DNA from: Vibrio taketomensis
GTDB lineage: Bacteria > Pseudomonadota > Gammaproteobacteria > Enterobacterales > Vibrionaceae
DNA length: 64,000 nucleotides
Assembly: GCF_009938165.1 (NCBI RefSeq)
Contig: NZ_AP019649.1
Coordinates: forward strand, 2,170,001 to 2,234,000
Direction of reading: 5' to 3'
Positions 1 to 64,000 of this stretch are shown here, piece by piece (position 1 is the first letter of the stretch; each line of letters starts with the position of its first letter). Position numbers and translations under genes: made by a program. The notes under the pieces are model-generated. The model ran no database searches. It was given only the letters and a program-made list of their open reading frames with translations, and was not told where the DNA came from.

Positions 1-713
1 TAGCGTAAATCGAGAATTGCGAACGTCACGTAACTCACGCCGCCCACAATCAGAATCTCCATGACTTTACCGCGAATGTAGTTTGAGATTTGTTCGTTCA
101 TCTCATCCCAAACTTTGGTTGCCAATTTACGATTGCGCGGCAACATACCACTCGCCATGGCAATCATTTCTTGCTTATCTTTCAACAAGAAGAACACCAA
201 CAACGGAACTAAAATTAGATACACCGCCAATGTCGCCAAACTCACTAACGAAGCGAGTGAACCTTTAACCACACTTTCGCCAACGCTGATCATTTGGTTT
301 TTCGCATTCGTTACCAAAGATTCAACAATCTCAAAACTGGCAAGTTCTGGGTATTTCTTCGGTAGTTCCACCAGCGTGTGCTGCAAGCCGTTATACATGT
401 TTGGGATGTCATTAACCAAGTTGCCAACCTGAGTCCAAATAGTCGGAACTAAACCAAACAAGGCGATCAACGCCAAACTAAAGAAAGTGAGTAAAGCCAC
501 GACGACAGATAGTGTGCGTGGAATGCCTAATTGGGTGAGCTTAGACACTGGCCACTCAAGTAAGTAGGCCAAAACGATGGCAACCAGAAGTGGTGCGATC
601 AAATTGCCGAAAAAGTAAATGGTCACGAAGCCCACCAGCAGAATCGCGACTAAGCTCACTGCATGTGGGTCTGAAAAACGTCGCTTATACCAACGACTCA
701 CCATATCAAACAT
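1..713 (-). CDS. AI-2E/PerM-family transporter, C-terminus cut by window edge
   Basis: The first 237 codons or so of an inner-membrane permease of the PerM/YdiK/TqsA (AI-2E transporter, UPF0118) family. The N-terminus is MFDMVSRWYKRRFSDP, followed by closely spaced hydrophobic segments, a soluble stretch, and two more hydrophobic segments before the window edge. The family's members export or take up varied small molecules or Na+, so the substrate cannot be read from sequence. The start ATG at 713 overlaps the end of the upstream TusA-like gene by 8 bases, so the two are probably cotranscribed and translationally coupled. E. coli has a perM beside bepA (yfgC), which matches this context. I am confident of the family, less of the exact orthologue. 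Confidence 0.85.
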   Translation of the reverse strand, partial: MFDMVSRWYKRRFSDPHAVSLVAILLVGFVTIYFFGNLIAPLLVAIVLAYLLEWPVSKLTQLGIPRTLSVVVALLTFFSLALIALFGLVPTIWTQVGNLVNDIPNMYNGLQHTLVELPKKYPELASFEIVESLVTNAKNQMISVGESVVKGSLASLVSLATLAVYLILVPLLVFFLLKDKQEMIAMASGMLPRNRKLATKVWDEMNEQISNYIRGKVMEILIVGGVSYVTFAILDLR

Positions 714-936
714 CTAAGACGTTCCCTTTAGTCACGTTCAACGAGTAGTGCTTACCAACATCAATACAATCTACTTGACACCCATGTTGGCGAAGAAAGC
801 GCATGATATCTAACTTAGAGCTAATATCTACTACTAATATGGTTAATGTTGCGTTTTCCTCTAAAGCCTTAACATGACGCTTAGCCAGCAATAAGGCCAT
901 CGGGCAACGTTGCTGCCGCAGATCTAGCTGTTCCAT
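706..936 (-). CDS. TusA-family sulfurtransferase-like protein
   Basis: A 76-residue protein of the TusA/SirA/YedF fold. The start MEQLDLRQQRCPMALLLAKR carries the family signature Cys-Pro, with the cysteine at residue 11 that would hold a persulfide. TusA relays sulfur for tRNA thiolation and other pathways; paralogues like this one, next to perM, have no settled partner. The frame stays open upstream to 1017, but alignment to the family supports the start at 936. No strong Shine-Dalgarno is visible for either start. It sits upstream of and overlaps the PerM-type permease and is divergent from bepA. This is probably a YedF/TusA paralogue rather than TusA itself. Confidence 0.8.
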   Translation of the reverse strand: MEQLDLRQQRCPMALLLAKRHVKALEENATLTILVVDISSKLDIMRFLRQHGCQVDCIDVGKHYSLNVTKGNVLDV

Positions 937-1196
937 TTTGTTGATTCGCCAAGTCGTCCATATTGATCCCATTGTATACTTAACTGATGCTGAGATGCGA
1001 ATTTCTAACCTCAACACTTACCTGACTTTTAAATAAAAGTGAGGCGCTAGAACAACTTTATTTAGTTGCGTTGAAACGCTTGCATCAATAAAGTGTCTAT
1101 ACCTATGTCATTTCTGTCGCTCCCCATATATGCGAGCGGCAACGATTTGAGATTACTTGGCATATTTCATGGAATTAGGAAGTTACCCTGTCAATT

Positions 1197-2654
1197 ATGT
1201 TTAAACAGACGCGTTCACTCATCGCCCTTTGTATTGCTGCCACACTCAGTGTTCCACCAACACCGGTCATGGCTAACCCCATTGAATTACCGGATATTGG
1301 CACTGCGGCAAGTAGCACTTTGACCATCGATCAAGAGCTACAGTATGGTGACGCTTACATGCGCATGCTCAGAAATCGCGCGCCCATCGTTAACGATCCT
1401 GTTTTAGTGGAATATGTCGACACTCTCGGCCATCGTCTGGTCGCCAATGCCGATGACGTGAAAACGCCCTTTACCTTTTTTATGATTCGCGATCGCAATA
1501 TTAACGCCTTTGCCTTTTTTGGTGGCTACGTCGCGATTCACACTGGCCTATTTCTCCATGCAAAAACTGAAAGTGAGCTCGCGTCTGTATTGGCGCACGA
1601 AATCGCTCACGTTACGCAACGTCACTTAGCTCGAAGCATGGAAGAACAGGCCAAGCGTTCTCCAGCCACGTTAGCTGCGCTCGCAGGTTCTCTTCTGCTC
1701 GCCATTGCTGCTCCAGAAGCGGGGCTTGCCGCTATTACCGCTACTACCGCAGGTAACATGCAAGGGCAAATAAACTATACTCGAAGCAATGAGAAAGAGG
1801 CTGACCGCTTCGGCATTGCCACGCTATCTAAAGCGGGCTTCGATGTGACGGCTATGCCGCGCTTTTTTGGCCGATTAGCGGATGAATATCGCTATGTGAC
1901 CACACCACCACCGATGCTACTTACGCACCCGTTACCACAAGACCGAATTACCGACAGCCGAGTTCGAGCTCAAAGCTACCCTCACTTACGAGTCGACGAA
2001 TCACTGGATTATCACTTAGCGCGCTCGCGAATCGTTGCGCGTTATGCAGGAATCAAAGCCGATGCGGCTTTAGATTGGTTCAACCGTCGCGAATCTAAGG
2101 TCTCTAACACAATTAAACCTGCAATGTCTTATGGTAAAGCACTGGTTTATTTAGATAACAATCAACTCAGCGAAGCGAAAACGCTGCTTGAGCCACTATT
2201 ACAACAAGATAAACAAAACCGCTTCTATTTAGACGCGATGACCGATCTCTACATCGCTTTAAAACAGCCAGAAAAAGCGGTGACGCTGCTTGAGCAAGCC
2301 CTGAAATCTGAGCCCCACAACCCAGTGCTGACGATTAATTACGCTAACAGCCTGCTCAATGAGGACAAACTGTCTCAAGCGATTCGTGTTTTACAACGCT
2401 ACACTCACGACAATCCGAATGATGTCAATGGCTGGTCACTGCTCTCAGAAGCCAATGCCAAAGTGGGGAATGGCGAAGAAGAGTTAGCCGCTCGAGCAGA
2501 AATTATGGCACTACGAGCCAACTGGAATAAAGCCATTCAATATTACACTCAAGCAAGCCAAATGGTTGAGCTGGGTAGCCTAGAACAAGCCCGATACGAT
2601 GCACGTATCGACCAATTGATGGTCATGCGTGATCGCTTTATGGCACTACAATAA
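1197..2654 (+). CDS. bepA: Periplasmic M48 metalloprotease/chaperone BepA
   Basis: A 485-residue M48 zinc protease with a cleavable signal peptide (about residues 1-26, ending VMA). The HEIAH zinc site is at residues 134-138, and the third ligand is in the SNEKEADRFG segment near residue 200. The C-terminal third holds TPR repeats (PEKAVTLLEQALKSEPHNP and similar). BepA (YfgC) helps assemble and quality-control outer-membrane beta-barrels, notably LptD, together with the BAM complex. Length matches E. coli BepA (487). A Shine-Dalgarno (AGGAAG) lies 12 bases before the ATG. arsC follows after 17 bases, the same order as yfgC-yfgD in E. coli. Confidence 0.95.
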   Translation: MFKQTRSLIALCIAATLSVPPTPVMANPIELPDIGTAASSTLTIDQELQYGDAYMRMLRNRAPIVNDPVLVEYVDTLGHRLVANADDVKTPFTFFMIRDRNINAFAFFGGYVAIHTGLFLHAKTESELASVLAHEIAHVTQRHLARSMEEQAKRSPATLAALAGSLLLAIAAPEAGLAAITATTAGNMQGQINYTRSNEKEADRFGIATLSKAGFDVTAMPRFFGRLADEYRYVTTPPPMLLTHPLPQDRITDSRVRAQSYPHLRVDESLDYHLARSRIVARYAGIKADAALDWFNRRESKVSNTIKPAMSYGKALVYLDNNQLSEAKTLLEPLLQQDKQNRFYLDAMTDLYIALKQPEKAVTLLEQALKSEPHNPVLTINYANSLLNEDKLSQAIRVLQRYTHDNPNDVNGWSLLSEANAKVGNGEEELAARAEIMALRANWNKAIQYYTQASQMVELGSLEQARYDARIDQLMVMRDRFMALQ

Positions 2655-2671
2655 CAATTAGGAGAATTTCT

Positions 2672-3588
<917 letters not shown>

Positions 3589-3590
3589 TT

Positions 3591-4040
3591 ATGCCAACTG
3601 AAGATTCAGACAAGCTGCTAAAAGGAATGTCACCGACCACTAAATCATTTCGCCTTTTGGCGCTATGTGGCAATTTAGCGCTTTTGGCTTGGGTTGCGAT
3701 TTGGCAATTGTCGCTTTCCCCTCACCCACATATCAATAGTACAACTTTAGCCATTGCTTGGTGTATTCCATTGCTACTGCCACTACCCGGGATTTTAGCG
3801 GGTAAGCCCTACACTCATGCTTGGGCTAATTTCATTTTAATGCTCTATTTCCTGCATGCTCTGACCATTCTCTACATCGATGGTGGTGAGCGTTTACTCG
3901 CACTTATAGAATTGCTACTCACCAGTGCAGCCTTTATCGGCAATATTCTCTACGCTCGTGCAAGAGGCAAAGAGCTTGGCCTCAAACTTAGACGCTTATC
4001 AGAAGTCGAGAAGAAAGAGAAAGCAAGGTTTGAAAAATAG
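3591..4040 (+). CDS. DUF2069 small membrane protein
   Basis: A 149-residue protein with four predicted transmembrane segments: around LLALCGNLALLAWVAIW, LAIAWCIPLLLPLPGILAG, ANFILMLYFLHALTILYI and LLALIELLLTSAAFIGNILY. The C-terminus is charged and cytoplasmic-like (KLRRLSEVEKKEKARFEK). It matches DUF2069 (YfgE/YcfZ-neighbour type) in proteobacteria; no function is known. I chose the ATG at 3591 because AAGGAG lies five bases before it; the frame also allows a GTG at 3585 overlapping the wrbA stop. It is the last gene of the operon and is followed by a hairpin terminator. Confidence 0.85.
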   Translation: MPTEDSDKLLKGMSPTTKSFRLLALCGNLALLAWVAIWQLSLSPHPHINSTTLAIAWCIPLLLPLPGILAGKPYTHAWANFILMLYFLHALTILYIDGGERLLALIELLLTSAAFIGNILYARARGKELGLKLRRLSEVEKKEKARFEK

Positions 4041-4054
4041 CCCGTAAAGCAAAA

Positions 4055-4080
4055 AAAGGTCTAGCACCGCTAGACCTTTC
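4055..4080. terminator. Bidirectional terminator
   Basis: An 11-bp perfect stem (AAAGGTCTAGC / GCTAGACCTTT) with a 3-base loop lies between the convergent DUF2069 and DUF2066 genes. A-tracts and T-tracts flank the stem on both sides, so it can stop transcription in both directions. Confidence 0.85.
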
Positions 4081-4096
4081 TTGTTCACTGTTTTGA

Positions 4097-5359
4097 TTAA
4101 GCATCAATATCAGCAGCAGGTACTTCAACTTCTGCCGGCTGCGTCTGTGATGGGTCAGCAGATTCTTGAGCTGGCGCCACGTATTTATCGCTATGCCACT
4201 CAAACATCAAAGTTGGCTTAACTTCCACTGGCTTAGAAGCCACCTGTTCGATAATTTGTGGTAATGCTTGCTCTGCCGAGTTTTCAGCGGCCGGTTGATT
4301 TGCTGGTTGTCCCGCCAAATCGACGATCGGAGCTGGCACTGGTATTGCCGGAACCTCTGGTTTTGCGACTTCAACCGCAATAGGTGTTACTTCTTTCATT
4401 CTGGCCACTTGTTGCTCAAACTGCTCTGGTGTTGCTAACAAGTGCACCAAAAAGGTCACTTCATTACCCTGAATTTTTTGGATTTCTAAAGACGCGACCG
4501 AGTTTAGTTGCTGAAGCTTGCGTTCTAGAATGAAGAAATCAACCGCATTTTCTAAAGAGGTAAAGCGCGCGGTTAACGACTCCGAAGACTCACTCGACAC
4601 ATAAACGCTGCTTTGTTTAGCGAAGTAGTCGCTAACGTGGTTAATCATTTTTTCGACGGCATCGTCACCATTGTTGTTACCAGACAATGGCGCTTGGCGA
4701 GTCACACCAATCGTTTTTGGCGCTTGGTCATACAAAGCCCAACGTAGGTTGTTATTACTCGCGCGGACTAATAAAACCGCATCAACCGGATAACGTTGAC
4801 TCACTTGACCGACAGGTAGAGCAAATCCACCCCATAGCTCAGAAACATTGGCTCCTGTAACGTCTTCAAAGTCGCCAACAGGAATAGTGATAGGTAAGCC
4901 TCGTAATTGAGCTTGTTGCTTTAAACGCTCTAGTGACTTTGAGTCGCTATGTTCCCAAGCAATTGCGCGCTCTGCTGGCGTTTCTTCAACAAACCATACT
5001 AATACGTTGGAGCGTTGCGCTGGCCATGTAGGAAGTTGAGCTTGAGTTAACAATGCATCGATTTGCGGGCCATTGAACTTAACTTTCAACGTTGGCTGTT
5101 GATCTTTCTGACCATAGCTTAATTGAGCAATATATTGAGAACTTTGTTTCAACGCTTTTTGAACGATCGGATTCGTCAACGCATCCTCTGTACCAGAGGC
5201 GCGTACAATCACCTCTTCCATACCGCTCATGCGAGCCTGAACTTCTGGCTCTTTTGCATTTTGATCCAACACGATTTCGGTTTGATACAAATCCACATTT
5301 GTCAAAGCTAAAGCAGGGAAACCAATCAGTCCCAATGCGAGTAACAATAAAGAGCGCAT
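4097..5359 (-). CDS. DUF2066 exported protein
   Basis: A 420-residue protein with a signal peptide (MRSLLLLALGLIGFPALA). The body matches DUF2066, a conserved gammaproteobacterial family of unknown function. The C-terminal quarter is low in complexity and rich in Pro, Ala and Glu (residues about 330-420), with KPEVPAIPVPAPIVDLAGQP as an example, which suggests a flexible tail. I chose the ATG at 5359 because AGGAAATAT precedes it and the signal peptide starts there; the frame extends 19 codons upstream. It stands alone, divergent from uraA. In other vibrios it lies near purM/upp-type genes, but no partner is seen here. Confidence 0.8.
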   Translation of the reverse strand: MRSLLLLALGLIGFPALALTNVDLYQTEIVLDQNAKEPEVQARMSGMEEVIVRASGTEDALTNPIVQKALKQSSQYIAQLSYGQKDQQPTLKVKFNGPQIDALLTQAQLPTWPAQRSNVLVWFVEETPAERAIAWEHSDSKSLERLKQQAQLRGLPITIPVGDFEDVTGANVSELWGGFALPVGQVSQRYPVDAVLLVRASNNNLRWALYDQAPKTIGVTRQAPLSGNNNGDDAVEKMINHVSDYFAKQSSVYVSSESSESLTARFTSLENAVDFFILERKLQQLNSVASLEIQKIQGNEVTFLVHLLATPEQFEQQVARMKEVTPIAVEVAKPEVPAIPVPAPIVDLAGQPANQPAAENSAEQALPQIIEQVASKPVEVKPTLMFEWHSDKYVAPAQESADPSQTQPAEVEVPAADIDA

Positions 5360-5703
5360 ATATTTCCTAGAGTCAGTTACAGCGAGTATAGGCAACGATG
5401 ATAAGCAACTTCTCAATAGTGAGCAACACAGCTCGCGTGAATTCGTGAAAAAAGCAAGATCATAGTTTTTATGTTCTATCCAGTTTGATTCACTACAAAT
5501 ATGAGGTCTGATACTAATTCTATAAACCTAAGTTTTAGATCTCACACACAATTCTATCAACAATTGATCTAGTTCAGATTGTAAACATTTGTTGGAGTGA
5601 TAGAATCCCGCGAATTTTTTGTCTGAGCCATTAATTTGCCGATTTTGTCATCTCGAAAAATTCGGTGAAATTTGGATTAATGCCACTATAAAGGAATAAA
5701 ACA
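5360..5703. other. Divergent intergenic region DUF2066 / uraA (344 bases)
   Basis: AT-rich region with no open reading frame of interest. It holds the uraA promoter and leader. A weak inverted repeat (CGAATTTTT near 5611 and AAAAATTCG near 5656) could fold in the uraA leader. No clear promoter for the DUF2066 gene is visible. Confidence 0.7.
5579..5621 (+). promoter_or_regulatory. uraA promoter with initial T-tract (candidate UTP-sensitive)
   Basis: A -35 element TTGTAA (5579-5584) lies 16 bases before the extended -10 TGATAGAAT (5598-5606). The predicted start near 5613 reads GAATTTTTTG. In E. coli, codBA and upp-uraA start with GATTTTTTG-type sequences, where high UTP causes repetitive U addition and aborted initiation. 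The same arrangement here is an inference from sequence layout. Confidence 0.6.
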
Positions 5704-6948
5704 ATGAAAAATGCCATTCAAGGCGCTCAAATGCTGTTCGTCGCATTTGGTGCTCTGGTACTGGTTCCTCTTCTCACGGGACTGGATCCAAACGTTGCAC
5801 TATTTGGTGCAGGTATCGGTACTCTCGTTTTCCAAGTTATTACTCGTCGTTCTGTTCCTATCTTCCTTGCTTCCTCTTTTGCCTTTATCGCTCCTATTCT
5901 TGTTGGTGTTCAAGCTTGGGGTATTCCTGCCACTATGGGTGGTTTGATGGTCGCTGGCATGGTTTACGTGGCACTGGGTGGTTTAATTAAACTGCGTGGT
6001 GTGGGCATCGTACATAAAATCCTACCTCCTGTTGTCGTTGGCCCTGTAATCATGGTGATCGGTCTAGGTCTAGCGCAAAACGCGGTTAGTATGGCGGTTG
6101 GTATGGCTGGTGGCGAACAAGTTATTGAGAGAAGCACAGCGCTAATAATCTCTTTTGCATCGCTACTGACCACCGTATTTATTAGCGTATTTACTCGTGG
6201 CTTCTTAAAACTAATGCCAATCCTTGGCGGTATTGTTGTCGGCTACGTACTCAGCCTGTTCTACGGTATCGTCGACTTCACACCAGTACAGCAAGCGGCA
6301 TGGTTTGCCCTACCTGCGTTCGTCATGCCAGAATTTAACATCAATGCAATTCTATTTATGATTCCAGTGGCGATTGCACCTGCGGTTGAGCACGTGGGCG
6401 ATATGCTGGCAATCTCGAACGTAACGGGTAAAGATTACCTGAAAAAACCAGGCCTACACCGCACAATCACTGGTGACGGGGTGGCGACAATTGTCGCATC
6501 AATGGTCGGTGCTCCGCCAAACACGACTTACTCAGAAGTGACCGGGGCGGTAATGCTAACGAAGCAATTCAACCCTGTGATCATGACATGGACTGCAATT
6601 ACAGCGATTACACTGTCTTTGGTTGGTAAACTAGGCGCATTGCTACAAACGATTCCACTGCCAGTAATGGGTGGCATCATGATCCTACTGTTTGGTTCTA
6701 TCGCAACGGTTGGTCTAAATACGCTAATCAAAAACCACGTTGACCTACACAAGTCTCGCAACCTAGTGATCGTTGCTATCACGCTAGTATTTGGTATCGG
6801 TGGCATGGCGTTTGGCATTGGTGACTTTAGCCTTCAAGGCATCAGTCTATGTGGTATCGTGGCTATCGTTCTAAACCTAATCCTTCCACAAGATCTTGGC
6901 GAAAATCACGTCGTTGATAACGCACAAATGGAAGAAGACGTAAAATAA
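5704..6948 (+). CDS. uraA: Uracil permease (NCS2 family)
   Basis: A 414-residue polytopic inner-membrane protein of the nucleobase:cation symporter-2 family, importing uracil with protons. Visible family motifs are the [14 protein letters not shown] segment (substrate-binding Glu in TM8) and [19 protein letters not shown] (TM10 region). Length matches E. coli UraA (429) closely. Shine-Dalgarno AAGGA is 8 bases before the ATG. Unlike E. coli, no upp lies next to it. It is a single-gene unit with its own promoter and a strong terminator at 7043. Regulation by pyrimidine supply is suggested by the promoter's T-tract. Confidence 0.93.
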
Positions 6949-7042
6949 GTCAGAGACTTAACGTTTAAGATATGAATACAAGATCGCTTCGCAACGGAAT
7001 ATGAAATGTTGCAAAGCAAGCGACATTGCTAACTTCCTAAGT

Positions 7043-7074
7043 AAAAAGGGTGACGATAATCGTCACCCTTTTTT
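7043..7074 (+). terminator. uraA terminator
   Basis: A long perfect stem AAAAGGGTGACGA / TCGTCACCCTTTT with a 2-base loop followed by TT. The upstream A-run also makes it usable from the minus strand for ybaK. Confidence 0.88.
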
Positions 7075-7138
7075 CATTTCATCAGTAAGACGCAAGCGAT
7101 CTTCGATGCTCTGTGCTCACGATTCTCAGATCTCGCTC

Positions 7139-7612
7139 TTACAGGCACAAATCCACAAATTGACCACGCGTTAATGCCGCCAAATCTTGTGGTGCAAGCT
7201 CAATCTCTAAACCACGGCGTCCGGCGCTAACCATCATAGTGCTCAGCTCTAACGCGCTGGAATGGATAAAGGTTGGCAACGCTTTCTTTTGCCCTAGAGG
7301 GCTAATACCACCCACTACATAACCCGTCGTTTTTTGTGCAATGTCAGGATTCGCCATTTCCGCCTTTTTGGCTTTAGCCGCTTTTGCCGCCAGTTTCAAA
7401 TTGAGTTTGTGCTCAACAGGCAGCACCGCTACCGCAAGATTTTTGGCCTCACCGTTTAGGCAAAATAGCAAAGTCTTAAACACTTGCTTTGGATCTTGGC
7501 CAAGCGCTTCCGCAGCTTCTAAACCATAACTCTCTGCGCGTGGATCATGTTCATATTGATGGATGGTGTGAGCGACTTTCTTCTTTTTCGCCGCGTTAAT
7601 TGCAGGTGTCAT
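7139..7612 (-). CDS. ybaK: Cys-tRNA(Pro)/Cys-tRNA(Cys) deacylase YbaK
   Basis: A 157-residue protein of the YbaK/aaRS-associated editing domain. It hydrolyses cysteine mischarged onto tRNA-Pro. Motifs seen: HTIHQYEHDPRAESYGLEAA at the N-terminus, KTLLF, the catalytic-type lysine near LAVAVLPVEHKLNLK, the conserved YVVGGISPLGQKK loop that closes the active site, and the FIHSSAL segment. Length equals E. coli YbaK (159). The start at 7612 is favoured by GGAAGTATT just upstream; six extra codons lie before it. It is a lone gene, convergent with uraA. Confidence 0.93.
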   Translation of the reverse strand: MTPAINAAKKKKVAHTIHQYEHDPRAESYGLEAAEALGQDPKQVFKTLLFCLNGEAKNLAVAVLPVEHKLNLKLAAKAAKAKKAEMANPDIAQKTTGYVVGGISPLGQKKALPTFIHSSALELSTMMVSAGRRGLEIELAPQDLAALTRGQFVDLCL

Positions 7613-7698
7613 AATACTTCCTATCACCAATCAGGATAAACCACTGCTCGATGTCTCTCACGAGCAATAACTTATAGTGATGAGTGTCGTTAAATACA

Positions 7699-7724
7699 AA
7701 AGCGGCACCAATTGGTGCCGCTCT
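7699..7724 (-). terminator. Terminator downstream of the nucleotidase gene
   Basis: A 10-bp inverted repeat AGCGGCACCA / TGGTGCCGCT with only AT between the arms, followed on the minus strand by TTTTGTATTTAACG. It sits 35 bases past the stop of the 5'-nucleotidase. Confidence 0.75.
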
Positions 7725-7759
7725 AGTTAATGCGATCTATGACATTGAGTCAATAGCGA

Positions 7760-9421
7760 TTACTTGTAAACAATTTCGCCTTTTGGTGCGAATTTGTTCA
7801 CATCAACTGGGCTGTTCGCTTCTAGGTAGTCTTTCAATACTTCAGCATCCACAAAACCTGTGTTTACGTAACCAGGGTGAGTCGATACTTTAGGGTAACC
7901 GTCACCACCAGCAGCGTTAAAACTTGGCACTGTAAAGCGGTATGTCTTATCCATATCTAGTGCTTTGCCGTCGATTTTCACGTCAGACACTTTGCCGTTT
8001 GCTACCGTCATTGAGATACCAGCAAATTGTGCGTAAGCGCCTGAATCAACTGGCTTAGTCGCTACTACATTTAGGTAGTCTAGAACTTCTTTACCTGACA
8101 TATCCACGTAAGTCACGATGTTGCCAAATGGTTGTACCGTCAGAACTTCTTTGTAAGTAACGTCGCCCGCGTCGATAGAATCACGCACACCACCAGAGTT
8201 CATTACCGCAAAGTCTGCTTTTGCACGAGTCATATGAGAAGTTGCGATTAGACGACCTAGGTTGGTTTGTTCAAAACGAACGATGTTACGGTCACCTTCA
8301 AGTTTGCCGTTAGTTTCCGCAATCTTAACGTTTAGCTGATCTTGGCCTTTTTCTTGGAATGGACGTAGGAATTCCACCATTTCTTGGTCTTTCGCGATTT
8401 CATCTTCAATAAATACGCGCTTGCTCTCGCCGTCCACTTTGATTTTTTTCTTCAAGTTTACAGGGATCAGATCGTAGCTCACCATGTTTAGCTCACCATT
8501 GCGGAATTCAAAGTCCGCACGACCTACGTATTTACCCCATTCGTATGCTTGAACGATATGTGTTCCATTTTGAATGTCTGGTTTACATTCATCAGATGGC
8601 TGGAAGTTTTTCTTGATAACGTTTGGCGCTTCCATACACACAGGCTCTTGTGAGTGGCCACCAACGATCATATCTAGATCACCTTCATTTAGGTAACGAG
8701 CTAGCGCCACATCGCCCGGAGCATTGACACCGCGGTTTCCATTTTCGTAGTGACCCATGTGCGTCACTGCAAAGATAAGGTCTGGTTTTTCAGTTTGGTG
8801 TAGCTCAGCAATCAGCTTTTTCGCTTCTTCTTTTGGATCACGGAAGTCGATGCCACCGATGAACTCTGGGTTACCAATTTTTTGCGTGTCTTCGGTAGTT
8901 AGGCCGATAACCGCAATCTTTAGACCCTGCTTTTCAAACATTTGGTATGGCTGGAACATACGTTTGCCAGTTTTCTTATCGTAGATGTTTGCTGAAAGCA
9001 TTGGGAAGTTGGCCCACTCTTTCTGTTTCATCAATACGTCTAGTGGGTTATCAAACTCATGGTTACCCAGCGCCATTGCATCGTAACCAATTTTGCTCAT
9101 ACCTTTAAAATCAGGTTCTGCATCTTGTAGATCTGACTCTGGTACACCCGTGTTAATGTCGCCACCAGATAGAAGCAATACGCTACCGCCATCAGCTTTA
9201 ATCTCAGTGCGTAGCTGATCAATCAAAGTCTTGCGAGCAGCCATACCATACTCACCGTATTGGTTTTCCCAGAAACGACCATGATGGTCATTGGTGTGAA
9301 GTACGGTGAGTTTGTACGTCTTGTCTGCTTCCCAGTTGTTTTCTGTTGTGGTTGCACAACCAGCTAGCGTTGCAAGAATTGCGGCACTCAGTGCCGTTTT
9401 TACGATAAGGCGTTGCGTCAT
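7760..9421 (-). CDS. ushA: 5'-nucleotidase / UDP-sugar hydrolase lipoprotein
   Basis: A 553-residue bimetal enzyme that dephosphorylates extracellular nucleotides and nucleotide sugars for uptake. The N-terminus is a lipoprotein signal ending in LAGC, so it is anchored to the outer membrane as known for the Vibrio NutA form, unlike the soluble E. coli UshA. Metal-site motifs are visible: LTVLHTNDHHGRF, GGDINTG, ALGNHEFDNP, VTHMGHYE and GGHSQEP. The C-terminal nucleotide-binding domain includes VMNSGGVRDSI and FNAAGGDGYP. The ATG at 9421 has AAAGGT at a good distance; an ATG two codons upstream is too close. It is monocistronic between two terminators. nutA is an alternative name. Confidence 0.95.
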   Translation of the reverse strand: MTQRLIVKTALSAAILATLAGCATTTENNWEADKTYKLTVLHTNDHHGRFWENQYGEYGMAARKTLIDQLRTEIKADGGSVLLLSGGDINTGVPESDLQDAEPDFKGMSKIGYDAMALGNHEFDNPLDVLMKQKEWANFPMLSANIYDKKTGKRMFQPYQMFEKQGLKIAVIGLTTEDTQKIGNPEFIGGIDFRDPKEEAKKLIAELHQTEKPDLIFAVTHMGHYENGNRGVNAPGDVALARYLNEGDLDMIVGGHSQEPVCMEAPNVIKKNFQPSDECKPDIQNGTHIVQAYEWGKYVGRADFEFRNGELNMVSYDLIPVNLKKKIKVDGESKRVFIEDEIAKDQEMVEFLRPFQEKGQDQLNVKIAETNGKLEGDRNIVRFEQTNLGRLIATSHMTRAKADFAVMNSGGVRDSIDAGDVTYKEVLTVQPFGNIVTYVDMSGKEVLDYLNVVATKPVDSGAYAQFAGISMTVANGKVSDVKIDGKALDMDKTYRFTVPSFNAAGGDGYPKVSTHPGYVNTGFVDAEVLKDYLEANSPVDVNKFAPKGEIVYK

Positions 9422-9734
9422 AGTCATACCTTTAAACTTATAGAATCCACTGCCAGTTACTCTCCTGTTGATGTTATGTCACGTTAACTCGCTTGCGGTT
9501 ACGTGTTGTCGGAGAGTAAAACTCGACACAGTCTAAATTAATCCAATTTATTGAACATTTGGTTTTCATGTTAATGCAACATCGATCACTATATTTTTAA
9601 CCATAAAGTGCAACAAAAGCGAAGACTTACATTTGGTTGAACAAAAGATCACAAGCAAACGTTTAACTACTAACGAAATGATAACTGCAGCGCGGTCTAC
9701 AGTCGCGATAGTTCGGGAAATTCACGCATAAAAA
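9422..9734. other. Upstream region of the 5'-nucleotidase (313 bases)
   Basis: AT-rich and without a credible gene. It must hold the nucleotidase promoter. I see isolated TCACA-type half sites (for example near 9649) but no full CRP or PurR palindrome. Confidence 0.6.
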
Positions 9735-9757
9735 AAGCTGCCATTCGGCAGCTCTTG
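9733..9757 (-). terminator. kdsA operon terminator
   Basis: Minus-strand hairpin GAGCTGCC-GAATG-GGCAGCTT followed by TTTTTATG, 20 bases after the kdsA stop. It ends the hemA-to-kdsA operon. Confidence 0.85.
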
Positions 9758-9776
9758 AGATTGTGCGTTATCTCGA

Positions 9777-10649
<873 letters not shown>

Positions 10650-10673
10650 TCAGTACCAGCATACGGGCGGTAC

Positions 10674-11483
10674 TTAGTGCAACGTAACCTGAGTTTTACT
10701 CATGGCTCGTACTTGATTTTTCAATAGGTCAGCAGCCGGATCTTCCGGACACTGGTCAATAAAATACTGATAATCTAACAAAGCCATCTGATGACAGTCT
10801 AGCTGCTGATAGATAAAGCCGCGATCTCGAATTTCATACGGATCGTCTGGAGCAAACGTAAGAGCTAAGTCGCTACAGCGCAAAGCCAGTGTATAGCGCT
10901 CTTCTCGCAATAATGCACTTTTGATCAGCGCTAACCAACGACCAATTACGGTAGGATGATCCGCCACTTTTAAATGCTTCGGTTTCAACTGTGCGAATGG
11001 CCCTTTTTGGCCAACGAGCCACGCTCGAAGAGTGTGCTCCGAAATGTACTCACCATTAAAGGGATTCACATATTGAACCGGATGATCAGGCCAATGCAAC
11101 ACAACCACAAACTGGGTTGGAAAGGTAATGCCTTCAATTGGAAAACCCAATTGTTTGCCAAAATAGAGCAGCAATGCCCCTAAGCTGACAGGTATCCCCT
11201 TACGACGCTCGATGACCTTATCTAAAAACGCATTCGCAGAATCAAAGTAGGCATCCTTATCACCCTGGAAGCCCCACTGATGATAAAACAGGCGTAAAAA
11301 AGCATCAAAACGCTGTTGAGGATGCGTTTCATAAACCAGCGCCAATTCCGCTTCCTGCAACATTTGTTGCATTTGCGCTGTAGCCCAATCCACTTGAGTT
11401 TCAGGATCAATCGCTTGGTTTAGAATCAACGCGCCTTCAGCAAGTTCAATCGCGTCAAAATTTTCATCAAACCACTGTTGCAT
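10674..11483 (-). CDS. sirB1: SirB1-family protein (transglutaminase-like plus TPR)
   Basis: A 269-residue cytoplasmic protein. The N-terminal half is the SirB1 transglutaminase-like fold, with VIERRKGIPVSLGALLLYFGKQLG, FPTQFVV and YVNPFNGE; the C-terminal part has TPR-like helices (LRCSDLALTFAPDDPYEIRDRG). E. coli YchA is the equivalent. No biochemical function is established; the name comes from an early link to invasion gene expression. The start is the ATG at 11483; a GTG directly before it is an alternative. The gene follows sirB2 by 14 bases. Confidence 0.9.
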   Translation of the reverse strand: MQQWFDENFDAIELAEGALILNQAIDPETQVDWATAQMQQMLQEAELALVYETHPQQRFDAFLRLFYHQWGFQGDKDAYFDSANAFLDKVIERRKGIPVSLGALLLYFGKQLGFPIEGITFPTQFVVVLHWPDHPVQYVNPFNGEYISEHTLRAWLVGQKGPFAQLKPKHLKVADHPTVIGRWLALIKSALLREERYTLALRCSDLALTFAPDDPYEIRDRGFIYQQLDCHQMALLDYQYFIDQCPEDPAADLLKNQVRAMSKTQVTLH

Positions 11484-11497
11484 CACTTCTCATCCAA

Positions 11498-11869
11498 TCA
11501 AAATAGTAGCGGAGTTTTCGTAATCGCAATTTTACCGGCCATCATCAGCCAGCCTAATGCACCTAAAAAGGCAAAGATGCGTAACAGGTTATTTTTTGCC
11601 AGCTTTAACGCAAAGAAGCCAAGGGCAATGTACGCTAATACGCAAGTTAACTTTGACGGTAGCCAAGGCGCTGCTGACCACGGAATAAACAGCACAATCA
11701 GTGCAACACCCGATAATAGCAATGCCGTATCGTTAATATGTGGAAATACCTTAAGAAACTTATTCTCTCTTAGCGGTGAGTTCGCCATTAACAAGACAAA
11801 ACGTACCGATAGCAAGGTGGCACTTAATGCAATGGTCAGTAAATGAAAATGTTTCAGTCCTTCGTACAT
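11498..11869 (-). CDS. sirB2: SirB2-family membrane protein
   Basis: A 123-residue inner-membrane protein with four hydrophobic helices, starting MYEGLKHFHLLTIALSATLL. It matches SirB2/YchQ in length and topology and in position between prmC and sirB1. The family's role is unknown; conserved N-terminal histidines hint at metal or heme contact, but that is speculation. Spacing to neighbours is 15 and 14 bases, so it is translated within the hemA operon. Confidence 0.9.
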   Translation of the reverse strand: MYEGLKHFHLLTIALSATLLSVRFVLLMANSPLRENKFLKVFPHINDTALLLSGVALIVLFIPWSAAPWLPSKLTCVLAYIALGFFALKLAKNNLLRIFAFLGALGWLMMAGKIAITKTPLLF

Positions 11870-11884
11870 CTCTTCGCTCTCTTA

Positions 11885-12739
11885 TTATTTCGTGTAACGG
11901 CCTAAAGTTACTCGGTCGTTATGTCCGTAATCTTGGAAAGTTTCGACTTCTTGATAGCCAAAATCGTGGAAAATTGTGCGCACTGCAACGCCTTGGTCGT
12001 AACCATGCTCAAACAGCAACCAACCGTCATCCTGCAAAAAACCACGTGCGATATCGGTAATATGACGAATATCCGCCAAACCATTATCGGCCGCAACTAA
12101 CGCACTCAGCGGTTCAAAACGAACATCGCCTTGCGTCAAATGTGGGTCGTTTTCTTCAATATACGGAGGGTTTGAGACGATAACAGCAAACTGCGTACCA
12201 GCTTTGAGCGGTTCAAACCAACTGCCTGCTAGAAAGCTCGCATTTTTGATACCTAAACGCTGAGCATTACGAGTGGCGAGTTGCTGGGCATCTGGCATCA
12301 AGTCGATACCGAACACCTTACGTGCTGGCAATTCTGATGCTAATGCCAGTGCGATTGCCCCCGTGCCTGTACCTAAATCTAAAATATCGCCGTCGCTGGT
12401 CAACGCTTTATCCAGCGCAAGCTCTACGAGACGTTCAGTATCAGGACGTGGGATGAGTGTGGTTGGCGACACCTCTAAAGGCATCGACCAAAATTCACGC
12501 TCACCGACAATATAAGCCACTGGCTCACCCGTTAAACGACGCGCCAGTAGTGATTCAAACGGAACAAGTTCTTGCTCACTTAACTCTTTTTCCGGCCAAG
12601 TCAGCAAAAATGATCGCGGTTTGTTCAACGCGTGGCAAAGTAACACTGCAGCATCAAGAGACGGCGAATCACTGCCGCTCTCTTGAAGTTGTAACGTGGC
12701 ACGCTTAAGTGTGTTTTCCACACTGTTTGACGCAGCCAT
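11885..12739 (-). CDS. prmC: Release factor glutamine methyltransferase
   Basis: A 284-residue S-adenosylmethionine-dependent enzyme (HemK) that N5-methylates the glutamine of the GGQ motif in release factors. Motif I DLGTGTGAIALALASE binds SAM, and NPPYIEEND is the catalytic NPPY that holds the target glutamine. The N-terminal helical domain recognises the release factor. It lies 4 bases after prfA, its own substrate, a strongly conserved pairing. Length matches E. coli PrmC (277). Confidence 0.96.
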   Translation of the reverse strand: MAASNSVENTLKRATLQLQESGSDSPSLDAAVLLCHALNKPRSFLLTWPEKELSEQELVPFESLLARRLTGEPVAYIVGEREFWSMPLEVSPTTLIPRPDTERLVELALDKALTSDGDILDLGTGTGAIALALASELPARKVFGIDLMPDAQQLATRNAQRLGIKNASFLAGSWFEPLKAGTQFAVIVSNPPYIEENDPHLTQGDVRFEPLSALVAADNGLADIRHITDIARGFLQDDGWLLFEHGYDQGVAVRTIFHDFGYQEVETFQDYGHNDRVTLGRYTK

Positions 12740-12743
12740 GAAG

Positions 12744-13832
12744 TTAGTTGTTCTCTGCTAGAGCCGCTAGCTGGTCTGCTTGGTGTTCTTGAATTACAGG
12801 TTCAATCAAGCTCGCTAGGTCGCCTTCCATCACTTCGTTTAGGCGGTAAACCGTCAAGTTGATGCGATGATCAGAAACACGACCTTGTGGGTAGTTGTAA
12901 GTACGGATACGGTCACTACGGTCACCTGAACCTAGTAGGTTACGACGAGTATCTGACACTTCAGCTGCGCGGCGCGCTTCTTCTGCTTGCACGATACGCG
13001 CTGCTAGCACGGCCATTGCTTTCGCTTTGTTCTTATGTTGCGAACGCTCATCTTGACACTCTACGACTGTACCCGTTGGTAAGTGAGTAATACGGATTGC
13101 AGAATCGGTCGTGTTAACGTGCTGACCACCCGCGCCCGATGAACGGAACGTATCGATTTTCAGATCTGAAGCTTTAATTTCTGGCAGTTCCGCTTCTGGA
13201 ATTTCTGGCATGATTGCAACCGTACAAGCAGAGGTATGCACACGGCCTTGAGATTCAGTTTCAGGCACACGTTGCACGCGGTGACCGCCTGACTCAAATT
13301 TCAATACACCGTAAACACCATCACCACTCACTTTCGCGATCATTTCTTTATAACCGCCTTGCTCAGATTCGTTGCAGCTCATCACTTCGATGCGCCAGCC
13401 TTTCTTCTCAGCAAATTTCGAGTACATACGGAACAAGTTACCAGCAAAAATACCGGCTTCATCACCGCCCGCACCGGCACGAATTTCTAGGAAACAGTTA
13501 CGATCATCGTTTGGATCTTTTGGTAGCAATAGAATTTGCAGCTCGTCGTTCAAACGCTCAATTTCTTCTTTTGCTTCTTTGATTTCTTCCTGAGCCATTT
13601 CACGCATTTCTGCGTCGTCTTCTTTTGCCATCTCTTCGGCAGCTTCAAGGTTTTCTTCAGCCTGCTGATAAGCTTGGAAGCACTTAGTGACTTCTTCTAA
13701 TTGAGAGTACTCTTTTGATAGCGCACGAAATTTGTCTTGATCACTAATGACACTTGGGTCACCAAGTAGGTGTTGCACTTCTTCATAACGTTCTACTAAC
13801 GTTTCTAGCTTAATACGAATAGAGGCTTTCAT
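12744..13832 (-). CDS. prfA: Peptide chain release factor 1
   Basis: A 362-residue class I release factor reading UAA and UAG. The GGQ hydrolysis motif is in [15 protein letters not shown]. The stop-recognition tripeptide PxT appears as PET in [14 protein letters not shown] (PAT in E. coli). The N-terminal coiled region is charged and Glu-rich, with [20 protein letters not shown]. Length is near E. coli RF1 (360). It lies 21 bases after hemA and 4 before prmC. Confidence 0.97.
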
Positions 13833-13853
13833 ATATTTAACTCAGGGTTTTAG

Positions 13854-15113
13854 TTATAGCGGGTCATCTAGACCCAAACTTTGTCTAATGAGGGCAAGCT
13901 TTGCGGGCTCACCTTGCTCTGCTGCCACTTGCAGGGCGCGTGTTGGGGCATGAATTAGTCGGTTAGTGAGTTTGTTGCTTAACTCCACTAAGACTTTTTC
14001 TGGATCACCACCAGCAGCAAGAGCTTGAATACTTTTATTTAGCAGATCCTCTCGGATCTCATTGGCATTTTGGCGAAATTCACGAATGCTATCGACACTT
14101 TGTAGTGAGCGCAGCCAAGTCATAAAGGCAGCACTTTCTTCACTCACGATCGCTTCGGCTTGAATCGCTTCAACTTTACGTTGTTCGATGTTGCTATCAA
14201 TAATCGATTGCAAATCATCCACGCTATACAAGTAAGCGTCATTAATCTCACCGACTTGCGCTTCAATATCGCGTGGTACGGCAATATCGACTAATAGCAT
14301 AGGTTGGAAACGTCGCTGTTTCAGTGCACTTTCTACCATACCCTTACCAATAATAGGCAAAGGGCTCGCCGTTGAACTTATCACGATATCTGCACGTGAT
14401 AAGTGCTCTGGGATTTCTGGCAGACTGATCACTTCCGCACCAAATTGATCCGCGAGTAATTGCGCACGTTCTTTCGTTCGGTTTGCGACAATCATATTGG
14501 CACAACCATTCGCAGCTAAATGTTTTGCTACCAGTTCAATCGTCTCACCCGCACCAACTAACAGCACGGTGGATTGTTGAAGTGATTCAAAAATGTGTTT
14601 GGCTAATGTACATGCGGCATAAGCTACCGACACTGCATTACCGCCAATATCGGTCTCGGTGCGTACGCGTTTCGCCACGGAAAATGTTTTTTGAAACCAT
14701 TTTTCCATCGTGGCATTGACTGCCTCACTAGCACGAGAGTCAGCAAAGGCTTGCTTTACCTGACCTAATATTTGCGGTTCACCAAGAACCAAAGAGTCCA
14801 GACCACAAGCAACGCGCATTAAATGGCGAATAGCAGCCTGCTCTTCATGAATGTAAATGCTGGGTTTCAGTTCTTCGGCATTAACTTGATGAAACTGTGC
14901 GAGCCAATCAATCAGCTTGTTTTTACTTGCGGTTTTCACATCGCAATAAATTTCAGTGCGATTACAAGTAGAAACAATAACACCACCGCTAACCAATTGG
15001 TTTTGCGATAATTGTTGCAGTGCCAAAGGTAGCTTATCCGGCCCGAACGCAACTTTCTCGCGCAGTTCTACTGAGGCCGTATTATGATTGATACCAAGAG
15101 CAAGCAATGACAT
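13854..15113 (-). CDS. hemA: Glutamyl-tRNA reductase
   Basis: A 419-residue enzyme that reduces glutamyl-tRNA(Glu) with NADPH to glutamate-1-semialdehyde, the first committed step of C5-pathway heme synthesis. The catalytic cysteine is Cys50 in [10 protein letters not shown]. The glycine-rich NADPH site reads [16 protein letters not shown]. The C-terminal dimerisation helix region follows. Length matches E. coli HemA (418). It is the first gene of the six-gene operon and divergent from lolB across 262 bases. Confidence 0.97.
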
Positions 15114-15375
15114 GTATTGTGGGTTCTCTGATTCTTGAAGAATTAAAACAGGGACGGAATTTTACTTGATGCCCCCCATGAATAAAAGGGGATCACCCAA
15201 CTGTTTTCAATTAACGCCAGTGATTATGCATAATATCGCAGGTAAAATAAGATTCTAGCAATCAATTTGAATAGTACTGTTGAACGCTGATTTTCTCGCA
15301 TAAATAAGGGTAACCAGTCGTTTCAGTGTTATAGTAACCGCCATTCTCCGTGCCAATTAAGGAAATCTACTCGCC

Positions 15376-15993
15376 ATGGTTTTGCGACTCCCCTTAAAAC
15401 TCATTTGTCTTACGTTTTCACTTTTGTTACTCAATGGTTGTAGCTCAATAGAAGACAGTTACACCAGTGTCGAGTGGCAAGCTCATCAGCAAAGACTTGA
15501 GCAAATTGAGCGTTATTCAGCGGCAGGAAAACTTGGTTACATTTCCCCCCAGCAAAGAGAATCTCTCAGTTTTCATTGGCAGCAAGCACCTGAAAACCAA
15601 GAACTGCGTTTATCTACCTTTTTAGGCCAGACCGTGCTGAATTTGAGCGTTGATGCAACCGGTGCGAAAGTAAAAACTTATGAAGATGATGTGTATACCG
15701 ATGTGAGTGCCGACCGATTGATTTCACGTCTTACGGGTCTGAATATTCCAGTTGAACAACTCAATGACTGGCTACTTGGTAAACCTACCAACGCCGACAG
15801 CTTTACCGTTAACGAGAGAGAAACCTTAGCCTCGCTAACCAAAACCATTAACGGACAAACATGGCAACTGTTTTACTCGAGCTATCAAGACGTGCAGTTT
15901 TTAGGTTCGACCTTGCCTGTCCCACACAAATTGAAATTAAAACAGAACGACACCACCATTAATTTGGTCATTTCTAAGTGGACCTTTAAGTAA
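15376..15993 (+). CDS. lolB: Outer-membrane lipoprotein insertion factor LolB
   Basis: A 205-residue lipoprotein with a lipobox LNGC, cysteine at residue 22. LolB is the outer-membrane receptor that takes lipoproteins from LolA and inserts them. The body matches the LolB half-barrel: [31 protein letters not shown] and [10 protein letters not shown]. The Shine-Dalgarno AAGGAAA is a little far (about 11 bases) from the ATG but no better start exists. It overlaps ispE by one base (TAATG), as in E. coli order lolB-ispE-prs, divergent from hemA. Confidence 0.95.
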
Positions 15994-16865
15994 TGATTCG
16001 CGAAACCACGCATTGGCCTTCACCCGCCAAACTCAACCTCTTTCTCTACATCACCGGACGTCGTGCCAACGGTTATCACGAACTGCAAACTATATTCCAA
16101 TTTTTGGATCATGGTGATGATCTGACCATCACCGCTAACGACAGCGGCGATATCACCCTAACACCTGAGATCCCTGGGGTAGCGCTCGAAGAGAATCTTA
16201 TCTGGCGTGCAGCTGTCGCCTTGCAACAGTTTACCGGTTGTCAATTTGGCGCAGATATTCAACTCAACAAGATTTTGCCGATGGGCGGTGGCATTGGTGG
16301 CGGTTCATCGAATGCTGCAACTGTGCTCGTTGCTCTCAATTATTTATGGCAAACCAATTGCAGCGAAGATCAATTGGCAGAGATTGGACTAAAATTGGGC
16401 GCTGACGTACCCGTATTTGTTCGTGGTCATGCAGCGTTTGCTGAAGGTGTTGGTGAGGAGATAAGCAAGGTTGAACCAGAAGAAAAATGGTACTTGGTCG
16501 TAAGACCAAATGTAAGCATTGCAACAGTCGATATTTTTACCCACCCGGATTTAACTCGAAACACGCCAAAACGCCCATTATCCGTGCTTCTTAAGAGCGA
16601 TTACGGAAACGATTGCGAAAAAATTGTGCGATTGCTTTATCCAGAGGTTGATAAGCAACTTTCATGGCTGCTACAATACGCGCCGTCAAGACTGACAGGT
16701 ACAGGATCATGCGTATTTGCCGAATTTTCGAGCGAAAACGGCGCGAGAAATGTACTCGAACAACTTCCTGACAATGTGACGGCATTTGTGGCAAAAGGAA
16801 ACAATATTTCGCCGCTCTACCGCACACTGGCTAACTACCGTTTAGCCCACAACACATCTATTTAA
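15993..16865 (+). CDS. ispE: 4-diphosphocytidyl-2-C-methyl-D-erythritol kinase
   Basis: A 290-residue GHMP kinase that phosphorylates CDP-ME in the MEP isoprenoid pathway. [20 protein letters not shown] is the N-terminal signature, [13 protein letters not shown] the ATP-binding GHMP loop, and [12 protein letters not shown] the C-terminal motif. It shares one base with the lolB stop codon, so the pair is translationally coupled. prs follows 29 bases later. Confidence 0.96.
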
Positions 16866-16894
16866 AAACTGGACGCAAACCTGAGGTTTCCACC

Positions 16895-17839
16895 GTGCCT
16901 GATATGAAGCTATTTGCTGGTAACGCAACACCTGAACTAGCCCAACGTATTGCTGATCGTCTTTACATCTCTTTAGGTGATGCAAGTGTTTCTCGTTTTT
17001 CTGACGGCGAAGTTGCTGTACAAATCAACGAAAACGTACGTGGTAGTGATGTATTCATCATCCAATCGACTTGTGCACCAACTAACGACAATCTAATGGA
17101 ACTTGTCGTAATGATTGATGCAATGCGCCGCGCTTCTGCGGGCCGTATTACAGCAGTAATCCCTTACTTTGGTTACGCTCGCCAAGACCGTCGTGTACGT
17201 TCTGCTCGTGTGCCAATCACTGCAAAAGTAGTGGCTGACTTCCTGTCTAACGTTGGTGTAGACCGCGTTCTAACTATCGACCTACACGCAGAGCAAATTC
17301 AAGGCTTCTTTGATGTACCTGTAGACAACATCTTCGGTACGCCAGTACTACTTGAAGACATGCAATCTCGTGGTCTAGAAAACCCAGTTGTGGTTTCACC
17401 TGACCTAGGTGGCGTAGTACGTGCTCGTGCAACAGCAAAAGCACTAGGTGATATCGATATCGCTATCGTTGATAAACGTCGTCCACGTGCAAACGTTTCT
17501 GAAGTAATGAACCTAATCGGTGATGTTGAAGGTCGCGACTGTGTGATCGTAGACGACATGATCGATACTGGTGGTACTCTATGTAAAGCAGCTGAAGCGC
17601 TTAAAGAGCGCGGTGCTAAGCGTGTATTCGCTTACGCAACTCACGCTGTTTTCTCTGGCAACGCTGCAGACAACATCAAAAACTCAGTACTAGACCAAGT
17701 GATCGTAACTGACTCAATCACTCTGTCTAAAGAGATGGAAGCGACTGGCAAAGTAACTACACTAAGCCTATCTCGCATGCTTGCTGAAGCGATTCGTCGT
17801 ATCAGCAACGAAGAGTCTATCTCTGCGATGTTCAACTAA
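16895..17839 (+). CDS. prs: Ribose-phosphate pyrophosphokinase
   Basis: A 314-residue PRPP synthetase, which makes the activated ribose for purine, pyrimidine, His, Trp and NAD synthesis. The start is GTG ([18 protein letters not shown]), exactly as in E. coli. [17 protein letters not shown] is the ATP-binding/signature stretch and [11 protein letters not shown] the PRPP loop. A short inverted repeat AAACC-TGA-GGTTT lies at the ribosome binding site, which might tune translation. The gene ends in a strong terminator. Codon use is highly biased, as for a highly expressed gene. Confidence 0.98.
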
Positions 17840-17862
17840 TCACTTCGATTAGACCGAATTGA

Positions 17863-17891
17863 AAACACCCCTTTTTAGGGGTGTTTTTTTA
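17863..17891 (+). terminator. prs terminator
   Basis: Stem AACACCCC / GGGGTGTT with a TTTTTA loop, followed by seven T residues. A textbook intrinsic terminator 24 bases after the prs stop. Confidence 0.93.
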
Positions 17892-17924
17892 TTGCTTGAT
17901 CAAGCCAGTCATCCACAACCTCGC

Positions 17925-17953
17925 CTGACAGCAAAATTGTGTGCTATTATACT
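17925..17953 (+). promoter_or_regulatory. Promoter for pth-ychF
   Basis: A -35 CTGACA (17925-17930) and -10 TATACT (17948-17953) separated by 17 bases, 32 bases before the pth GTG. This gives pth-ychF its own sigma-70 promoter after the prs terminator. Confidence 0.7.
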
Positions 17954-17985
17954 GCGCTTTTTGAGATTCCAGAGAGATCCTAACC

Positions 17986-18576
17986 GTGACTCAACAGATC
18001 AAACTTCTTGTCGGACTGGCTAACCCTGGCCCTGAATACGCTAAGACTCGCCATAATGCGGGCGCTTGGGTCGTGGAGGAGTTAGCTCGCGTTCATAACG
18101 TTACGCTAAAGAATGAGCCAAAGTTCTTTGGTCTTACTGGACGTATCATGGTAAATGGTGAGGATCTGCGCCTATTGATCCCAACCACTTTTATGAACCT
18201 ATCTGGCAAAGCCGTGGCAGCGCTGGCTAAGTTCTACCAAATTAAACCAGAAGAAATCATGGTCGCTCATGACGAGCTAGACTTACCTCCTGGTGTCGCT
18301 AAATTTAAAAAAGGCGGCGGTCATGGTGGTCACAATGGTTTGCGTGACACCATTAGCAAATTAGGCAATAACAAAGAGTTTTATCGTCTTCGTATTGGCA
18401 TTGGCCATCCGGGACACAAAGATAAAGTGGCTGGTTATGTGCTAGGCAAAGCACCTGCTAAAGAGCATGAGCAACTAGAAGCAGCAGCGGATGAAGCCGT
18501 TCGCTGTCTCGACATCTTACTAAAAGATGGCCTAAGCAAAGCACAAAACCGCTTACACACGTTCAAAGCTGAATAA
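17986..18576 (+). CDS. pth: Peptidyl-tRNA hydrolase
   Basis: A 196-residue enzyme that frees tRNA from stalled peptidyl-tRNA. The start is GTG ([18 protein letters not shown]). Catalytic residues are visible: the histidine in KTRHNAGAW, asparagine in TTFMNLSG, and aspartate in [22 protein letters not shown] is the C-terminal signature. Length matches E. coli (194). ychF follows 10 bases later, the usual gammaproteobacterial pair. Confidence 0.97.
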
Positions 18577-18586
18577 GGTTACAATC

Positions 18587-19678
18587 ATGGGTTTTAAATG
18601 TGGCATCGTTGGTCTACCAAACGTAGGTAAATCAACTCTGTTCAATGCACTAACTAAAGCGGGTATCGAAGCAGCAAACTTCCCGTTCTGTACTATCGAA
18701 CCAAACACTGGTGTGGTTCCAGTGCCAGATCTACGTCTAGATGCGCTATCAAAAATCGTGAACCCTCAGCGCGTACTGCCGACTACGATGGAATTCGTAG
18801 ACATCGCAGGCCTAGTTGCGGGTGCATCTCGCGGTGAAGGTCTAGGTAACAAATTCCTAGCTAACATCCGTGAAACTGACGCAATTGGTCACGTTGTTCG
18901 TTGTTTTGAAAACGAAAACATCATTCACGTTGCAGGTAAAGTATCACCGATCGAAGACATCGAAGTGATCAACCTAGAACTTGCTCTAGCTGACCTAGAC
19001 TCTTGTGAGCGTGCGATTCAACGTAACGCTAAAAAAGCAAAAGGCGGCGACAAAGACGCTAAATTTGAACTAGCTGTACTAGAAAAGCTACTTCCAGTTC
19101 TTACTGAAGGTGGTTCAGCGCGCACAGTAGATCTTTCTAAAGAAGAACTAGCAGCGGTTGGTTACCTAAACTTCCTAACGCTTAAGCCGACGATGTACAT
19201 CGCTAACGTGAACGAAGATGGTTTCGAAAACAACCCTTACCTAGACGCGGTTCGTGAGTTTGCAGCAAAAGAAAACAACGTTGTTGTACCTGTTTGTGCA
19301 TCAATCGAATCTGAAATGGCTGAGCTTGAAGATGATGAGCGCGAAGAGTTCCTAGCAGACATGGGTATCGAAGAACCAGGTCTAAACCGCGTGATCCGCG
19401 CAGGTTACGAATTGCTGAGCCTTCACACTTACTTCACTGCAGGCGTTAAAGAAGTTCGCGCATGGACTATCCCTGTAGGCGCAACTGCACCAAAAGCAGC
19501 GGGTAAGATCCACACTGACTTCGAAAAAGGCTTCATTCGTGCTGAAGTTGTTGGTTACGACGACTTTATCCAATACAAAGGTGAAAGCGGCGCGAAAGAT
19601 GCAGGTAAATGGCGTCTTGAAGGCAAAGATTACATCGTAAAAGATGGTGATGTGGTTCATTTCCGCTTCAACGTATAA
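18587..19678 (+). CDS. ychF: Redox-regulated ATPase YchF
   Basis: A 363-residue OBG-family P-loop ATPase. The G1 loop [16 protein letters not shown]3 [20 protein letters not shown] and the C-terminal TGS domain ([20 protein letters not shown]) are clear. The protein prefers ATP and binds ribosomes; it dampens oxidative-stress responses in E. coli. Length equals E. coli YchF (363). Strongly biased codon use suggests high expression. It ends in a terminator before the tRNA operon. Confidence 0.97.
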
Positions 19679-19712
19679 TTAACTGCCCATTTTTTGCGCA
19701 AGTTATTGAGTT

Positions 19713-19745
19713 TAAAAGCCAGCAACGATGCTGGCTTTTTTTATT
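19713..19745 (+). terminator. ychF terminator
   Basis: Stem AAAAGCCAGC / GCTGGCTTTT with loop AACGAT, followed by TTTATT, 35 bases after the ychF stop. Confidence 0.9.
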
Positions 19746-19876
19746 CCCCCAGTAATCACTGCCAAATTGGTGAACGAGACATTGTCATTTTATTAGCAGT
19801 TTTCGACCGTTAACACGCCTCTTTGTTTAAAAAGGAATCGAACGATTCATTTATCCCGATTTCTTCAAAAAAACTG

Positions 19877-19912
19877 TTGACGGCTCTCGCTTAGATACGC
19901 ATAATTCGCCCC
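19877..19912 (+). promoter_or_regulatory. tRNA-operon promoter with stringent-type discriminator
   Basis: A -35 TTGACG (19877-19882) and -10 CATAAT (19900-19905) with a 17-base spacer, then a GC-rich discriminator TCGCCCCG. GC-rich discriminators mark ppGpp/DksA-inhibited stable-RNA promoters. It precedes the first tRNA by about 50 bases and is the only promoter I see for the 2.8-kb array. Confidence 0.8.
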
Positions 19913-19961
19913 GTTCCAACGAGACGGAAACGAATCGAAACGAACAAAACAACATGGTAAT

Positions 19962-20038
19962 GGCTACGTAGCTCAGCTGGTTAGAGCACATCACTCATAA
20001 TGATGGGGTCACAGGTTCGAATCCCGTCGTAGCCACCA
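19962..20038 (+). tRNA. tRNA-Met (CAT), elongator
   Basis: 77 bases with encoded CCA. Acceptor GGCTACG/CGTAGCC, anticodon loop CTCATAA, T-loop GTTCGAAT region intact. First gene of the array. An acceptor G1-C72 pair and context beside Leu/Gln tRNAs match E. coli metT, an elongator. Confidence 0.95.
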
Positions 20039-20075
20039 TTCCTAAATGTTCTTTAAAGAGCAATTAGGAATAGAT

Positions 20076-20160
20076 GCGGAAGTGGCGGAATTGGTAGACG
20101 CACCAGATTTAGGTTCTGGCGCCGCAAGGTGTAAGAGTTCAAGTCTCTTCTTCCGCACCA
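20076..20160 (+). tRNA. tRNA-Leu (TAG), type b
   Basis: 85 bases with encoded CCA and a long variable arm. Acceptor GCGGAAG/CTTCCGC, anticodon loop GATTTAGGT, T-stem AAGAG/CTCTT. This is the type with G7-C66 and A49-U65. Confidence 0.95.
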
Positions 20161-20190
20161 TGTTTTGATGGTTTTTTGACTATCACCTGT

Positions 20191-20265
20191 AGGTCTATCG
20201 CCAAGCGGTAAGGCAGCGGCTTTTGATGCCGCCATTCCCTGGTTCGAATCCAGGTAGACCTGCCA
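20191..20265 (+). tRNA. tRNA-Gln (TTG)
   Basis: 75 bases with encoded CCA. Acceptor AGGTCTA/TAGACCT, anticodon stem GCGGC/GCCGC around loop TTTTGAT (anticodon TTG). Intact. Confidence 0.95.
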
Positions 20266-20340
20266 CTAATTAAAGTGGAAACCTTTGAAAAGGGGTTGTC
20301 ACTAAGAGCGTGAAGGTTTATATTGTCTCGCTCACAAGAT

Positions 20341-20417
20341 GGCTACGTAGCTCAGCTGGTTAGAGCACATCACTCATAATGATGGGGTCACAGGTTCGAA
20401 TCCCGTCGTAGCCACCA
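20341..20417 (+). tRNA. tRNA-Met (CAT), elongator
   Basis: 77 bases, identical to the first Met gene of the array, with encoded CCA and a 7-base anticodon loop CTCATAA. Confidence 0.95.
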
Positions 20418-20469
20418 TATTAAACTAATAGTTTTTACCAATTAACTGTTAGTTATGTAGATTCAAGAT

Positions 20470-20554
20470 GCGGAAGTGGCGGAATTGGTAGACGCACCAG
20501 ATTTAGGTTCTGGCGCCGCAAGGTGTAAGAGTTCAAGTCTCTTCTTCCGCACCA
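20470..20554 (+). tRNA. tRNA-Leu (TAG), type b
   Basis: 85 bases, identical to the first Leu gene (G7-C66, T-stem AAGAG/CTCTT), CCA encoded. Confidence 0.95.
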
Positions 20555-20581
20555 TATTGAAATCAATCTACACATAATTTT

Positions 20582-20666
20582 GCGGAAATGGCGGAATTGG
20601 TAGACGCACCAGATTTAGGTTCTGGCGCCGCAAGGTGTGAGAGTTCAAGTCTCTCTTTCCGCACCA
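20582..20666 (+). tRNA. tRNA-Leu (TAG), type a
   Basis: 85 bases. Acceptor GCGGAAA/TTTCCGC and T-stem GAGAG/CTCTC: two base pairs differ from type b, each with both partners changed. First gene of the first 822-bp repeat unit. Confidence 0.95.
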
Positions 20667-20695
20667 TTATTCGATAATCATTGATTATCACCTGC

Positions 20696-20770
20696 AGGTC
20701 TATCGCCAAGCGGTAAGGCAGCGGCTTTTGATGCCGCCATTCCCTGGTTCGAATCCAGGTAGACCTGCCA
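20696..20770 (+). tRNA. tRNA-Gln (TTG)
   Basis: 75 bases, intact, identical to the other full-length Gln genes here. Confidence 0.95.
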
Positions 20771-20821
20771 CTACAATTTCATATGGCTTTTACCAATTAG
20801 CGGTATGAATACAAACAATAT

Positions 20822-20906
20822 GCGGAAATGGCGGAATTGGTAGACGCACCAGATTTAGGTTCTGGCGCCGCAAGGTGTGAGAGTTCAAGTCTCTCTTTCC
20901 GCACCA
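20822..20906 (+). tRNA. tRNA-Leu (TAG), type a
   Basis: 85 bases, intact type a sequence, 16 bases before the next Met gene. Confidence 0.95.
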
Positions 20907-20922
20907 TATTGTTCACAATTTT

Positions 20923-20999
20923 GGCTACGTAGCTCAGCTGGTTAGAGCACATCACTCATAATGATGGGGTCACAGGTTCGAATCCCGTCGTAGCCACCA
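20923..20999 (+). tRNA. tRNA-Met (CAT), elongator
   Basis: 77 bases, intact; its copy one repeat unit downstream (21740) has lost a base in the anticodon loop. Confidence 0.95.
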
Positions 21000-21051
21000 T
21001 ATTCAACTAAGAATTGAACTTTCAATTTTTGGTTACGTAAAGATTCAAGAC

Positions 21052-21136
21052 GCGGAAATGGCGGAATTGGTAGACGCACCAGATTTAGGTTCTGGCGCCG
21101 CAAGGTGTGAGAGTTCAAGTCTCTCTTTCCGCACCA
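21052..21136 (+). tRNA. tRNA-Leu (TAG), type a
   Basis: 85 bases, intact type a; its repeat copy at 21867 is four bases shorter. Confidence 0.95.
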
Positions 21137-21161
21137 TCTTGATCGATTACAAACAAATTAT

Positions 21162-21246
21162 GCGGAAGTGGCGGAATTGGTAGACGCACCAGATTTAGGT
21201 TCTGGCGCCGCAAGGTGTAAGAGTTCAAGTCTCTTCTTCCGCACCA
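21162..21246 (+). tRNA. tRNA-Leu (TAG), type b
   Basis: 85 bases, intact type b (T-stem AAGAG/CTCTT), CCA encoded. Confidence 0.95.
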
Positions 21247-21277
21247 TAATTTGATAGTCATGATGACTATACCCTGC

Positions 21278-21352
21278 AGGTCTATCGCCAAGCGGTAAGG
21301 CAGCGGCTTTTGATGCCGCCATTCCCTGGTTCGAATCCAGGTAGACCTGCCA
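21278..21352 (+). tRNA. tRNA-Gln (TTG)
   Basis: 75 bases, intact. Last gene of the first repeat unit. Confidence 0.95.
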
Positions 21353-21403
21353 TTACATCTTCATATGGCTTTTACCAATTGGCGGTATGAATATAAATAA
21401 TAT

Positions 21404-21483
21404 GCGGAAATGGCGGAATTGGTAGACGCACCAGATTTAGGTTCTGGCGCCGCAAGGTGAGAGTTCAAGTCTCTTCCGCACCA
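21404..21483 (+). pseudogene. tRNA-Leu (TAG) type a with 5-base loss
   Basis: 80 bases instead of 85. GTGTGAGAG has become GTGAGAG, and after the T-loop only nine bases (CTCTTCCGC) remain where twelve are needed. The T-stem and the 3' acceptor strand cannot both pair fully. Either a decayed copy or a sequence error. Confidence 0.75.
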
Positions 21484-21512
21484 TTATTCGATAATCATTG
21501 ATTATCATCTGC

Positions 21513-21587
21513 AGGTCTATCGCCAAGCGGTAAGGCAGCGGCTTTTGATGCCGCCATTCCCTGGTTCGAATCCAGGTAGACCTGCCA
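21513..21587 (+). tRNA. tRNA-Gln (TTG)
   Basis: 75 bases, intact, within the second repeat unit. Confidence 0.95.
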
Positions 21588-21638
21588 CTACAATTTCATA
21601 TGGCTTTTACCACTTCGCGGTATGAATACAAACAATAT

Positions 21639-21723
21639 GCGGAAATGGCGGAATTGGTAGACGCACCAGATTTAGGTTCTGGCGCCGCAAGGTGTGAGAG
21701 TTCAAGTCTCTCTTTCCGCACCA
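21639..21723 (+). tRNA. tRNA-Leu (TAG), type a
   Basis: 85 bases, intact type a. Confidence 0.95.
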
Positions 21724-21739
21724 TATTGTTCACAATTTT

Positions 21740-21815
21740 GGCTACGTAGCTCAGCTGGTTAGAGCACATCACCATAATGATGGGGTCACAGGTTCGAATC
21801 CCGTCGTAGCCACCA
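21740..21815 (+). pseudogene. tRNA-Met (CAT) lacking U33
   Basis: 76 bases. The anticodon stem CATCA/TGATG is intact but the loop reads CCATAA (6 bases) instead of CTCATAA: the T at position 33, invariant in tRNAs for the U-turn, is missing. All other parts match the three intact Met genes. Confidence 0.75.
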
Positions 21816-21866
21816 TATTCAACTAAGAATTGAACTTTCAATTTTGGTTGCGTAAAGATTCAAGAC

Positions 21867-21947
21867 GCGGAAATGGCGGAATTGGTAGACGCACCAGATT
21901 TAGGTTCTGGCGCCGCAAGGTGAGAGTTCAAGTCTCTTTCCGCACCA
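21867..21947 (+). pseudogene. tRNA-Leu (TAG) type a with 4-base loss
   Basis: 81 bases. GTGTG has shrunk to GTG and CTCTCTTTCC to CTCTTTCC, each a loss of one dinucleotide. Only ten bases are left for the T-stem 3' strand plus the acceptor strand. Confidence 0.75.
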
Positions 21948-21972
21948 TCTTGATCGATTACAAACAAATTAT

Positions 21973-22057
21973 GCGGAAGTGGCGGAATTGGTAGACGCAC
22001 CAGATTTAGGTTCTGGCGCCGCAAGGTGTAAGAGTTCAAGTCTCTTCTTCCGCACCA
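21973..22057 (+). tRNA. tRNA-Leu (TAG), type b
   Basis: 85 bases, intact type b. Confidence 0.95.
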
Positions 22058-22088
22058 TAATTTGATAGTCATGATGACTATACCCTGC

Positions 22089-22163
22089 AGGTCTATCGCC
22101 AAGCGGTAAGGCAGCGGCTTTTGATGCCGCCATTCCCTGGTTCGAATCCAGGTAGACCTGCCA
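22089..22163 (+). tRNA. tRNA-Gln (TTG)
   Basis: 75 bases, intact; end of the second repeat unit. Confidence 0.95.
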
Positions 22164-22214
22164 CTACAATTTCATATGGCTTTTACCAATTAGCGGTATG
22201 AATACAAACAATAT

Positions 22215-22299
22215 GCGGAAATGGCGGAATTGGTAGACGCACCAGATTTAGGTTCTGGCGCCGCAAGGTGTGAGAGTTCAAGTCTCTCTTTCCGCACCA
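22215..22299 (+). tRNA. tRNA-Leu (TAG), type a
   Basis: 85 bases, intact type a; starts the third, partial repeat unit. Confidence 0.95.
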
Positions 22300-22328
22300 T
22301 TATTCGATAATCATTGATTATCATCTGC

Positions 22329-22400
22329 AGGTCTATCGCCAGCGGTAAGGCAGCGGCTTTGATGCCGCCATTCCTGGTTCGAATCCAGGTAGACCTGCCA
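22329..22400 (+). pseudogene. tRNA-Gln (TTG) with three single-base losses
   Basis: 72 bases instead of 75. Three runs are one base short: CCAAGC to CCAGC in the D-loop, TTTTG to TTTG in the anticodon loop (now 6 bases), and CCCTGG to CCTGG before the T-stem. Each loss is in a homopolymer. Confidence 0.75.
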
Positions 22401-22451
22401 CTACAATTTCATATGGCTTTTACCAATTAGCGGTATGAATATAAATAATAT

Positions 22452-22533
22452 GCGGAAATGGCGGAATTGGTAGACGCACCAGATTTAGGTTCTGGCGCCG
22501 CAAGGTGTGAGAGTTCAAGTCTCTTCCGCACCA
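22452..22533 (+). pseudogene. tRNA-Leu (TAG) type a with 3-base loss
   Basis: 82 bases. The variable arm is normal, but CTCTCTTTCCGC after the T-loop is shortened to CTCTTCCGC, so the T-stem and acceptor cannot both form. Confidence 0.75.
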
Positions 22534-22562
22534 TTATTTGATAATCATAGATTATCACCTGC

Positions 22563-22637
22563 AGGTCTATCGCCAAGCGGTAAGGCAGCGGCTTTTGATG
22601 CCGCCATTCCCTGGTTCGAATCCAGGTAGACCTGCCA
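22563..22637 (+). tRNA. tRNA-Gln (TTG)
   Basis: 75 bases, intact. Confidence 0.95.
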
Positions 22638-22687
22638 CTACAATTTCATATGGTTTTACCAATTAGCGGTATGAATATAAATAATAT

Positions 22688-22772
22688 GCGGAAATGGCGG
22701 AATTGGTAGACGCACCAGATTTAGGTTCTGGCGCCGCAAGGTGTGAGAGTTCAAGTCTCTCTTTCCGCACCA
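22688..22772 (+). tRNA. tRNA-Leu (TAG), type a
   Basis: 85 bases, intact; last gene of the array, followed by a terminator. Confidence 0.95.
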
Positions 22773-22780
22773 TAACATCG

Positions 22781-22806
22781 AACCCAGCTTTATGCTGGGT
22801 TTTGTG
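22781..22806 (+). terminator. tRNA array terminator
   Basis: Stem AACCCAGC / GCTGGGTT with loop TTTAT, then TTGTGTTTTT, nine bases after the last tRNA. Confidence 0.88.
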
Positions 22807-22928
22807 TTTTTCCCCTATTCCAATCTAATAAGCATTTCCATCGGTCACTCCGCGATAGGTCATCGCTCCGTTCATAATCATGGCCACAAATACTAAAAAT
22901 CCATCTCATTATTTTTGTTAGATACATA

Positions 22929-22955
22929 AAAAAGCCAGCACAACGGCTGGCTTCT
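22929..22955 (-). terminator. Terminator of the second flagellin gene
   Basis: Minus-strand hairpin AAGCCAGCC-GTTGT-GCTGGCTT followed by TTTTATG, 16 bases after the flagellin's intended stop at 22971. Confidence 0.85.
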
Positions 22956-22970
22956 TCTCATGAATTTAGA

Positions 22971-24103
22971 TTAACCAAGTAAACCAAGAGCTGCATTAGG
23001 TGCTTGTTTCGCTTGAGCTAAAATAGATGACGATGCTTGACCAAGAATTTGTGATTTCGTCAGTTCCGTAGTTTCTTTCGCAAAGTCAGTGTCTTGATAC
23101 GGCTCTTAGACGCATTCACATTTTCATTAATGTTGTCTAAGTTACTGATTGCATGATCAAAACGATTTTGGAATGCACCCAGTTCTGCGCGGTGGCTATC
23201 AACAAAGCGTAAAGCCGCATCAACCACTGCAACAGACTGCTGAGCGCCCGCTACGCTGGTTACATCCATGTTGCTTACGGTCTGTGCTTGAGCTTCGCCA
23301 AAGCCTAGGTCATCAGCCAGTGCACCGCCAAACTCTGCAGCACCAGTCACACGATTATTGTCAGTAAACAGCTGTAACTTACCATCTTCACCGACAGATG
23401 CCTTAACCATATCTGTATGGCCATTGATGTAAGTGGCGAGTTCTTCGATATCGTCTCCGCCTTTCGCTTTGATTACGATATTCTGCTCACTCCCTGTGAG
23501 TTTATCTGTGAGCTTAATCGTCAAGTCAGCATCTTTCGTTGCCACCCAATCCGGGCCTTTGCCGTTTGCCGCAACATAGCTATTGCCACCCATCAACGCG
23601 TTATCACTACGCAAGTTGCTAAGCGTTAACATCACGGCTTCACCGCTATCAGCACCAATTTGCATCGCTTTCGTTTCAAAAGTACCGTTGAGCAGCTTAT
23701 TACCACCAAAAGAGGTGGTCTCTGCGATACGATTTAATTCATCGTTTAACGCAGTGATCTCTTCTTGAATTGCTACACGTTCTGACTTTGAGTTTGAACC
23801 GTTAGCAGATTGCAATGATAAGTCGCGCATACGTTGCAAAATGTTCGTAGTCTCATTCATTGCACCTTCAGCGGTTTGAGCAATCGAAATACCATCATTT
23901 GCATTACGCACGGCCACATCTAAACCACGGCTTTGTACATTCAAACGGTTTGAGATCTGAAGACCCGCAGCATCATCTTTTGCACTGTTAATTTTAGAGC
24001 CCGATGATAAGCGCTCCATTGATGTTTGCTGCGCACTCGTTGCACTGTTTAAATAACGTTGTGCTGTCATCGCTGACACGTTTGTATTTACATTCACCGC
24101 CAT
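22971..24103 (-). pseudogene. Polar flagellin, frameshifted near the C-terminus
   Basis: A flagellin gene starting [18 protein letters not shown] with a good Shine-Dalgarno (AGGAG). The first 336 or so codons align with the neighbouring flagellin, then the frame breaks after SRIK at 23094-23095, where two A residues (coding strand) should be three. The other frame then gives [19 protein letters not shown] and on to ...NAALGLLG and a stop at 22971. With the missing base the protein would be 377 residues, the usual Vibrio flagellin size. The C-terminal D0 helix is needed for polymerisation, so the product as given would not assemble. A sigma-28 promoter lies upstream. By position it resembles V. 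cholerae flaC. Real mutation or sequencing error cannot be told apart here. Confidence 0.85.
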
Positions 24104-24194
24104 GGTGGTATCTCCTAATGATTTCCGTTTCTGCGGAAGTTCAAAACGGTTTCCAGCGTCTTGGGGAAACCAAAGCCCTTTCTAAGTAACCTTA

Positions 24195-24221
24195 ATAACG
24201 ACGTAAAATTGGTTAACTTTA
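24195..24221 (-). promoter_or_regulatory. Sigma-28 (FliA) promoter of the second flagellin
   Basis: On the minus strand TAAA (24218-24221), 15 bases, then GTCGTTAT (24195-24202), against the consensus TAAA-N15-GCCGATAA. It lies about 90 bases before the ATG, in keeping with late class IV expression. Confidence 0.75.
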
Positions 24222-24563
24222 GAGCAATTAAGGAAATTACGCTAAAAATAAGGCGGTTAGTATCAGATTGGTGAATTGAGTCAAAAGAAGAAAGAAATAA
24301 TTAAAGTTTTCTAATCCTTCAATTTATCAATGTAAATGGCGGAAATTTAGATAAAAGAAAAGCCCCATTCTTTGAGAGAACCGGGGCTATGGAGGCTGCC
24401 ATCGTGGAGATCGAGAGAAATGATCACAACTTGGCTTCCATGACATAAGTAAACACTAGTTTGAGGCAGGTTTGAGAGAACCTCAGCGTGTATTTACTTA
24501 TGTTTGCCGCAAATTTCCTACCCACTCCACGTCTGGATAATGCGTAAGTAGGAAGCTTTGCTA
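24222..24563. other. Spacer between the two flagellin genes, structured
   Basis: No gene. It holds two hairpins: one at 24358-24390 and a larger one at 24443-24500. The 12-mer TTTGAGAGAACC occurs in both (24372 and 24471). Confidence 0.7.
24358..24390 (-). terminator. Candidate terminator of the first flagellin
   Basis: Minus-strand stem AGCCCC / GGGGCT around a 16-base loop that can itself pair, followed by TTTTCTTTTATC. It lies 175 bases past the flagellin stop at 24564, so it would give a long 3' end. Confidence 0.65.
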
Positions 24564-25703
24564 TTACTGCAATAGCGTGATTGCAGAGTTAGGCAACTGT
24601 TTCGCTTGAGCTAGAATCGAAGTACCAGCTTGTTGCAGAATTTGTGCTTTTGTCATCGCGGTCGTTTCTTTCGCAAAGTCAGTGTCACGGATGCGGCTGT
24701 TTGATGCCGATACGTTTTCTTGAATGTTTGCTAAGTTATTAATGCTGTGACTTAAACGGTTTTGTTTTGCACCCAAGTCCGCGCGTTGTGAGTCAACATA
24801 CTTGATGGCAGAATCGACAATACCAACCGCATTTTGTGCGCCACCTACCGTCGTCACATCGATGTCATTCACGGTTGTCGCAATACCCGGGCCAGACTCT
24901 AAACCAAGCTCTGTGGCCAAGGTACCGCCAAACTCAACCTCACCTTCCAAGTTACGATGTGGAACAAAGATTTGAAGTTGACCTTTTTCATCAACTGATG
25001 CGTTAATCTTTTGTGACTGGCCGTTAAGATAAGTCGCCAATTCTTCGATGTCATCACCAGGGCGAGCATTCAGCGCAAGGTCAATGACTTCGCCATCTTT
25101 AGTGGTGAACTTAATCGTAAGCGCGTTTTTATCAGCAGGAATACCCCACTCCGCATCTTTACCAATAGTACCGGCAAAGCTTTGTCCACCCATACGGTCA
25201 TCATCGGCACGAATGCTTGTTAAACCAACAATCATCGCTTCACCTGAGCTCGCACCAATTTGGAATGCCGCATCACCAAATTGACCATTCAATAGTTTAC
25301 GACCACCAAAAGAGGTTGTTTCCGCGATACGGTTAAGCTCATCTTGAAGAGCGACCACTTCTTCGTTGATTGCTTCACGTTCCATCAAAGAGTTAGTGCC
25401 GTTTGCTGATTGCAGTGCTAGATCACGGATACGTTGCAGAATAGAAGTAGACTCTTCCATCGCACCTTCCGCAGTCTGAGCAATCGAAATACCATCGTTG
25501 GCGTTACGCATTGCAACATCAAGACCACGCGCTTGAGCAGTCAAACGGTTAGAAATTTGTAAGCCAGCAGCATCATCTTTTGCACTATTGATTTTTCTAC
25601 CCGACGACAAACGCTCCATTGAGGTATTCAATTCGTCTGTAGACTTAGTTAGATAACGCTGAGCTGTCATCGCTGAAACGTTAGTATTTACGTTAATGGT
25701 CAT
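24564..25703 (-). CDS. Polar flagellin
   Basis: A 379-residue intact flagellin, start [18 protein letters not shown]. Both conserved D0/D1 ends are complete: N-terminal [20 protein letters not shown] and C-terminal [20 protein letters not shown] through NSAITLLQ. No signal peptide, as expected for type III export. The start at 25703 is set by AGGAG eight bases upstream; three extra codons are possible. It lies directly downstream of flgL, the position of V. cholerae flaA, the core flagellin that needs sigma-54; two overlapping sigma-54-like motifs occur upstream. Because flagellin names differ between vibrios (flaA versus flaC at this position), I leave the symbol empty. Confidence 0.95.
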
Positions 25704-26057
25704 AATTTGCACTCCTAGTGAGTTCGCATTTTATTGCGAAGCGGCCAGCTTAATCTCATTTGGAAGCACTGACCGTAAACTATTGCTAAGTGAGGAGGAT
25801 GCCTCAACTTAAAAACTGGTTTAAAACTATGTCTAAGCTAATTCAATTAATATGCCAACTTTTGAATAGTTCAGTTTTATTTAAAATCTCTTTATTTTCA
25901 GCAACTTAATTAAGGACGTCTCATTTGAGTTTTTTTTAGTTGCCGCAAACTTAATCAGCAGTGGCTATTTTGCCGCCTAATTGCCACTTGTTTGCCACTC
26001 TCGCTTATTTAAAATCTCCACAAATTAGCTACTGCACTATGGCATTGCACATAAGGC
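25704..26057. other. Flagellin upstream region (354 bases)
   Basis: AT-rich, no gene. It carries two overlapping sigma-54-like motifs far upstream (25971-25997), giving a predicted untranslated leader of about 255 bases, which is long for a flagellin message. Confidence 0.65.
25971..25997 (-). promoter_or_regulatory. Overlapping sigma-54-like promoters of the flagellin
   Basis: Two minus-strand motifs keep the GG-N10-GC core: TGGCAAACAAGTGGCA (25982-25997) and TGGCAATTAGGCGGCA (25971-25986). They share TGGCA. The second is the better match at the -12 side with AAAA after it. They are weaker than the flgK and flgB sites. Confidence 0.6.
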
Positions 26058-27251
26058 TTAAATGTAGTTAAACAGTGTTAGATCTTTCGCTTTACCAAAG
26101 GCTAGTTGCGACGCTTGTAGAGCTCTGGTGTTCTCGTTAAATTCCACCACTGCCGCCGCGTAATCTAAATCTTCAAAAGTGCTTTTCGATTTCGCTAAAG
26201 TCACCAAAAAGTCTTCGTGCTGATGCTCTTGAATATCAAGTGTGCTCAAACGAGCGCCGAGATCAGAACGCGCTTTATTGAAATGAATAAAAGCAGCGTG
26301 CATCTCTTGGGTTACCTGATGCAATTCCGCCGTGTTGGAAGCATCCGATACCGAGCCTTCAGACAAGTCTCTTGCTCGCTTAAACGTATCAAACATAGTG
26401 AACGTTTGTTTCGGCTCTAACTCAATCACATCACCCTTGGTTATCTGACCTTTCAGCTGAATCGATAAATTTTCAAACTGAATTGGTTGGCTTGGATTGA
26501 ATTCATCCGCTTGTACTACACTGCCGTCTTTTTCCAGTTGATAGCCGTAGTTCCCGCTTGGCATATCAACAAAAGTCAGACGGTAGCTCGACTGGTCTTG
26601 AGAATCTAAGTTGGTTGCTCGCTCTAAAAGTAACTCAGAACCTTCTTGCAGCTGATACTTAGGATCGTAATCACCAAATGGATTATCGATCTGCATGAAC
26701 ACTTGGTTGCCAGGATCATTGATTGGCATCTCTAACCCAGCTGAGATACGCATTTTCCGTTGGTAATTATCACCGGCATAACTCACATTCCCTTCTTTAT
26801 CACGAAAGAAAGGTTGTACCTTGGTTTTGGTACCCGAAAAGATAAAATTACCTGACTCATCTTGGGTATTGCCCAAACTCACCATATTATCGAACAGCTC
26901 CTCGATCTCACGCTGCTTAGCGACACGATCCTCAGGAGCCAATGAACCGTTGATCATTTCCATCACAGTACGCTTGGCTTCATCAATGTATTGCTCTGCG
27001 TTTGCCACAATCACTTCCTGATGCTCTAGGCGATTGCGAGAGAGAACAATTGAATTGACGTACTGCTTAAGCTGCTCTGTTTGCTGACCAACGTTTTGAA
27101 TGTAATGAGTTGCCAAAGGATCTTCACTCGGCTCAACAAGGCGTTTACCCGACGCTAATTGGGCTTGGTTATGATGCACCTTATTTTCTTGACGACGCAG
27201 ATCATTTTGCACCGCTTGGTAGTGATGAAAGCTAGAAATTCGGTTTAACAT
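26058..27251 (-). CDS. flgL: Flagellar hook-associated protein 3 (hook-filament junction)
   Basis: A 397-residue HAP3 that links the hook (through FlgK) to the filament. The N-terminus MLNRISSFHHYQAVQNDLRR and the flagellin-like D1 helix (LASGKRLVEPSEDPLATHYI), with a C-terminal helix ending LAFGKAKDLTLFNYI, identify it. It starts 10 bases after flgK and shares the flgK sigma-54 promoter. Confidence 0.95.
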   Translation of the reverse strand: MLNRISSFHHYQAVQNDLRRQENKVHHNQAQLASGKRLVEPSEDPLATHYIQNVGQQTEQLKQYVNSIVLSRNRLEHQEVIVANAEQYIDEAKRTVMEMINGSLAPEDRVAKQREIEELFDNMVSLGNTQDESGNFIFSGTKTKVQPFFRDKEGNVSYAGDNYQRKMRISAGLEMPINDPGNQVFMQIDNPFGDYDPKYQLQEGSELLLERATNLDSQDQSSYRLTFVDMPSGNYGYQLEKDGSVVQADEFNPSQPIQFENLSIQLKGQITKGDVIELEPKQTFTMFDTFKRARDLSEGSVSDASNTAELHQVTQEMHAAFIHFNKARSDLGARLSTLDIQEHQHEDFLVTLAKSKSTFEDLDYAAAVVEFNENTRALQASQLAFGKAKDLTLFNYI

Positions 27252-27261
27252 TTATTGCTCC

Positions 27262-29133
27262 CTACCTCAGTGCCAAAATCGTATCGAAGGTTTCATTTGC
27301 CGCTTGCATCACGCGCGATGACGCCATGTAAGCTTGTTGAAACTTCATCATATTTGCCGCTTCTTCATCCAGATTGACGCCAGAAACTGTCGCTACGCGC
27401 TCTTGCGCGGTTTGTTTTTCGACTAACGCAATATCCGTTTTCTTCGACGCGGTGGAGAGTTTGAGCCCCATGTCCGTATTTAGGTCATGGTAGATATCAA
27501 TAACGGTCGATTCACCGTTATTGAGGTATTTCTCTGTCTGTAAAAACAACATCTTACGTAAGTTGCCGTTATCCCCTTCCGATGGGACAAGGTTTGCCGT
27601 AAATTTATCGCCTGCCAATGCGCCATCAGTAAGAGTAAAGGTTGTACCTAATACCGTAACAGGCTCTTGAGGTGGGTACGGTTGTGGCTGAAGCAACACA
27701 TTACCTTTGGTATCAGTCACGGCAAATTGACGCCCATCAGGAGAAATCATCACCTCAAATTCACGTAACTGGCCCGCGGCTTCAATAGCAAACACGGCAG
27801 AACCTTGAGCCATTGATGTCGAAGCTTCATAGCTTTGGCCGGCAATTTTTGTCGGATCATCAAGCATCAGCTTTATTTCACCCGCACCATTACGCGTTGG
27901 ACGAATAAAAACTCGTTCACCACTTGCAAGATTTTGATTAATCTGGATTCGTAGACCATCAATATTAATGGCATTGTCTGTCACACTAGCTTGCTCACGC
28001 TGACCATCAGGACGCGTAACAAAATAGTTACTGCCATCGTATTGCAACGAATACTGACCCGTTTTTAGCTGGTTAATATCATCGATGTAGACATCGAGGT
28101 CAGCCTTTGAACCTGTACTTGCAACAACACGGGACTCAATTGCATTCTGGGAGTTAACATCGGTAAACATGTTCTGACCCACATTGCCTTTTAAATCGAG
28201 ACCTTGTGATTGCAAGTAGTTGACGGAATCAGCAAAACCGATCGACATTTTGCCCAGCTCATCCAATATATGAGGAATTTTATTGTCACGCATATCCAGC
28301 ATCGCCCCTAACTTGCCATCAATATCATTGCTGGTAATGGCTTTGACCCCTTTCCCCTCAATCATGGCTAGGCGACGCTGATGAACATCTGGCGTACCCT
28401 CGATTAATGCCAACGTGCTCGCCTCAGCACCCGAAACCAAAGTATGTCCATTGCCAATGTGAATATTGAAGCCTTCTCGGTTCGAACGCGGGGTAACGGT
28501 GACTTTGGTGTATTCTGAAAGCTCAGCTACCAACTTGTCATGCTTGTCCATTAAGTCGTTTGGTGTGCCATTGTGGCGGATTAGCATACGGTTAACATCA
28601 CGCAATTCCTGACCAAGCTGGTTAATGCGTTCAACACCCATTTCCAATTTTTTATTGGCGACATCATGCTGACGACGAATCGATTCGTTTAAATCATTAA
28701 GGTTTTGCGCGATAAACCAAGCTTTTTCCAATACCACTTTGCGTGAGCCGACATCGTTGGGGTTGTCAGCTAATGATTTGACCGCATCAAACCAACTGTT
28801 CATATTTTCTGGAATTTTTTGCGACGCCACTGATGAAAGCAGACCACTTAAGCTTTGTAGATCTTCTTCATTGACGTAACGGTTGGCATATTGGGTAGTG
28901 GCAAGATTTAGTTCATTGACTGCAAATTGATCCCAAGAGCGGCGAACATTTTCCACGTGCACGCCCATACCATAGCTTTCGCCACCGTACATAATTGGGT
29001 TATTCGTACCCTGTATGACCGATTGACGGCTATAGCCCTCAGTATTGACGTTGGATATGTTATGACTGGTCGTGTTTAGTTGTCGTTGAGCGGTTAATAC
29101 ACTCTGCGTACCTAAACCTAAAAGATCGGCCAT
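27262..29133 (-). CDS. flgK: Flagellar hook-associated protein 1
   Basis: A 623-residue HAP1. N-terminal MADLLGLGTQSVLTAQRQLN and the rod-type motif TSHNISNVNTEGYSRQ are diagnostic, as is the C-terminal SGVNLDEEAANMMKFQQAYM. It forms the first hook-filament junction layer. Preceded by a near-perfect sigma-54 site and, further up, the flgJ terminator, so flgKL is transcribed separately from flgB-J. Confidence 0.97.
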   Translation of the reverse strand: MADLLGLGTQSVLTAQRQLNTTSHNISNVNTEGYSRQSVIQGTNNPIMYGGESYGMGVHVENVRRSWDQFAVNELNLATTQYANRYVNEEDLQSLSGLLSSVASQKIPENMNSWFDAVKSLADNPNDVGSRKVVLEKAWFIAQNLNDLNESIRRQHDVANKKLEMGVERINQLGQELRDVNRMLIRHNGTPNDLMDKHDKLVAELSEYTKVTVTPRSNREGFNIHIGNGHTLVSGAEASTLALIEGTPDVHQRRLAMIEGKGVKAITSNDIDGKLGAMLDMRDNKIPHILDELGKMSIGFADSVNYLQSQGLDLKGNVGQNMFTDVNSQNAIESRVVASTGSKADLDVYIDDINQLKTGQYSLQYDGSNYFVTRPDGQREQASVTDNAINIDGLRIQINQNLASGERVFIRPTRNGAGEIKLMLDDPTKIAGQSYEASTSMAQGSAVFAIEAAGQLREFEVMISPDGRQFAVTDTKGNVLLQPQPYPPQEPVTVLGTTFTLTDGALAGDKFTANLVPSEGDNGNLRKMLFLQTEKYLNNGESTVIDIYHDLNTDMGLKLSTASKKTDIALVEKQTAQERVATVSGVNLDEEAANMMKFQQAYMASSRVMQAANETFDTILALR

Positions 29134-29188
29134 ACTGCCCCCAGAAACCTTATAAATACAGCCTTTGCTGCGCGATTAATGGGATATT

Positions 29189-29204
29189 TGCAATAAATGT
29201 GCCA
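29189..29204 (-). promoter_or_regulatory. Sigma-54 promoter of flgKL
   Basis: Minus-strand TGGCACATTTATTGCA matches the sigma-54 consensus TGGCAC-N5-TTGCA at every conserved base. It is 56 bases before the flgK ATG. Confidence 0.9.
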
Positions 29205-29302
29205 GCAGAAAAACACATGGTCAAAGATGAAAATGTTGAGATGTTACGAACGTTATATGAGTAAAACGCGCGCATGAGATAAGCGGAGATTATTACGTTA
29301 TA

Positions 29303-29327
29303 AAATAAAAAAACACCCGAAGGTGCT
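29303..29327 (-). terminator. flgJ terminator
   Basis: Minus-strand stem GCACC-TTCG-GGTGT with a stable TTCG tetraloop followed by TTTTTTATTTT, starting right at the flgJ stop. It ends the flgB-to-flgJ transcript. Confidence 0.88.
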
Positions 29328-29328
29328 T

Positions 29329-30252
29329 TTACATTTGGTCAATTTTAGCCTTAACCCGCAATACTTTGTCTGCATATTGAGGATCGGTCGCGTAACCCGC
29401 TTGATGAATACCACGAATAAATTGCTCAGGGTCACCACCGTGACGCAGTGCCATCGTATAACGCGGGTTTTCATTGAGAAAACGAACATAGTCATTAAAA
29501 CTTTGCTCATAGTCTTGATAAGCTCGAAACGCGGCTTTCTCTTGCACTGGTACACCTTGATGATATTCCAGTGTCTGAGTGGCCACTCGCTCACCGCTCC
29601 AACTCTTATCAGCCTTGATATTAAATAAGTTGTTGCTGCTAGTACGGCTATTAGCAACCATCTTTTGTCCCCAACCCGTTTCAAGTGCGGCTTGAGCCAA
29701 TAACAATGATGAATCAATGCCAAGCGCATTTGCCGCTTTTTCGGCATAAGGTTTCATTGAAGTAACGAACGACTCAGGGCTATCAAAACGGCTTGGTTGA
29801 GACGGTGAAGCTTGAGTAGGTAACACTTCTTCTGCCTCAACACGGTTGGCTCTTGCTAGGCGAGCACGATCCACTTTTTCCATTAACTGTTCAAAGTTCT
29901 CATCACCCGCTTTAGCATTTTGATTTTCAATCGAACCAGAGCTTAACTGAGCAACGATCATATCCGCTAATCCCAAAGAACCCGAAGAGCTCAACTCACT
30001 CGCCATCTGCTCATCCAGCATTTGGCGATAAAATTGTTGATTCTGGCTATTCATCAAATCGGACTCAAAGGTCGTGTTTGCTTCGCGCATGGATTTGAAC
30101 AGCATGGTGGTAAAAATCGCTTCAAACTGTTTTGCCGCCGCAGTCAGTGCCGCTTTGTCATCACCTTCATCACCATTTACCGCTTGTTGACGTAGTTTAT
30201 CAAGACCCGCGATGTCATGGATAAAGCCTATATCGTTGCCGTTATTTATCAT
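29329..30252 (-). CDS. flgJ: Flagellar rod cap / peptidoglycan hydrolase
   Basis: A 307-residue two-domain protein. Residues 1-110 are the rod-scaffold (rod cap) domain, with AAKQFEAIFTTMLFKSMREAN. Residues about 150-307 are the glucosaminidase-type domain that opens the cell wall for the rod, with AQAALETGWGQKM containing the catalytic glutamate and NLFNIKADKSWSGERV. Both domains are intact. It starts 9 bases after flgI. Confidence 0.95.
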   Translation of the reverse strand: MINNGNDIGFIHDIAGLDKLRQQAVNGDEGDDKAALTAAAKQFEAIFTTMLFKSMREANTTFESDLMNSQNQQFYRQMLDEQMASELSSSGSLGLADMIVAQLSSGSIENQNAKAGDENFEQLMEKVDRARLARANRVEAEEVLPTQASPSQPSRFDSPESFVTSMKPYAEKAANALGIDSSLLLAQAALETGWGQKMVANSRTSSNNLFNIKADKSWSGERVATQTLEYHQGVPVQEKAAFRAYQDYEQSFNDYVRFLNENPRYTMALRHGGDPEQFIRGIHQAGYATDPQYADKVLRVKAKIDQM

Positions 30253-30261
30253 GCTTATCCC

Positions 30262-31353
30262 TTAAATAATGATTAATTGACCTTCAATGGCACCCGCTTG
30301 CTTCAACGCTTGCAAGATGGCCATTAAGTCTGACGGCGCCGCACCCACTTCGTTAACCGCTCGAACGAGATCATCTAAAGTTAAACCTGGTTCAAATTTA
30401 AACATTTTACCTTGTTGCTCGGTCACTTCAATGTCTGAGTCTGGCACGACAACCGTATCACCACCACCAAAGGGATTTGGCTGACTGACATTAAGGTTTT
30501 CTTTGATTGCAACAGTCATACCACCATGCGTGACCGCAGCAGCTTTAAGACGAACATGCTTACCGACGACAATGGTACCCGTGCGTGAGTTGACGATGAT
30601 TTTCGCAGAACCTTCTGCCGGATCAAATTCTAGGTTTTCAATCGCTGATAAAAACGCAACACGCTGACTGGTATCACGCGGAGCTCGAACCTTGACTGAG
30701 GTTGCATCAATCGCCTGCGCCATCTGCGGACCAAGGAAATTGTTGACGGCATCAGCAAGGCGTTGAGCGGTGGTAAAGTCTGATTCAAGCAAATTGAAAG
30801 TGATGAAGTCGCCACGACTAAATGGCGTTGGGATTTCACGTTCTACCATCGCGCCGTTCGAAATCATACCCGCGGTAGGGTTGTTACCCACAATTTTAGA
30901 ACCATCGGCACCACTGGCACTGAAACCACTGACCACCAAGTTACCTTGCGCAACCGCATACACCTCACCATCGAGACCTTTCAGCATGGTTTGCATCAAA
31001 GTACCACCGCGTAAACTTTTAGCAGAACCAATTGAAGAGACGGTAACGTCAATGCTTTGTCCTTGCTTAGAGAAAGCGGGCAATTCGGCGGTAACAATAA
31101 CAGCGGCAACGTTTTTGGTTTTTGGCTTAGTGCCTGGTGGCAATTGAATGCCGAAGTTTTGCAACATGGCATTGAAGCTTTGGTCAGTAAATGGCGTCGA
31201 TTCACCGGTTCCAGGTAAGCCTGTAACTAAGCCATATCCGACCAATTGGTTGCTGCGGACACCTGCAACTTGAGCCACGTCCTTAATGCGGGCGGCCTGA
31301 GCGGACGTGGCAAGTAGCAATAAACTGGTGATAAGGAGTAGAGCTTTTTTCAT
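30262..31353 (-). CDS. flgI: Flagellar P-ring protein
   Basis: A 363-residue periplasmic protein with a Sec signal peptide ([20 protein letters not shown]). FlgI builds the P ring bushing in peptidoglycan; FlgA escorts it. [25 protein letters not shown] is the family N-terminus (mature residues follow the signal). In vibrios it is surrounded by the T ring (MotX/MotY) and H ring (FlgT). Confidence 0.96.
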
Positions 31354-31403
31354 GGCGTTACCTGTAACTTAAGTCGATGTCAAAACACCGACTTCAAACA
31401 CTG

Positions 31404-32183
31404 TTACAGAGATACATTGAAAAATCGTGCCAAGAATCCAGGCTCTTGCATATCTTGTTGATTTCCCGTACCTGAATAACGGATACGAGCATTGGAGACA
31501 CGCGTTGAAGCGATGGTATTGTCGTAAGTGATGTCTTCTGGACGAATCGTGCCGCTCAGACGAATATATTCATCACCGGTATTTAACGTTAACCACTTTT
31601 CACCACGAATGACTAGGTTGCCATTGGCTAGCACTTCAATCACTTCAACGGTAATGGAACCCGATAAGCTATTGCTTTGATTGGCCGCTGAACTTCCACT
31701 GAACTTGTTATCATTCGACAAGTTATAAGAGAAATTGTAATCACCAATATTAAGCTGCTGACCACCGACCTCTAACGGGTCCATCTTTGCATCATTATTC
31801 TTTGATAAATCAGCATCAGCACTTTTTGCCGCTTTGGTTGCTTCATCCAATGTGACGGTAATGATATCGCCAATACCATGCGGTTTAGAGTCATCATAAA
31901 GGCTCGTAGTACGAGCAGAACTAAACAATGAACCCGTTTCTGCCGCATAATGCTCTGGTTGATGTTTTGGGTGAATCGGTGCCCATGCAGGATCACCCTC
32001 AACTGGATCAGTTCGGCCACGTAAGGTATCGATAATGCCAGTGCTCTCATCGCTCGATTTATCACCCTCCACGGCATCAACAGTCGTGGTTCCTTGGGTG
32101 ACATCAGGCGCTTCTACTGGCGGTTGCAGCATCGAACAACCCGACATTAAGGCAACAAAAGTTAGGGCAAGAATACGCTTCAT
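31404..32183 (-). CDS. flgH: Flagellar L-ring lipoprotein
   Basis: A 259-residue outer-membrane lipoprotein; lipobox MSGC follows [34 protein letters not shown] and the C-terminal [14 protein letters not shown] region are typical. The start at 32183 has AGAGG eight bases upstream; six codons more are open. FlgH forms the L ring at the outer membrane. Confidence 0.95.
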
Positions 32184-32201
32184 GCTAAAGCCTCTTATCA
32201 A

Positions 32202-32990
32202 TTACAGTTGCTGGTTAACAAAGCTCATCATCTTATCCACGGCTGAAATCACTTTTGAATTCATCTCGTAGACACGCTGAGCTTCGATCATGTTCACCAA
32301 TTCTTCGGTCACGTTTACGTTTGATGTTTCAAGCATTGATTGACGAATGTCACCAAAACCATCAAGCCCCGGAACCCCTTCTTGAGGATCGCCACTCGCG
32401 CCAGTCGGCAAGTAAAGGTTTTGACCAATAGGCTCTAAGCCACCTGGGTTGATAAAATCTACCGTGGTGATCTGACCAACAACTTGGTTATCTTGCTGCC
32501 CGCGCAAACGGACCGAAACTTCGCCGTCAGTACCAATCGTAATACCGACTGCGTCTTCAGGAATGGCAATTTCAGGCTCCAGCGCATAACCGGCACCAGA
32601 CGTTACAATCACACCCTCATCATTCACGGTAAACTGGCCGTTGCGGCTGTAACCAATATTGCCGTCTGGCATTAGGATCTGGAAGAAACCATCGCCTTCG
32701 ATCATCATGTCCAAACTGTTACTGGTCGTTTGTGCGTTGCCATTGGTGTGCACCTTTTGGGTTGCCACAACCTTTGAGCCTGCACCAAGCATTAAACCAC
32801 TCGGAAGCTCAGTATTTTGCGATGACTGACCACCCGCTTGGTTGATATTCTGGTAAAACAAATCTTCAAACACCGCACGGCTTTTTTTGTAACCTATGGT
32901 TGAAGCGTTCGCCAAGTTGTTTGATATGGTTGAAATATTGGTTTGCTGAGCATCTAAGCCAGTCTTACTTACCCATAATGCTGGATGCAT
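32202..32990 (-). CDS. flgG: Flagellar distal rod protein
   Basis: A 262-residue rod protein starting MHPALWVSKTGLDAQQTNIS with the rod motif ISNNLANASTIGYKKSRA, and ending with the TEELVNMIEAQRVYEMNSK C-terminal helix. Length matches E. coli FlgG (260). Confidence 0.97.
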   Translation of the reverse strand: MHPALWVSKTGLDAQQTNISTISNNLANASTIGYKKSRAVFEDLFYQNINQAGGQSSQNTELPSGLMLGAGSKVVATQKVHTNGNAQTTSNSLDMMIEGDGFFQILMPDGNIGYSRNGQFTVNDEGVIVTSGAGYALEPEIAIPEDAVGITIGTDGEVSVRLRGQQDNQVVGQITTVDFINPGGLEPIGQNLYLPTGASGDPQEGVPGLDGFGDIRQSMLETSNVNVTEELVNMIEAQRVYEMNSKVISAVDKMMSFVNQQL

Positions 32991-33009
32991 AACTTTCTCC
33001 TAATCTCTC

Positions 33010-33759
33010 TTAGCTCGAACGAAGTAGCGAGTCGGACGCTTTGTCCATCTCTTCTGCCGTGCTCATCATTTTGACTTGCATTTCAAATTGTCGCTGCAAA
33101 TCGATCAGAGCTGTCATTTCACCAACCGCGTTGACGTTACTTCCTTCGATAGCGCCCGTAAGCAGCTTAACTGCGGCATTCGCCTCGTAAGCAGTGTTTG
33201 CTTCTTTCGCTCTAAACAACCCGTTTGCATCTTTGAATAGTGACTGGTTATTGATTTGAACCAGTTTGATGCGGTCAACAACTTCCATCGCATTAGCCGG
33301 CGCACCTTGTGGTACGACTGAAATCGTACCATCTGTCCCGATTTCAACTTTGCTGACAGGAATAGGCAGGGTAATTGGGCCACCGCCCTCACCCATCACT
33401 AAATTGCCGTTGCCACTGGTCAACAAACCAGTCGCATCAATTTGTAGATTGCCGTTACGCGTCAGACCTTCTTGGCCGTTCTTATCCATAACGGAAATCC
33501 AACCATCACCTTGAATAGTGACATCAAGATCACGGCCTGTCGTAATAACACTGCCTTGTTGGAAATTATGTCCTGGACGCTCTGTCATGCTAAATACACG
33601 GGTAGGTAAACCATCACCGTATGCTTGCATTGAACGAGCTTGCGCCAAATCAGCACGGAAACCCGTGGTACCGACGTTAGCTAGGTTGTTCGCTCTGAGC
33701 TGCAGCGCTTGCATATTCTGCTTGGCTCCGCTCATGGCTAAAAACAGAGAACGATCCAT
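33010..33759 (-). CDS. flgF: Flagellar proximal rod protein FlgF
   Basis: A 249-residue rod protein starting MDRSLFLAMSGAKQNMQALQ, with RANNLANVGTTGFRADLA as the rod motif. The ATG at 33759 has GGAG six bases upstream; the longer frame would need a TTG start. It is separated from flgE by 199 bases, the only large gap in the rod/hook operon, which holds a hairpin and a sigma-54-like motif. Confidence 0.95.
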   Translation of the reverse strand: MDRSLFLAMSGAKQNMQALQLRANNLANVGTTGFRADLAQARSMQAYGDGLPTRVFSMTERPGHNFQQGSVITTGRDLDVTIQGDGWISVMDKNGQEGLTRNGNLQIDATGLLTSGNGNLVMGEGGGPITLPIPVSKVEIGTDGTISVVPQGAPANAMEVVDRIKLVQINNQSLFKDANGLFRAKEANTAYEANAAVKLLTGAIEGSNVNAVGEMTALIDLQRQFEMQVKMMSTAEEMDKASDSLLRSS

Positions 33760-33771
33760 TAGTTGCTCCAA

Positions 33772-33958
33772 AAGTCACTATTCATGACCATTAAAGCAAT
33801 TAATATGCCAATAAAAACGCAATAAAATCAATGAGTGATGGCAAGCATCACGAGGAATGGTAAAAAGAGAGGAATAAACTTTGCCACTGAGGCAAACAAA
33901 GGCAACTTGGTTTTGCCGCCAAGTTGCCAATATTTTAGTGTGTATACAAACTCAATAA
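33772..33958. other. Gap between flgE and flgF
   Basis: Within this gap, arms GGCAACTTGG (33901-33910) and CCAAGTTGCC (33919-33928) form a 10-bp perfect stem with an 8-base loop. No reading frame of note. Confidence 0.7.
33914..33929 (-). promoter_or_regulatory. Sigma-54-like motif before flgF (uncertain)
   Basis: Minus-strand TGGCAACTTGGCGGCA keeps GG-N10-GC and resembles the flagellin motif TGGCAATTAGGCGGCA at 13 of 16 bases. It overlaps a stable hairpin, so it may instead be a partial terminator or processing site after flgE. Confidence 0.4.
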
Positions 33959-35260
33959 TTAGCGAATTTGTAGAATGTTTTGTTGTAGCTGGTTATGCAC
34001 TTCAAGTGAACGCGAGTTCGCTTGGAAGTTACGCTGCGCTGAGATCAAATCGACTAACTCTTGGGTCATATCAATGTTTGATTGCTCGAGAGCACCATTG
34101 TTGATGGTACCGAATGAACCTTTGTTCGATTCGCCCCAAATTTTGTCACCAGAGAACTGAGTCGAATCCCATTGGGTGCCGCCTTTCTTATCTAGGCCTT
34201 GCTCGTTCGCAACACGTACTAGTGCAACACGGCCTAGAGTCACGTTCTCACCGTTTGAGTAAGTACCAAGTACGCTACCGTTCTCGTCAAAGTCAATCTT
34301 AGTCAAGAAGCCCGTTGTCGCACCATCTTCATCAAACTTGCTGAGCTCAAATGGCGCAGCAAACTGAGTCGCAGAGTCCAATTTGAATGACAGTGTTTGA
34401 CTAATGTCAGCACCGTTCATATCAAGTGGGTTAGTACCTGCACCAATAGGTTCTGAAACGATATTGTTGCCGTTGTTGATGCTCTGCATCGTACCATCGT
34501 TATTAAAACGCATGGTGTGACCAATGTGTGTTCCCGAAGTGGCATCACCACCAGCAATATTGATTGGCTTTTCACCCTCACGGTCAGTTACCGTGTAGTA
34601 GGTTTGCCAAGTATTAGGCTGGTTTTGGTCTTTCAAGTAGTACGTAGTCAACTTGTAAGATTGGCCCATCGAGTCATAAATAGTCGATGACGTTGAACGG
34701 TTGTAAGTATCTGGATTAGAGAAATCAAACAATGTTGGATCTTTCAACGCGCCGTTTGCCGGCAGGTTAACACCCACTTCGATATTTGCCGTTTGCTTAG
34801 GCTTACCGAACTCGGCTGGAATACTTAGTGGTCGAGGCTCGTAAGAAAGAACATCACCCGTGTCTTGGTTCACTTCATAACCCAGCAAATACTCTTCGTT
34901 TGACGTCACCAAGTAGTTGTCTTTGTTTAAGTGAAATGCACCATTACGTGTTAATTCATTCTGTTGTGGCAATAGGCGATCTTTTGCCACCGAGAAGAAA
35001 CCAGTACCAGAAATACGCAAATCGAGCGGGTTATTGGTGTAAACACTTGAACCTTCGTGGAATTGCTGAGCAACTTTGTTGGCTTGCACACCTTGACCAG
35101 GTGAGGTTTTCGCATTGGTGAATAGCGAGTTGGAGTACACATCACCAAATTCAGCACGCGACTCTTTAAAACCAAAAGTATTCGCGTTGGCAATATTGTT
35201 ACTGGTCGTATTCAGATCTAACTGAGCGGCCGACAACCCGCTTAATGAAACATATGACAT
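33959..35260 (-). CDS. flgE: Flagellar hook protein
   Basis: A 433-residue hook subunit. N-terminal MSYVSLSGLSAAQLDLNTTS and NNIANANTFGFKESRAEF, C-terminal MTQELVDLISAQRNFQANSR. The middle is the variable D2 region. It lies 26 bases after flgD, its cap chaperone. Confidence 0.97.
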   Translation of the reverse strand: MSYVSLSGLSAAQLDLNTTSNNIANANTFGFKESRAEFGDVYSNSLFTNAKTSPGQGVQANKVAQQFHEGSSVYTNNPLDLRISGTGFFSVAKDRLLPQQNELTRNGAFHLNKDNYLVTSNEEYLLGYEVNQDTGDVLSYEPRPLSIPAEFGKPKQTANIEVGVNLPANGALKDPTLFDFSNPDTYNRSTSSTIYDSMGQSYKLTTYYLKDQNQPNTWQTYYTVTDREGEKPINIAGGDATSGTHIGHTMRFNNDGTMQSINNGNNIVSEPIGAGTNPLDMNGADISQTLSFKLDSATQFAAPFELSKFDEDGATTGFLTKIDFDENGSVLGTYSNGENVTLGRVALVRVANEQGLDKKGGTQWDSTQFSGDKIWGESNKGSFGTINNGALEQSNIDMTQELVDLISAQRNFQANSRSLEVHNQLQQNILQIR

Positions 35261-35286
35261 TTCAAATTCTCCTATCTAGCCTGCGG

Positions 35287-35997
35287 TTACGCTTTGCCTA
35301 CTTCGAGTACTTCAGCAAGTCGAACTGGTGACTCAAAGCCAGCCAGATTGAGCAGTACATTGCCATCACCTTTACCCAAAAGAACGCTGTTGACGTTTGC
35401 GTATGTCGATACTTCAAACTCTTTGCTTTCTCCTTCAAGTAAACCTGAAGCTTTGACTTTAAATTTACCCGCTGGCAACGGATTACCGCTTTCATCTTTG
35501 CCGTCCCAAACGACACGGTTATCACCAGCAAGTTTGGCTCCCACTTCAAATGTGCGCACCAATTGCCCCATTTCGTCTTCCACACGGATAAGTAGGTTAT
35601 CCACGTTTTGCGGAAGTTTTACCATGGCCGCCATCGATTCACCGTCTTGTTTAACCCCTGCAGCACCCGGAACGAGTACATCACGGCCAACAAGCGTAGA
35701 AGCTTGTAGAGCTTGGTTTGATGTCATTGATGTATTCAATGTTTCAAACTGGTTGTTCATTTTGCCAATGCCGTCAACCGTCGCGAATGACGCCATCTGA
35801 GCAATCATCTGATCGTTGCCAACAGGCTTAAATGGATCTTGTTGTGCCAATTGCTTCGTCAACAACGAAAGAAAATCTTCTTGTTTAAGATCTTGCTTAC
35901 CTGTTGTTTCATTGGGCTTTTTCTGGTCTTGTAGGGCTTTTAGCTGGTCTACATAGGACAAGCCGCTTTGACCAACGTTGTTAATACCACCGGCCAT
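35287..35997 (-). CDS. flgD: Flagellar hook assembly (cap) protein
   Basis: A 236-residue hook-cap protein. QEDFLSLLTKQLAQQDPFKP and DNDQMI-like VGNDQMIAQMASFATVDGI are the conserved N-terminal segments; VVWDGKDESGNPLPAGKFKV belongs to the FLG-D domain. 16 bases after flgC. Confidence 0.96.
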   Translation of the reverse strand: MAGGINNVGQSGLSYVDQLKALQDQKKPNETTGKQDLKQEDFLSLLTKQLAQQDPFKPVGNDQMIAQMASFATVDGIGKMNNQFETLNTSMTSNQALQASTLVGRDVLVPGAAGVKQDGESMAAMVKLPQNVDNLLIRVEDEMGQLVRTFEVGAKLAGDNRVVWDGKDESGNPLPAGKFKVKASGLLEGESKEFEVSTYANVNSVLLGKGDGNVLLNLAGFESPVRLAEVLEVGKA

Positions 35998-36013
35998 ACG
36001 TTACCTCCTATCC

Positions 36014-36430
36014 TTACTGACCCATCTGCAGCGTACGCAGCAGCATTTGTTTACTGGCATCTGCTAATTGCACATTCGTTTGGTATGAGCGAGAAGCAGA
36101 AATCATATTTGCCATTTCTTCCATAACGTTGACATTCGGCTTGTAGATATAGCCGTCATCATTCGCTAATGGGTGATCTGGATTGTACTCAGCATTTAGA
36201 GGCTTATCGCTCTCAACAATGCCCAACACTTTTACCGGCACGGTATGGTCGTGGCCATATTTTGCCTTACTCAATTCAGCACCAAACACGGCATGGCGCG
36301 CTTTATAGGTATCTTTCGCTGAGCTCGAGATACTGTCTGCGTTAGCCAAGTTACTAGAGGTCGTATTTAGACGAACAGATTCAGCACTCATCGCAGAACC
36401 AGTCACATTGAACACATTAAATAAGCTCAT
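36014..36430 (-). CDS. flgC: Flagellar proximal rod protein FlgC
   Basis: A 138-residue rod protein, MSLFNVFNVTGSAMSAESVR, with TSSNLANADSISSS and the C-terminal NVMEEMANMISASRSYQTN. Length as E. coli FlgC (134). 5 bases after flgB. Confidence 0.96.
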   Translation of the reverse strand: MSLFNVFNVTGSAMSAESVRLNTTSSNLANADSISSSAKDTYKARHAVFGAELSKAKYGHDHTVPVKVLGIVESDKPLNAEYNPDHPLANDDGYIYKPNVNVMEEMANMISASRSYQTNVQLADASKQMLLRTLQMGQ

Positions 36431-36435
36431 CTAAG

Positions 36436-36831
36436 TTATTCCCCTTTAATTGCCTTGCTTAAATTCTTAAATTTACTTCCTAAGAAGTCGAGTGATGCTT
36501 GATGTCTAATTTGGTTTTGCATAAACAAGTTACGTTCCAAATCAACATCGACAGTATTGCCATCACCCGTATCAGGCTGAGTTGGTAATCGGTAAAGCAC
36601 TTCGCCAGTGACATGCGTAGAGGCAGGAATATGCCGACTGTCGGTACGGCTAAGACCAATACTTGCCTCCGACTTTGCCGCCTGCAACGCTTTATTGAAG
36701 TCCATGCCTTTTGCTTTGTAACCCGGCGTGTTTGCTTGCGCGATGTTGGTGGATATCACCTCAGCATTGCGCTCACGGACACCCACAGTGTGTTGGTGAA
36801 TGCCTAAAGCCTTGTCAAAAGAAATAGCCAT
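36436..36831 (-). CDS. flgB: Flagellar proximal rod protein FlgB
   Basis: A 131-residue rod protein, first gene of flgBCDEFGHIJ. ISTNIAQANTPGYKAKGMDF is the rod motif; NLFMQNQIRHQASLDFL the C-terminal helix. The sigma-54 site 44 bases upstream drives the operon. Confidence 0.96.
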   Translation of the reverse strand: MAISFDKALGIHQHTVGVRERNAEVISTNIAQANTPGYKAKGMDFNKALQAAKSEASIGLSRTDSRHIPASTHVTGEVLYRLPTQPDTGDGNTVDVDLERNLFMQNQIRHQASLDFLGSKFKNLSKAIKGE

Positions 36832-36874
36832 GTTTACCTCTACGTATAGAACTGACTGTTATTATTTTATTAAA

Positions 36875-36890
36875 AGCAAAATGCGTGCCA
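36875..36890 (-). promoter_or_regulatory. Sigma-54 promoter of flgB operon
   Basis: Minus-strand TGGCACGCATTTTGCT fits TGGCACG-N4-TTGCW exactly. Confidence 0.9.
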
Positions 36891-36959
36891 TATGAATGAC
36901 GAACGTTTGCGATATGGAATATTGCTTTAGCTCAGCAAGAAATACGCCAAAACCAAGTA

Positions 36960-36988
36960 ATAAAAAAGCCCAGCATAACGCTGGGCTG
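36960..36988 (-). terminator. cheV-cheR terminator
   Basis: Minus-strand stem AGCCCAGC / GCTGGGCT with loop GTTAT, followed by TTTTTATTAC, 13 bases past the cheR stop. Confidence 0.88.
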
Positions 36989-37000
36989 AATATCTTGAAA

Positions 37001-37828
37001 TTACTTCAGTTTATAGATGATACCAGGGTTACAACGCACCATCTCAAAACGGTCAGTCAATCCGGTTAGTGACTCCGACGCCCCTAAAAGTAAATAACCG
37101 CCAGGGTTGAGACTATTCGCCATCTGGTTGAGTACTTTTGACTTCATCTCAGGTGAAAAATAGATCAACACGTTTCGGCAAAAGATCACATCAAACTTAC
37201 CTAACAAAGCATAGCTATCCATCAGGTTTTGAGGGCGAAAGTTAACCAGACGCTTAGCTGTCTCTTTGATTTTCATTCGGCCATCACCGGCATCTTCAAA
37301 AAATTGGCGTCGGCGCTCTGGTGAAAGGCCACGTCCAAGTGCAAGGTTGTCGTAGATACCCAAACGGCACATATCAAGCATACTTGAAGAAATGTCGGTT
37401 GCAGTAATAGAAACGCTCGGCAAAAAACCGGGCTTGCGTTGCTGTGTTTCTAATACTGTCATCGCCATTGAATATGGCTCTTGACCTGAAGAACTCGCAG
37501 CCGACCATATTTTTATCGGGCGTTTGTTTGCAGCTAACTCTGGCAGAATCTTCTCTGCTAAAACGGTAAACGGATAGCCATCACGAAACCATAATGTTTC
37601 ATTGGTTGTCATGGCATCAATCGCCGCTATGCGTAACTCACGATTTCGTCCAGCAATGACATCGCGCAATAAATCAGAAATAGAGGCCATTTTGAATTTA
37701 ACCACAAGAGGGCTTAAACGGCTTCTGACTAAATATTGCTTACTGTCGCCCAATACGATGCCGCATTGAGACTCCAAGAATCGACTAAATTCACGATACT
37801 CATGATCGCTTATTGTTATCGCTGTCAT
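37001..37828 (-). CDS. cheR: Chemotaxis protein methyltransferase
   Basis: A 275-residue SAM-dependent enzyme that methylates glutamates of chemoreceptors. N-terminal helical domain (about residues 1-75) with TTNETLWFRDGYPF; SAM domain with IWSAASSSGQEPYSMAM, TDISSSML and DVIFCRNVLIYFS. No C-terminal receptor-binding pentapeptide is needed. It follows cheV by 10 bases; vibrios carry this cheV-cheR pair within the flg locus. Confidence 0.96.
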   Translation of the reverse strand: MTAITISDHEYREFSRFLESQCGIVLGDSKQYLVRSRLSPLVVKFKMASISDLLRDVIAGRNRELRIAAIDAMTTNETLWFRDGYPFTVLAEKILPELAANKRPIKIWSAASSSGQEPYSMAMTVLETQQRKPGFLPSVSITATDISSSMLDMCRLGIYDNLALGRGLSPERRRQFFEDAGDGRMKIKETAKRLVNFRPQNLMDSYALLGKFDVIFCRNVLIYFSPEMKSKVLNQMANSLNPGGYLLLGASESLTGLTDRFEMVRCNPGIIYKLK

Positions 37829-37838
37829 TAATTTCTCT

Positions 37839-38765
37839 TTATTTTATAAGTGCAGTTTTCACTGCATTACCTAACTCATCTGGATTAAATTTAGCGATAA
37901 ATGAATTGGCGCCAACGCGCTCAACCATTGCTTGGTTAAACACTCCACTCAAAGAAGAGTGCAGAATCACATACAAATCTTTTAGCTCTGGATTACGACG
38001 AATCTCTGCAGTCAAAGTATAGCCATCCATTTCTGGCATTTCGATATCTGAAATGACCAACGAGATCTGGTCATAGATCTTACCTTGTGATGCCATCTCT
38101 AACAGTTTTTCGTAAGCCTCTTTGCCATCTTTTACCGAAACAACCTCAAAACCGAGTGATGTTATCGCTCGCTCCACCTGTCTACGTGCAACGGTAGAAT
38201 CATCGGCAATTAATATTCTACGTACCACTGGCTTTTCAGCATGAGCCTGCTCAATCTCTTCACTAATCGAACGATCCATTGTTTCATCAACAGGAGCGAT
38301 TTCAGCAAGAATTTTTTCTACGTCTAGAATTTCAACCAGTTCGTTATCAATATTAGTGACTGCCGTTAAATAGTGTGCACGACCCGACCCTTCTGGTGGC
38401 GGCAATATCGCTTCCCAATGCATATTGATAATACGTTCAACGGAACTCACCAAAAATGCTTGAATGCTGCGGTTAAACTCAGCGATCACAACAAAGGCTT
38501 TATCGATGTCCGTTGTTGCTCGACCACCAATCGCCAAACTTAAATCAATCACCGAAACCGTATGGCCACGAATATGCGCCACGCCTTTAACTAACGGGTG
38601 AAGATTTGGCATTGAAGTAAGCTTAGGGCATTGCAGAACTTCTTTAACCTTAAACACATTAATGCCATAACGTTGGCGTCCCATTAAGCGAAAGGTTAAA
38701 AGTTCCAATCGGTTTTGACCGACGAGTTGTGTACGCTGATTCACAGAATCAAGAATACCCGTCAT
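37839..38765 (-). CDS. cheV: Chemotaxis coupling/response regulator CheV
   Basis: A 308-residue fusion of a CheW domain (about residues 15-160: GINVFKVKEVLQCP, GVAHIRGHTVSVIDL) and a receiver domain (about 180-308: RRILIADDSTVARRQ, SLVISDIEMPEMDGY). The phospho-acceptor aspartate in ISDIEMPEMDG is present. CheV couples receptors to CheA and helps adaptation. Divergent from flgA by 74 bases. Confidence 0.96.
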   Translation of the reverse strand: MTGILDSVNQRTQLVGQNRLELLTFRLMGRQRYGINVFKVKEVLQCPKLTSMPNLHPLVKGVAHIRGHTVSVIDLSLAIGGRATTDIDKAFVVIAEFNRSIQAFLVSSVERIINMHWEAILPPPEGSGRAHYLTAVTNIDNELVEILDVEKILAEIAPVDETMDRSISEEIEQAHAEKPVVRRILIADDSTVARRQVERAITSLGFEVVSVKDGKEAYEKLLEMASQGKIYDQISLVISDIEMPEMDGYTLTAEIRRNPELKDLYVILHSSLSGVFNQAMVERVGANSFIAKFNPDELGNAVKTALIK

Positions 38766-38839
38766 AAGCTCATCTCCATTTCAAACTTTGATGTAAAAAA
38801 GTGGTAATCTTAGAGCGGCTATGAAAATTGAGAAACCGC

Positions 38840-39586
38840 ATGATGCATTTTAAGTCATACTTTTCTGTTATTTCCACATCCAAGATATCTTTACATCTTG
38901 ATAAAACAATCAAATATATCGGCATTTCATTGCTACTCTTTAGCTTTTCATCGCAATCTGCTACTGATGAGCAGATCAGAGCAATACAAATCGCTGCTGA
39001 AAACTATATTTTGGACAATGTAGAATACCCAATCGGTGGCGAACTCACTGCTAAAGCGGCCAATATAGACAATCGTGTTTTTGCAACCAATTGCCCTATT
39101 CCACTCAGTGCGTCTTCAAATTCAACGAACTCAAGTGCAAGTAATATTACGGTTCTTATTGAATGTGAACCAGATAATTGGCAGCTTTATGTGCCTGTGC
39201 GATTAACGCGTAAAGGACCACAAGTTGCGTTGATATCAGCGTTAAGTCGAGGTCAAATTATCACCGCTCAAGATATCACCATGAGTATGGTAGACTTGCA
39301 GCGCTTGAGGCGGCAAGGTTTTTCCTCAATAAATGCTGTGATTGGAGCAAAAGTGAAGAAAAATCTTAGGGCCGGTGAAATTATAGAGCAAAATGATATT
39401 TGCATTGTCTGTCGCAACGATATTGTGACCATTAAAGCCATTAAATCGGATCTTACGATAACCACTAAAGGGGTTGCTTTATCCGACGGATCGCACGGTG
39501 AGCAGATAAAAGTGAAAAATAGCCGTTCAAATCGTATAATTGATGGTAAAGTAACCGATATTGGTGAAATCACCGTGGTTTTTTAG
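38840..39586 (+). CDS. flgA: Flagellar P-ring chaperone FlgA
   Basis: A 248-residue periplasmic protein with an N-terminal hydrophobic signal around TIKYIGISLLLFSFSSQSA, preceded by an unusually long polar stretch of some 25 residues. The C-terminal SAF-type domain reads GQIITAQDITMSMVDLQ, IGAKVKKNLRAGEIIEQND. FlgA assists FlgI assembly. Start at the first of two ATGs (38840, 38843); a TTG 12 bases upstream is possible. A weak GG-N10-GC motif (38802-38816) lies before it. flgM follows 102 bases later with its own sigma-28 promoter. Confidence 0.92.
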   Translation: MMHFKSYFSVISTSKISLHLDKTIKYIGISLLLFSFSSQSATDEQIRAIQIAAENYILDNVEYPIGGELTAKAANIDNRVFATNCPIPLSASSNSTNSSASNITVLIECEPDNWQLYVPVRLTRKGPQVALISALSRGQIITAQDITMSMVDLQRLRRQGFSSINAVIGAKVKKNLRAGEIIEQNDICIVCRNDIVTIKAIKSDLTITTKGVALSDGSHGEQIKVKNSRSNRIIDGKVTDIGEITVVF

Positions 39587-39625
39587 CCGACAATAAATTT
39601 TGCCAAGGATTGGTTTAAAAAACAT

Positions 39626-39652
39626 TAAAGCTCTGTCCATTTCTGCCGATAT
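39626..39652 (+). promoter_or_regulatory. Sigma-28 (FliA) promoter of flgMN
   Basis: TAAA (39626-39629), 15 bases, GCCGATAT (39645-39652); seven of eight bases of the -10 consensus GCCGATAA match. It lets FliA drive its own anti-sigma factor. About 36 bases upstream of the flgM ATG. Confidence 0.88.
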
Positions 39653-39688
39653 GGACAGTACAGGATTTTCAATTTAAAGGCTTTCTTA

Positions 39689-39994
39689 ATGGCAGGTATA
39701 GATAACATACGTTCAGGGCAGACCCTGACGTCGACTTCTCGAAGTACTGCGCGTACCAATGACAGTGCAAGTTCATCTGTGTCTTCAAGCACAAAATCTG
39801 CATCTACTCCACAAGATGCGGTATCTTTGAGCTCAGAAGCAAAACTGCAAAATCAAATGGCAAGCAGTGCTAGCTTTGATCAAGCAAAAGTAGCAGCGAT
39901 CAAAGAAGCTATCGCTAATGGTTCGTACACAGTCGATCCTGATAAACTTGCCAGCAATATGATCAAGTTCGAAAAAGAGCTTGGTGGTTTGTAA
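39689..39994 (+). CDS. flgM: Anti-sigma-28 factor FlgM
   Basis: A 101-residue, largely disordered protein rich in Ser and Thr (residues 9-50) with a C-terminal sigma-28-binding half: VAAIKEAIANGSYTVDPDKL and ASNMIKFEKELG. FlgM holds FliA until the hook is finished and then is exported; in V. cholerae it leaves through the sheathed polar flagellum. flgN follows 12 bases later. Confidence 0.95.
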   Translation: MAGIDNIRSGQTLTSTSRSTARTNDSASSSVSSSTKSASTPQDAVSLSSEAKLQNQMASSASFDQAKVAAIKEAIANGSYTVDPDKLASNMIKFEKELGGL

Positions 39995-40006
39995 TAGAGA
40001 GGGTAA

Positions 40007-40432
40007 ATGGCAGCTTTAAAAGGTTTAGTTGAGTTTCAACTGAAAAATGCCACTGAACTGTTAGAACTGTTAGGTAAAGAGCAAGTGGCTATCGCACAAC
40101 GTATCTCCAAGGAGATCGAGGCGTTAGCAATCCAAAAAAACACCCTGATCACTCAACTACAAACCACGGATGAAAGGATCGGTCGACATCCAGAAGTAGA
40201 AAGCCTGACTACTGATCCGGAACTTCAAACATTGGTTGAACAAATTCGTGAGTTGATTACGGAATGCCAGCAACGCAATGAGCTCAATGGTGAAGCCTTG
40301 CAGCGAGCGCAACTGAGTTTTCATAAGCTCAACAATTTAATGAAGCAAAGCCAAGGTAAGGTCGGTATGACCTATACCGCTAAAGGTCAAACGAATAACG
40401 TATCAACCTTGGGTACCAATATTAAAGCCTAG
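40007..40432 (+). CDS. flgN: Flagellar export chaperone FlgN
   Basis: A 141-residue helical protein (coiled-coil-like, Glu/Gln/Leu rich) matching the FlgN family, the chaperone for FlgK and FlgL. Position after flgM is standard. ELLELLGKEQVAIAQRISKE and the C-terminal KLNNLMKQSQGKVGMTYTAK identify it. Confidence 0.92.
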   Translation: MAALKGLVEFQLKNATELLELLGKEQVAIAQRISKEIEALAIQKNTLITQLQTTDERIGRHPEVESLTTDPELQTLVEQIRELITECQQRNELNGEALQRAQLSFHKLNNLMKQSQGKVGMTYTAKGQTNNVSTLGTNIKA

Positions 40433-40436
40433 GTTT

Positions 40437-40476
40437 TATACCCAAATGACTTCAAGATACTGATGATAGATTCAAA
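40437..40476 (+). repeat. Dispersed repeat, half copy
   Basis: TACCCAAATGACTTCAAGATAC followed by ATAGATTCAAAC resembles the left half of the inverted-repeat element at 59927-60028 (TACTCAAGTAACTTCGAGATG, TAGGATTCAAAG). No right arm is present here. Confidence 0.6.
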
Positions 40477-40477
40477 C

Positions 40478-40510
40478 AAAAAAGCGGCAATGTATTGGCC
40501 GCTTTTTTTT
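40478..40510. terminator. Bidirectional terminator flgN / flgP
   Basis: Stem AAAAAAGCGGC / GCCGCTTTTTT around AATGTATTG, serving both convergent genes. Confidence 0.88.
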
Positions 40511-40527
40511 GAGATCAGAGAGTGTCA

Positions 40528-40959
40528 TTAAAACAGAGTTTGCTGACGTTTTTCAGGAACCTGTTGCACTTCACCGTAATCGCGTAGCTTATTCATTTTT
40601 TGGATATCTAATCGTAATTCAGTGACATAAGTGTCACCTACTTTATAGCTACGAATTACTTCGGCACCACGAATCACACCGTCTACGGCACCAGAGGTAA
40701 ATTCCGTGCCTAAACGCTGGTCTTGCAGATCCGCTCGACCACTAACACGCATACCATAAACTTGTTCTGCTAACTCACGGTACGCATCAATTTTCGACGC
40801 GCGCATCGCACGAACTTGTTTTTCGTCTTCATCACGCCCTTTTTGTTCACTGATGCTGGCATAACCAACAGCTGTCAACCAATCATCCGGTCGCATTTGG
40901 GTCAACGGTTGGCAGCCAACCATCGCCAAAGAAACTAACAATAATAATAAGTTCTTCAT
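40528..40959 (-). CDS. flgP: Flagellar assembly lipoprotein FlgP
   Basis: A 143-residue lipoprotein; lipobox MVGC follows MKNLLLLLVSLA. The LPP20-type body begins near WLTAVGYASISEQKGRDEDE. In V. cholerae FlgP is an outer-membrane protein needed for normal motility, and in vibrios it belongs to outer-membrane-side flagellar disk structures with FlgO and FlgT. 8 bases after flgO. Confidence 0.92.
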   Translation of the reverse strand: MKNLLLLLVSLAMVGCQPLTQMRPDDWLTAVGYASISEQKGRDEDEKQVRAMRASKIDAYRELAEQVYGMRVSGRADLQDQRLGTEFTSGAVDGVIRGAEVIRSYKVGDTYVTELRLDIQKMNKLRDYGEVQQVPEKRQQTLF

Positions 40960-40967
40960 GCGAACTC

Positions 40968-41603
40968 CTAGGGACGTAGAATAACGGTATAAGGCTGACG
41001 AATCGATGGGTCAGAGCGAATCAACACACCGTCTTGAGTACGAATGCTATTCAAGGTATCAAGATCTCTACCAATACGATCGGCAGGCAAGAAGCCCTGT
41101 GCAGAAGCGACCACGATACGTGATTGCATACCAACGACACGAGCATTCACCAACACACCGCCTTCTTGACGCAACATCGTGCCCGTCAAAACATACTGAA
41201 TGTCTTGTTCTTTTGCCAAGTCTTTCCAGTCACGGCTAAAGGCAAAATCACCTTGCAGCGTAACTTGAATGCTGCCCGTAGTTTTATAGTCGACGACTTT
41301 AAAGCCACGGCGTTGGAATTGGTAAATAAAACCTTCAGATACCGAATTACCCAACCAGTTGGTCGCGTCCATATTTTGTAGGTCGACAAACGAGGTAACC
41401 GCAATTGGTGTCCGCGCTGAGACACTCGTATTCGATTGAACCAACTCTTCCGTTAAACTCTCAACGAAGAAGTCTAAAGTATGGCGCGGGCTGTCCATTA
41501 GCATAAATTGACTGCCAGTATAGGGTTCTTTGCCGTTATATATTGGTGAATAGGCACAAGCCGTCAAAACCAATACGGGTACCAGCGATAACCATTTTTT
41601 CAT
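40968..41603 (-). CDS. flgO: Flagellar outer-membrane protein FlgO
   Basis: A 211-residue protein with a lipoprotein-like signal (MKKWLSLVPVLVLTAC). The FlgO domain includes IAVTSFVDLQNMDATNWLG, SEGFIYQFQRRGFKVVDYK and YVLTGTMLRQEGGVLVNARV. FlgO supports flagellar stability at the outer membrane. Head of the flgOP unit; divergent from flgT. Confidence 0.92.
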   Translation of the reverse strand: MKKWLSLVPVLVLTACAYSPIYNGKEPYTGSQFMLMDSPRHTLDFFVESLTEELVQSNTSVSARTPIAVTSFVDLQNMDATNWLGNSVSEGFIYQFQRRGFKVVDYKTTGSIQVTLQGDFAFSRDWKDLAKEQDIQYVLTGTMLRQEGGVLVNARVVGMQSRIVVASAQGFLPADRIGRDLDTLNSIRTQDGVLIRSDPSIRQPYTVILRP

Positions 41604-41655
41604 TCTCTAATCTCCTTAAGGCACTAGCGAGCCATTTCTATCTCTCTGTAAAAAG

Positions 41656-41671
41656 TGGAACGCTCTTTGCT
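41656..41671 (+). promoter_or_regulatory. Sigma-54 promoter of flgT
   Basis: TGGAACGCTCTTTGCT keeps GG-N10-GC and the TTTGCT -12 element. About 87 bases before the flgT ATG. Confidence 0.75.
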
Positions 41672-41757
41672 TTTCTATGTTTGCAAACCTTTAGAAACGC
41701 ACTGCCAAAATCAGTTATTATTCATAAAGCAAAAATGTACCTAGTTGGTAAATTAAT

Positions 41758-42894
41758 ATGAAAAAATCATTATTGAGCCTTTTCTCTGCCTTTGCTCTGA
41801 CTCTACTACCTAGCTTAGCTCATGCGGCTTGGTATGAAGTCACTGGCTCTGCAACCGTTGTCGCCTCTGAAGATGCGGCGCGCTTGCACGCGTTGGAGGA
41901 TGCGATTTATAAGGCAGTTAACTTTTCCGGTGCTGATATTGGCAGCATTTCAAATCTTCGTCCGCTTTTAGAAAGCTCGCAGAAAGAGTACCAATTTACT
42001 AATCACGAAGTGCGTTATGTCTTAGTCGAAGAACAGAAAGTCCGTAAGAATGTCATGTACGTCAAAGCGCGCATTGATATCTACCCATCGGCAACAGGTT
42101 GCCACGTTAACCAGTACAAAAAGACATTTTTGGTCGGTAATATCGATCTTGCCTCTCCACAACAGGCGGTAATGGGACAAATTTATAGTGTTGGTGATGA
42201 TTTTGCACAGGTGATCAACCGTCAGTTAGACCAAGAATCTGCCAGTTTTGTTTCTGTCGGTACGACTGACTATGAGATCAATAAACGCAATCCAGAACGA
42301 ATTAAGATGATTGCCGAAGATACCGATGCTCAGTATGTATTGGGAGGAACGATTACCGATTTAACCGCAACGATTGAGCAAAACGTATTAAAAAGTGATG
42401 TCATTAACCGCCAGTTCGCAATGGAGTTGACCGTATTTGATGGTAAAACGGGAAGCGAAGTGTATACCCGTAGCTATCGTGAAATTGCGCGTTGGCCATT
42501 TCCTAAGACCAGCCAAGTCGACACACGCAGCGCTCGCTTTTGGACATCAACGTACGGCGAAATGATGTTACGTCTGAGTCGTAATGTGATGTTGGATTTA
42601 GAATCCGAAGTCTCATGTAAGATCACGCTACCAGAGATCGTTGCTAAGTGGGGCAATGTCCTGACCATGAACCTTGGACGCTTACATGGGGTAAAAGAAG
42701 GGGACAAATTACAGCTTTGGCACACAGGTTCGTTTATCGACCAACGCGGATTACCTCGCAATAAGGTTTCCGCATCGGATATTACACTCACGGTAGGACG
42801 AGTTTATGAGGGTGAAGCTGAGTTAACAGTTGACCAACCCGAACTTATGAGTAGTATTCAGATTGGCGATGTGATGCATAAGCTTATTCCTTAA
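41758..42894 (+). CDS. flgT: Flagellar H-ring protein FlgT
   Basis: A 378-residue periplasmic protein with a clear signal peptide ending SLAHAA. FlgT builds the H ring around the LP ring in vibrios with Na+-driven polar motors and stabilises the T ring (MotX/MotY). Conserved parts are AWYEVTGSATVVASEDAARL, the C-terminal GRLHGVKEGDKLQLWH and GRVYEGEAELTVDQPEL. Divergent from flgO with a sigma-54 site. Confidence 0.94.
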   Translation: MKKSLLSLFSAFALTLLPSLAHAAWYEVTGSATVVASEDAARLHALEDAIYKAVNFSGADIGSISNLRPLLESSQKEYQFTNHEVRYVLVEEQKVRKNVMYVKARIDIYPSATGCHVNQYKKTFLVGNIDLASPQQAVMGQIYSVGDDFAQVINRQLDQESASFVSVGTTDYEINKRNPERIKMIAEDTDAQYVLGGTITDLTATIEQNVLKSDVINRQFAMELTVFDGKTGSEVYTRSYREIARWPFPKTSQVDTRSARFWTSTYGEMMLRLSRNVMLDLESEVSCKITLPEIVAKWGNVLTMNLGRLHGVKEGDKLQLWHTGSFIDQRGLPRNKVSASDITLTVGRVYEGEAELTVDQPELMSSIQIGDVMHKLIP

Positions 42895-42910
42895 TCACAT
42901 GCTCTTTTTC

Positions 42911-42987
42911 GCTCCCGTGGCACAGCTGGATAGCGCGATCCCCTCCTAAGGGATAGGTCACAGGTTCAAATCCTGTCGGGAGCGCCA
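42911..42987 (+). tRNA. tRNA-Arg (CCT)
   Basis: 77 bases with encoded CCA. Acceptor GCTCCCG/CGGGAGC, anticodon loop with CCT in CCCCTCCTAAGGGA, T-stem ACAGG/CCTGT. A classic integration target in other bacteria, but no integrase or second attachment-type repeat is seen here. Confidence 0.95.
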
Positions 42988-42992
42988 TTTTT

Positions 42993-43024
42993 AAGCCCAT
43001 GCAAAAAACGCATGGGCTTTTTGC
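42993..43024 (+). terminator. tRNA-Arg terminator
   Basis: Stem AAGCCCATGC / GCATGGGCTT with loop AAAAAAC and TTTGC after it. Confidence 0.88.
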
Positions 43025-43219
43025 TTTCTTAACCGCGTCTAACTTAAGCCCCTGTTAATCCATAGCCTTTCGTATCCAGTCTCAGCTAGGACAATGTGAT
43101 TCACACACATTCTTGAGCAATCGCCTTTCTTTGAACTATCTTTATTGAGTAATCGCACTTTAAATCCTAGTAACAATTGCTTACTCTTTTATCAATAACA
43201 GATATATCTCAATATAATT

Positions 43220-43726
43220 ATGCCAAAGAGCAATTTAACAACGAACACCGGACATCGGTTTATTTCCAAAGCGAAAACTGCCTACAAAATTCATATTCAT
43301 ACGCCTGAAGACACGGTACTTCATCGGTCGGTGGGGTTTATCAAAATGGGTGAGAAGAAAGGCCTGCAAAAGGCCATCAAACTGCGCAATGAGTTAGGGA
43401 GCGAAATGTGGGGTAAGTTCTGGCGCAGGCTGTTAAAAGACCCTTACCTGATGACTCGATTACCCCACTCCTTAGAACCTAAAATCATCCACAAACCGAG
43501 ACCAACCAAAGAAAATCCTGACGCGAAAGATGAGTGCTATATTGCCGCTTGGCGCAATTATGACGAGAGCGGAAAATTGATCTATAAAAGCGTAGTCTGC
43601 TCTATCAACAAACATGGCAGGTTAGGTGCCTATACCAAAACGAAAAAAGCGTTACTCGAAGCCAATAAAGATAATCTCGAAATCCTTGAGTTTATGGGGC
43701 GCTTGGCAAGTATCGACTTAAAATAG
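43220..43726 (+). CDS. AP2-like domain protein of unknown function
   Basis: A 168-residue basic protein. Two stretches look like the AP2/integrase-type beta-strand and helix unit: residues about 22-60 (YKIHI..., then SVGFIKMGEKKGLQKAIKLR) and about 108-150 (YIAAWRNYDESGKLIYKSV, GAYTKTKKALLEANK). AP2-like domains bind DNA in phage, homing endonucleases and some regulators; no nuclease or recombinase motif is visible. A weak Shine-Dalgarno precedes the ATG. It sits alone between tRNA-Arg(CCT) and ompA, in its own unit, with a 230-base AT-rich upstream stretch. Function is unknown to me; the AP2 assignment is a pattern judgement. Confidence 0.6.
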   Translation: MPKSNLTTNTGHRFISKAKTAYKIHIHTPEDTVLHRSVGFIKMGEKKGLQKAIKLRNELGSEMWGKFWRRLLKDPYLMTRLPHSLEPKIIHKPRPTKENPDAKDECYIAAWRNYDESGKLIYKSVVCSINKHGRLGAYTKTKKALLEANKDNLEILEFMGRLASIDLK

Positions 43727-43742
43727 CCCCTCCTTCCGGAGA

Positions 43743-43772
43743 CAAAAAAGCCTCGCGATGCGAGGCTTTTTA
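43743..43772. terminator. Bidirectional terminator AP2-like gene / ompA
   Basis: Stem AAAAAAGCCTCGC / GCGAGGCTTTTT around ATGC... with flanking A- and T-tracts, between two convergent genes. Confidence 0.88.
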
Positions 43773-43787
43773 CTTCAATCAGTCTGA

Positions 43788-44744
43788 CTATTGTTCTACT
43801 TGATATTCAAATTCAGGAACAGTGACTTCAACACGGCGGTTTTGCGCACGGCCTTCGCGTGTGTCATTACTTGCGATAGGGTTGTTTTCACCTTCCCCAC
43901 TCACTGACATACGGCTTGGGTTAATGCCACGCTCTGCCAATACATTAGCAACGGCTTGTGCACGTTTTTCAGACAACTGCTGGTTGTAATCTGCAGCACC
44001 AGACGAATCTGTGTAACCAACGATTTCTACGTTTGCCTGAGGGTAAGCTTGAAGCAGTTGGACAAGTTCATCCAGCTTACTCGCACTGCCTGGTTGTAGT
44101 TCAGTGCTGTTCAAAGCAAATGTCTCTGTATCTGCCAAGGTTGCTTCAAACGTTTTGGTCATTACGACAGTTTCAACTACTTCTTCTGCAACCACTTCTT
44201 CTACTACTGGTTGCGGTGCTGGTTCATCATTGCCACCAAAGTGGTAAGCAAAACCAATGCTTGCTGTGTTACCAACCGCGCGCACGATGTCGTTATTAAT
44301 ATCGGTCAATGCTTGGTATTCAACTCGCACTGAGCCATTTTCCATCACATCAAACTCAACACCAACCGCGCCAAGGAAAGAAGCATCATCTTCGTCGCCA
44401 TAATTAACGTACGCACCACCAAACTTACCGTATAGGTCGATTGCATCCGTCACACCAAAACTCAATTTTGGTGCCAAGGTAAATGCATCCACACTATCGT
44501 CATTCAAACCTGCGGCAGTAAATTTGCCTAGGTAATCCCAGCCAGCTTCTAAAGCGAGATAATCATTAAACTGATAACCACCAAAGATACCGCCTGATGC
44601 TGAATCATCATCGTTACATAAGTAGGTTGCTTTACACTCATCATTTAGCCATGAATAACCGGCCTTCACCCCCACATAAGGTTCAGCATTAACACTTGCT
44701 GCCATAAATAAAGATGCTGAAATGACCACTGCTAGTTTTTTCAT
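43788..44744 (-). CDS. ompA: Outer-membrane porin-like OmpA
   Basis: A 318-residue protein: signal peptide MKKLAVVISASLFMAASVNA, an eight-strand OmpA beta-barrel (about residues 21-190), a Pro/Val/Glu-rich hinge (PAPQPVVEEVVAEEVVETVV), and the C-terminal peptidoglycan-binding OmpA domain (NVEIVGYTDSSGAADYNQQL, LSEKRAQAVANVLAERGI). The start at 44744 has AAGGA upstream; a longer frame begins at 44798 but lacks a signal peptide. Monocistronic with terminator on the 3' side. Confidence 0.95.
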   Translation of the reverse strand: MKKLAVVISASLFMAASVNAEPYVGVKAGYSWLNDECKATYLCNDDDSASGGIFGGYQFNDYLALEAGWDYLGKFTAAGLNDDSVDAFTLAPKLSFGVTDAIDLYGKFGGAYVNYGDEDDASFLGAVGVEFDVMENGSVRVEYQALTDINNDIVRAVGNTASIGFAYHFGGNDEPAPQPVVEEVVAEEVVETVVMTKTFEATLADTETFALNSTELQPGSASKLDELVQLLQAYPQANVEIVGYTDSSGAADYNQQLSEKRAQAVANVLAERGINPSRMSVSGEGENNPIASNDTREGRAQNRRVEVTVPEFEYQVEQ

Positions 44745-45043
44745 CTTGAATTCCTTTATCCACTGTATTGCAGGGAGCCTCGACACTTTGACTCCCACTT
44801 GTCATATCGTACTAACCTCAAATCACATTTAATCAGAGTAGATATCACGCTGAATAATATGAAAAAATGGCAGTAAGATCACAAATTTTTACAAAAATTC
44901 CTTGCCAATATCTTTCCCACAAAGAAAAGTTCGCTATCAATTGTAATCATTGAAAATTGTCTTTTTTGATCTTCTGTAAATCATTGTTTATGACACAAAT
45001 AAACGTAGAACAAGAATGGATGAAAAGCCAAAATACACGGCAC
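44745..45043. other. Region between ompA and gltX (about 300 bases)
   Basis: AT-rich spacer with the ompA promoter region but no gene. It holds no repeat or obvious regulatory palindrome. Confidence 0.6.
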
Positions 45044-45045
45044 AA

Positions 45046-45079
45046 AAAAACGCCGTAGCTCAATAGCTACGGCGTTTTT
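45046..45079 (-). terminator. gltX terminator
   Basis: Long perfect stem AAAAACGCCGTAGCT / AGCTACGGCGTTTTT with a 4-base loop, palindromic enough to work both ways. Confidence 0.9.
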
Positions 45080-45143
45080 AGATATCTCTCAGTAAACTTT
45101 TGGCCCACACAGCGAAAAAACTCGTGGGTAACTCCAGTTTAAA

Positions 45144-46571
45144 TTACTGAGCGTTTGCTTCACGAACAGCAATAAACTCTAGTGCCATCTTGATACGAGC
45201 CACACAGCGCTCTTTACCAATCAATTGCATTACAGCATCAACTGAAGGCGATTGGCCGCCACCAGTCACTGCAACGCGCAATGGCATACCAATTTTGCCC
45301 ATACCGATTTCAAGCTCTGCACATACGTCAGCGATCATTTGGTGTAGGTTTTCAGTCGTCCACTCTTCAATCGCTTCCACTTTTGCTAGTGCTGCTTCTA
45401 GAGGTTCTTTCGCAACACCACGTAGGTGTTTCTTCGCCGCATCCGCATCAAACTCAGAAAAATCTTCGTAGAAATAACGAATTTGCTCAGCCAGTTCCAC
45501 TAGAGTGTTGCAACGCTCACCAACCAGTTTAATCACGTCAGTGATTGCTGGGCCGTTTTCAATGTTTAACGCTTGTTGATCAAGGTGCCATTGTAGGTGC
45601 TTCGCTACATACTCTGGTTCAGAGTTTTTGATGTAGTGGTTATTCAACCAAAGTAGTTTGTCTGTGTTAAACGCAGACGCTGATTTAGAGATCGCGTTTA
45701 GGCTGAAAAACTCAATCATCTCTTCTTGAGAGAAGATTTCTTGGTCACCATGAGACCAACCAAGACGCACTAGGTAGTTGTTTAGTGCTTCTGGTAGGTA
45801 ACCCATGTCACGGTATTGCATTACAGAAACCGCACCATGGCGCTTAGACAGTTTCGCACCGTCATCACCTAGGATCATTGCACAGTGTGCAAATGTTGGT
45901 ACTGGTGCACCTAGCGCTTCGTAAATGTTGATTTGACGAGGCGTGTTATTGATATGGTCTTCACCACGAATCACATGAGTAATACCCATATCCCAGTCGT
46001 CAACCACTACACAGAAGTTGTACGTTGGTGAGCCATCAGTACGACGAATGATCAGATCATCCATTTGCGTGTTGCTGATTTCGATGCGGCCACGAATTTG
46101 GTCATCAAATACCACGCTACCTTCTTTTGGGTTGCGGAAGCGGATAACGCATGGATCGCCATCTTTTGCTGCGTCATTCGCTGCTTTGATTTTTGGATGG
46201 TTTGCGTCATAACGAGCCATCTCTTTGTTTGCTTCTTGCTCTGCACGCACTTCGTCTAGCAGCTCTTTAGATGCGTAACATTTGTATGCTTTGTCTTCAG
46301 CAAGTAGCTTATCAACCATCTCGTTGTAACGGTCAAAACGTTGAGTTTGGAAGTAAGGACCTTCGTTCCACTCAAGACCTAGCCATTCCATACCCTCGAT
46401 GATCGCATCAACCGCTTCTTGAGAGTTACGCTCAAGGTCTGTGTCTTCGATACGTAGAACGAATTCACCGCCATTGTTTTTAGCGAATAGCCAAGAGTAC
46501 AGTGCTGTACGAGCACCGCCCACGTGAAGGTAGCCTGTTGGGCTAGGAGCAAAACGAGTTTTAACCGTCAT
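45144..46571 (-). CDS. gltX: Glutamyl-tRNA synthetase
   Basis: A 475-residue class I synthetase charging tRNA-Glu. The HIGH-type motif is in [20 protein letters not shown]; the KLSKR signature in [14 protein letters not shown]. The N-terminal Rossmann fold with zinc-like cysteine region and C-terminal anticodon domain are complete. Length as E. coli GltX (471). Monocistronic. Confidence 0.97.
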
Positions 46572-46724
46572 GTAAAATACCCTGATTGTCTAAATGACTG
46601 CATTGGATAAACCAATGCCAAAATTGGGCGTTATTTTATACGCAAGTGCGCCAAGGTTCTAGGGTATGACGGGCTTTTTTCACTCAAGCTAAGTAACCAT
46701 CTAAAACCAAATAAAGTTAATTGC

Positions 46725-46755
46725 TTGACCTTACCCTTGCGGTAAGGTTTATGCT
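46725..46755 (+). promoter_or_regulatory. CueR-type operator/promoter of copA
   Basis: A perfect palindrome ACCTTACC-CTTGC-GGTAAGGT (46728-46748) lies between -35 TTGACC and -10 TATGCT with a 19-base spacer. MerR-family activators such as CueR bend just such over-long spacers in response to Cu+. The E. coli copA operator is nearly the same. No cueR lies in the window. Confidence 0.88.
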
Positions 46756-46784
46756 CCACTGCAATCACTAGTCGAGGATAAGCA

Positions 46785-49532
46785 ATGAACACATTCGACA
46801 TACCACTACAGGGTTTAAACTGTATGGGCTGCGCACGTAAAGTTGAGCAGCGCCTCAATGAATATTTTGATGTAACGATTCATGCCCTTACTCCGACATT
46901 GATTTCGTTAGACACCAACGCATCCTTTGCTCAGCTGGCAGAGCAAATTGCTGACCTTGGTTACCAAGCCGGTACGCAAAAGCACTTTTTCCTATCGGGA
47001 TTAAGCTGCGGTAAATGTGTCGCCAAACTCACCGCTCATCTTGAAAGCTCACCGTCAATTACACAGCTGCAAGTCACGACGACTGAAATGACGCTTAATA
47101 CATTACTGAGCGATGACGAAGTGATCGCCTTAGTTGCGGAACTGGGTTATCAGGCAACGGTGACGCAACCACAAAGCTCAGATGACACTCCTAAAAAAAT
47201 GGAGCAACAAGAGACTCAAGAGCCAAACGCTAAAGTTTCAGAATCTAACGTTATGGCCGCTAAACGCCAAAGCTGCGCTACAGCAGATAACGCAGACCAG
47301 CAAAGAATCAATTTGCTGATCAGCGGTATGACTTGTGCAAGTTGTGTCTCCTCAGTAGAAAAAGCGTTAGCCTCTGCCGACGGCGTACTCAAAGCACAAG
47401 TAAACCTTGCCGAACAAAGCGCGCTAGTTATAGCCGATGCAAAACAACTCAACTCAGAACAATTACTCAAAGCTGTCGCTTCTGTCGGCTATCAAGCACA
47501 AATCGTTGATGATGCGAAAACGCAGCAGCAAAAACAGCTTGAGCAGCAACAAGCGATTCAACGTCATCACAAACGCAGCGCTATTTACGGCTTGTTCGTC
47601 GGTGGACCTTTAATGGCCTGGGGCGTTTTGGGCGGTAACATGATGATCCAAAACCTCACTGACCAACTGGCGTGGGGTGCTGTCGGTATTGTCTGTTTGG
47701 TGCTACTCGCTACCGCAGGTCGCAGCTTTTTTGCCAATGCGTGGTTAGCACTTACTCACGGCCGAGCCACGATGGATACACTGGTGGCGCTAGGTACGGG
47801 GTCAGCATGGTTATTTTCAATGCTGGTGGTGCTATTTCCACAATGGTTTCCAGATGCCGCGCGCCATGTGTACTTTGAAGCGACCGCAATGATCATTGGC
47901 TTGATTTCTCTAGGTCACTATATCGAGGCCAAAGCCAAAGCTAATACCACCAAATCATTGCAAGCACTTATCGATTTGCAACCAAAATCAGCCACACTAG
48001 TGACGGATAATGGAGATCAAACCATTGCGGTTGAAGATATTGTTGATGGCATGAAACTGCGCATCAAACCAGGGGAAAAAATTCCGGTCGATGGCCTCGT
48101 ATTATCAGGCAACTCGTTTGTGGATGAGTCAATGCTCACTGGGGAACCGATGCCGGTTGATAAAGAGCAAGATAGCCATGTCTCTGCTGGCACACTAAAC
48201 CAAGATGGTAGCTTAGTGATTGAAGCCACCAGCGTTGGCAGCGACACCATGCTGGCACGAATTATTGAACTGGTACGTCAAGCGCAAAGCAGTAAACCAG
48301 CGATAGCTAAACTGGCAGACCGTATTTCGGCAATATTTGTTCCTGTGGTGGTTGTGATTGCCATTCTTGCCGCTTTGATTTGGTATGCAGTTGGACCAGA
48401 TCCAAAAGCCAGCTACATGCTCGTTGTGGCGACGACGGTACTGATTATTGCCTGCCCTTGCGCGTTGGGTTTAGCGACGCCTCTGTCAGTCACGGTTGGC
48501 GTCGGTAAAGCGGCAGAAATGGGCATCTTGATTCGCGATGCGGATGTACTACAATCCGCCAGCAAAATTGACTGCGTAGTATTTGATAAAACGGGTACTT
48601 TGACCGCAGGTGCTCCTAGTGTTGAAGGAGTATTCAGCCGAGACGAGCAAGATTCATCACTACTATCTCTAGCCGCAAGCTTAGAGCAGTATTCTGAGCA
48701 CCCGCTAGCAAAAGCGATTGTCGCCAAAGCCAAACAACACGGTGCACAAATCGTTGAAGTAGAACAATTTGAAAACTTACGTGGTAAAGGCGTTCAAGGC
48801 ATTGTCCAACAACAAGCTGTTGCTGTTATTTCACTCCCTTATGCTAAACAGTTAGGTATGGATTTGACTGAGTTCAACCAAGCAATGGCAGAATGTGAAC
48901 AGCAAGCGTGGACCACCGTGGTTGTGACTCGTGATCAACAAGCTCTTGGACTATTAGCGATTGCCGACCCAATCAAAGCGGATAGTTTTGAGACGATTAA
49001 CGCACTCAAAGCGCTCAATATTAAGACCGTAATGTTGACGGGTGATAACCAAACCGTGGCGAATGCAATTGCACGTCAATTGGGCATCGATGAAGTGATT
49101 GCTCAAGTGCTACCCGATGAAAAAGCCAACCATGTCGCTCGCCTAAAACAACAAGGCTATAAAGTCGCCATGATTGGCGATGGGGTTAACGATGCCCCCG
49201 CATTGGCATTAGCCAATATTGGTATTGCGATGGGGAGTGGTAGCGATGTGGCCATCGAAAGTGCACAAATCACGCTTTTAAATTCATCACCATTGGCGGT
49301 TGTCAATGCGATTGAGCTTTCAAAAGCCACCATCAAAAACATGAAACAGAATTTGTTTGGAGCGTTTATCTATAACTCTCTAGGCATTCCAATTGCTGCC
49401 GGTGTGTTGTACCCAGCATTTGGCTTTTTACTTAGCCCTGTAGTGGCTGGCGCTGCAATGGCACTGTCATCTATTACTGTGGTTAGCAATGCAAACCGAC
49501 TACGCTTATTTAAAACGACGCATCACTCTTAG
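46785..49532 (+). CDS. copA: Copper(I)-exporting P1B-type ATPase
   Basis: A 915-residue inner-membrane pump. Three N-terminal heavy-metal-binding domains carry CxxC: Cys13/16 (GLNCMGC), Cys75/78 (GLSCGKC) and Cys184/187 (GMTCASC). Then the P-type core: [10 protein letters not shown] (actuator), CPC in the [12 protein letters not shown] membrane site, DKTGTLTAG phosphorylation loop, and [11 protein letters not shown]. coli CopA has only two metal-binding domains, so three gives this one extra length. Driven by a CueR-type promoter and followed by copG. Confidence 0.96.
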
Positions 49533-49540
49533 AGGTATCT

Positions 49541-49984
49541 ATGACATTTAAAACTCTGACTCTTGCCCTACTGATGGGAACAGCAGGTTCGGCTTGGGCT
49601 ACAGATGTAATCAACCACAAATCACCATACTGTGGTTGCTGCACCGAGTGGACTAAGCACATGCAAGACGCCGGCTTCACCGTCAAAGAAAAACTTCATG
49701 ATGACATGAACGCCGTAAAACAAAAGCTGGGCGTTGCGCCAAAGCTAGCCTCATGCCACACCGCAGAAATTGATGGTTATGTCTTTGAAGGCCATATTCC
49801 TGCAGACGACATCAAAGCCTTCCTAGCGAATCCACCTAAGAATGCTAAAGGTTTAGCAGTACCAGGCATGCCAATGGGCTCTCCTGGCATGGAGTATGGT
49901 GACGAGAAAGATAGCTATGCTGTTTACGCCTACAATGAACGTGGTCAAGTGTTTGAGTACCGTTTTCATAAAGGCAACCGTTAA
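49541..49984 (+). CDS. copG: Periplasmic copper-resistance protein CopG (DUF411)
   Basis: A 147-residue exported protein: signal peptide MTFKTLTLALLMGTAGSAWA, then the DUF411 thioredoxin-like core with SPYCGCCTEW, LASCHTAEI, GHIPADDI and the MGSPGMEYGDEKDSY tail rich in Met. V. cholerae CopG (VC2216) is needed with CopA for copper resistance and related CopG proteins bind a cysteine-held copper cluster. It lies 8 bases after copA, so CueR should control both. Confidence 0.92.
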   Translation: MTFKTLTLALLMGTAGSAWATDVINHKSPYCGCCTEWTKHMQDAGFTVKEKLHDDMNAVKQKLGVAPKLASCHTAEIDGYVFEGHIPADDIKAFLANPPKNAKGLAVPGMPMGSPGMEYGDEKDSYAVYAYNERGQVFEYRFHKGNR

Positions 49985-50056
49985 TCATTCCCGTAACGAA
50001 TAAATATCAAAGCCCAGCAATTTGCTGGGCTTTGTTTTATCGATTATTCAGACGAT

Positions 50057-51018
50057 TTATCGATGAGAGTTCACCAACTCAACCATCAGCTCTATATGGA
50101 GCTCATCATCATTGAGGCAAGGAATAAAATTAAATCGCTCACCACCATGCTCTTTGAACAGTTCCTGCACTTCGCCAGAAATCTCTTCCAAAGTTTCAAG
50201 ACAATCCGCAGCAAAAGCTGGCGTCATAATATCCAATGACTTGATGCCTTTTGTTGGCAGCGCTTCTACCGTTTTATCCGTATATGGCTGCAGCCACTCT
50301 TCTCGGCCAAAACGAGACTGATAAGTCATACCTATTTGATCATCGCTAAGCTCAAGTTCTTGTTGCAACAACTTTGTGGTTTGCGCGCAGTGCGATGGAT
50401 AAACATCCCCGTTATCTGCATAACGTTTAGGGATTCCATGATAAGAACAGATCAAATAATCGGCTTGCCCATGTTGTTCCCAAGAGCGGCGAACGCTAGC
50501 AGCAAGCGCTTTGATATAAAGCGGATGGTCACGATAATCACGAATAAACCGGTACGCGGGGATCTCCGCCATCTGCTTGAAGGCAATAGTTAAGGCATCC
50601 GAAACCGCGGCTGTGGTCGTCGATGAATACTGAGGATAAAGCGGTAATACAATTATCTCATCAACACCTTGCGCGACTAGTTTTTCTATCCCCGTAAGCA
50701 CACTCGGATTACCATAGGTCATACCAAGTTCTACCGGAATATCCAACTTATCCGCCAGTTTTTCCGCCTGCTTTTGTGAGTACACCATCAAAGGCGAACC
50801 ACCTTCCATCCACACCGATTGATACAATTTAGCCACTTTAGGTGAGCGAATCGGCAGAATGATTCCGTGTAAAATTGGGCACCATAACCAACGCGTCATA
50901 TCAACTACGCGCTTATCATGCAAAACTGACTCAAGAATCGTTTGACGGCGGGTGCGCTTGGTTCGTCTGGCGTACCTAAATTGACCAACAATACACCTTG
51001 TTTGTTATTTTTGTTCAT
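50057..51018 (-). pseudogene. hemH: Ferrochelatase, frameshifted near residue 35
   Basis: The enzyme that inserts Fe2+ into protoporphyrin IX. The first codons, ATG at 51018 with GGAG upstream, read [29 protein letters not shown]; then the frame breaks at 50922-50925, where a run of four A (plus strand) should be five. The continuing frame gives [19 protein letters not shown] to the end (SYHGIPKRY with the active-site His, [11 protein letters not shown]). With one more base the protein is 320 residues, the canonical length. Loss of hemH should be very harmful, so a sequencing error is likely. Its stop is 73 bases from copG. Confidence 0.85.
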
Positions 51019-51118
51019 CCCACTCCATCCAATAGAAAGTAAATTCAGCGATTTTACGCAAATCTGAGTTCGTTAGCTCACGCTGTTATGCGTCAAACCA
51101 TTAACATGCGCAACAGAA

Positions 51119-51148
51119 AACAAAAAGCGACCTAATGGTCGCTTTTAC
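51119..51148 (-). terminator. adk terminator
   Basis: Stem AAAAAGCGACC / GGTCGCTTTT with a TAAT loop, 30 bases after the intended adk stop. Confidence 0.85.
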
Positions 51149-51175
51149 TATAACAATATTTTTTCAATCAGAGAA

Positions 51176-52086
<911 letters not shown>

Positions 52087-52116
52087 AAAAAGCCCGCACA
52101 AAGCGAGCTTTTTAAC
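52087..52116 (-). terminator. htpG terminator
   Basis: Stem AAAAAGCTCGC / GCGGGCTTTTT, one C-A mismatch, followed by TTTGAATG on the minus strand. Confidence 0.8.
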
Positions 52117-52128
52117 GATTTTTGCTTA

Positions 52129-54033
52129 TTAGCCCTTAGTCAAAAGGGTGTTAATCGCACCTAAGAACTGCGATGGATCTTGTAGCGAACCACGTTCTGC
52201 TAGCATTGCTTGACCAAGCAATACTTCAACCCAACGACCAAATGCTTGCTCGTCAGCTTCGTCAGCCATACGCTTAACCAAATCATGCTCTGGGTTGATC
52301 TCAAGAATGTATTTCACTTCTGGTACTGCTTGGCCTGCTGCTTCCAGCAATTTCGCCATTTGTGTGCCCATCTCGAAATCATCCGTGACCACGACCGCTG
52401 GTGTTGTTGCTAGTTTAAATGTGGTGCGCACCTCTTTTACTCGGTCACCCAAGTACTCTTTGGTACGTTCAACCACTGATTTGAATTCTTCTTCGGTCTC
52501 TTTTTGTTTCTCTTTCTCAGCGTCGTCTTCAAACTTGCTCAGATCAAGTCCCGCTTTGGTGATCGATTGGAACTGCTTACCATCAAATTCGGTTAGGTAG
52601 TTCATCAGCCATTCATCAATGCGATCAAACATCAGGATGACTTCAATGCCTTTGGCTTTGAACTGCTCTAAGTGAGGACTGTTCTTCGCTGCTGCGTAGC
52701 TATCTGCTGTTAGGTAATAGATCTTATCTTGGCCTTCTTTCATACGCTCAACGTACGATGCAAGGCTAACCGTTTGCTCAGCTGAGTCCACTTCGGTTGA
52801 AGCGAAACGCAATAGACCTGCCACCTTCTCTTTGTTAGAGAAGTCTTCCGCAGGGCCTTCTTTTAGCACCAAGCCGAATTCTTTCCAGAATGATAGGTAC
52901 TTGTCCGCATCGTTGTTAGCCATGCGCTCAAGCATAGTGAGTACACGCTTAGTACAAGCATTACGTAGTGATTGAGTCACCTTGTTGTCTTGCAGAATTT
53001 CACGAGACACGTTAAGTGGTAGATCATTTGAATCAATTAAGCCACGTACAAAACGTAGGTATGACGGCATAAATTGCTCTGCGTCATCCATGATAAATAC
53101 ACGTTGCACGTAAAGTTTCAGACCGGACTTGTGATCACGGTTAAACATATCCCAAGGCGCTTTCGCTGGAATATATAACAAGCTAGTGTAATCGTTTTTA
53201 CCTTCAACACGGTTGTGACTCCATACTAGTGGGTCAGCAAAATCGTGCGATACGTGTTTGTAGAACTCTTGATATTCTTCGTCGCTGATGTCTGATTTAT
53301 TGCGTGTCCAAAGTGCTTGCGCTTTGTTAATTTGCTCCCACTTTTTCTCGCCAGTTTCTTTGCCTTCGTCATCTCGCTCAGAAGTTTGGATGTAAACCGG
53401 AATACCAATATGGTCAGAATATTTACTGATCACGTCACGTAGACGCCATTCATTCAGGAATTCTTTACCTTCTTCGCGCATGTGCAGCACGATGTCTGTA
53501 CCACGAGTTTCTTTACGGATATCTTCGATGGTGTATTCACCTTCACCCGCAGAGTGCCATTGCACGCCTTGATCAGCCGCAAGACCGGCAGCGCGAGTGC
53601 GCACGGTGACTGCATCGGCAACAATAAATGCAGAGTAGAAACCCACACCAAACTGGCCAATTAATTGAGAATCTTTGCTCTGATCTTCAGACAATTTTGA
53701 GAAAAATTCAGCAGTACCTGACTTTGCAATCGTACCTAAATGTTCAATCACATCTTCACGGCTCATACCGATGCCGTTATCTGAAATCGTTAACGTGTTA
53801 GCTGTCTCATCAAAAGAAAGTTTTACACCTAACTCTACATCACCTTGGTAAAGGTCTGGATTAGATAAAGCCTGAAAACGCAACTTATCAGAAGCGTCCG
53901 ACGCATTAGAAATCAGCTCACGTAAAAAAATCTCTTTGTTCGAGTACAGTGAGTGGATCATTAAGTGAAGCAGCTGTTTGACTTCGGACTGAAAGCCGCG
54001 AGTTTCTTTATTTTGAGTGGCAGTTTCGCTCAT
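52129..54033 (-). CDS. htpG: Chaperone protein HtpG (Hsp90)
   Basis: A 634-residue ATP-dependent Hsp90. N-terminal ATPase motifs are complete: [33 protein letters not shown] and [13 protein letters not shown]; the middle domain has [13 protein letters not shown]. Length as E. coli HtpG (624). It is divergent from toxR, an arrangement known from V. cholerae, with a sigma-32 promoter. Confidence 0.97.
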
Positions 54034-54112
54034 GTTTACTCCATAACATCTATACTTATCAAACCTCTAGCGGAAAAAAGAAGCCTGAGGTTTCAATGAT
54101 GACTGCTAGATA

Positions 54113-54140
54113 AGATGAGGGTGGCAAATGTAAATTCAAG
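54113..54140 (-). promoter_or_regulatory. Sigma-32 heat-shock promoter of htpG
   Basis: Minus-strand -35 CTTGAA (54135-54140) and -10 CCCTCATCT (54113-54121) with a 13-base spacer, against CTTGAAA and CCCCATNT. It lies about 80 bases before the htpG ATG and faces away from toxR. Confidence 0.75.
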
Positions 54141-54290
54141 GTCAAAAAACATAAAAACAGTGTTTTTTTGCTTTTAGATTGTCTATCCTGCGCACTTAAA
54201 TAATCGTAGAGGCGTACTTTTTATAAAAAGTAAACCGCCCAATTCATCACGAATGTGATGTCTGAGACCTAGTAACTGAAGGCCAACTGC

Positions 54291-55154
54291 ATGAGTAACA
54301 TAGGTACCAAATTTAACCTTGCTAATAAATTTTCATTTGATCCCAACACGAATTCTCTTATCGATACTAGCAACGATGACTTTTTGATTCGTATGGGCAG
54401 TAACGAAAGTCGTATTTTATTGTTTTTGGCAGAAAGACCGAATCAAGTGGTCAGCCGCCATCAACTGTACGATTTTGTTTGGCGTGAGCAAGGATTTGAA
54501 GTTGACGACTCCAGCTTAACCCAAGCTATCTCCACACTGCGTAAGCTTCTCAATGACTCAACCAAATCTCCGGAATTTGTCAAAACCGTACCAAAACGCG
54601 GCTATCAACTTATTTGTACTGTAGAGCGTATTACGGCAAATAATTGCAGTGAAAATCTGGTGTCATTTCAAGCTGCCGAAGAATTACCCGTTGATCCAAT
54701 CCCAGAACCTGAAAGTGATTTATCACCAGAGATTGAGCGAGAAGTTGACGTTTCTGAGACGCCTATCGCCCCCTCTTCTGACGAAGCAAAACCAAACCAC
54801 AGCTGGTTAACAAAAGTAGCGCTCATCCTTGCGGTAGCATTACCTTTCCTTGCTATCATGTTTAGCCAGCCCAGTGCTTCTGAGTTTCGTCAATTGACGA
54901 ATGTGTCTGGTGTGGTTGTCAAAACGCCATTGCATCATCCTGATCTCACTAACTGGCTTCCAGCGATTGAGCAATGCGTAACGCGCTACAAAAACAATCA
55001 TGCTGGCGATATCGCTCCCGTTGAAGTGATTGCAACTGGTGGACAAAACCACCAATTAGTTCTGAACTACATCCACCAGCTACAACATTCAGGAGAAAAT
55101 ATCACCATCCGTATTTTCTCAGATCCAAACCACATCGACCAAATCTGCCAATAG
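54291..55154 (+). CDS. toxR: Transmembrane transcriptional activator ToxR
   Basis: A 287-residue one-pass membrane regulator. The N-terminal winged helix (about 1-110; SSLTQAISTLRKLLNDSTKS, VKTVPKRGYQLIC) binds DNA. A Glu/Pro-rich linker follows, then the membrane segment about residues 174-191 (KVALILAVALPFLAIMF) and a short periplasmic domain with two cysteines (QCVTRYK and IDQICQ), the pair that forms a disulphide in V. cholerae ToxR. It controls outer-membrane porins and bile response. toxS follows 9 bases later. Confidence 0.96.
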   Translation: MSNIGTKFNLANKFSFDPNTNSLIDTSNDDFLIRMGSNESRILLFLAERPNQVVSRHQLYDFVWREQGFEVDDSSLTQAISTLRKLLNDSTKSPEFVKTVPKRGYQLICTVERITANNCSENLVSFQAAEELPVDPIPEPESDLSPEIEREVDVSETPIAPSSDEAKPNHSWLTKVALILAVALPFLAIMFSQPSASEFRQLTNVSGVVVKTPLHHPDLTNWLPAIEQCVTRYKNNHAGDIAPVEVIATGGQNHQLVLNYIHQLQHSGENITIRIFSDPNHIDQICQ

Positions 55155-55163
55155 GAGGCGCTC

Positions 55164-55679
55164 ATGAAGCAAAAATTCGCATTACTCCTGCTGGCGATTT
55201 CGATTGCAGTCAGTGGCTGGTTGTTCTGGGGCAGTGATTACAAAGTTGAACGAGCAATAACATCGACTGAGTGGCAATCCAACATGGTCACGGTTCTCAA
55301 TGATAATGTTCGCGGCGAATCTGTTGGCCCACTGCGCAAAGTGGATGTAGTTTCCAATGTGAAGTACTTACCTAACGGTACTTACATACGTGTTGCCACC
55401 GTACGTTTATACGCACACAGTGACCAAAGCGACAGTGTGATCAATATTTCTGAAACGGGTCATTGGGAGATCAGCGATAGCTATTTATTGATCTCACCGA
55501 TTGAATTTAAAGATATCTCATCGGCGAACAGCAAAGACTTTTCTGAGGAACAACTGCAGTTGATCAAAAAACTCTTCAAAATGGATGCTCAGCAAAGTCG
55601 CCGAATTGATATTGTTAACGAAAAAACCTTACTTCTCACTAGCTTAAGTCATGGTTCTACGGTACTTTTCTCAAACTAG
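55164..55679 (+). CDS. toxS: ToxR regulatory cofactor ToxS
   Basis: A 171-residue protein with an N-terminal membrane anchor (FALLLLAISIAVSGWLFW) and a periplasmic domain (VGPLRKVDVVSNVKYLPNGT, YLLISPIEFKDISSANS). It protects ToxR from degradation and senses bile salts with it. Shine-Dalgarno AGGAGG well placed. Confidence 0.95.
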   Translation: MKQKFALLLLAISIAVSGWLFWGSDYKVERAITSTEWQSNMVTVLNDNVRGESVGPLRKVDVVSNVKYLPNGTYIRVATVRLYAHSDQSDSVINISETGHWEISDSYLLISPIEFKDISSANSKDFSEEQLQLIKKLFKMDAQQSRRIDIVNEKTLLLTSLSHGSTVLFSN

Positions 55680-55755
55680 TTGTTGCTAAAATTTAATTTT
55701 TACGTTTGATAATGGGGAGCATGACGCTCCTCATTTTAATGGATCTTGTTTAACC

Positions 55756-56511
55756 ATGGATTGGATAAACTCAATTGGCCTATTTTTAGGCACTCTTATT
55801 GCGAATACGCTGGCTTCACTTTCCGGAGGAGGCGCAGGTTTATTGCAATTTCCGCTGTTGCTTTTCTTTGGTTTACCTTTTTCGGTGGCACTTGCTACGC
55901 ACAAAGTCGCCAGTGTCGCGCTGGGGTTGGGTGCCGCTGCGACCCACATCAAACAAAAAACGTTTACTTTTCATGAAGCACTTTATGTCATGCTTGTTGG
56001 CTGTATCGGTGTCGTGATTGGTGCCAATCTAATTTTACATGTGCCAAATGATATCGCTGAGCGTTTACTTGGTGCCATGATTCTTGGGTTGGGAATCTAT
56101 TCCTACTTTAAAAAGCAGTTAGGGCAACATGCTCAGCCGATTCATCGCAACTGGCAAGGTTGGTTGCTTGGCAGTGTTGGGCTTGTTGTTATCGGTATTA
56201 TTAACGGCTCATTGACCGCAGGCTCCGGCTTATTGGTGACCTTGTTCTTAGTTCGCTGGTTTGGCTATAGCTACAAACAAGCGGTTGCACTGACCATGAT
56301 TTGTGTTGGATTGTTTTGGAACGGGATCGGCGCTATCGCAATCGTCGAGGCTGGTGCCAATATTCATTGGCCTTGGGTGCCGATTTTATTGCTTGGTTCA
56401 TTTTTAGGCGGGGCGTTTGGTGCGTATCTATCCACTCGATTTACCAACCAAGTGATCAAGCAATGCTTTGAAATTTTGACGCTACTCGTTGGACTTAACT
56501 TATTGATTTAG
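55756..56511 (+). CDS. TauE/SafE-family sulfite/anion exporter-like permease
   Basis: A 251-residue protein with eight or so hydrophobic segments and the TSUP motif SLSGGGAGLLQFPLLLFF near the N-terminus, plus NGSLTAGSGLLVTLFLVRWF repeated later. The TSUP family moves sulfur- or carbon-containing anions; substrate here is unknown. Weak Shine-Dalgarno. It is followed after 8 bases by a SelW-like gene. Confidence 0.88.
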   Translation: MDWINSIGLFLGTLIANTLASLSGGGAGLLQFPLLLFFGLPFSVALATHKVASVALGLGAAATHIKQKTFTFHEALYVMLVGCIGVVIGANLILHVPNDIAERLLGAMILGLGIYSYFKKQLGQHAQPIHRNWQGWLLGSVGLVVIGIINGSLTAGSGLLVTLFLVRWFGYSYKQAVALTMICVGLFWNGIGAIAIVEAGANIHWPWVPILLLGSFLGGAFGAYLSTRFTNQVIKQCFEILTLLVGLNLLI

Positions 56512-56519
56512 AGGTTTTC

Positions 56520-56798
56520 ATGCAAAAAGCGATTATTGATATTTACTACTGTCGTCAGTGTAATTGGATGCTGCGTTCAACTTGGTTAAGTCAGGAGTTA
56601 TTGCACACCTTCAGTGAAGAAATAGACACCGTGGCTCTTCATCCTGATACGGGTGGTCGATTTGAAATTCACTGTAATGGTGAGCTCATTTGGGAACGAA
56701 AACGCGATGGTGGTTTTCCAGAAGCGAAAGTATTAAAACAGCGCGTACGCGATATTATCGATCCTGAGCGAGATTTAGGACATTCAGACAATCGTTAG
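56520..56798 (+). CDS. SelT/SelW/SelH (Rdx)-family redox protein
   Basis: A 92-residue thioredoxin-like fold protein with the redox motif CRQC (residues 11-14 in IYYCRQCNWML). Many homologues have selenocysteine at the second position; this one has cysteine. GELIWERKRDGGFPEAKVLK is the C-terminal family signature. It is probably cotranscribed with the TauE-type permease. Confidence 0.9.
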   Translation: MQKAIIDIYYCRQCNWMLRSTWLSQELLHTFSEEIDTVALHPDTGGRFEIHCNGELIWERKRDGGFPEAKVLKQRVRDIIDPERDLGHSDNR

Positions 56799-56856
56799 CT
56801 CGTTCTGCAACAAAGGCACCATTGGGTGCCTTTGTTTAATGGTGACCAAGCATGAG

Positions 56857-57405
56857 TTAGCTTAAGTATGTCTCAACGATGGTATCACCCGCAAAACTTT
56901 TCACTTTAAGCATACTATCTTCTAGCACACCATAGCTGGCAGCAAATTCATTACGTGGAAAGGTGACAGAACCTGGGTTAAAGATGAACTGCTCACCATC
57001 TTTTTCTGCCAACGGAATGTGCGTATGACCATGCACTATCACATCACCCTCTCGCAGCGCAGGGCGTTTAGCACTGTTATATAGGTGGCCATGAGTTAGA
57101 AACATGCGCTGCCCACTTGGCAGCAAAACCCATGCATAATCGCTCATCATCGGAAAGCTCAACAGCATCTGATCGACTTCACTGTCGCAATTCCCACGTA
57201 CCGCGATGATTCGATCGGCATATTGATTGAGTAATTCAGCTACCGCAGGAGGATTATAGCCTTGTGGAATTGGATTACGCGGCCCGTGGTTAAGAACATC
57301 ACCCAACAATACCAAGGTTTCCATGCCTGATTGTTCAAATTCAGCCAATACACGCTCTGTTGCTGGTAAGCTACCATGCAGATCAGAGGCAAAAAATAAT
57401 TTCAC
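56857..57405 (-). CDS. yfcE: Metallophosphoesterase YfcE
   Basis: A 182-residue calcineurin-fold phosphodiesterase. Motifs: FFASDLHGSLPATERVL, LLGDVLNHG, VRGNCDSEVDQ, LTHGHLYN and VHGHTHIP. E. coli YfcE cleaves bis-pNPP with Mn2+. I chose the GTG at 57405 (reading MKLFFASDLHG) as it has GGAG eight bases before; a GTG three codons earlier is possible. yfcE-like and yfcH occur near each other here as in some enterics. Confidence 0.94.
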   Translation of the reverse strand: MKLFFASDLHGSLPATERVLAEFEQSGMETLVLLGDVLNHGPRNPIPQGYNPPAVAELLNQYADRIIAVRGNCDSEVDQMLLSFPMMSDYAWVLLPSGQRMFLTHGHLYNSAKRPALREGDVIVHGHTHIPLAEKDGEQFIFNPGSVTFPRNEFAASYGVLEDSMLKVKSFAGDTIVETYLS

Positions 57406-57449
57406 TACAATCACTCCTCAGTTTAAGTGAGGACATTTTACTGAATCAG

Positions 57450-57860
57450 CTAAGCAACGTCATCCGGAGCCATGCCATTAAGCACAATATTATTGTAGCT
57501 CACCATACCTATTACTTGGCCATCTTCAATCACTGGTGCACGGCTAATACCAAAACGCTCAAATAGACGAGCGCAATATTTCACGTCCATGCGAGGATCA
57601 ACCGATAATGCAGGTTTGGTCATCACCTCATAAATATTGGTGCGTTCAGGGGAGCGATCTTTGGCTAACACTTTTTTGGCGATATCATTCATCAGTACAA
57701 TGCCATATTCATCATCGACATGGCGCTTATTCACCACCAGCGCCTTAACCCCTTGCTGACGAGCAATGCGAATACCCTCATCAACCGTACTGAGCCCATC
57801 GATCATCACATAAGTTGGCGCCATGACATCTCTCACTCGCACAATATTTTGGTTACTCAT
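57450..57860 (-). CDS. CBS-pair domain protein
   Basis: A 136-residue protein made of two CBS motifs (about 5-65: VMAPTYVMIDGLSTVDEGIR; 75-132: VMTKPALSVDPRMD, GISRAPVIEDGQVIGMVSYN). CBS pairs bind adenine nucleotides such as AMP, ATP or SAM. It overlaps the end of the P-II-like gene by four bases, so the two are translated together. This is the last gene of the DUF1538 cassette; it presumably senses energy state for the membrane proteins, an inference. Confidence 0.9.
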   Translation of the reverse strand: MSNQNIVRVRDVMAPTYVMIDGLSTVDEGIRIARQQGVKALVVNKRHVDDEYGIVLMNDIAKKVLAKDRSPERTNIYEVMTKPALSVDPRMDVKYCARLFERFGISRAPVIEDGQVIGMVSYNNIVLNGMAPDDVA

Positions 57861-58207
57861 ATTTCATCCCCCACCACTTTGGTTAACTTCTCAACTTGAT
57901 GTGCAACTCCAACGGCATCTTCAATATCAATTTGGATCGCAATGCCCTGCCCTGACTCTTCATCAAACCCACCAACCTTACTGATCGTTTCTAATATCTG
58001 TCGGGCAAGATGTTCCTCTACGACGAACAACAACACATCTCTTTGCACCTCGAGAGTGAGTCCAAAAAAGGTACGTTTTTGATTGAGCCCTTCACCTCGA
58101 GCGTTATTAATGACTGTTGCACCTGTCGCTCCCGCGCTGCGTGCAGCATCCAATACCTGTTCCGTTTTATTGTCTTCAACAAAAGCTAACAGTAATTTAA
58201 AGCGCAT
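57857..58207 (-). CDS. P-II-like signal protein
   Basis: A 116-residue protein with a P-II fold: [35 protein letters not shown], and the C-terminal GQGIAIQIDIEDAVGV that resembles the ATP-binding end of GlnB. Tyr51 and the longer T-loop of GlnB are missing: the segment NNARGEGLNQKRTFFG is short. So it is not uridylylated like GlnB/GlnK, and is likely a specialised P-II-like regulator. It overlaps the DUF1538 gene upstream by 11 bases and the CBS gene downstream by 4. Confidence 0.85.
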   Translation of the reverse strand: MRFKLLLAFVEDNKTEQVLDAARSAGATGATVINNARGEGLNQKRTFFGLTLEVQRDVLLFVVEEHLARQILETISKVGGFDEESGQGIAIQIDIEDAVGVAHQVEKLTKVVGDEI

Positions 58208-58985
58208 TTTGTTTATCCTCTAAAGTTGATTCTTTATTTAACCAACGAGTAATTTGGGCATACCCCATCACCGAAATCATGGGAAATAAACTGGCAAAAG
58301 CAATCAAACCAAAACCATCGATCATTGGATTGCGGCCGGGAACCGTTGAGGCCAAACCCAACCCGAGCGCAGCCACCAATGGGACGGTGACTGTTGATGT
58401 TGTGACGCCACCTGAGTCGTAAGCAAGGGGGATAATTAATTTAGGGGCGTACATAGTTTGGATCACCACCACCACATAGCCGAAGATAATGTAGTAATGG
58501 ATAGGGTCGCCCACGACAATGCGATAGCTACCTAAAGAGATACCTACCGCCACGCCCAGAGCTACAGCAATGCGTAACCCGTTAACACTGATAGAGCCAC
58601 CAGAGACTTGATTGGCTTTAATCGCCACAGCAATCAAGGATGGCTCTGCGATCGTCGTACTGAAACCAATGCAAAAGGCGAACAGGTAAACCCAATAGTA
58701 ATCCGCCCAGCCTAAAGCCGACTCCGCGCTAATACGAACTTGCTGTAAAAAATCAGGGGCAGTCAATTGTTCGGCCATGGTCTCCCCTAGCGGGAACAAC
58801 GCCATTTCGAGCCCCATAAGAAATAAGGAAAGCCCTAAGATGACGTAACCAAAACCTAAAATTACCTTGGATAAATTAGCAACAGGGCGTTTGAGCACCG
58901 CAAATTGAAAACCAAAGATAATCGTCACGATAGGTACGACATCACCAATAGTGTTAATCAAGGTATCGATAAACTGCATCATCAT
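58197..58985 (-). CDS. DUF1538 membrane protein, second copy
   Basis: A 262-residue polytopic membrane protein. Signature DUF1538 parts: [15 protein letters not shown], the [20 protein letters not shown] loop and [18 protein letters not shown]. It is paralogous to the gene just upstream: about half its conserved positions match, so the two may form a hetero-oligomer. Transport function is suggested by re-entrant-like Gly/Ser/Thr motifs but not proven; no substrate is known. Overlaps the upstream gene's stop by four bases (ATGA). Confidence 0.85.
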
Positions 58986-59722
58986 GTTGTCACCATCATG
59001 CCGTAAACCATGACAAACATCATTGGCAGTAGTGAGGCAAAAGCAATCAAGCCAAAACCATCGATCATTGGGTTTCTGCCCTTAATCGAAGACGCCAATC
59101 CAACCCCAAGTGCGGTCACCAAGGGAACGGTGATCGTCGAGGTGGTTACCCCACCTGAGTCATAAGCAACACCGATAATGCTCTCTGGTGCAAAAGCGGT
59201 TAAGATCACGACTCCTACATAGCCACCAATAATCATATATTGAATCGGCCAGCCTTTAAGTATTCTCAAGACACCTAAGACGATAGCGAAGCCAACCGAT
59301 AAGGCCACCGTGATGCGCAAACCATTAGCATAGTTTTCTTGGCTTTCTTCACTTAAAGCAATCATGCCCCCTTCCGCGGCAACTTCCGAAGCTTCATCAG
59401 CAATTGCGGTTAACGCGGGCTCTGCGATCGTGGTACCAAAGCCTAAACAAAATGCGAAGATCATTAACCACATTACACTGCCTTTACGTGCAAAAGCTTG
59501 TGCCATGGTTTCACCAATTGGAAATAGCCCCATTTCTAAACCAAAAATAAAGAAAGTCAGCCCCATCACGACTAGCAACAAACCCATGGCAATTGACATT
59601 AGATTAGGCAACGGCTCCTGCAGCACAACCAGCTGAAAAAATGCAATCACTACGATGATTGGCATCAAGTCGCGAAAACTGCCTAGCATCGCGCGCAATA
59701 GTGCTGAAAAAGCGTTGGACAT
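58982..59722 (-). CDS. DUF1538 membrane protein, first copy
   Basis: A 246-residue polytopic membrane protein starting [20 protein letters not shown] with GGAG seven bases upstream (the frame continues to 59818 without a better start). The same motifs as the second copy: [35 protein letters not shown] and [18 protein letters not shown]. It heads a four-gene cassette DUF1538-DUF1538-P-II-CBS. A Ser/Glu-rich cytoplasmic loop ([13 protein letters not shown]) is unique to this copy. Confidence 0.85.
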
Positions 59723-59926
59723 AAATACACTCCATTCAATCAATGACTTGGATATGTTGCTATGGCTATCTTGCCAAAGCACCGACTGATAAGATGTGAT
59801 TCGTCCAACAACCAGCACTAAAGATGTAACAAAGTGTGATTTTTGTGAGCCTCTACAAAACCATAAAGGGTTGAATAAAGTACCTAGTACTCTACGTCCT
59901 GATTCGAACGCTATAATTACTCAATA

Positions 59927-60028
59927 TACTCAAGTAACTTCGAGATGTAGGATTCAAAGTAAAGGCTCGCTCGAGAAGGGCAAATTCATGAAGCTCGCGG
60001 AACTTAGCACCCAGTGGTTACTTGAGTA
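59927..60028. repeat. Small inverted-repeat element
   Basis: A 102-bp segment bounded by the perfect 12-base inverted repeats TACTCAAGTAAC (59927-59938) and GTTACTTGAGTA (60017-60028). No gene inside. A half copy occurs at 40437. It resembles the short dispersed palindromic repeats of Vibrio chromosomes. It lies directly before yfcH. Confidence 0.7.
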
Positions 60029-60043
60029 CATAAGGAGATTGGA

Positions 60044-60958
60044 ATGAAAATACTGCTAACTGGCGGCACAGGATTTATTGGCCGAGAGCTGCTCAAACTA
60101 CTCACGACTCATGAGGTAGTACTGCTAACTCGAGCTCCAGAGCGCGCTCAACAGTTATTGACCCATGCTGATTTAGGCAATATCACTTATATCGCCGATC
60201 TTGACGCATTCCATGATCTCAATGATTTTGACGCTGTTATCAATCTCGCTGGTGAACCGATTGCCGATAAGCGCTGGAGTAAGGGACAAAAGCAACAGAT
60301 ATGCGATAGTCGTTGGAAATTAACGGAACAACTGGTGGAGCTAATTCATGCCAGTACCAACCCTCCCGCGATTTTTATTAGTGGCTCAGCGGTTGGCTAT
60401 TATGGCGATCAGCAGTCACACCCGTTTGATGAGAGCTTACATGTTCACTCAGAGACCTTTACTCATCGAGTTTGTGAGCGCTGGGAGACCATTGCTAACC
60501 GTGCTCGATCAGAAAATACTCGTGTGTGCATATTGCGAACTGGGGTTGTGCTGGGATGCGATGGCGGTGCACTAGCCAAAATGTTATTACCTTACAAGCT
60601 TGGAGTAGGCGGCCCCATTGGCCGTGGTAATCAATACATGCCTTGGATACATAAGCTCGACATGGTTCGTGCCATTGTTTATTTGCTCGAAACTGAACAT
60701 GCTCAAGGAGAATTTAATCTTTGCGCCCCACACCCTGTCACCAACAAACACTTTAGCCGCACGCTCGCTAGAACGCTCAAACGCCCACACATTTTGTTTA
60801 CACCTAAATGGTCGATGAAATTATTGATGGGAGAAAGTTCAGTACTGCTATTTGATAGTATTCGTGCCAAACCGAAAAAGCTGACGGAGTTAGGTTTTCG
60901 CTTTAGCTATTCGCGCTTGGAACCCGCGCTGAAAAATCTATTACAACACCAAGCTTAA
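60044..60958 (+). CDS. yfcH: TIGR01777/YfcH-family sugar-nucleotide epimerase-like protein
   Basis: A 304-residue SDR-fold protein. The N-terminal Rossmann motif reads KILLTGGTGFIGRELLKLLT; INLAGEPIADKRWS and SGSAVGYYG are the typical second parts, with YYG replacing the usual YxxxK. The C-terminal DUF1731 domain (NLCAPHPVTNKHFSRTLART) is present. The true substrate of the family is unclear. Shine-Dalgarno AAGGAG eight bases upstream lies next to the end of the repeat element. Length near E. coli YfcH (297). Confidence 0.92.
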   Translation: MKILLTGGTGFIGRELLKLLTTHEVVLLTRAPERAQQLLTHADLGNITYIADLDAFHDLNDFDAVINLAGEPIADKRWSKGQKQQICDSRWKLTEQLVELIHASTNPPAIFISGSAVGYYGDQQSHPFDESLHVHSETFTHRVCERWETIANRARSENTRVCILRTGVVLGCDGGALAKMLLPYKLGVGGPIGRGNQYMPWIHKLDMVRAIVYLLETEHAQGEFNLCAPHPVTNKHFSRTLARTLKRPHILFTPKWSMKLLMGESSVLLFDSIRAKPKKLTELGFRFSYSRLEPALKNLLQHQA

Positions 60959-61003
60959 TCGAGTAATCTAGCCATAACATGTGAACTAAAATGAAAGGAA
61001 GTC

Positions 61004-61831
61004 ATGGCTAAAGCAATTCTGATCACCGGCTGTTCATCCGGTATCGGCTATGTCACGGCGCATGCCCTACATAAACGTGGTTATCAAGTCATTGCATCTT
61101 GTCGAAAACAAGAAGACGTTTTACGCCTGCAGCAAGAAGGCTTGACCTCGATTCAAATCGATCTCAGTTCTTCTGAGAGCATTAGTCAGGGTGTTAAACA
61201 AACACTCGCGATCACCGAAGGTCAACTTTACGCACTGTTCAATAATGGTGCTTATGGGCAGCCTGGCGCTTTAGAAGATCTGTCCGTGGCTGGTTTAAAA
61301 GCACAATTTGAGACCAACTTCTTTGGCTGGCATCAGCTTGTGTGTGAATTGTTGCCGACGATGCGGGCCCATGGAGAAGGAAGAATTATTCAAAATAGCT
61401 CTGTACTCGGCTTTGCCGCAATGAAATACCGCGGCGCCTATAACGCATCAAAATTTGCCATTGAAGGCTGGAGCGACACGCTCAGACTTGAACTTGCAAA
61501 CACCAATATAAAGATCGCGCTCATAGAACCCGGCCCCATCGAGACTCACTTTCGAGCCAATGCACTTGTCGCATTTAATAAATGGATTGATATAGAAAAC
61601 AGCCCACATCACGAAGAATATCAACAGCAATTATCTCGCCTAAGCAAAGCGTCATCCAACAATGCGTTTGTTCTGCCAGCAGAAGCCTGCGTTGCACCTG
61701 TTATTCATGCGCTTGAAGCGAAGCATCCAAAAATTCGGTATCGTATTACTAAACCAACAAAAATATTTGCTGTACTTAAACGACTATTACCGACTCGTTG
61801 GTTAGACAAAATTCTACAAAAAGCGGCTTAG
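61004..61831 (+). CDS. Short-chain dehydrogenase/reductase
   Basis: A 275-residue classical SDR. Nucleotide motif TGCSSGIGYVTAHAL (residues 8-22), NNGAYG and the catalytic Ser/YNASKFA (Tyr-x3-Lys). C-terminal tail is basic and longer than average. Substrate unknown; the nearest well-known relatives are YbbO-type oxidoreductases, which sit beside ybbN/qmcA in E. coli, matching the gene order here. I therefore think it is the ybbO equivalent. Confidence 0.92.
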   Translation: MAKAILITGCSSGIGYVTAHALHKRGYQVIASCRKQEDVLRLQQEGLTSIQIDLSSSESISQGVKQTLAITEGQLYALFNNGAYGQPGALEDLSVAGLKAQFETNFFGWHQLVCELLPTMRAHGEGRIIQNSSVLGFAAMKYRGAYNASKFAIEGWSDTLRLELANTNIKIALIEPGPIETHFRANALVAFNKWIDIENSPHHEEYQQQLSRLSKASSNNAFVLPAEACVAPVIHALEAKHPKIRYRITKPTKIFAVLKRLLPTRWLDKILQKAA

Positions 61832-61905
61832 TGTCATGTTATCGTCACAATTGTATTGCACTATAGAACCGTAAAAGACAATTGCGTTGCATTCGGTGCC
61901 TATAC

Positions 61906-61971
61906 ATGTCATTAAACCAGTTAAACTGGCTATGTGTGAGTGTTGCGCTAACAGTGTTTATATTTTTTTAA
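61906..61971 (+). CDS. Possible 21-residue single-membrane-helix peptide
   Basis: A short frame MSLNQLNWLCVSVALTVFIFF then TAA. Most of it is one hydrophobic helix. It lies before a strong terminator and after a plausible promoter (TTATCG, 17 bases, TATAGA near 61838-61866). The ribosome site is weak. Could be a tiny membrane protein or just part of an sRNA; low certainty. Confidence 0.35.
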   Translation: MSLNQLNWLCVSVALTVFIFF

Positions 61972-61998
61972 ACATCTTCGCTTGCACTTGTGCCGTTG

Positions 61999-62027
61999 AA
62001 AACACCACGCTCAGCGTGGTGTTTTGT
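61999..62027 (+). terminator. Terminator between SDR and ybbN-like gene
   Basis: Stem AACACCACGCT / AGCGTGGTGTT with a one-base loop centre and TTGTTTC after. It would end any transcript starting near 61870 as well as the SDR message. Confidence 0.82.
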
Positions 62028-62113
62028 TTCTGTAACAAAGCCAACACCTTGATTTTTGCGCCAGATGCCCCTATCTAAAAAAATAGACTTTGTTTTTGCC
62101 AAAGGGATGTTTT

Positions 62114-62968
62114 ATGCAATCACCTTTTATCGTCGAGCTTAATCAACAAAACTTTATGCAGGTTCTTGAGAGCTCACAAAATACGCCACTGTTAATTCAT
62201 TTCTGGGCATCTGTTAGCCAAGAGAGCAGCGCCATCATTCCACAACTGCAGCAGTTGGCACAAAACTATAACGGAGCAATGACACTTGCTCTGCTCAATT
62301 GCGAACAAGAGCAATCTATTGCCGCACAATTTGGCATTCAAGCATTGCCTACTATAGCGCTGTTTATCAACGGCCAACCTGTTGATGGCCTTGGTGGTCC
62401 TCAACCAATTCAAGTCATCGAAGAGATGTTAGCTAAGCATTTACCAAGCCAAGAAGAACTGCTGTTGAAAAATGCGCTTGAAATGGTAGCGGCTGGCGAT
62501 CAAATTCAGGCTTTGCCACTACTCGATAGTTTGCCAGTAGAATTAACCAACCGAGGTGATGTAAAACTGGCACTCGCTGATTGCTACCTCACCACACAAG
62601 CATTTGATCAAGCTGCAAACTTGTTGCAAGCGATTCCTCTGGAATATCAAGACAATTACTATAAAAGCCTTGTTGCCAAGCTTGAGTTACATAACCAGGC
62701 GGCAAATAGCCCTGAAATTCAAGCATTAGAAGAACAGTTTGCTTTAGACTCTACTAATGCAAAGGTCGCACAAGAATTAGCACTGAATTACCATCAAGTT
62801 AACCGTGATGAAGAAGCACTAGAGTTAATCTGGCAATTTATTAGCAAAGATCTTGGCTGCCTAGATGGCGAAATGAAAAAGTCATTTATGGATATTTTGA
62901 GCGCCCTTGGTCAAGGCAATGCCATCGCAGGAAAATTCCGCCGTCAACTGTATTCAATTCTTTATTAA
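62114..62968 (+). CDS. ybbN: YbbN (CnoX)-like thioredoxin-fold chaperone
   Basis: A 284-residue protein: thioredoxin domain (about 1-115: PLLIHFWASVSQESSAIIPQ, GIQALPTIALFINGQPVDG) plus C-terminal TPR-like helices. The active-site CxxC is replaced by SVSQES, so it cannot act as a reductase. E. coli YbbN/CnoX is a holdase that works with DnaK and GroEL. The ATG at 62114 is chosen because the longer frame needs a TTG at 62090. Gene order SDR-ybbN-qmcA agrees with ybbO-ybbN-qmcA in E. coli. Confidence 0.92.
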   Translation: MQSPFIVELNQQNFMQVLESSQNTPLLIHFWASVSQESSAIIPQLQQLAQNYNGAMTLALLNCEQEQSIAAQFGIQALPTIALFINGQPVDGLGGPQPIQVIEEMLAKHLPSQEELLLKNALEMVAAGDQIQALPLLDSLPVELTNRGDVKLALADCYLTTQAFDQAANLLQAIPLEYQDNYYKSLVAKLELHNQAANSPEIQALEEQFALDSTNAKVAQELALNYHQVNRDEEALELIWQFISKDLGCLDGEMKKSFMDILSALGQGNAIAGKFRRQLYSILY

Positions 62969-63176
62969 TACAACCCACACACCTTAGTGCACCAAATTTG
63001 GCGCACTACTGGTCAGACGCTGACTACATTTGGTAAACACTCCGCAATTAAGCCTAGTTAGTTACATTGTTCTTGGCTTGTTTCGGAGTTGACTAGCAAC
63101 TTTTACAAACAAACTTGTTGCATATAAATCAATCAGTAACAATGAATTTATCTAACTTATGGAGAAACTCATTGTT

Positions 63177-64000
63177 ATGGACGCAACACTCCCACTCGAT
63201 ACAATCATCCCTACGGCCATTTTTGTTATTGTGGCTATCTCATTTATCTACGCTGGTGTTAAAACTGTTCCGCAAGGTAACCATTGGACAGTAGAACGCT
63301 TTGGCCGATACACGCATACTTTAAAGCCAGGGCTTAACTTTATCATTCCATTTATTGATAAAATTGGTCTTAGAATCAATATGATGGAACGTGTGCTCGA
63401 CATTCCTGCCCAAGAGGTTATTTCACGTGACAACGCCAACGTCACTATCGATGCAGTATGTTTCGTGCAAGTGATTGATGCTGCGAGAGCGGCTTACGAA
63501 GTCAACGACTTAGAGCATGCCATTCGTAACCTAACACTAACAAATATGCGTACAGTCTTAGGTTCGATGGAACTCGACGAAATGCTAAGCCAACGTGATA
63601 TGATCAATGTGAAGCTTCTGGCGATTGTTGATGAAGCAACCAACCCATGGGGCGTTAAGGTCACGCGTATTGAGATCAAAGATGTACAACCGCCATCCGA
63701 TCTAACCGCGGCCATGAACGCACAAATGAAAGCAGAACGTAACAAACGTGCAGAAATTCTAGAGGCTGAAGGTATTCGTCAGGCAGAAATTCTGCGAGCA
63801 GAAGGTCATAAACAATCTGAGATCCTTAAAGCGGAAGGTGAGAAGCAAGCGGCAATACTGCAAGCTGAAGCTCGCGAACGTGCGGCAGAGGCAGAGGCTC
63901 GTGCAACCACCATGGTCTCTGAGGCGATTGCGAAAGGTGATATGCAAGCTGTGAACTACTTTATTGCACAAGGCTATACCGAAGCAATTAAAGCCATTGG
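63177..64000 (+). CDS. qmcA: SPFH/band-7 protein QmcA, cut by window edge
   Basis: About 274 codons of a membrane-anchored band-7/SPFH protein. N-terminal membrane helix [19 protein letters not shown], then the SPFH domain ([40 protein letters not shown]) and the charged Ala/Glu-rich coiled region ([20 protein letters not shown]). E. coli QmcA works with FtsH. The C-terminus and probable NfeD neighbour lie beyond the window. The ATG at 63177 has ATGGAG 13 bases upstream, a little far. Confidence 0.93.

Follow-up and report, generated by a model that had tools for sequence, protein, structure and literature searches.

A P-II-like gene accompanies the UmpAB-type DUF1538 carrier genes of Vibrio taketomensis and other bacteria

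The question raised by this locus is what a pair of DUF1538 proteins does, and why genes for a P-II-like protein and a CBS-pair protein follow it. The cluster lies on the minus strand at positions 57450-59722 of the window, by which we mean the whole 64-kb stretch of V. taketomensis DNA that was analysed (contig NZ_AP019649.1, assembly GCF_009938165.1). The answer towards which we lean is a single operon of four genes that encodes a monovalent-cation/proton antiporter together with its regulators, for which we infer docking of the P-II-like protein, a throttling effect and a role of the CBS protein; as a whole, the cluster probably encodes an ion exchanger that regulates itself.

A four-gene cluster around an UmpAB-type carrier

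The four open reading frames overlap end to start, as the first-pass annotation had described, and their coordinates and common strand were confirmed. The umpA-like gene (58982..59722, 246 aa) shares 4 bases (58982..58985) with the umpB-like gene (58197..58985, 262 aa), whose product has a polar C-terminal tail and which overlaps by 11 bases (58197..58207) the gene for the P-II-like protein of the Ump-associated subfamily (57857..58207, 116 aa); the latter shares 4 bases (57857..57860) with the gene for a stand-alone CBS-pair protein (57450..57860, 136 aa). Both membrane subunits match PF07556 (umpA-like, 2.4e-70; umpB-like, 9.9e-68; bit scores of 228 and 236.6 among the two vs. a gathering score of 22.6). 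Their suspected paralogy was borne out by 50% identity over 251 columns, and the loops GGVTTST (59135..59155 in UmpA, adjoining the conserved Asp188, and 58392..58412 in UmpB) and [14 protein letters not shown] are present in both, these loops being conserved across the DUF1538 family and not particular to this pair. The assignment of the other two genes to a P-II fold and a CBS pair also stood, with PF00543 (9.9e-11, 42.3 bits vs. a gathering score of 25) and PF00571 (8.1e-16, 58.5 bits vs. 24, one stretch reported) above their gathering scores.

A gene for a yfcE-type phosphodiesterase (56857-57402) begins on the same strand 47 bases past the CBS stop codon. Homologues occur in 22 other fetched stretches, the named ones being from Vibrio or Photobacterium, and the gene was rejected as a fifth cluster member on account of this lineage-local distribution. 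Control by a riboswitch or another RNA was likewise rejected, on the results of an Rfam search of positions 56800-60200, which gave no match at E<=1, and of a search of 14 related loci at gathering scores, in which the sole match was glmS at the edge of L201.

The first-pass annotation knew of no characterised substrate for these proteins, a statement overtaken by the Na+(Li+,K+)/H+ antiport of UmpAB published in 2017 (PMC5484666). UmpAB of Halomonas zhaodongensis is a DUF1538 pair described as a heterodimeric antiporter: co-expression of umpA and umpB made E. coli KNabc tolerant of salt and alkali, everted vesicles showed dequenching dependent on Na+, Li+ or K+ with an exchange optimum at pH 9.0, seven transmembrane segments were predicted per subunit, and UmpA and UmpB co-immunoprecipitated (PMC5484666). 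This last result, obtained for a homologue, agrees with the earlier guess that the DUF1538 pair is a hetero-oligomer. In both systems the genes are adjacent, overlapping paralogues, UmpA-like then UmpB-like, and UmpB is the longer protein with a hydrophilic tail. They differ in that a P-II and CBS partner is described only here, and in that the window pair scores below the NCBIfam equivalog cut-offs.

The best NCBIfam matches give the names UmpA and UmpB in the right gene order, with 387.8 bits for NF041627 (UmpA, cut-off 490) and 355.6 bits for NF041628 (UmpB, cut-off 500), and we therefore term the pair UmpAB-type rather than an UmpAB equivalog, a type to which an adjacent homologous pair with overlapping genes, as found here, belongs. 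The two cut-offs are strict, as that of NF041627 was passed by none of the 398 genomes searched in the phylum, although the published UmpA and UmpB clades include two vibrios, Vibrio ezurae and V. xiamenensis (PMC5484666); the UmpA of V. xiamenensis (L061) and that of the window share 79% identity. With the window proteins shut out by both cut-offs, and all 398 genomes by that for UmpA, the DUF1538 name will probably persist for genes of this kind.

An AlphaFold2 (AF2) model of UmpA is helical (pLDDT 94.4). A search of PDB folds with the carrier gave no convincing match, which speaks for neither novelty nor kinship, and comparison of the DUF1538 sequence with solved chains gave no match worth noting. 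In an alignment that takes in divergent Bacillota and fused forms, Glu101, contained in the TIAEP motif of UmpA (59417..59431), is Glu in 310/310 DUF1538 domains with a letter at that position (311 aligned), and Asp188 is kept in 309/310 such domains. From this conservation, the two acids would be natural candidates for the ion and proton sites. Two further papers point in the direction of the published antiport: a machine-learning paper of 2026 has DUF1538 among its key genes for growth pH beside MnhB, MrpF and K+ transporters (PMC13255231), and UmpAB has been cited as a possible salinity adaptation in cable bacteria (PMC12093952).

Genomic linkage of P-II and CBS genes to DUF1538

PF07556 matched in 126 of the 398 genomes of the window's phylum. 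From 60 of these 126 genomes, we sampled 62 stretches, chosen for genus spread among the matches listed and leaving out weak PF07556 matches (E above about 1e-50). The positions of the P-II, CBS and DUF1538 domains were determined with profiles that had been built from the window proteins. A P-II gene was counted as next when its domain scored >15 bits on the same strand <=400 bases from the last DUF1538 domain, and a CBS gene when its domain scored >90 bits within 1100 bases. By this measure, a P-II gene comes next after DUF1538 on the same strand in 60/65 sampled units, and both P-II and CBS follow in 39/65. One further unit (L130) has its P-II gene just upstream, and the other four of the 65 (L145, L147, L151, and L160) have no P-II gene in >4.2 kb downstream. 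In the named set of 80 loci, which are the best 80 of at least 591 confirmed matches and hence close relatives, P-II is found in 77/80 units and P-II together with CBS in 76/80; two of the three misses (L079 and L104) stop within two bases at a contig edge, and 714 bases remain in the third (L101).

The linkage extends beyond these two sets. A tblastn search of plasmids returned nine records, all with <60% identity, and in all eight that were opened a P-II gene lies next to DUF1538 (seven by script, L195 by annotation), including L199, in which the first of the DUF1538 genes is short (67 bits). The six Bacillota plasmid loci (L195, L197, L198, L200, L201, and L202, with L197 and L202 from one species) all have an ORF with two DUF1538 domains and, after it, an ORF of ~220 aa with two P-II domains, the first of which (10-42 bits) has diverged further than the second (67-76 bits). 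P-II is also linked to DUF1538 in a Thermodesulfobacteriota MAG (L111), while the P-II neighbours in L192-L194, stretches fetched through P-II matches, are not independent evidence. A fusion of DUF1538 with P-II was not found in any stretch read, the two candidates L054 and L109 being separate neighbours by their domain coordinates. In one genome (G138, L130:1496-5714), two ump units of different type lie on one strand, in the order fused carrier, P-II, CBS, P-II, and then the pair.

The linkage counts show that the arrangement is not due to chance and correspond to the conserved linkage of transporter and P-II genes in SbtA-SbtB and AmtB-GlnK. Among the open-licence papers and passages listed, none connects DUF1538 with P-II. 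The proposed genome survey of PF07556 with P-II and CBS genes upheld strong linkage for P-II and partial linkage for CBS: CBS was not found after 26/65 sampled units (25/63 among those with >=900 bp downstream), nor in any of the eight opened plasmid loci, so that it is not a core component. The CBS gene is an optional member of the cluster.

A tree of 69 P-II domains (111 columns, with many forks unresolved) separates the Ump-associated proteins from the two canonical P-IIs of the genome by a branch with 100/100 support and 4.8 changes per column. The P-IIs beside fused carriers of ~520 aa form one clade and those beside fused carriers of ~620 aa another (100/100 each). Three genomes (L130, L144, and L162) have a pair-type unit and a unit of a second type, the second carrier of L162 being truncated where the stretch ends and typed by its score, and each P-II falls in the clade of its adjoining carrier type. 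As P-II type matches carrier type within one genome, co-inheritance must go beyond the relatedness of species alone. The P-IIs beside pairs fall into more than one clade (5 changes vs. a shuffled mean of 22.4), and the five Bacillota domains in the tree need 2 changes.

The P-II subfamily is not confined to the carrier. Among 20 stretches chosen for having no listed DUF1538 match nearby, 17 (from 16 genomes) have an Ump-type P-II gene with no DUF1538 pair beside it, two of them (L177 and L179) being cut at a contig edge on the side on which a DUF1538 gene would be expected, and an exclusive partnership of P-II and DUF1538 was therefore rejected. In 13 of the 17 (L175, L176, L178, L180-L188, and L191; e.g. 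L191:2072-4128), the P-II gene follows that of a TIGR04211-like SH3-and-anchor protein on the same strand, with argB divergent; the family names at this second locus were tested for L191, L188, and L176. Eight P-IIs in the tree carry the corresponding orphan label, for seven of which the SH3 neighbour was confirmed, the eighth (L177) being cut at the contig start. Two further orphans (L189:3121-6805 and L190:3316-6638) have mutS upstream on the same strand. One orphan (L191) has a DUF1538 pair on its contig at a distance of about 3.5 kb, and five orphan-bearing genomes (G022, G117, G129, G145, and G181) have no DUF1538 match. ArgB, the N-acetylglutamate kinase, is a classic P-II target, and the SH3/P-II/argB locus may thus be a second system.

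Loops and ligands of the two putative regulators

The AF2 model of the P-II-like protein (pLDDT 85.4, with a block over the T-loop at 55) has the PII fold, and Foldseek matches it to PII, SbtB and CPII structures from E 4e-6, including those of the SbtA-SbtB complex 7egk and the AmtB-GlnK complex 2ns1. The genome encodes its two canonical P-IIs elsewhere, at 25 and 23% identity to the P-II-like protein. In canonical P-IIs, the tyrosine of the T-loop is the site of uridylylation, and the B-loop lysine and a pair of C-terminal arginines contact nucleotide phosphates. The P-II-like protein shares with GlnB and GlnK the fold and the GxG loop bases, in contrast to these residues, which it lacks. 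We compared 168 rows, orphan copies included, with the canonical P-IIs of this genome: the tyrosine column is Gly in 161/168 rows, including that of the window, the lysine column is Lys in none, and the column of the first arginine is Gly in 162/168. The window protein has I, G, and A at the lysine and arginine-pair positions, and its B-loop reads GQG (57944..57952) at the place where the canonical P-IIs of the genome read GDGK. The first-pass annotation had given the P-II-like and CBS proteins as nucleotide sensors, among the things seen; for the P-II-like protein, the absence of the canonical B-loop lysine from all 168 rows withdraws this from the observations.

The T-loop is 5 residues shorter than in the canonical P-IIs and contains FFGL (58058..58069), part of a loop motif of the subfamily, T-F-F-G-L, whose residues are kept in 144, 148, 141, 161, and 144 of the 168 rows, respectively. 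The conservation of a hydrophobic T-loop, together with the decay of the phosphate site, may point to a constant protein partner and to a ligand other than the canonical ones. It is possible, if doubtful, that this ligand is an ion, a proton (as pH) or bicarbonate instead of a nucleotide, with any nucleotide input coming from the CBS protein. The loss of the canonical phosphate-site residues would fit such a sensor, as would the presence among the fold matches of a CPII bound to ADP, AMP and bicarbonate. However, SbtB, itself a non-canonical P-II, has been solved with AMP, ADP and ATP according to structure titles among the same fold matches, and the loop glycines are retained (G38 in 168, G40 in 163, and G88 in 165 of 168 rows), so that a cleft for adenine nucleotides may remain.

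For the CBS protein, the nearest solved CBS relative is the cyanobacterial CBS-CP12 (5nmu), matched by the CBS family profile at 7.4e-36 over profile positions 2-121 of 122. CBS-CP12 is reported to bind AMP (PMC9406205). The protein studied here differs in lacking the CP12 tail and in its linkage to a transporter and a P-II gene; by analogy, it may act as an auxiliary sensor of energy state, with AMP or ATP as the most likely ligand.

A proposed regulated antiporter and its alternatives

In the scheme that we prefer, UmpA and UmpB would form a heterodimeric carrier exchanging Na+ (Li+, K+) for H+, as shown for the homologue, probably through the near-invariant Glu101 and Asp188. The P-II-like protein would act as the dedicated regulator of this carrier, docking via its T-F-F-G-L T-loop, and, once docked, may throttle cation/proton exchange; in lineages possessing the CBS gene, the CBS protein could tune the P-II step. 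Precedents for P-II-gated transporters are GlnK-AmtB and SbtB-SbtA (PMC10710835), which likewise combine a transporter with a partner of the P-II fold, whereas their transporters are trimers (PMC10710835) and the cluster described here has a short T-F-F-G-L T-loop and an extra CBS gene. As described for the cloned 4.2-kb Halomonas fragment, its one truncated and three intact ORFs include none presented as P-II or CBS, and 'PII', 'P-II' and 'CBS' have no occurrence in the text of that paper (PMC5484666). Because the fragment has none described, P-II and CBS are not needed for carrier activity, which fits a modulator role; E. coli itself possesses canonical P-IIs. Points against this scheme are the NCBIfam scores below cut-off, the missing P-II residues, the orphan P-IIs, the 4/65 units with no P-II and the scatter of pair-associated P-IIs over more than one clade.

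The P-II-gated transporters treated in a review move nitrogen or carbon nutrients (PMC10710835), which would favour another physiological substrate for the DUF1538 pair, such as bicarbonate or an organic ion, carried in a cation- or proton-coupled process that P-II gates as in AmtB and SbtA, the antiport in vesicles then being a side activity. The acceptance of Na+, Li+ and K+ alike by UmpAB (PMC5484666) would suit this explanation, and the fold matches give no pointer to a DUF1538 substrate. We nevertheless consider it unlikely, given that cation/proton exchange is the only activity measured for DUF1538 in the literature found and that the window's yfcE, TauE and yfcH homologues recur only in Vibrionaceae-like stretches and one genome of the same order. 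It is also conceivable, but quite improbable, that the P-II and CBS proteins report the state of the cell to other targets (enzymes, transcription) and are merely co-expressed with the antiporter. The homes of the P-II subfamily beside SH3 and argB and beside mutS would agree with this, as would the activity of UmpAB in E. coli with neither P-II nor CBS cloned (PMC5484666). On the other side stand the tracking of carrier subtype by P-II subtype, including the three genomes with two types, and the doubling of P-II in step with DUF1538 in Bacillota.

Returning to the regulated antiporter, its broadest form is one that we regard as an even call: DUF1538/UmpAB would be the first family of cation/proton antiporters to be gated by a P-II subfamily of its own, in an old pairing across Pseudomonadota and Bacillota. 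In this subfamily, a T-F-F-G-L docking loop and another ligand would have replaced the canonical ATP/2-oxoglutarate site and the uridylylation loop, the carrier would be pseudo-dimeric rather than a trimer, with P-II and DUF1538 domains matched one to one in Bacillota, and CBS would provide a second energy-state input in many Pseudomonadota. Such a P-II-gated heterodimer would break the trimer rule, unless heterodimers gather in threes. Antiport by a DUF1538 pair is already known from UmpAB and the regulator side is what is new, in a class of proteins, the Na+/K+-H+ antiporters, that determine cytoplasmic pH and salt tolerance.
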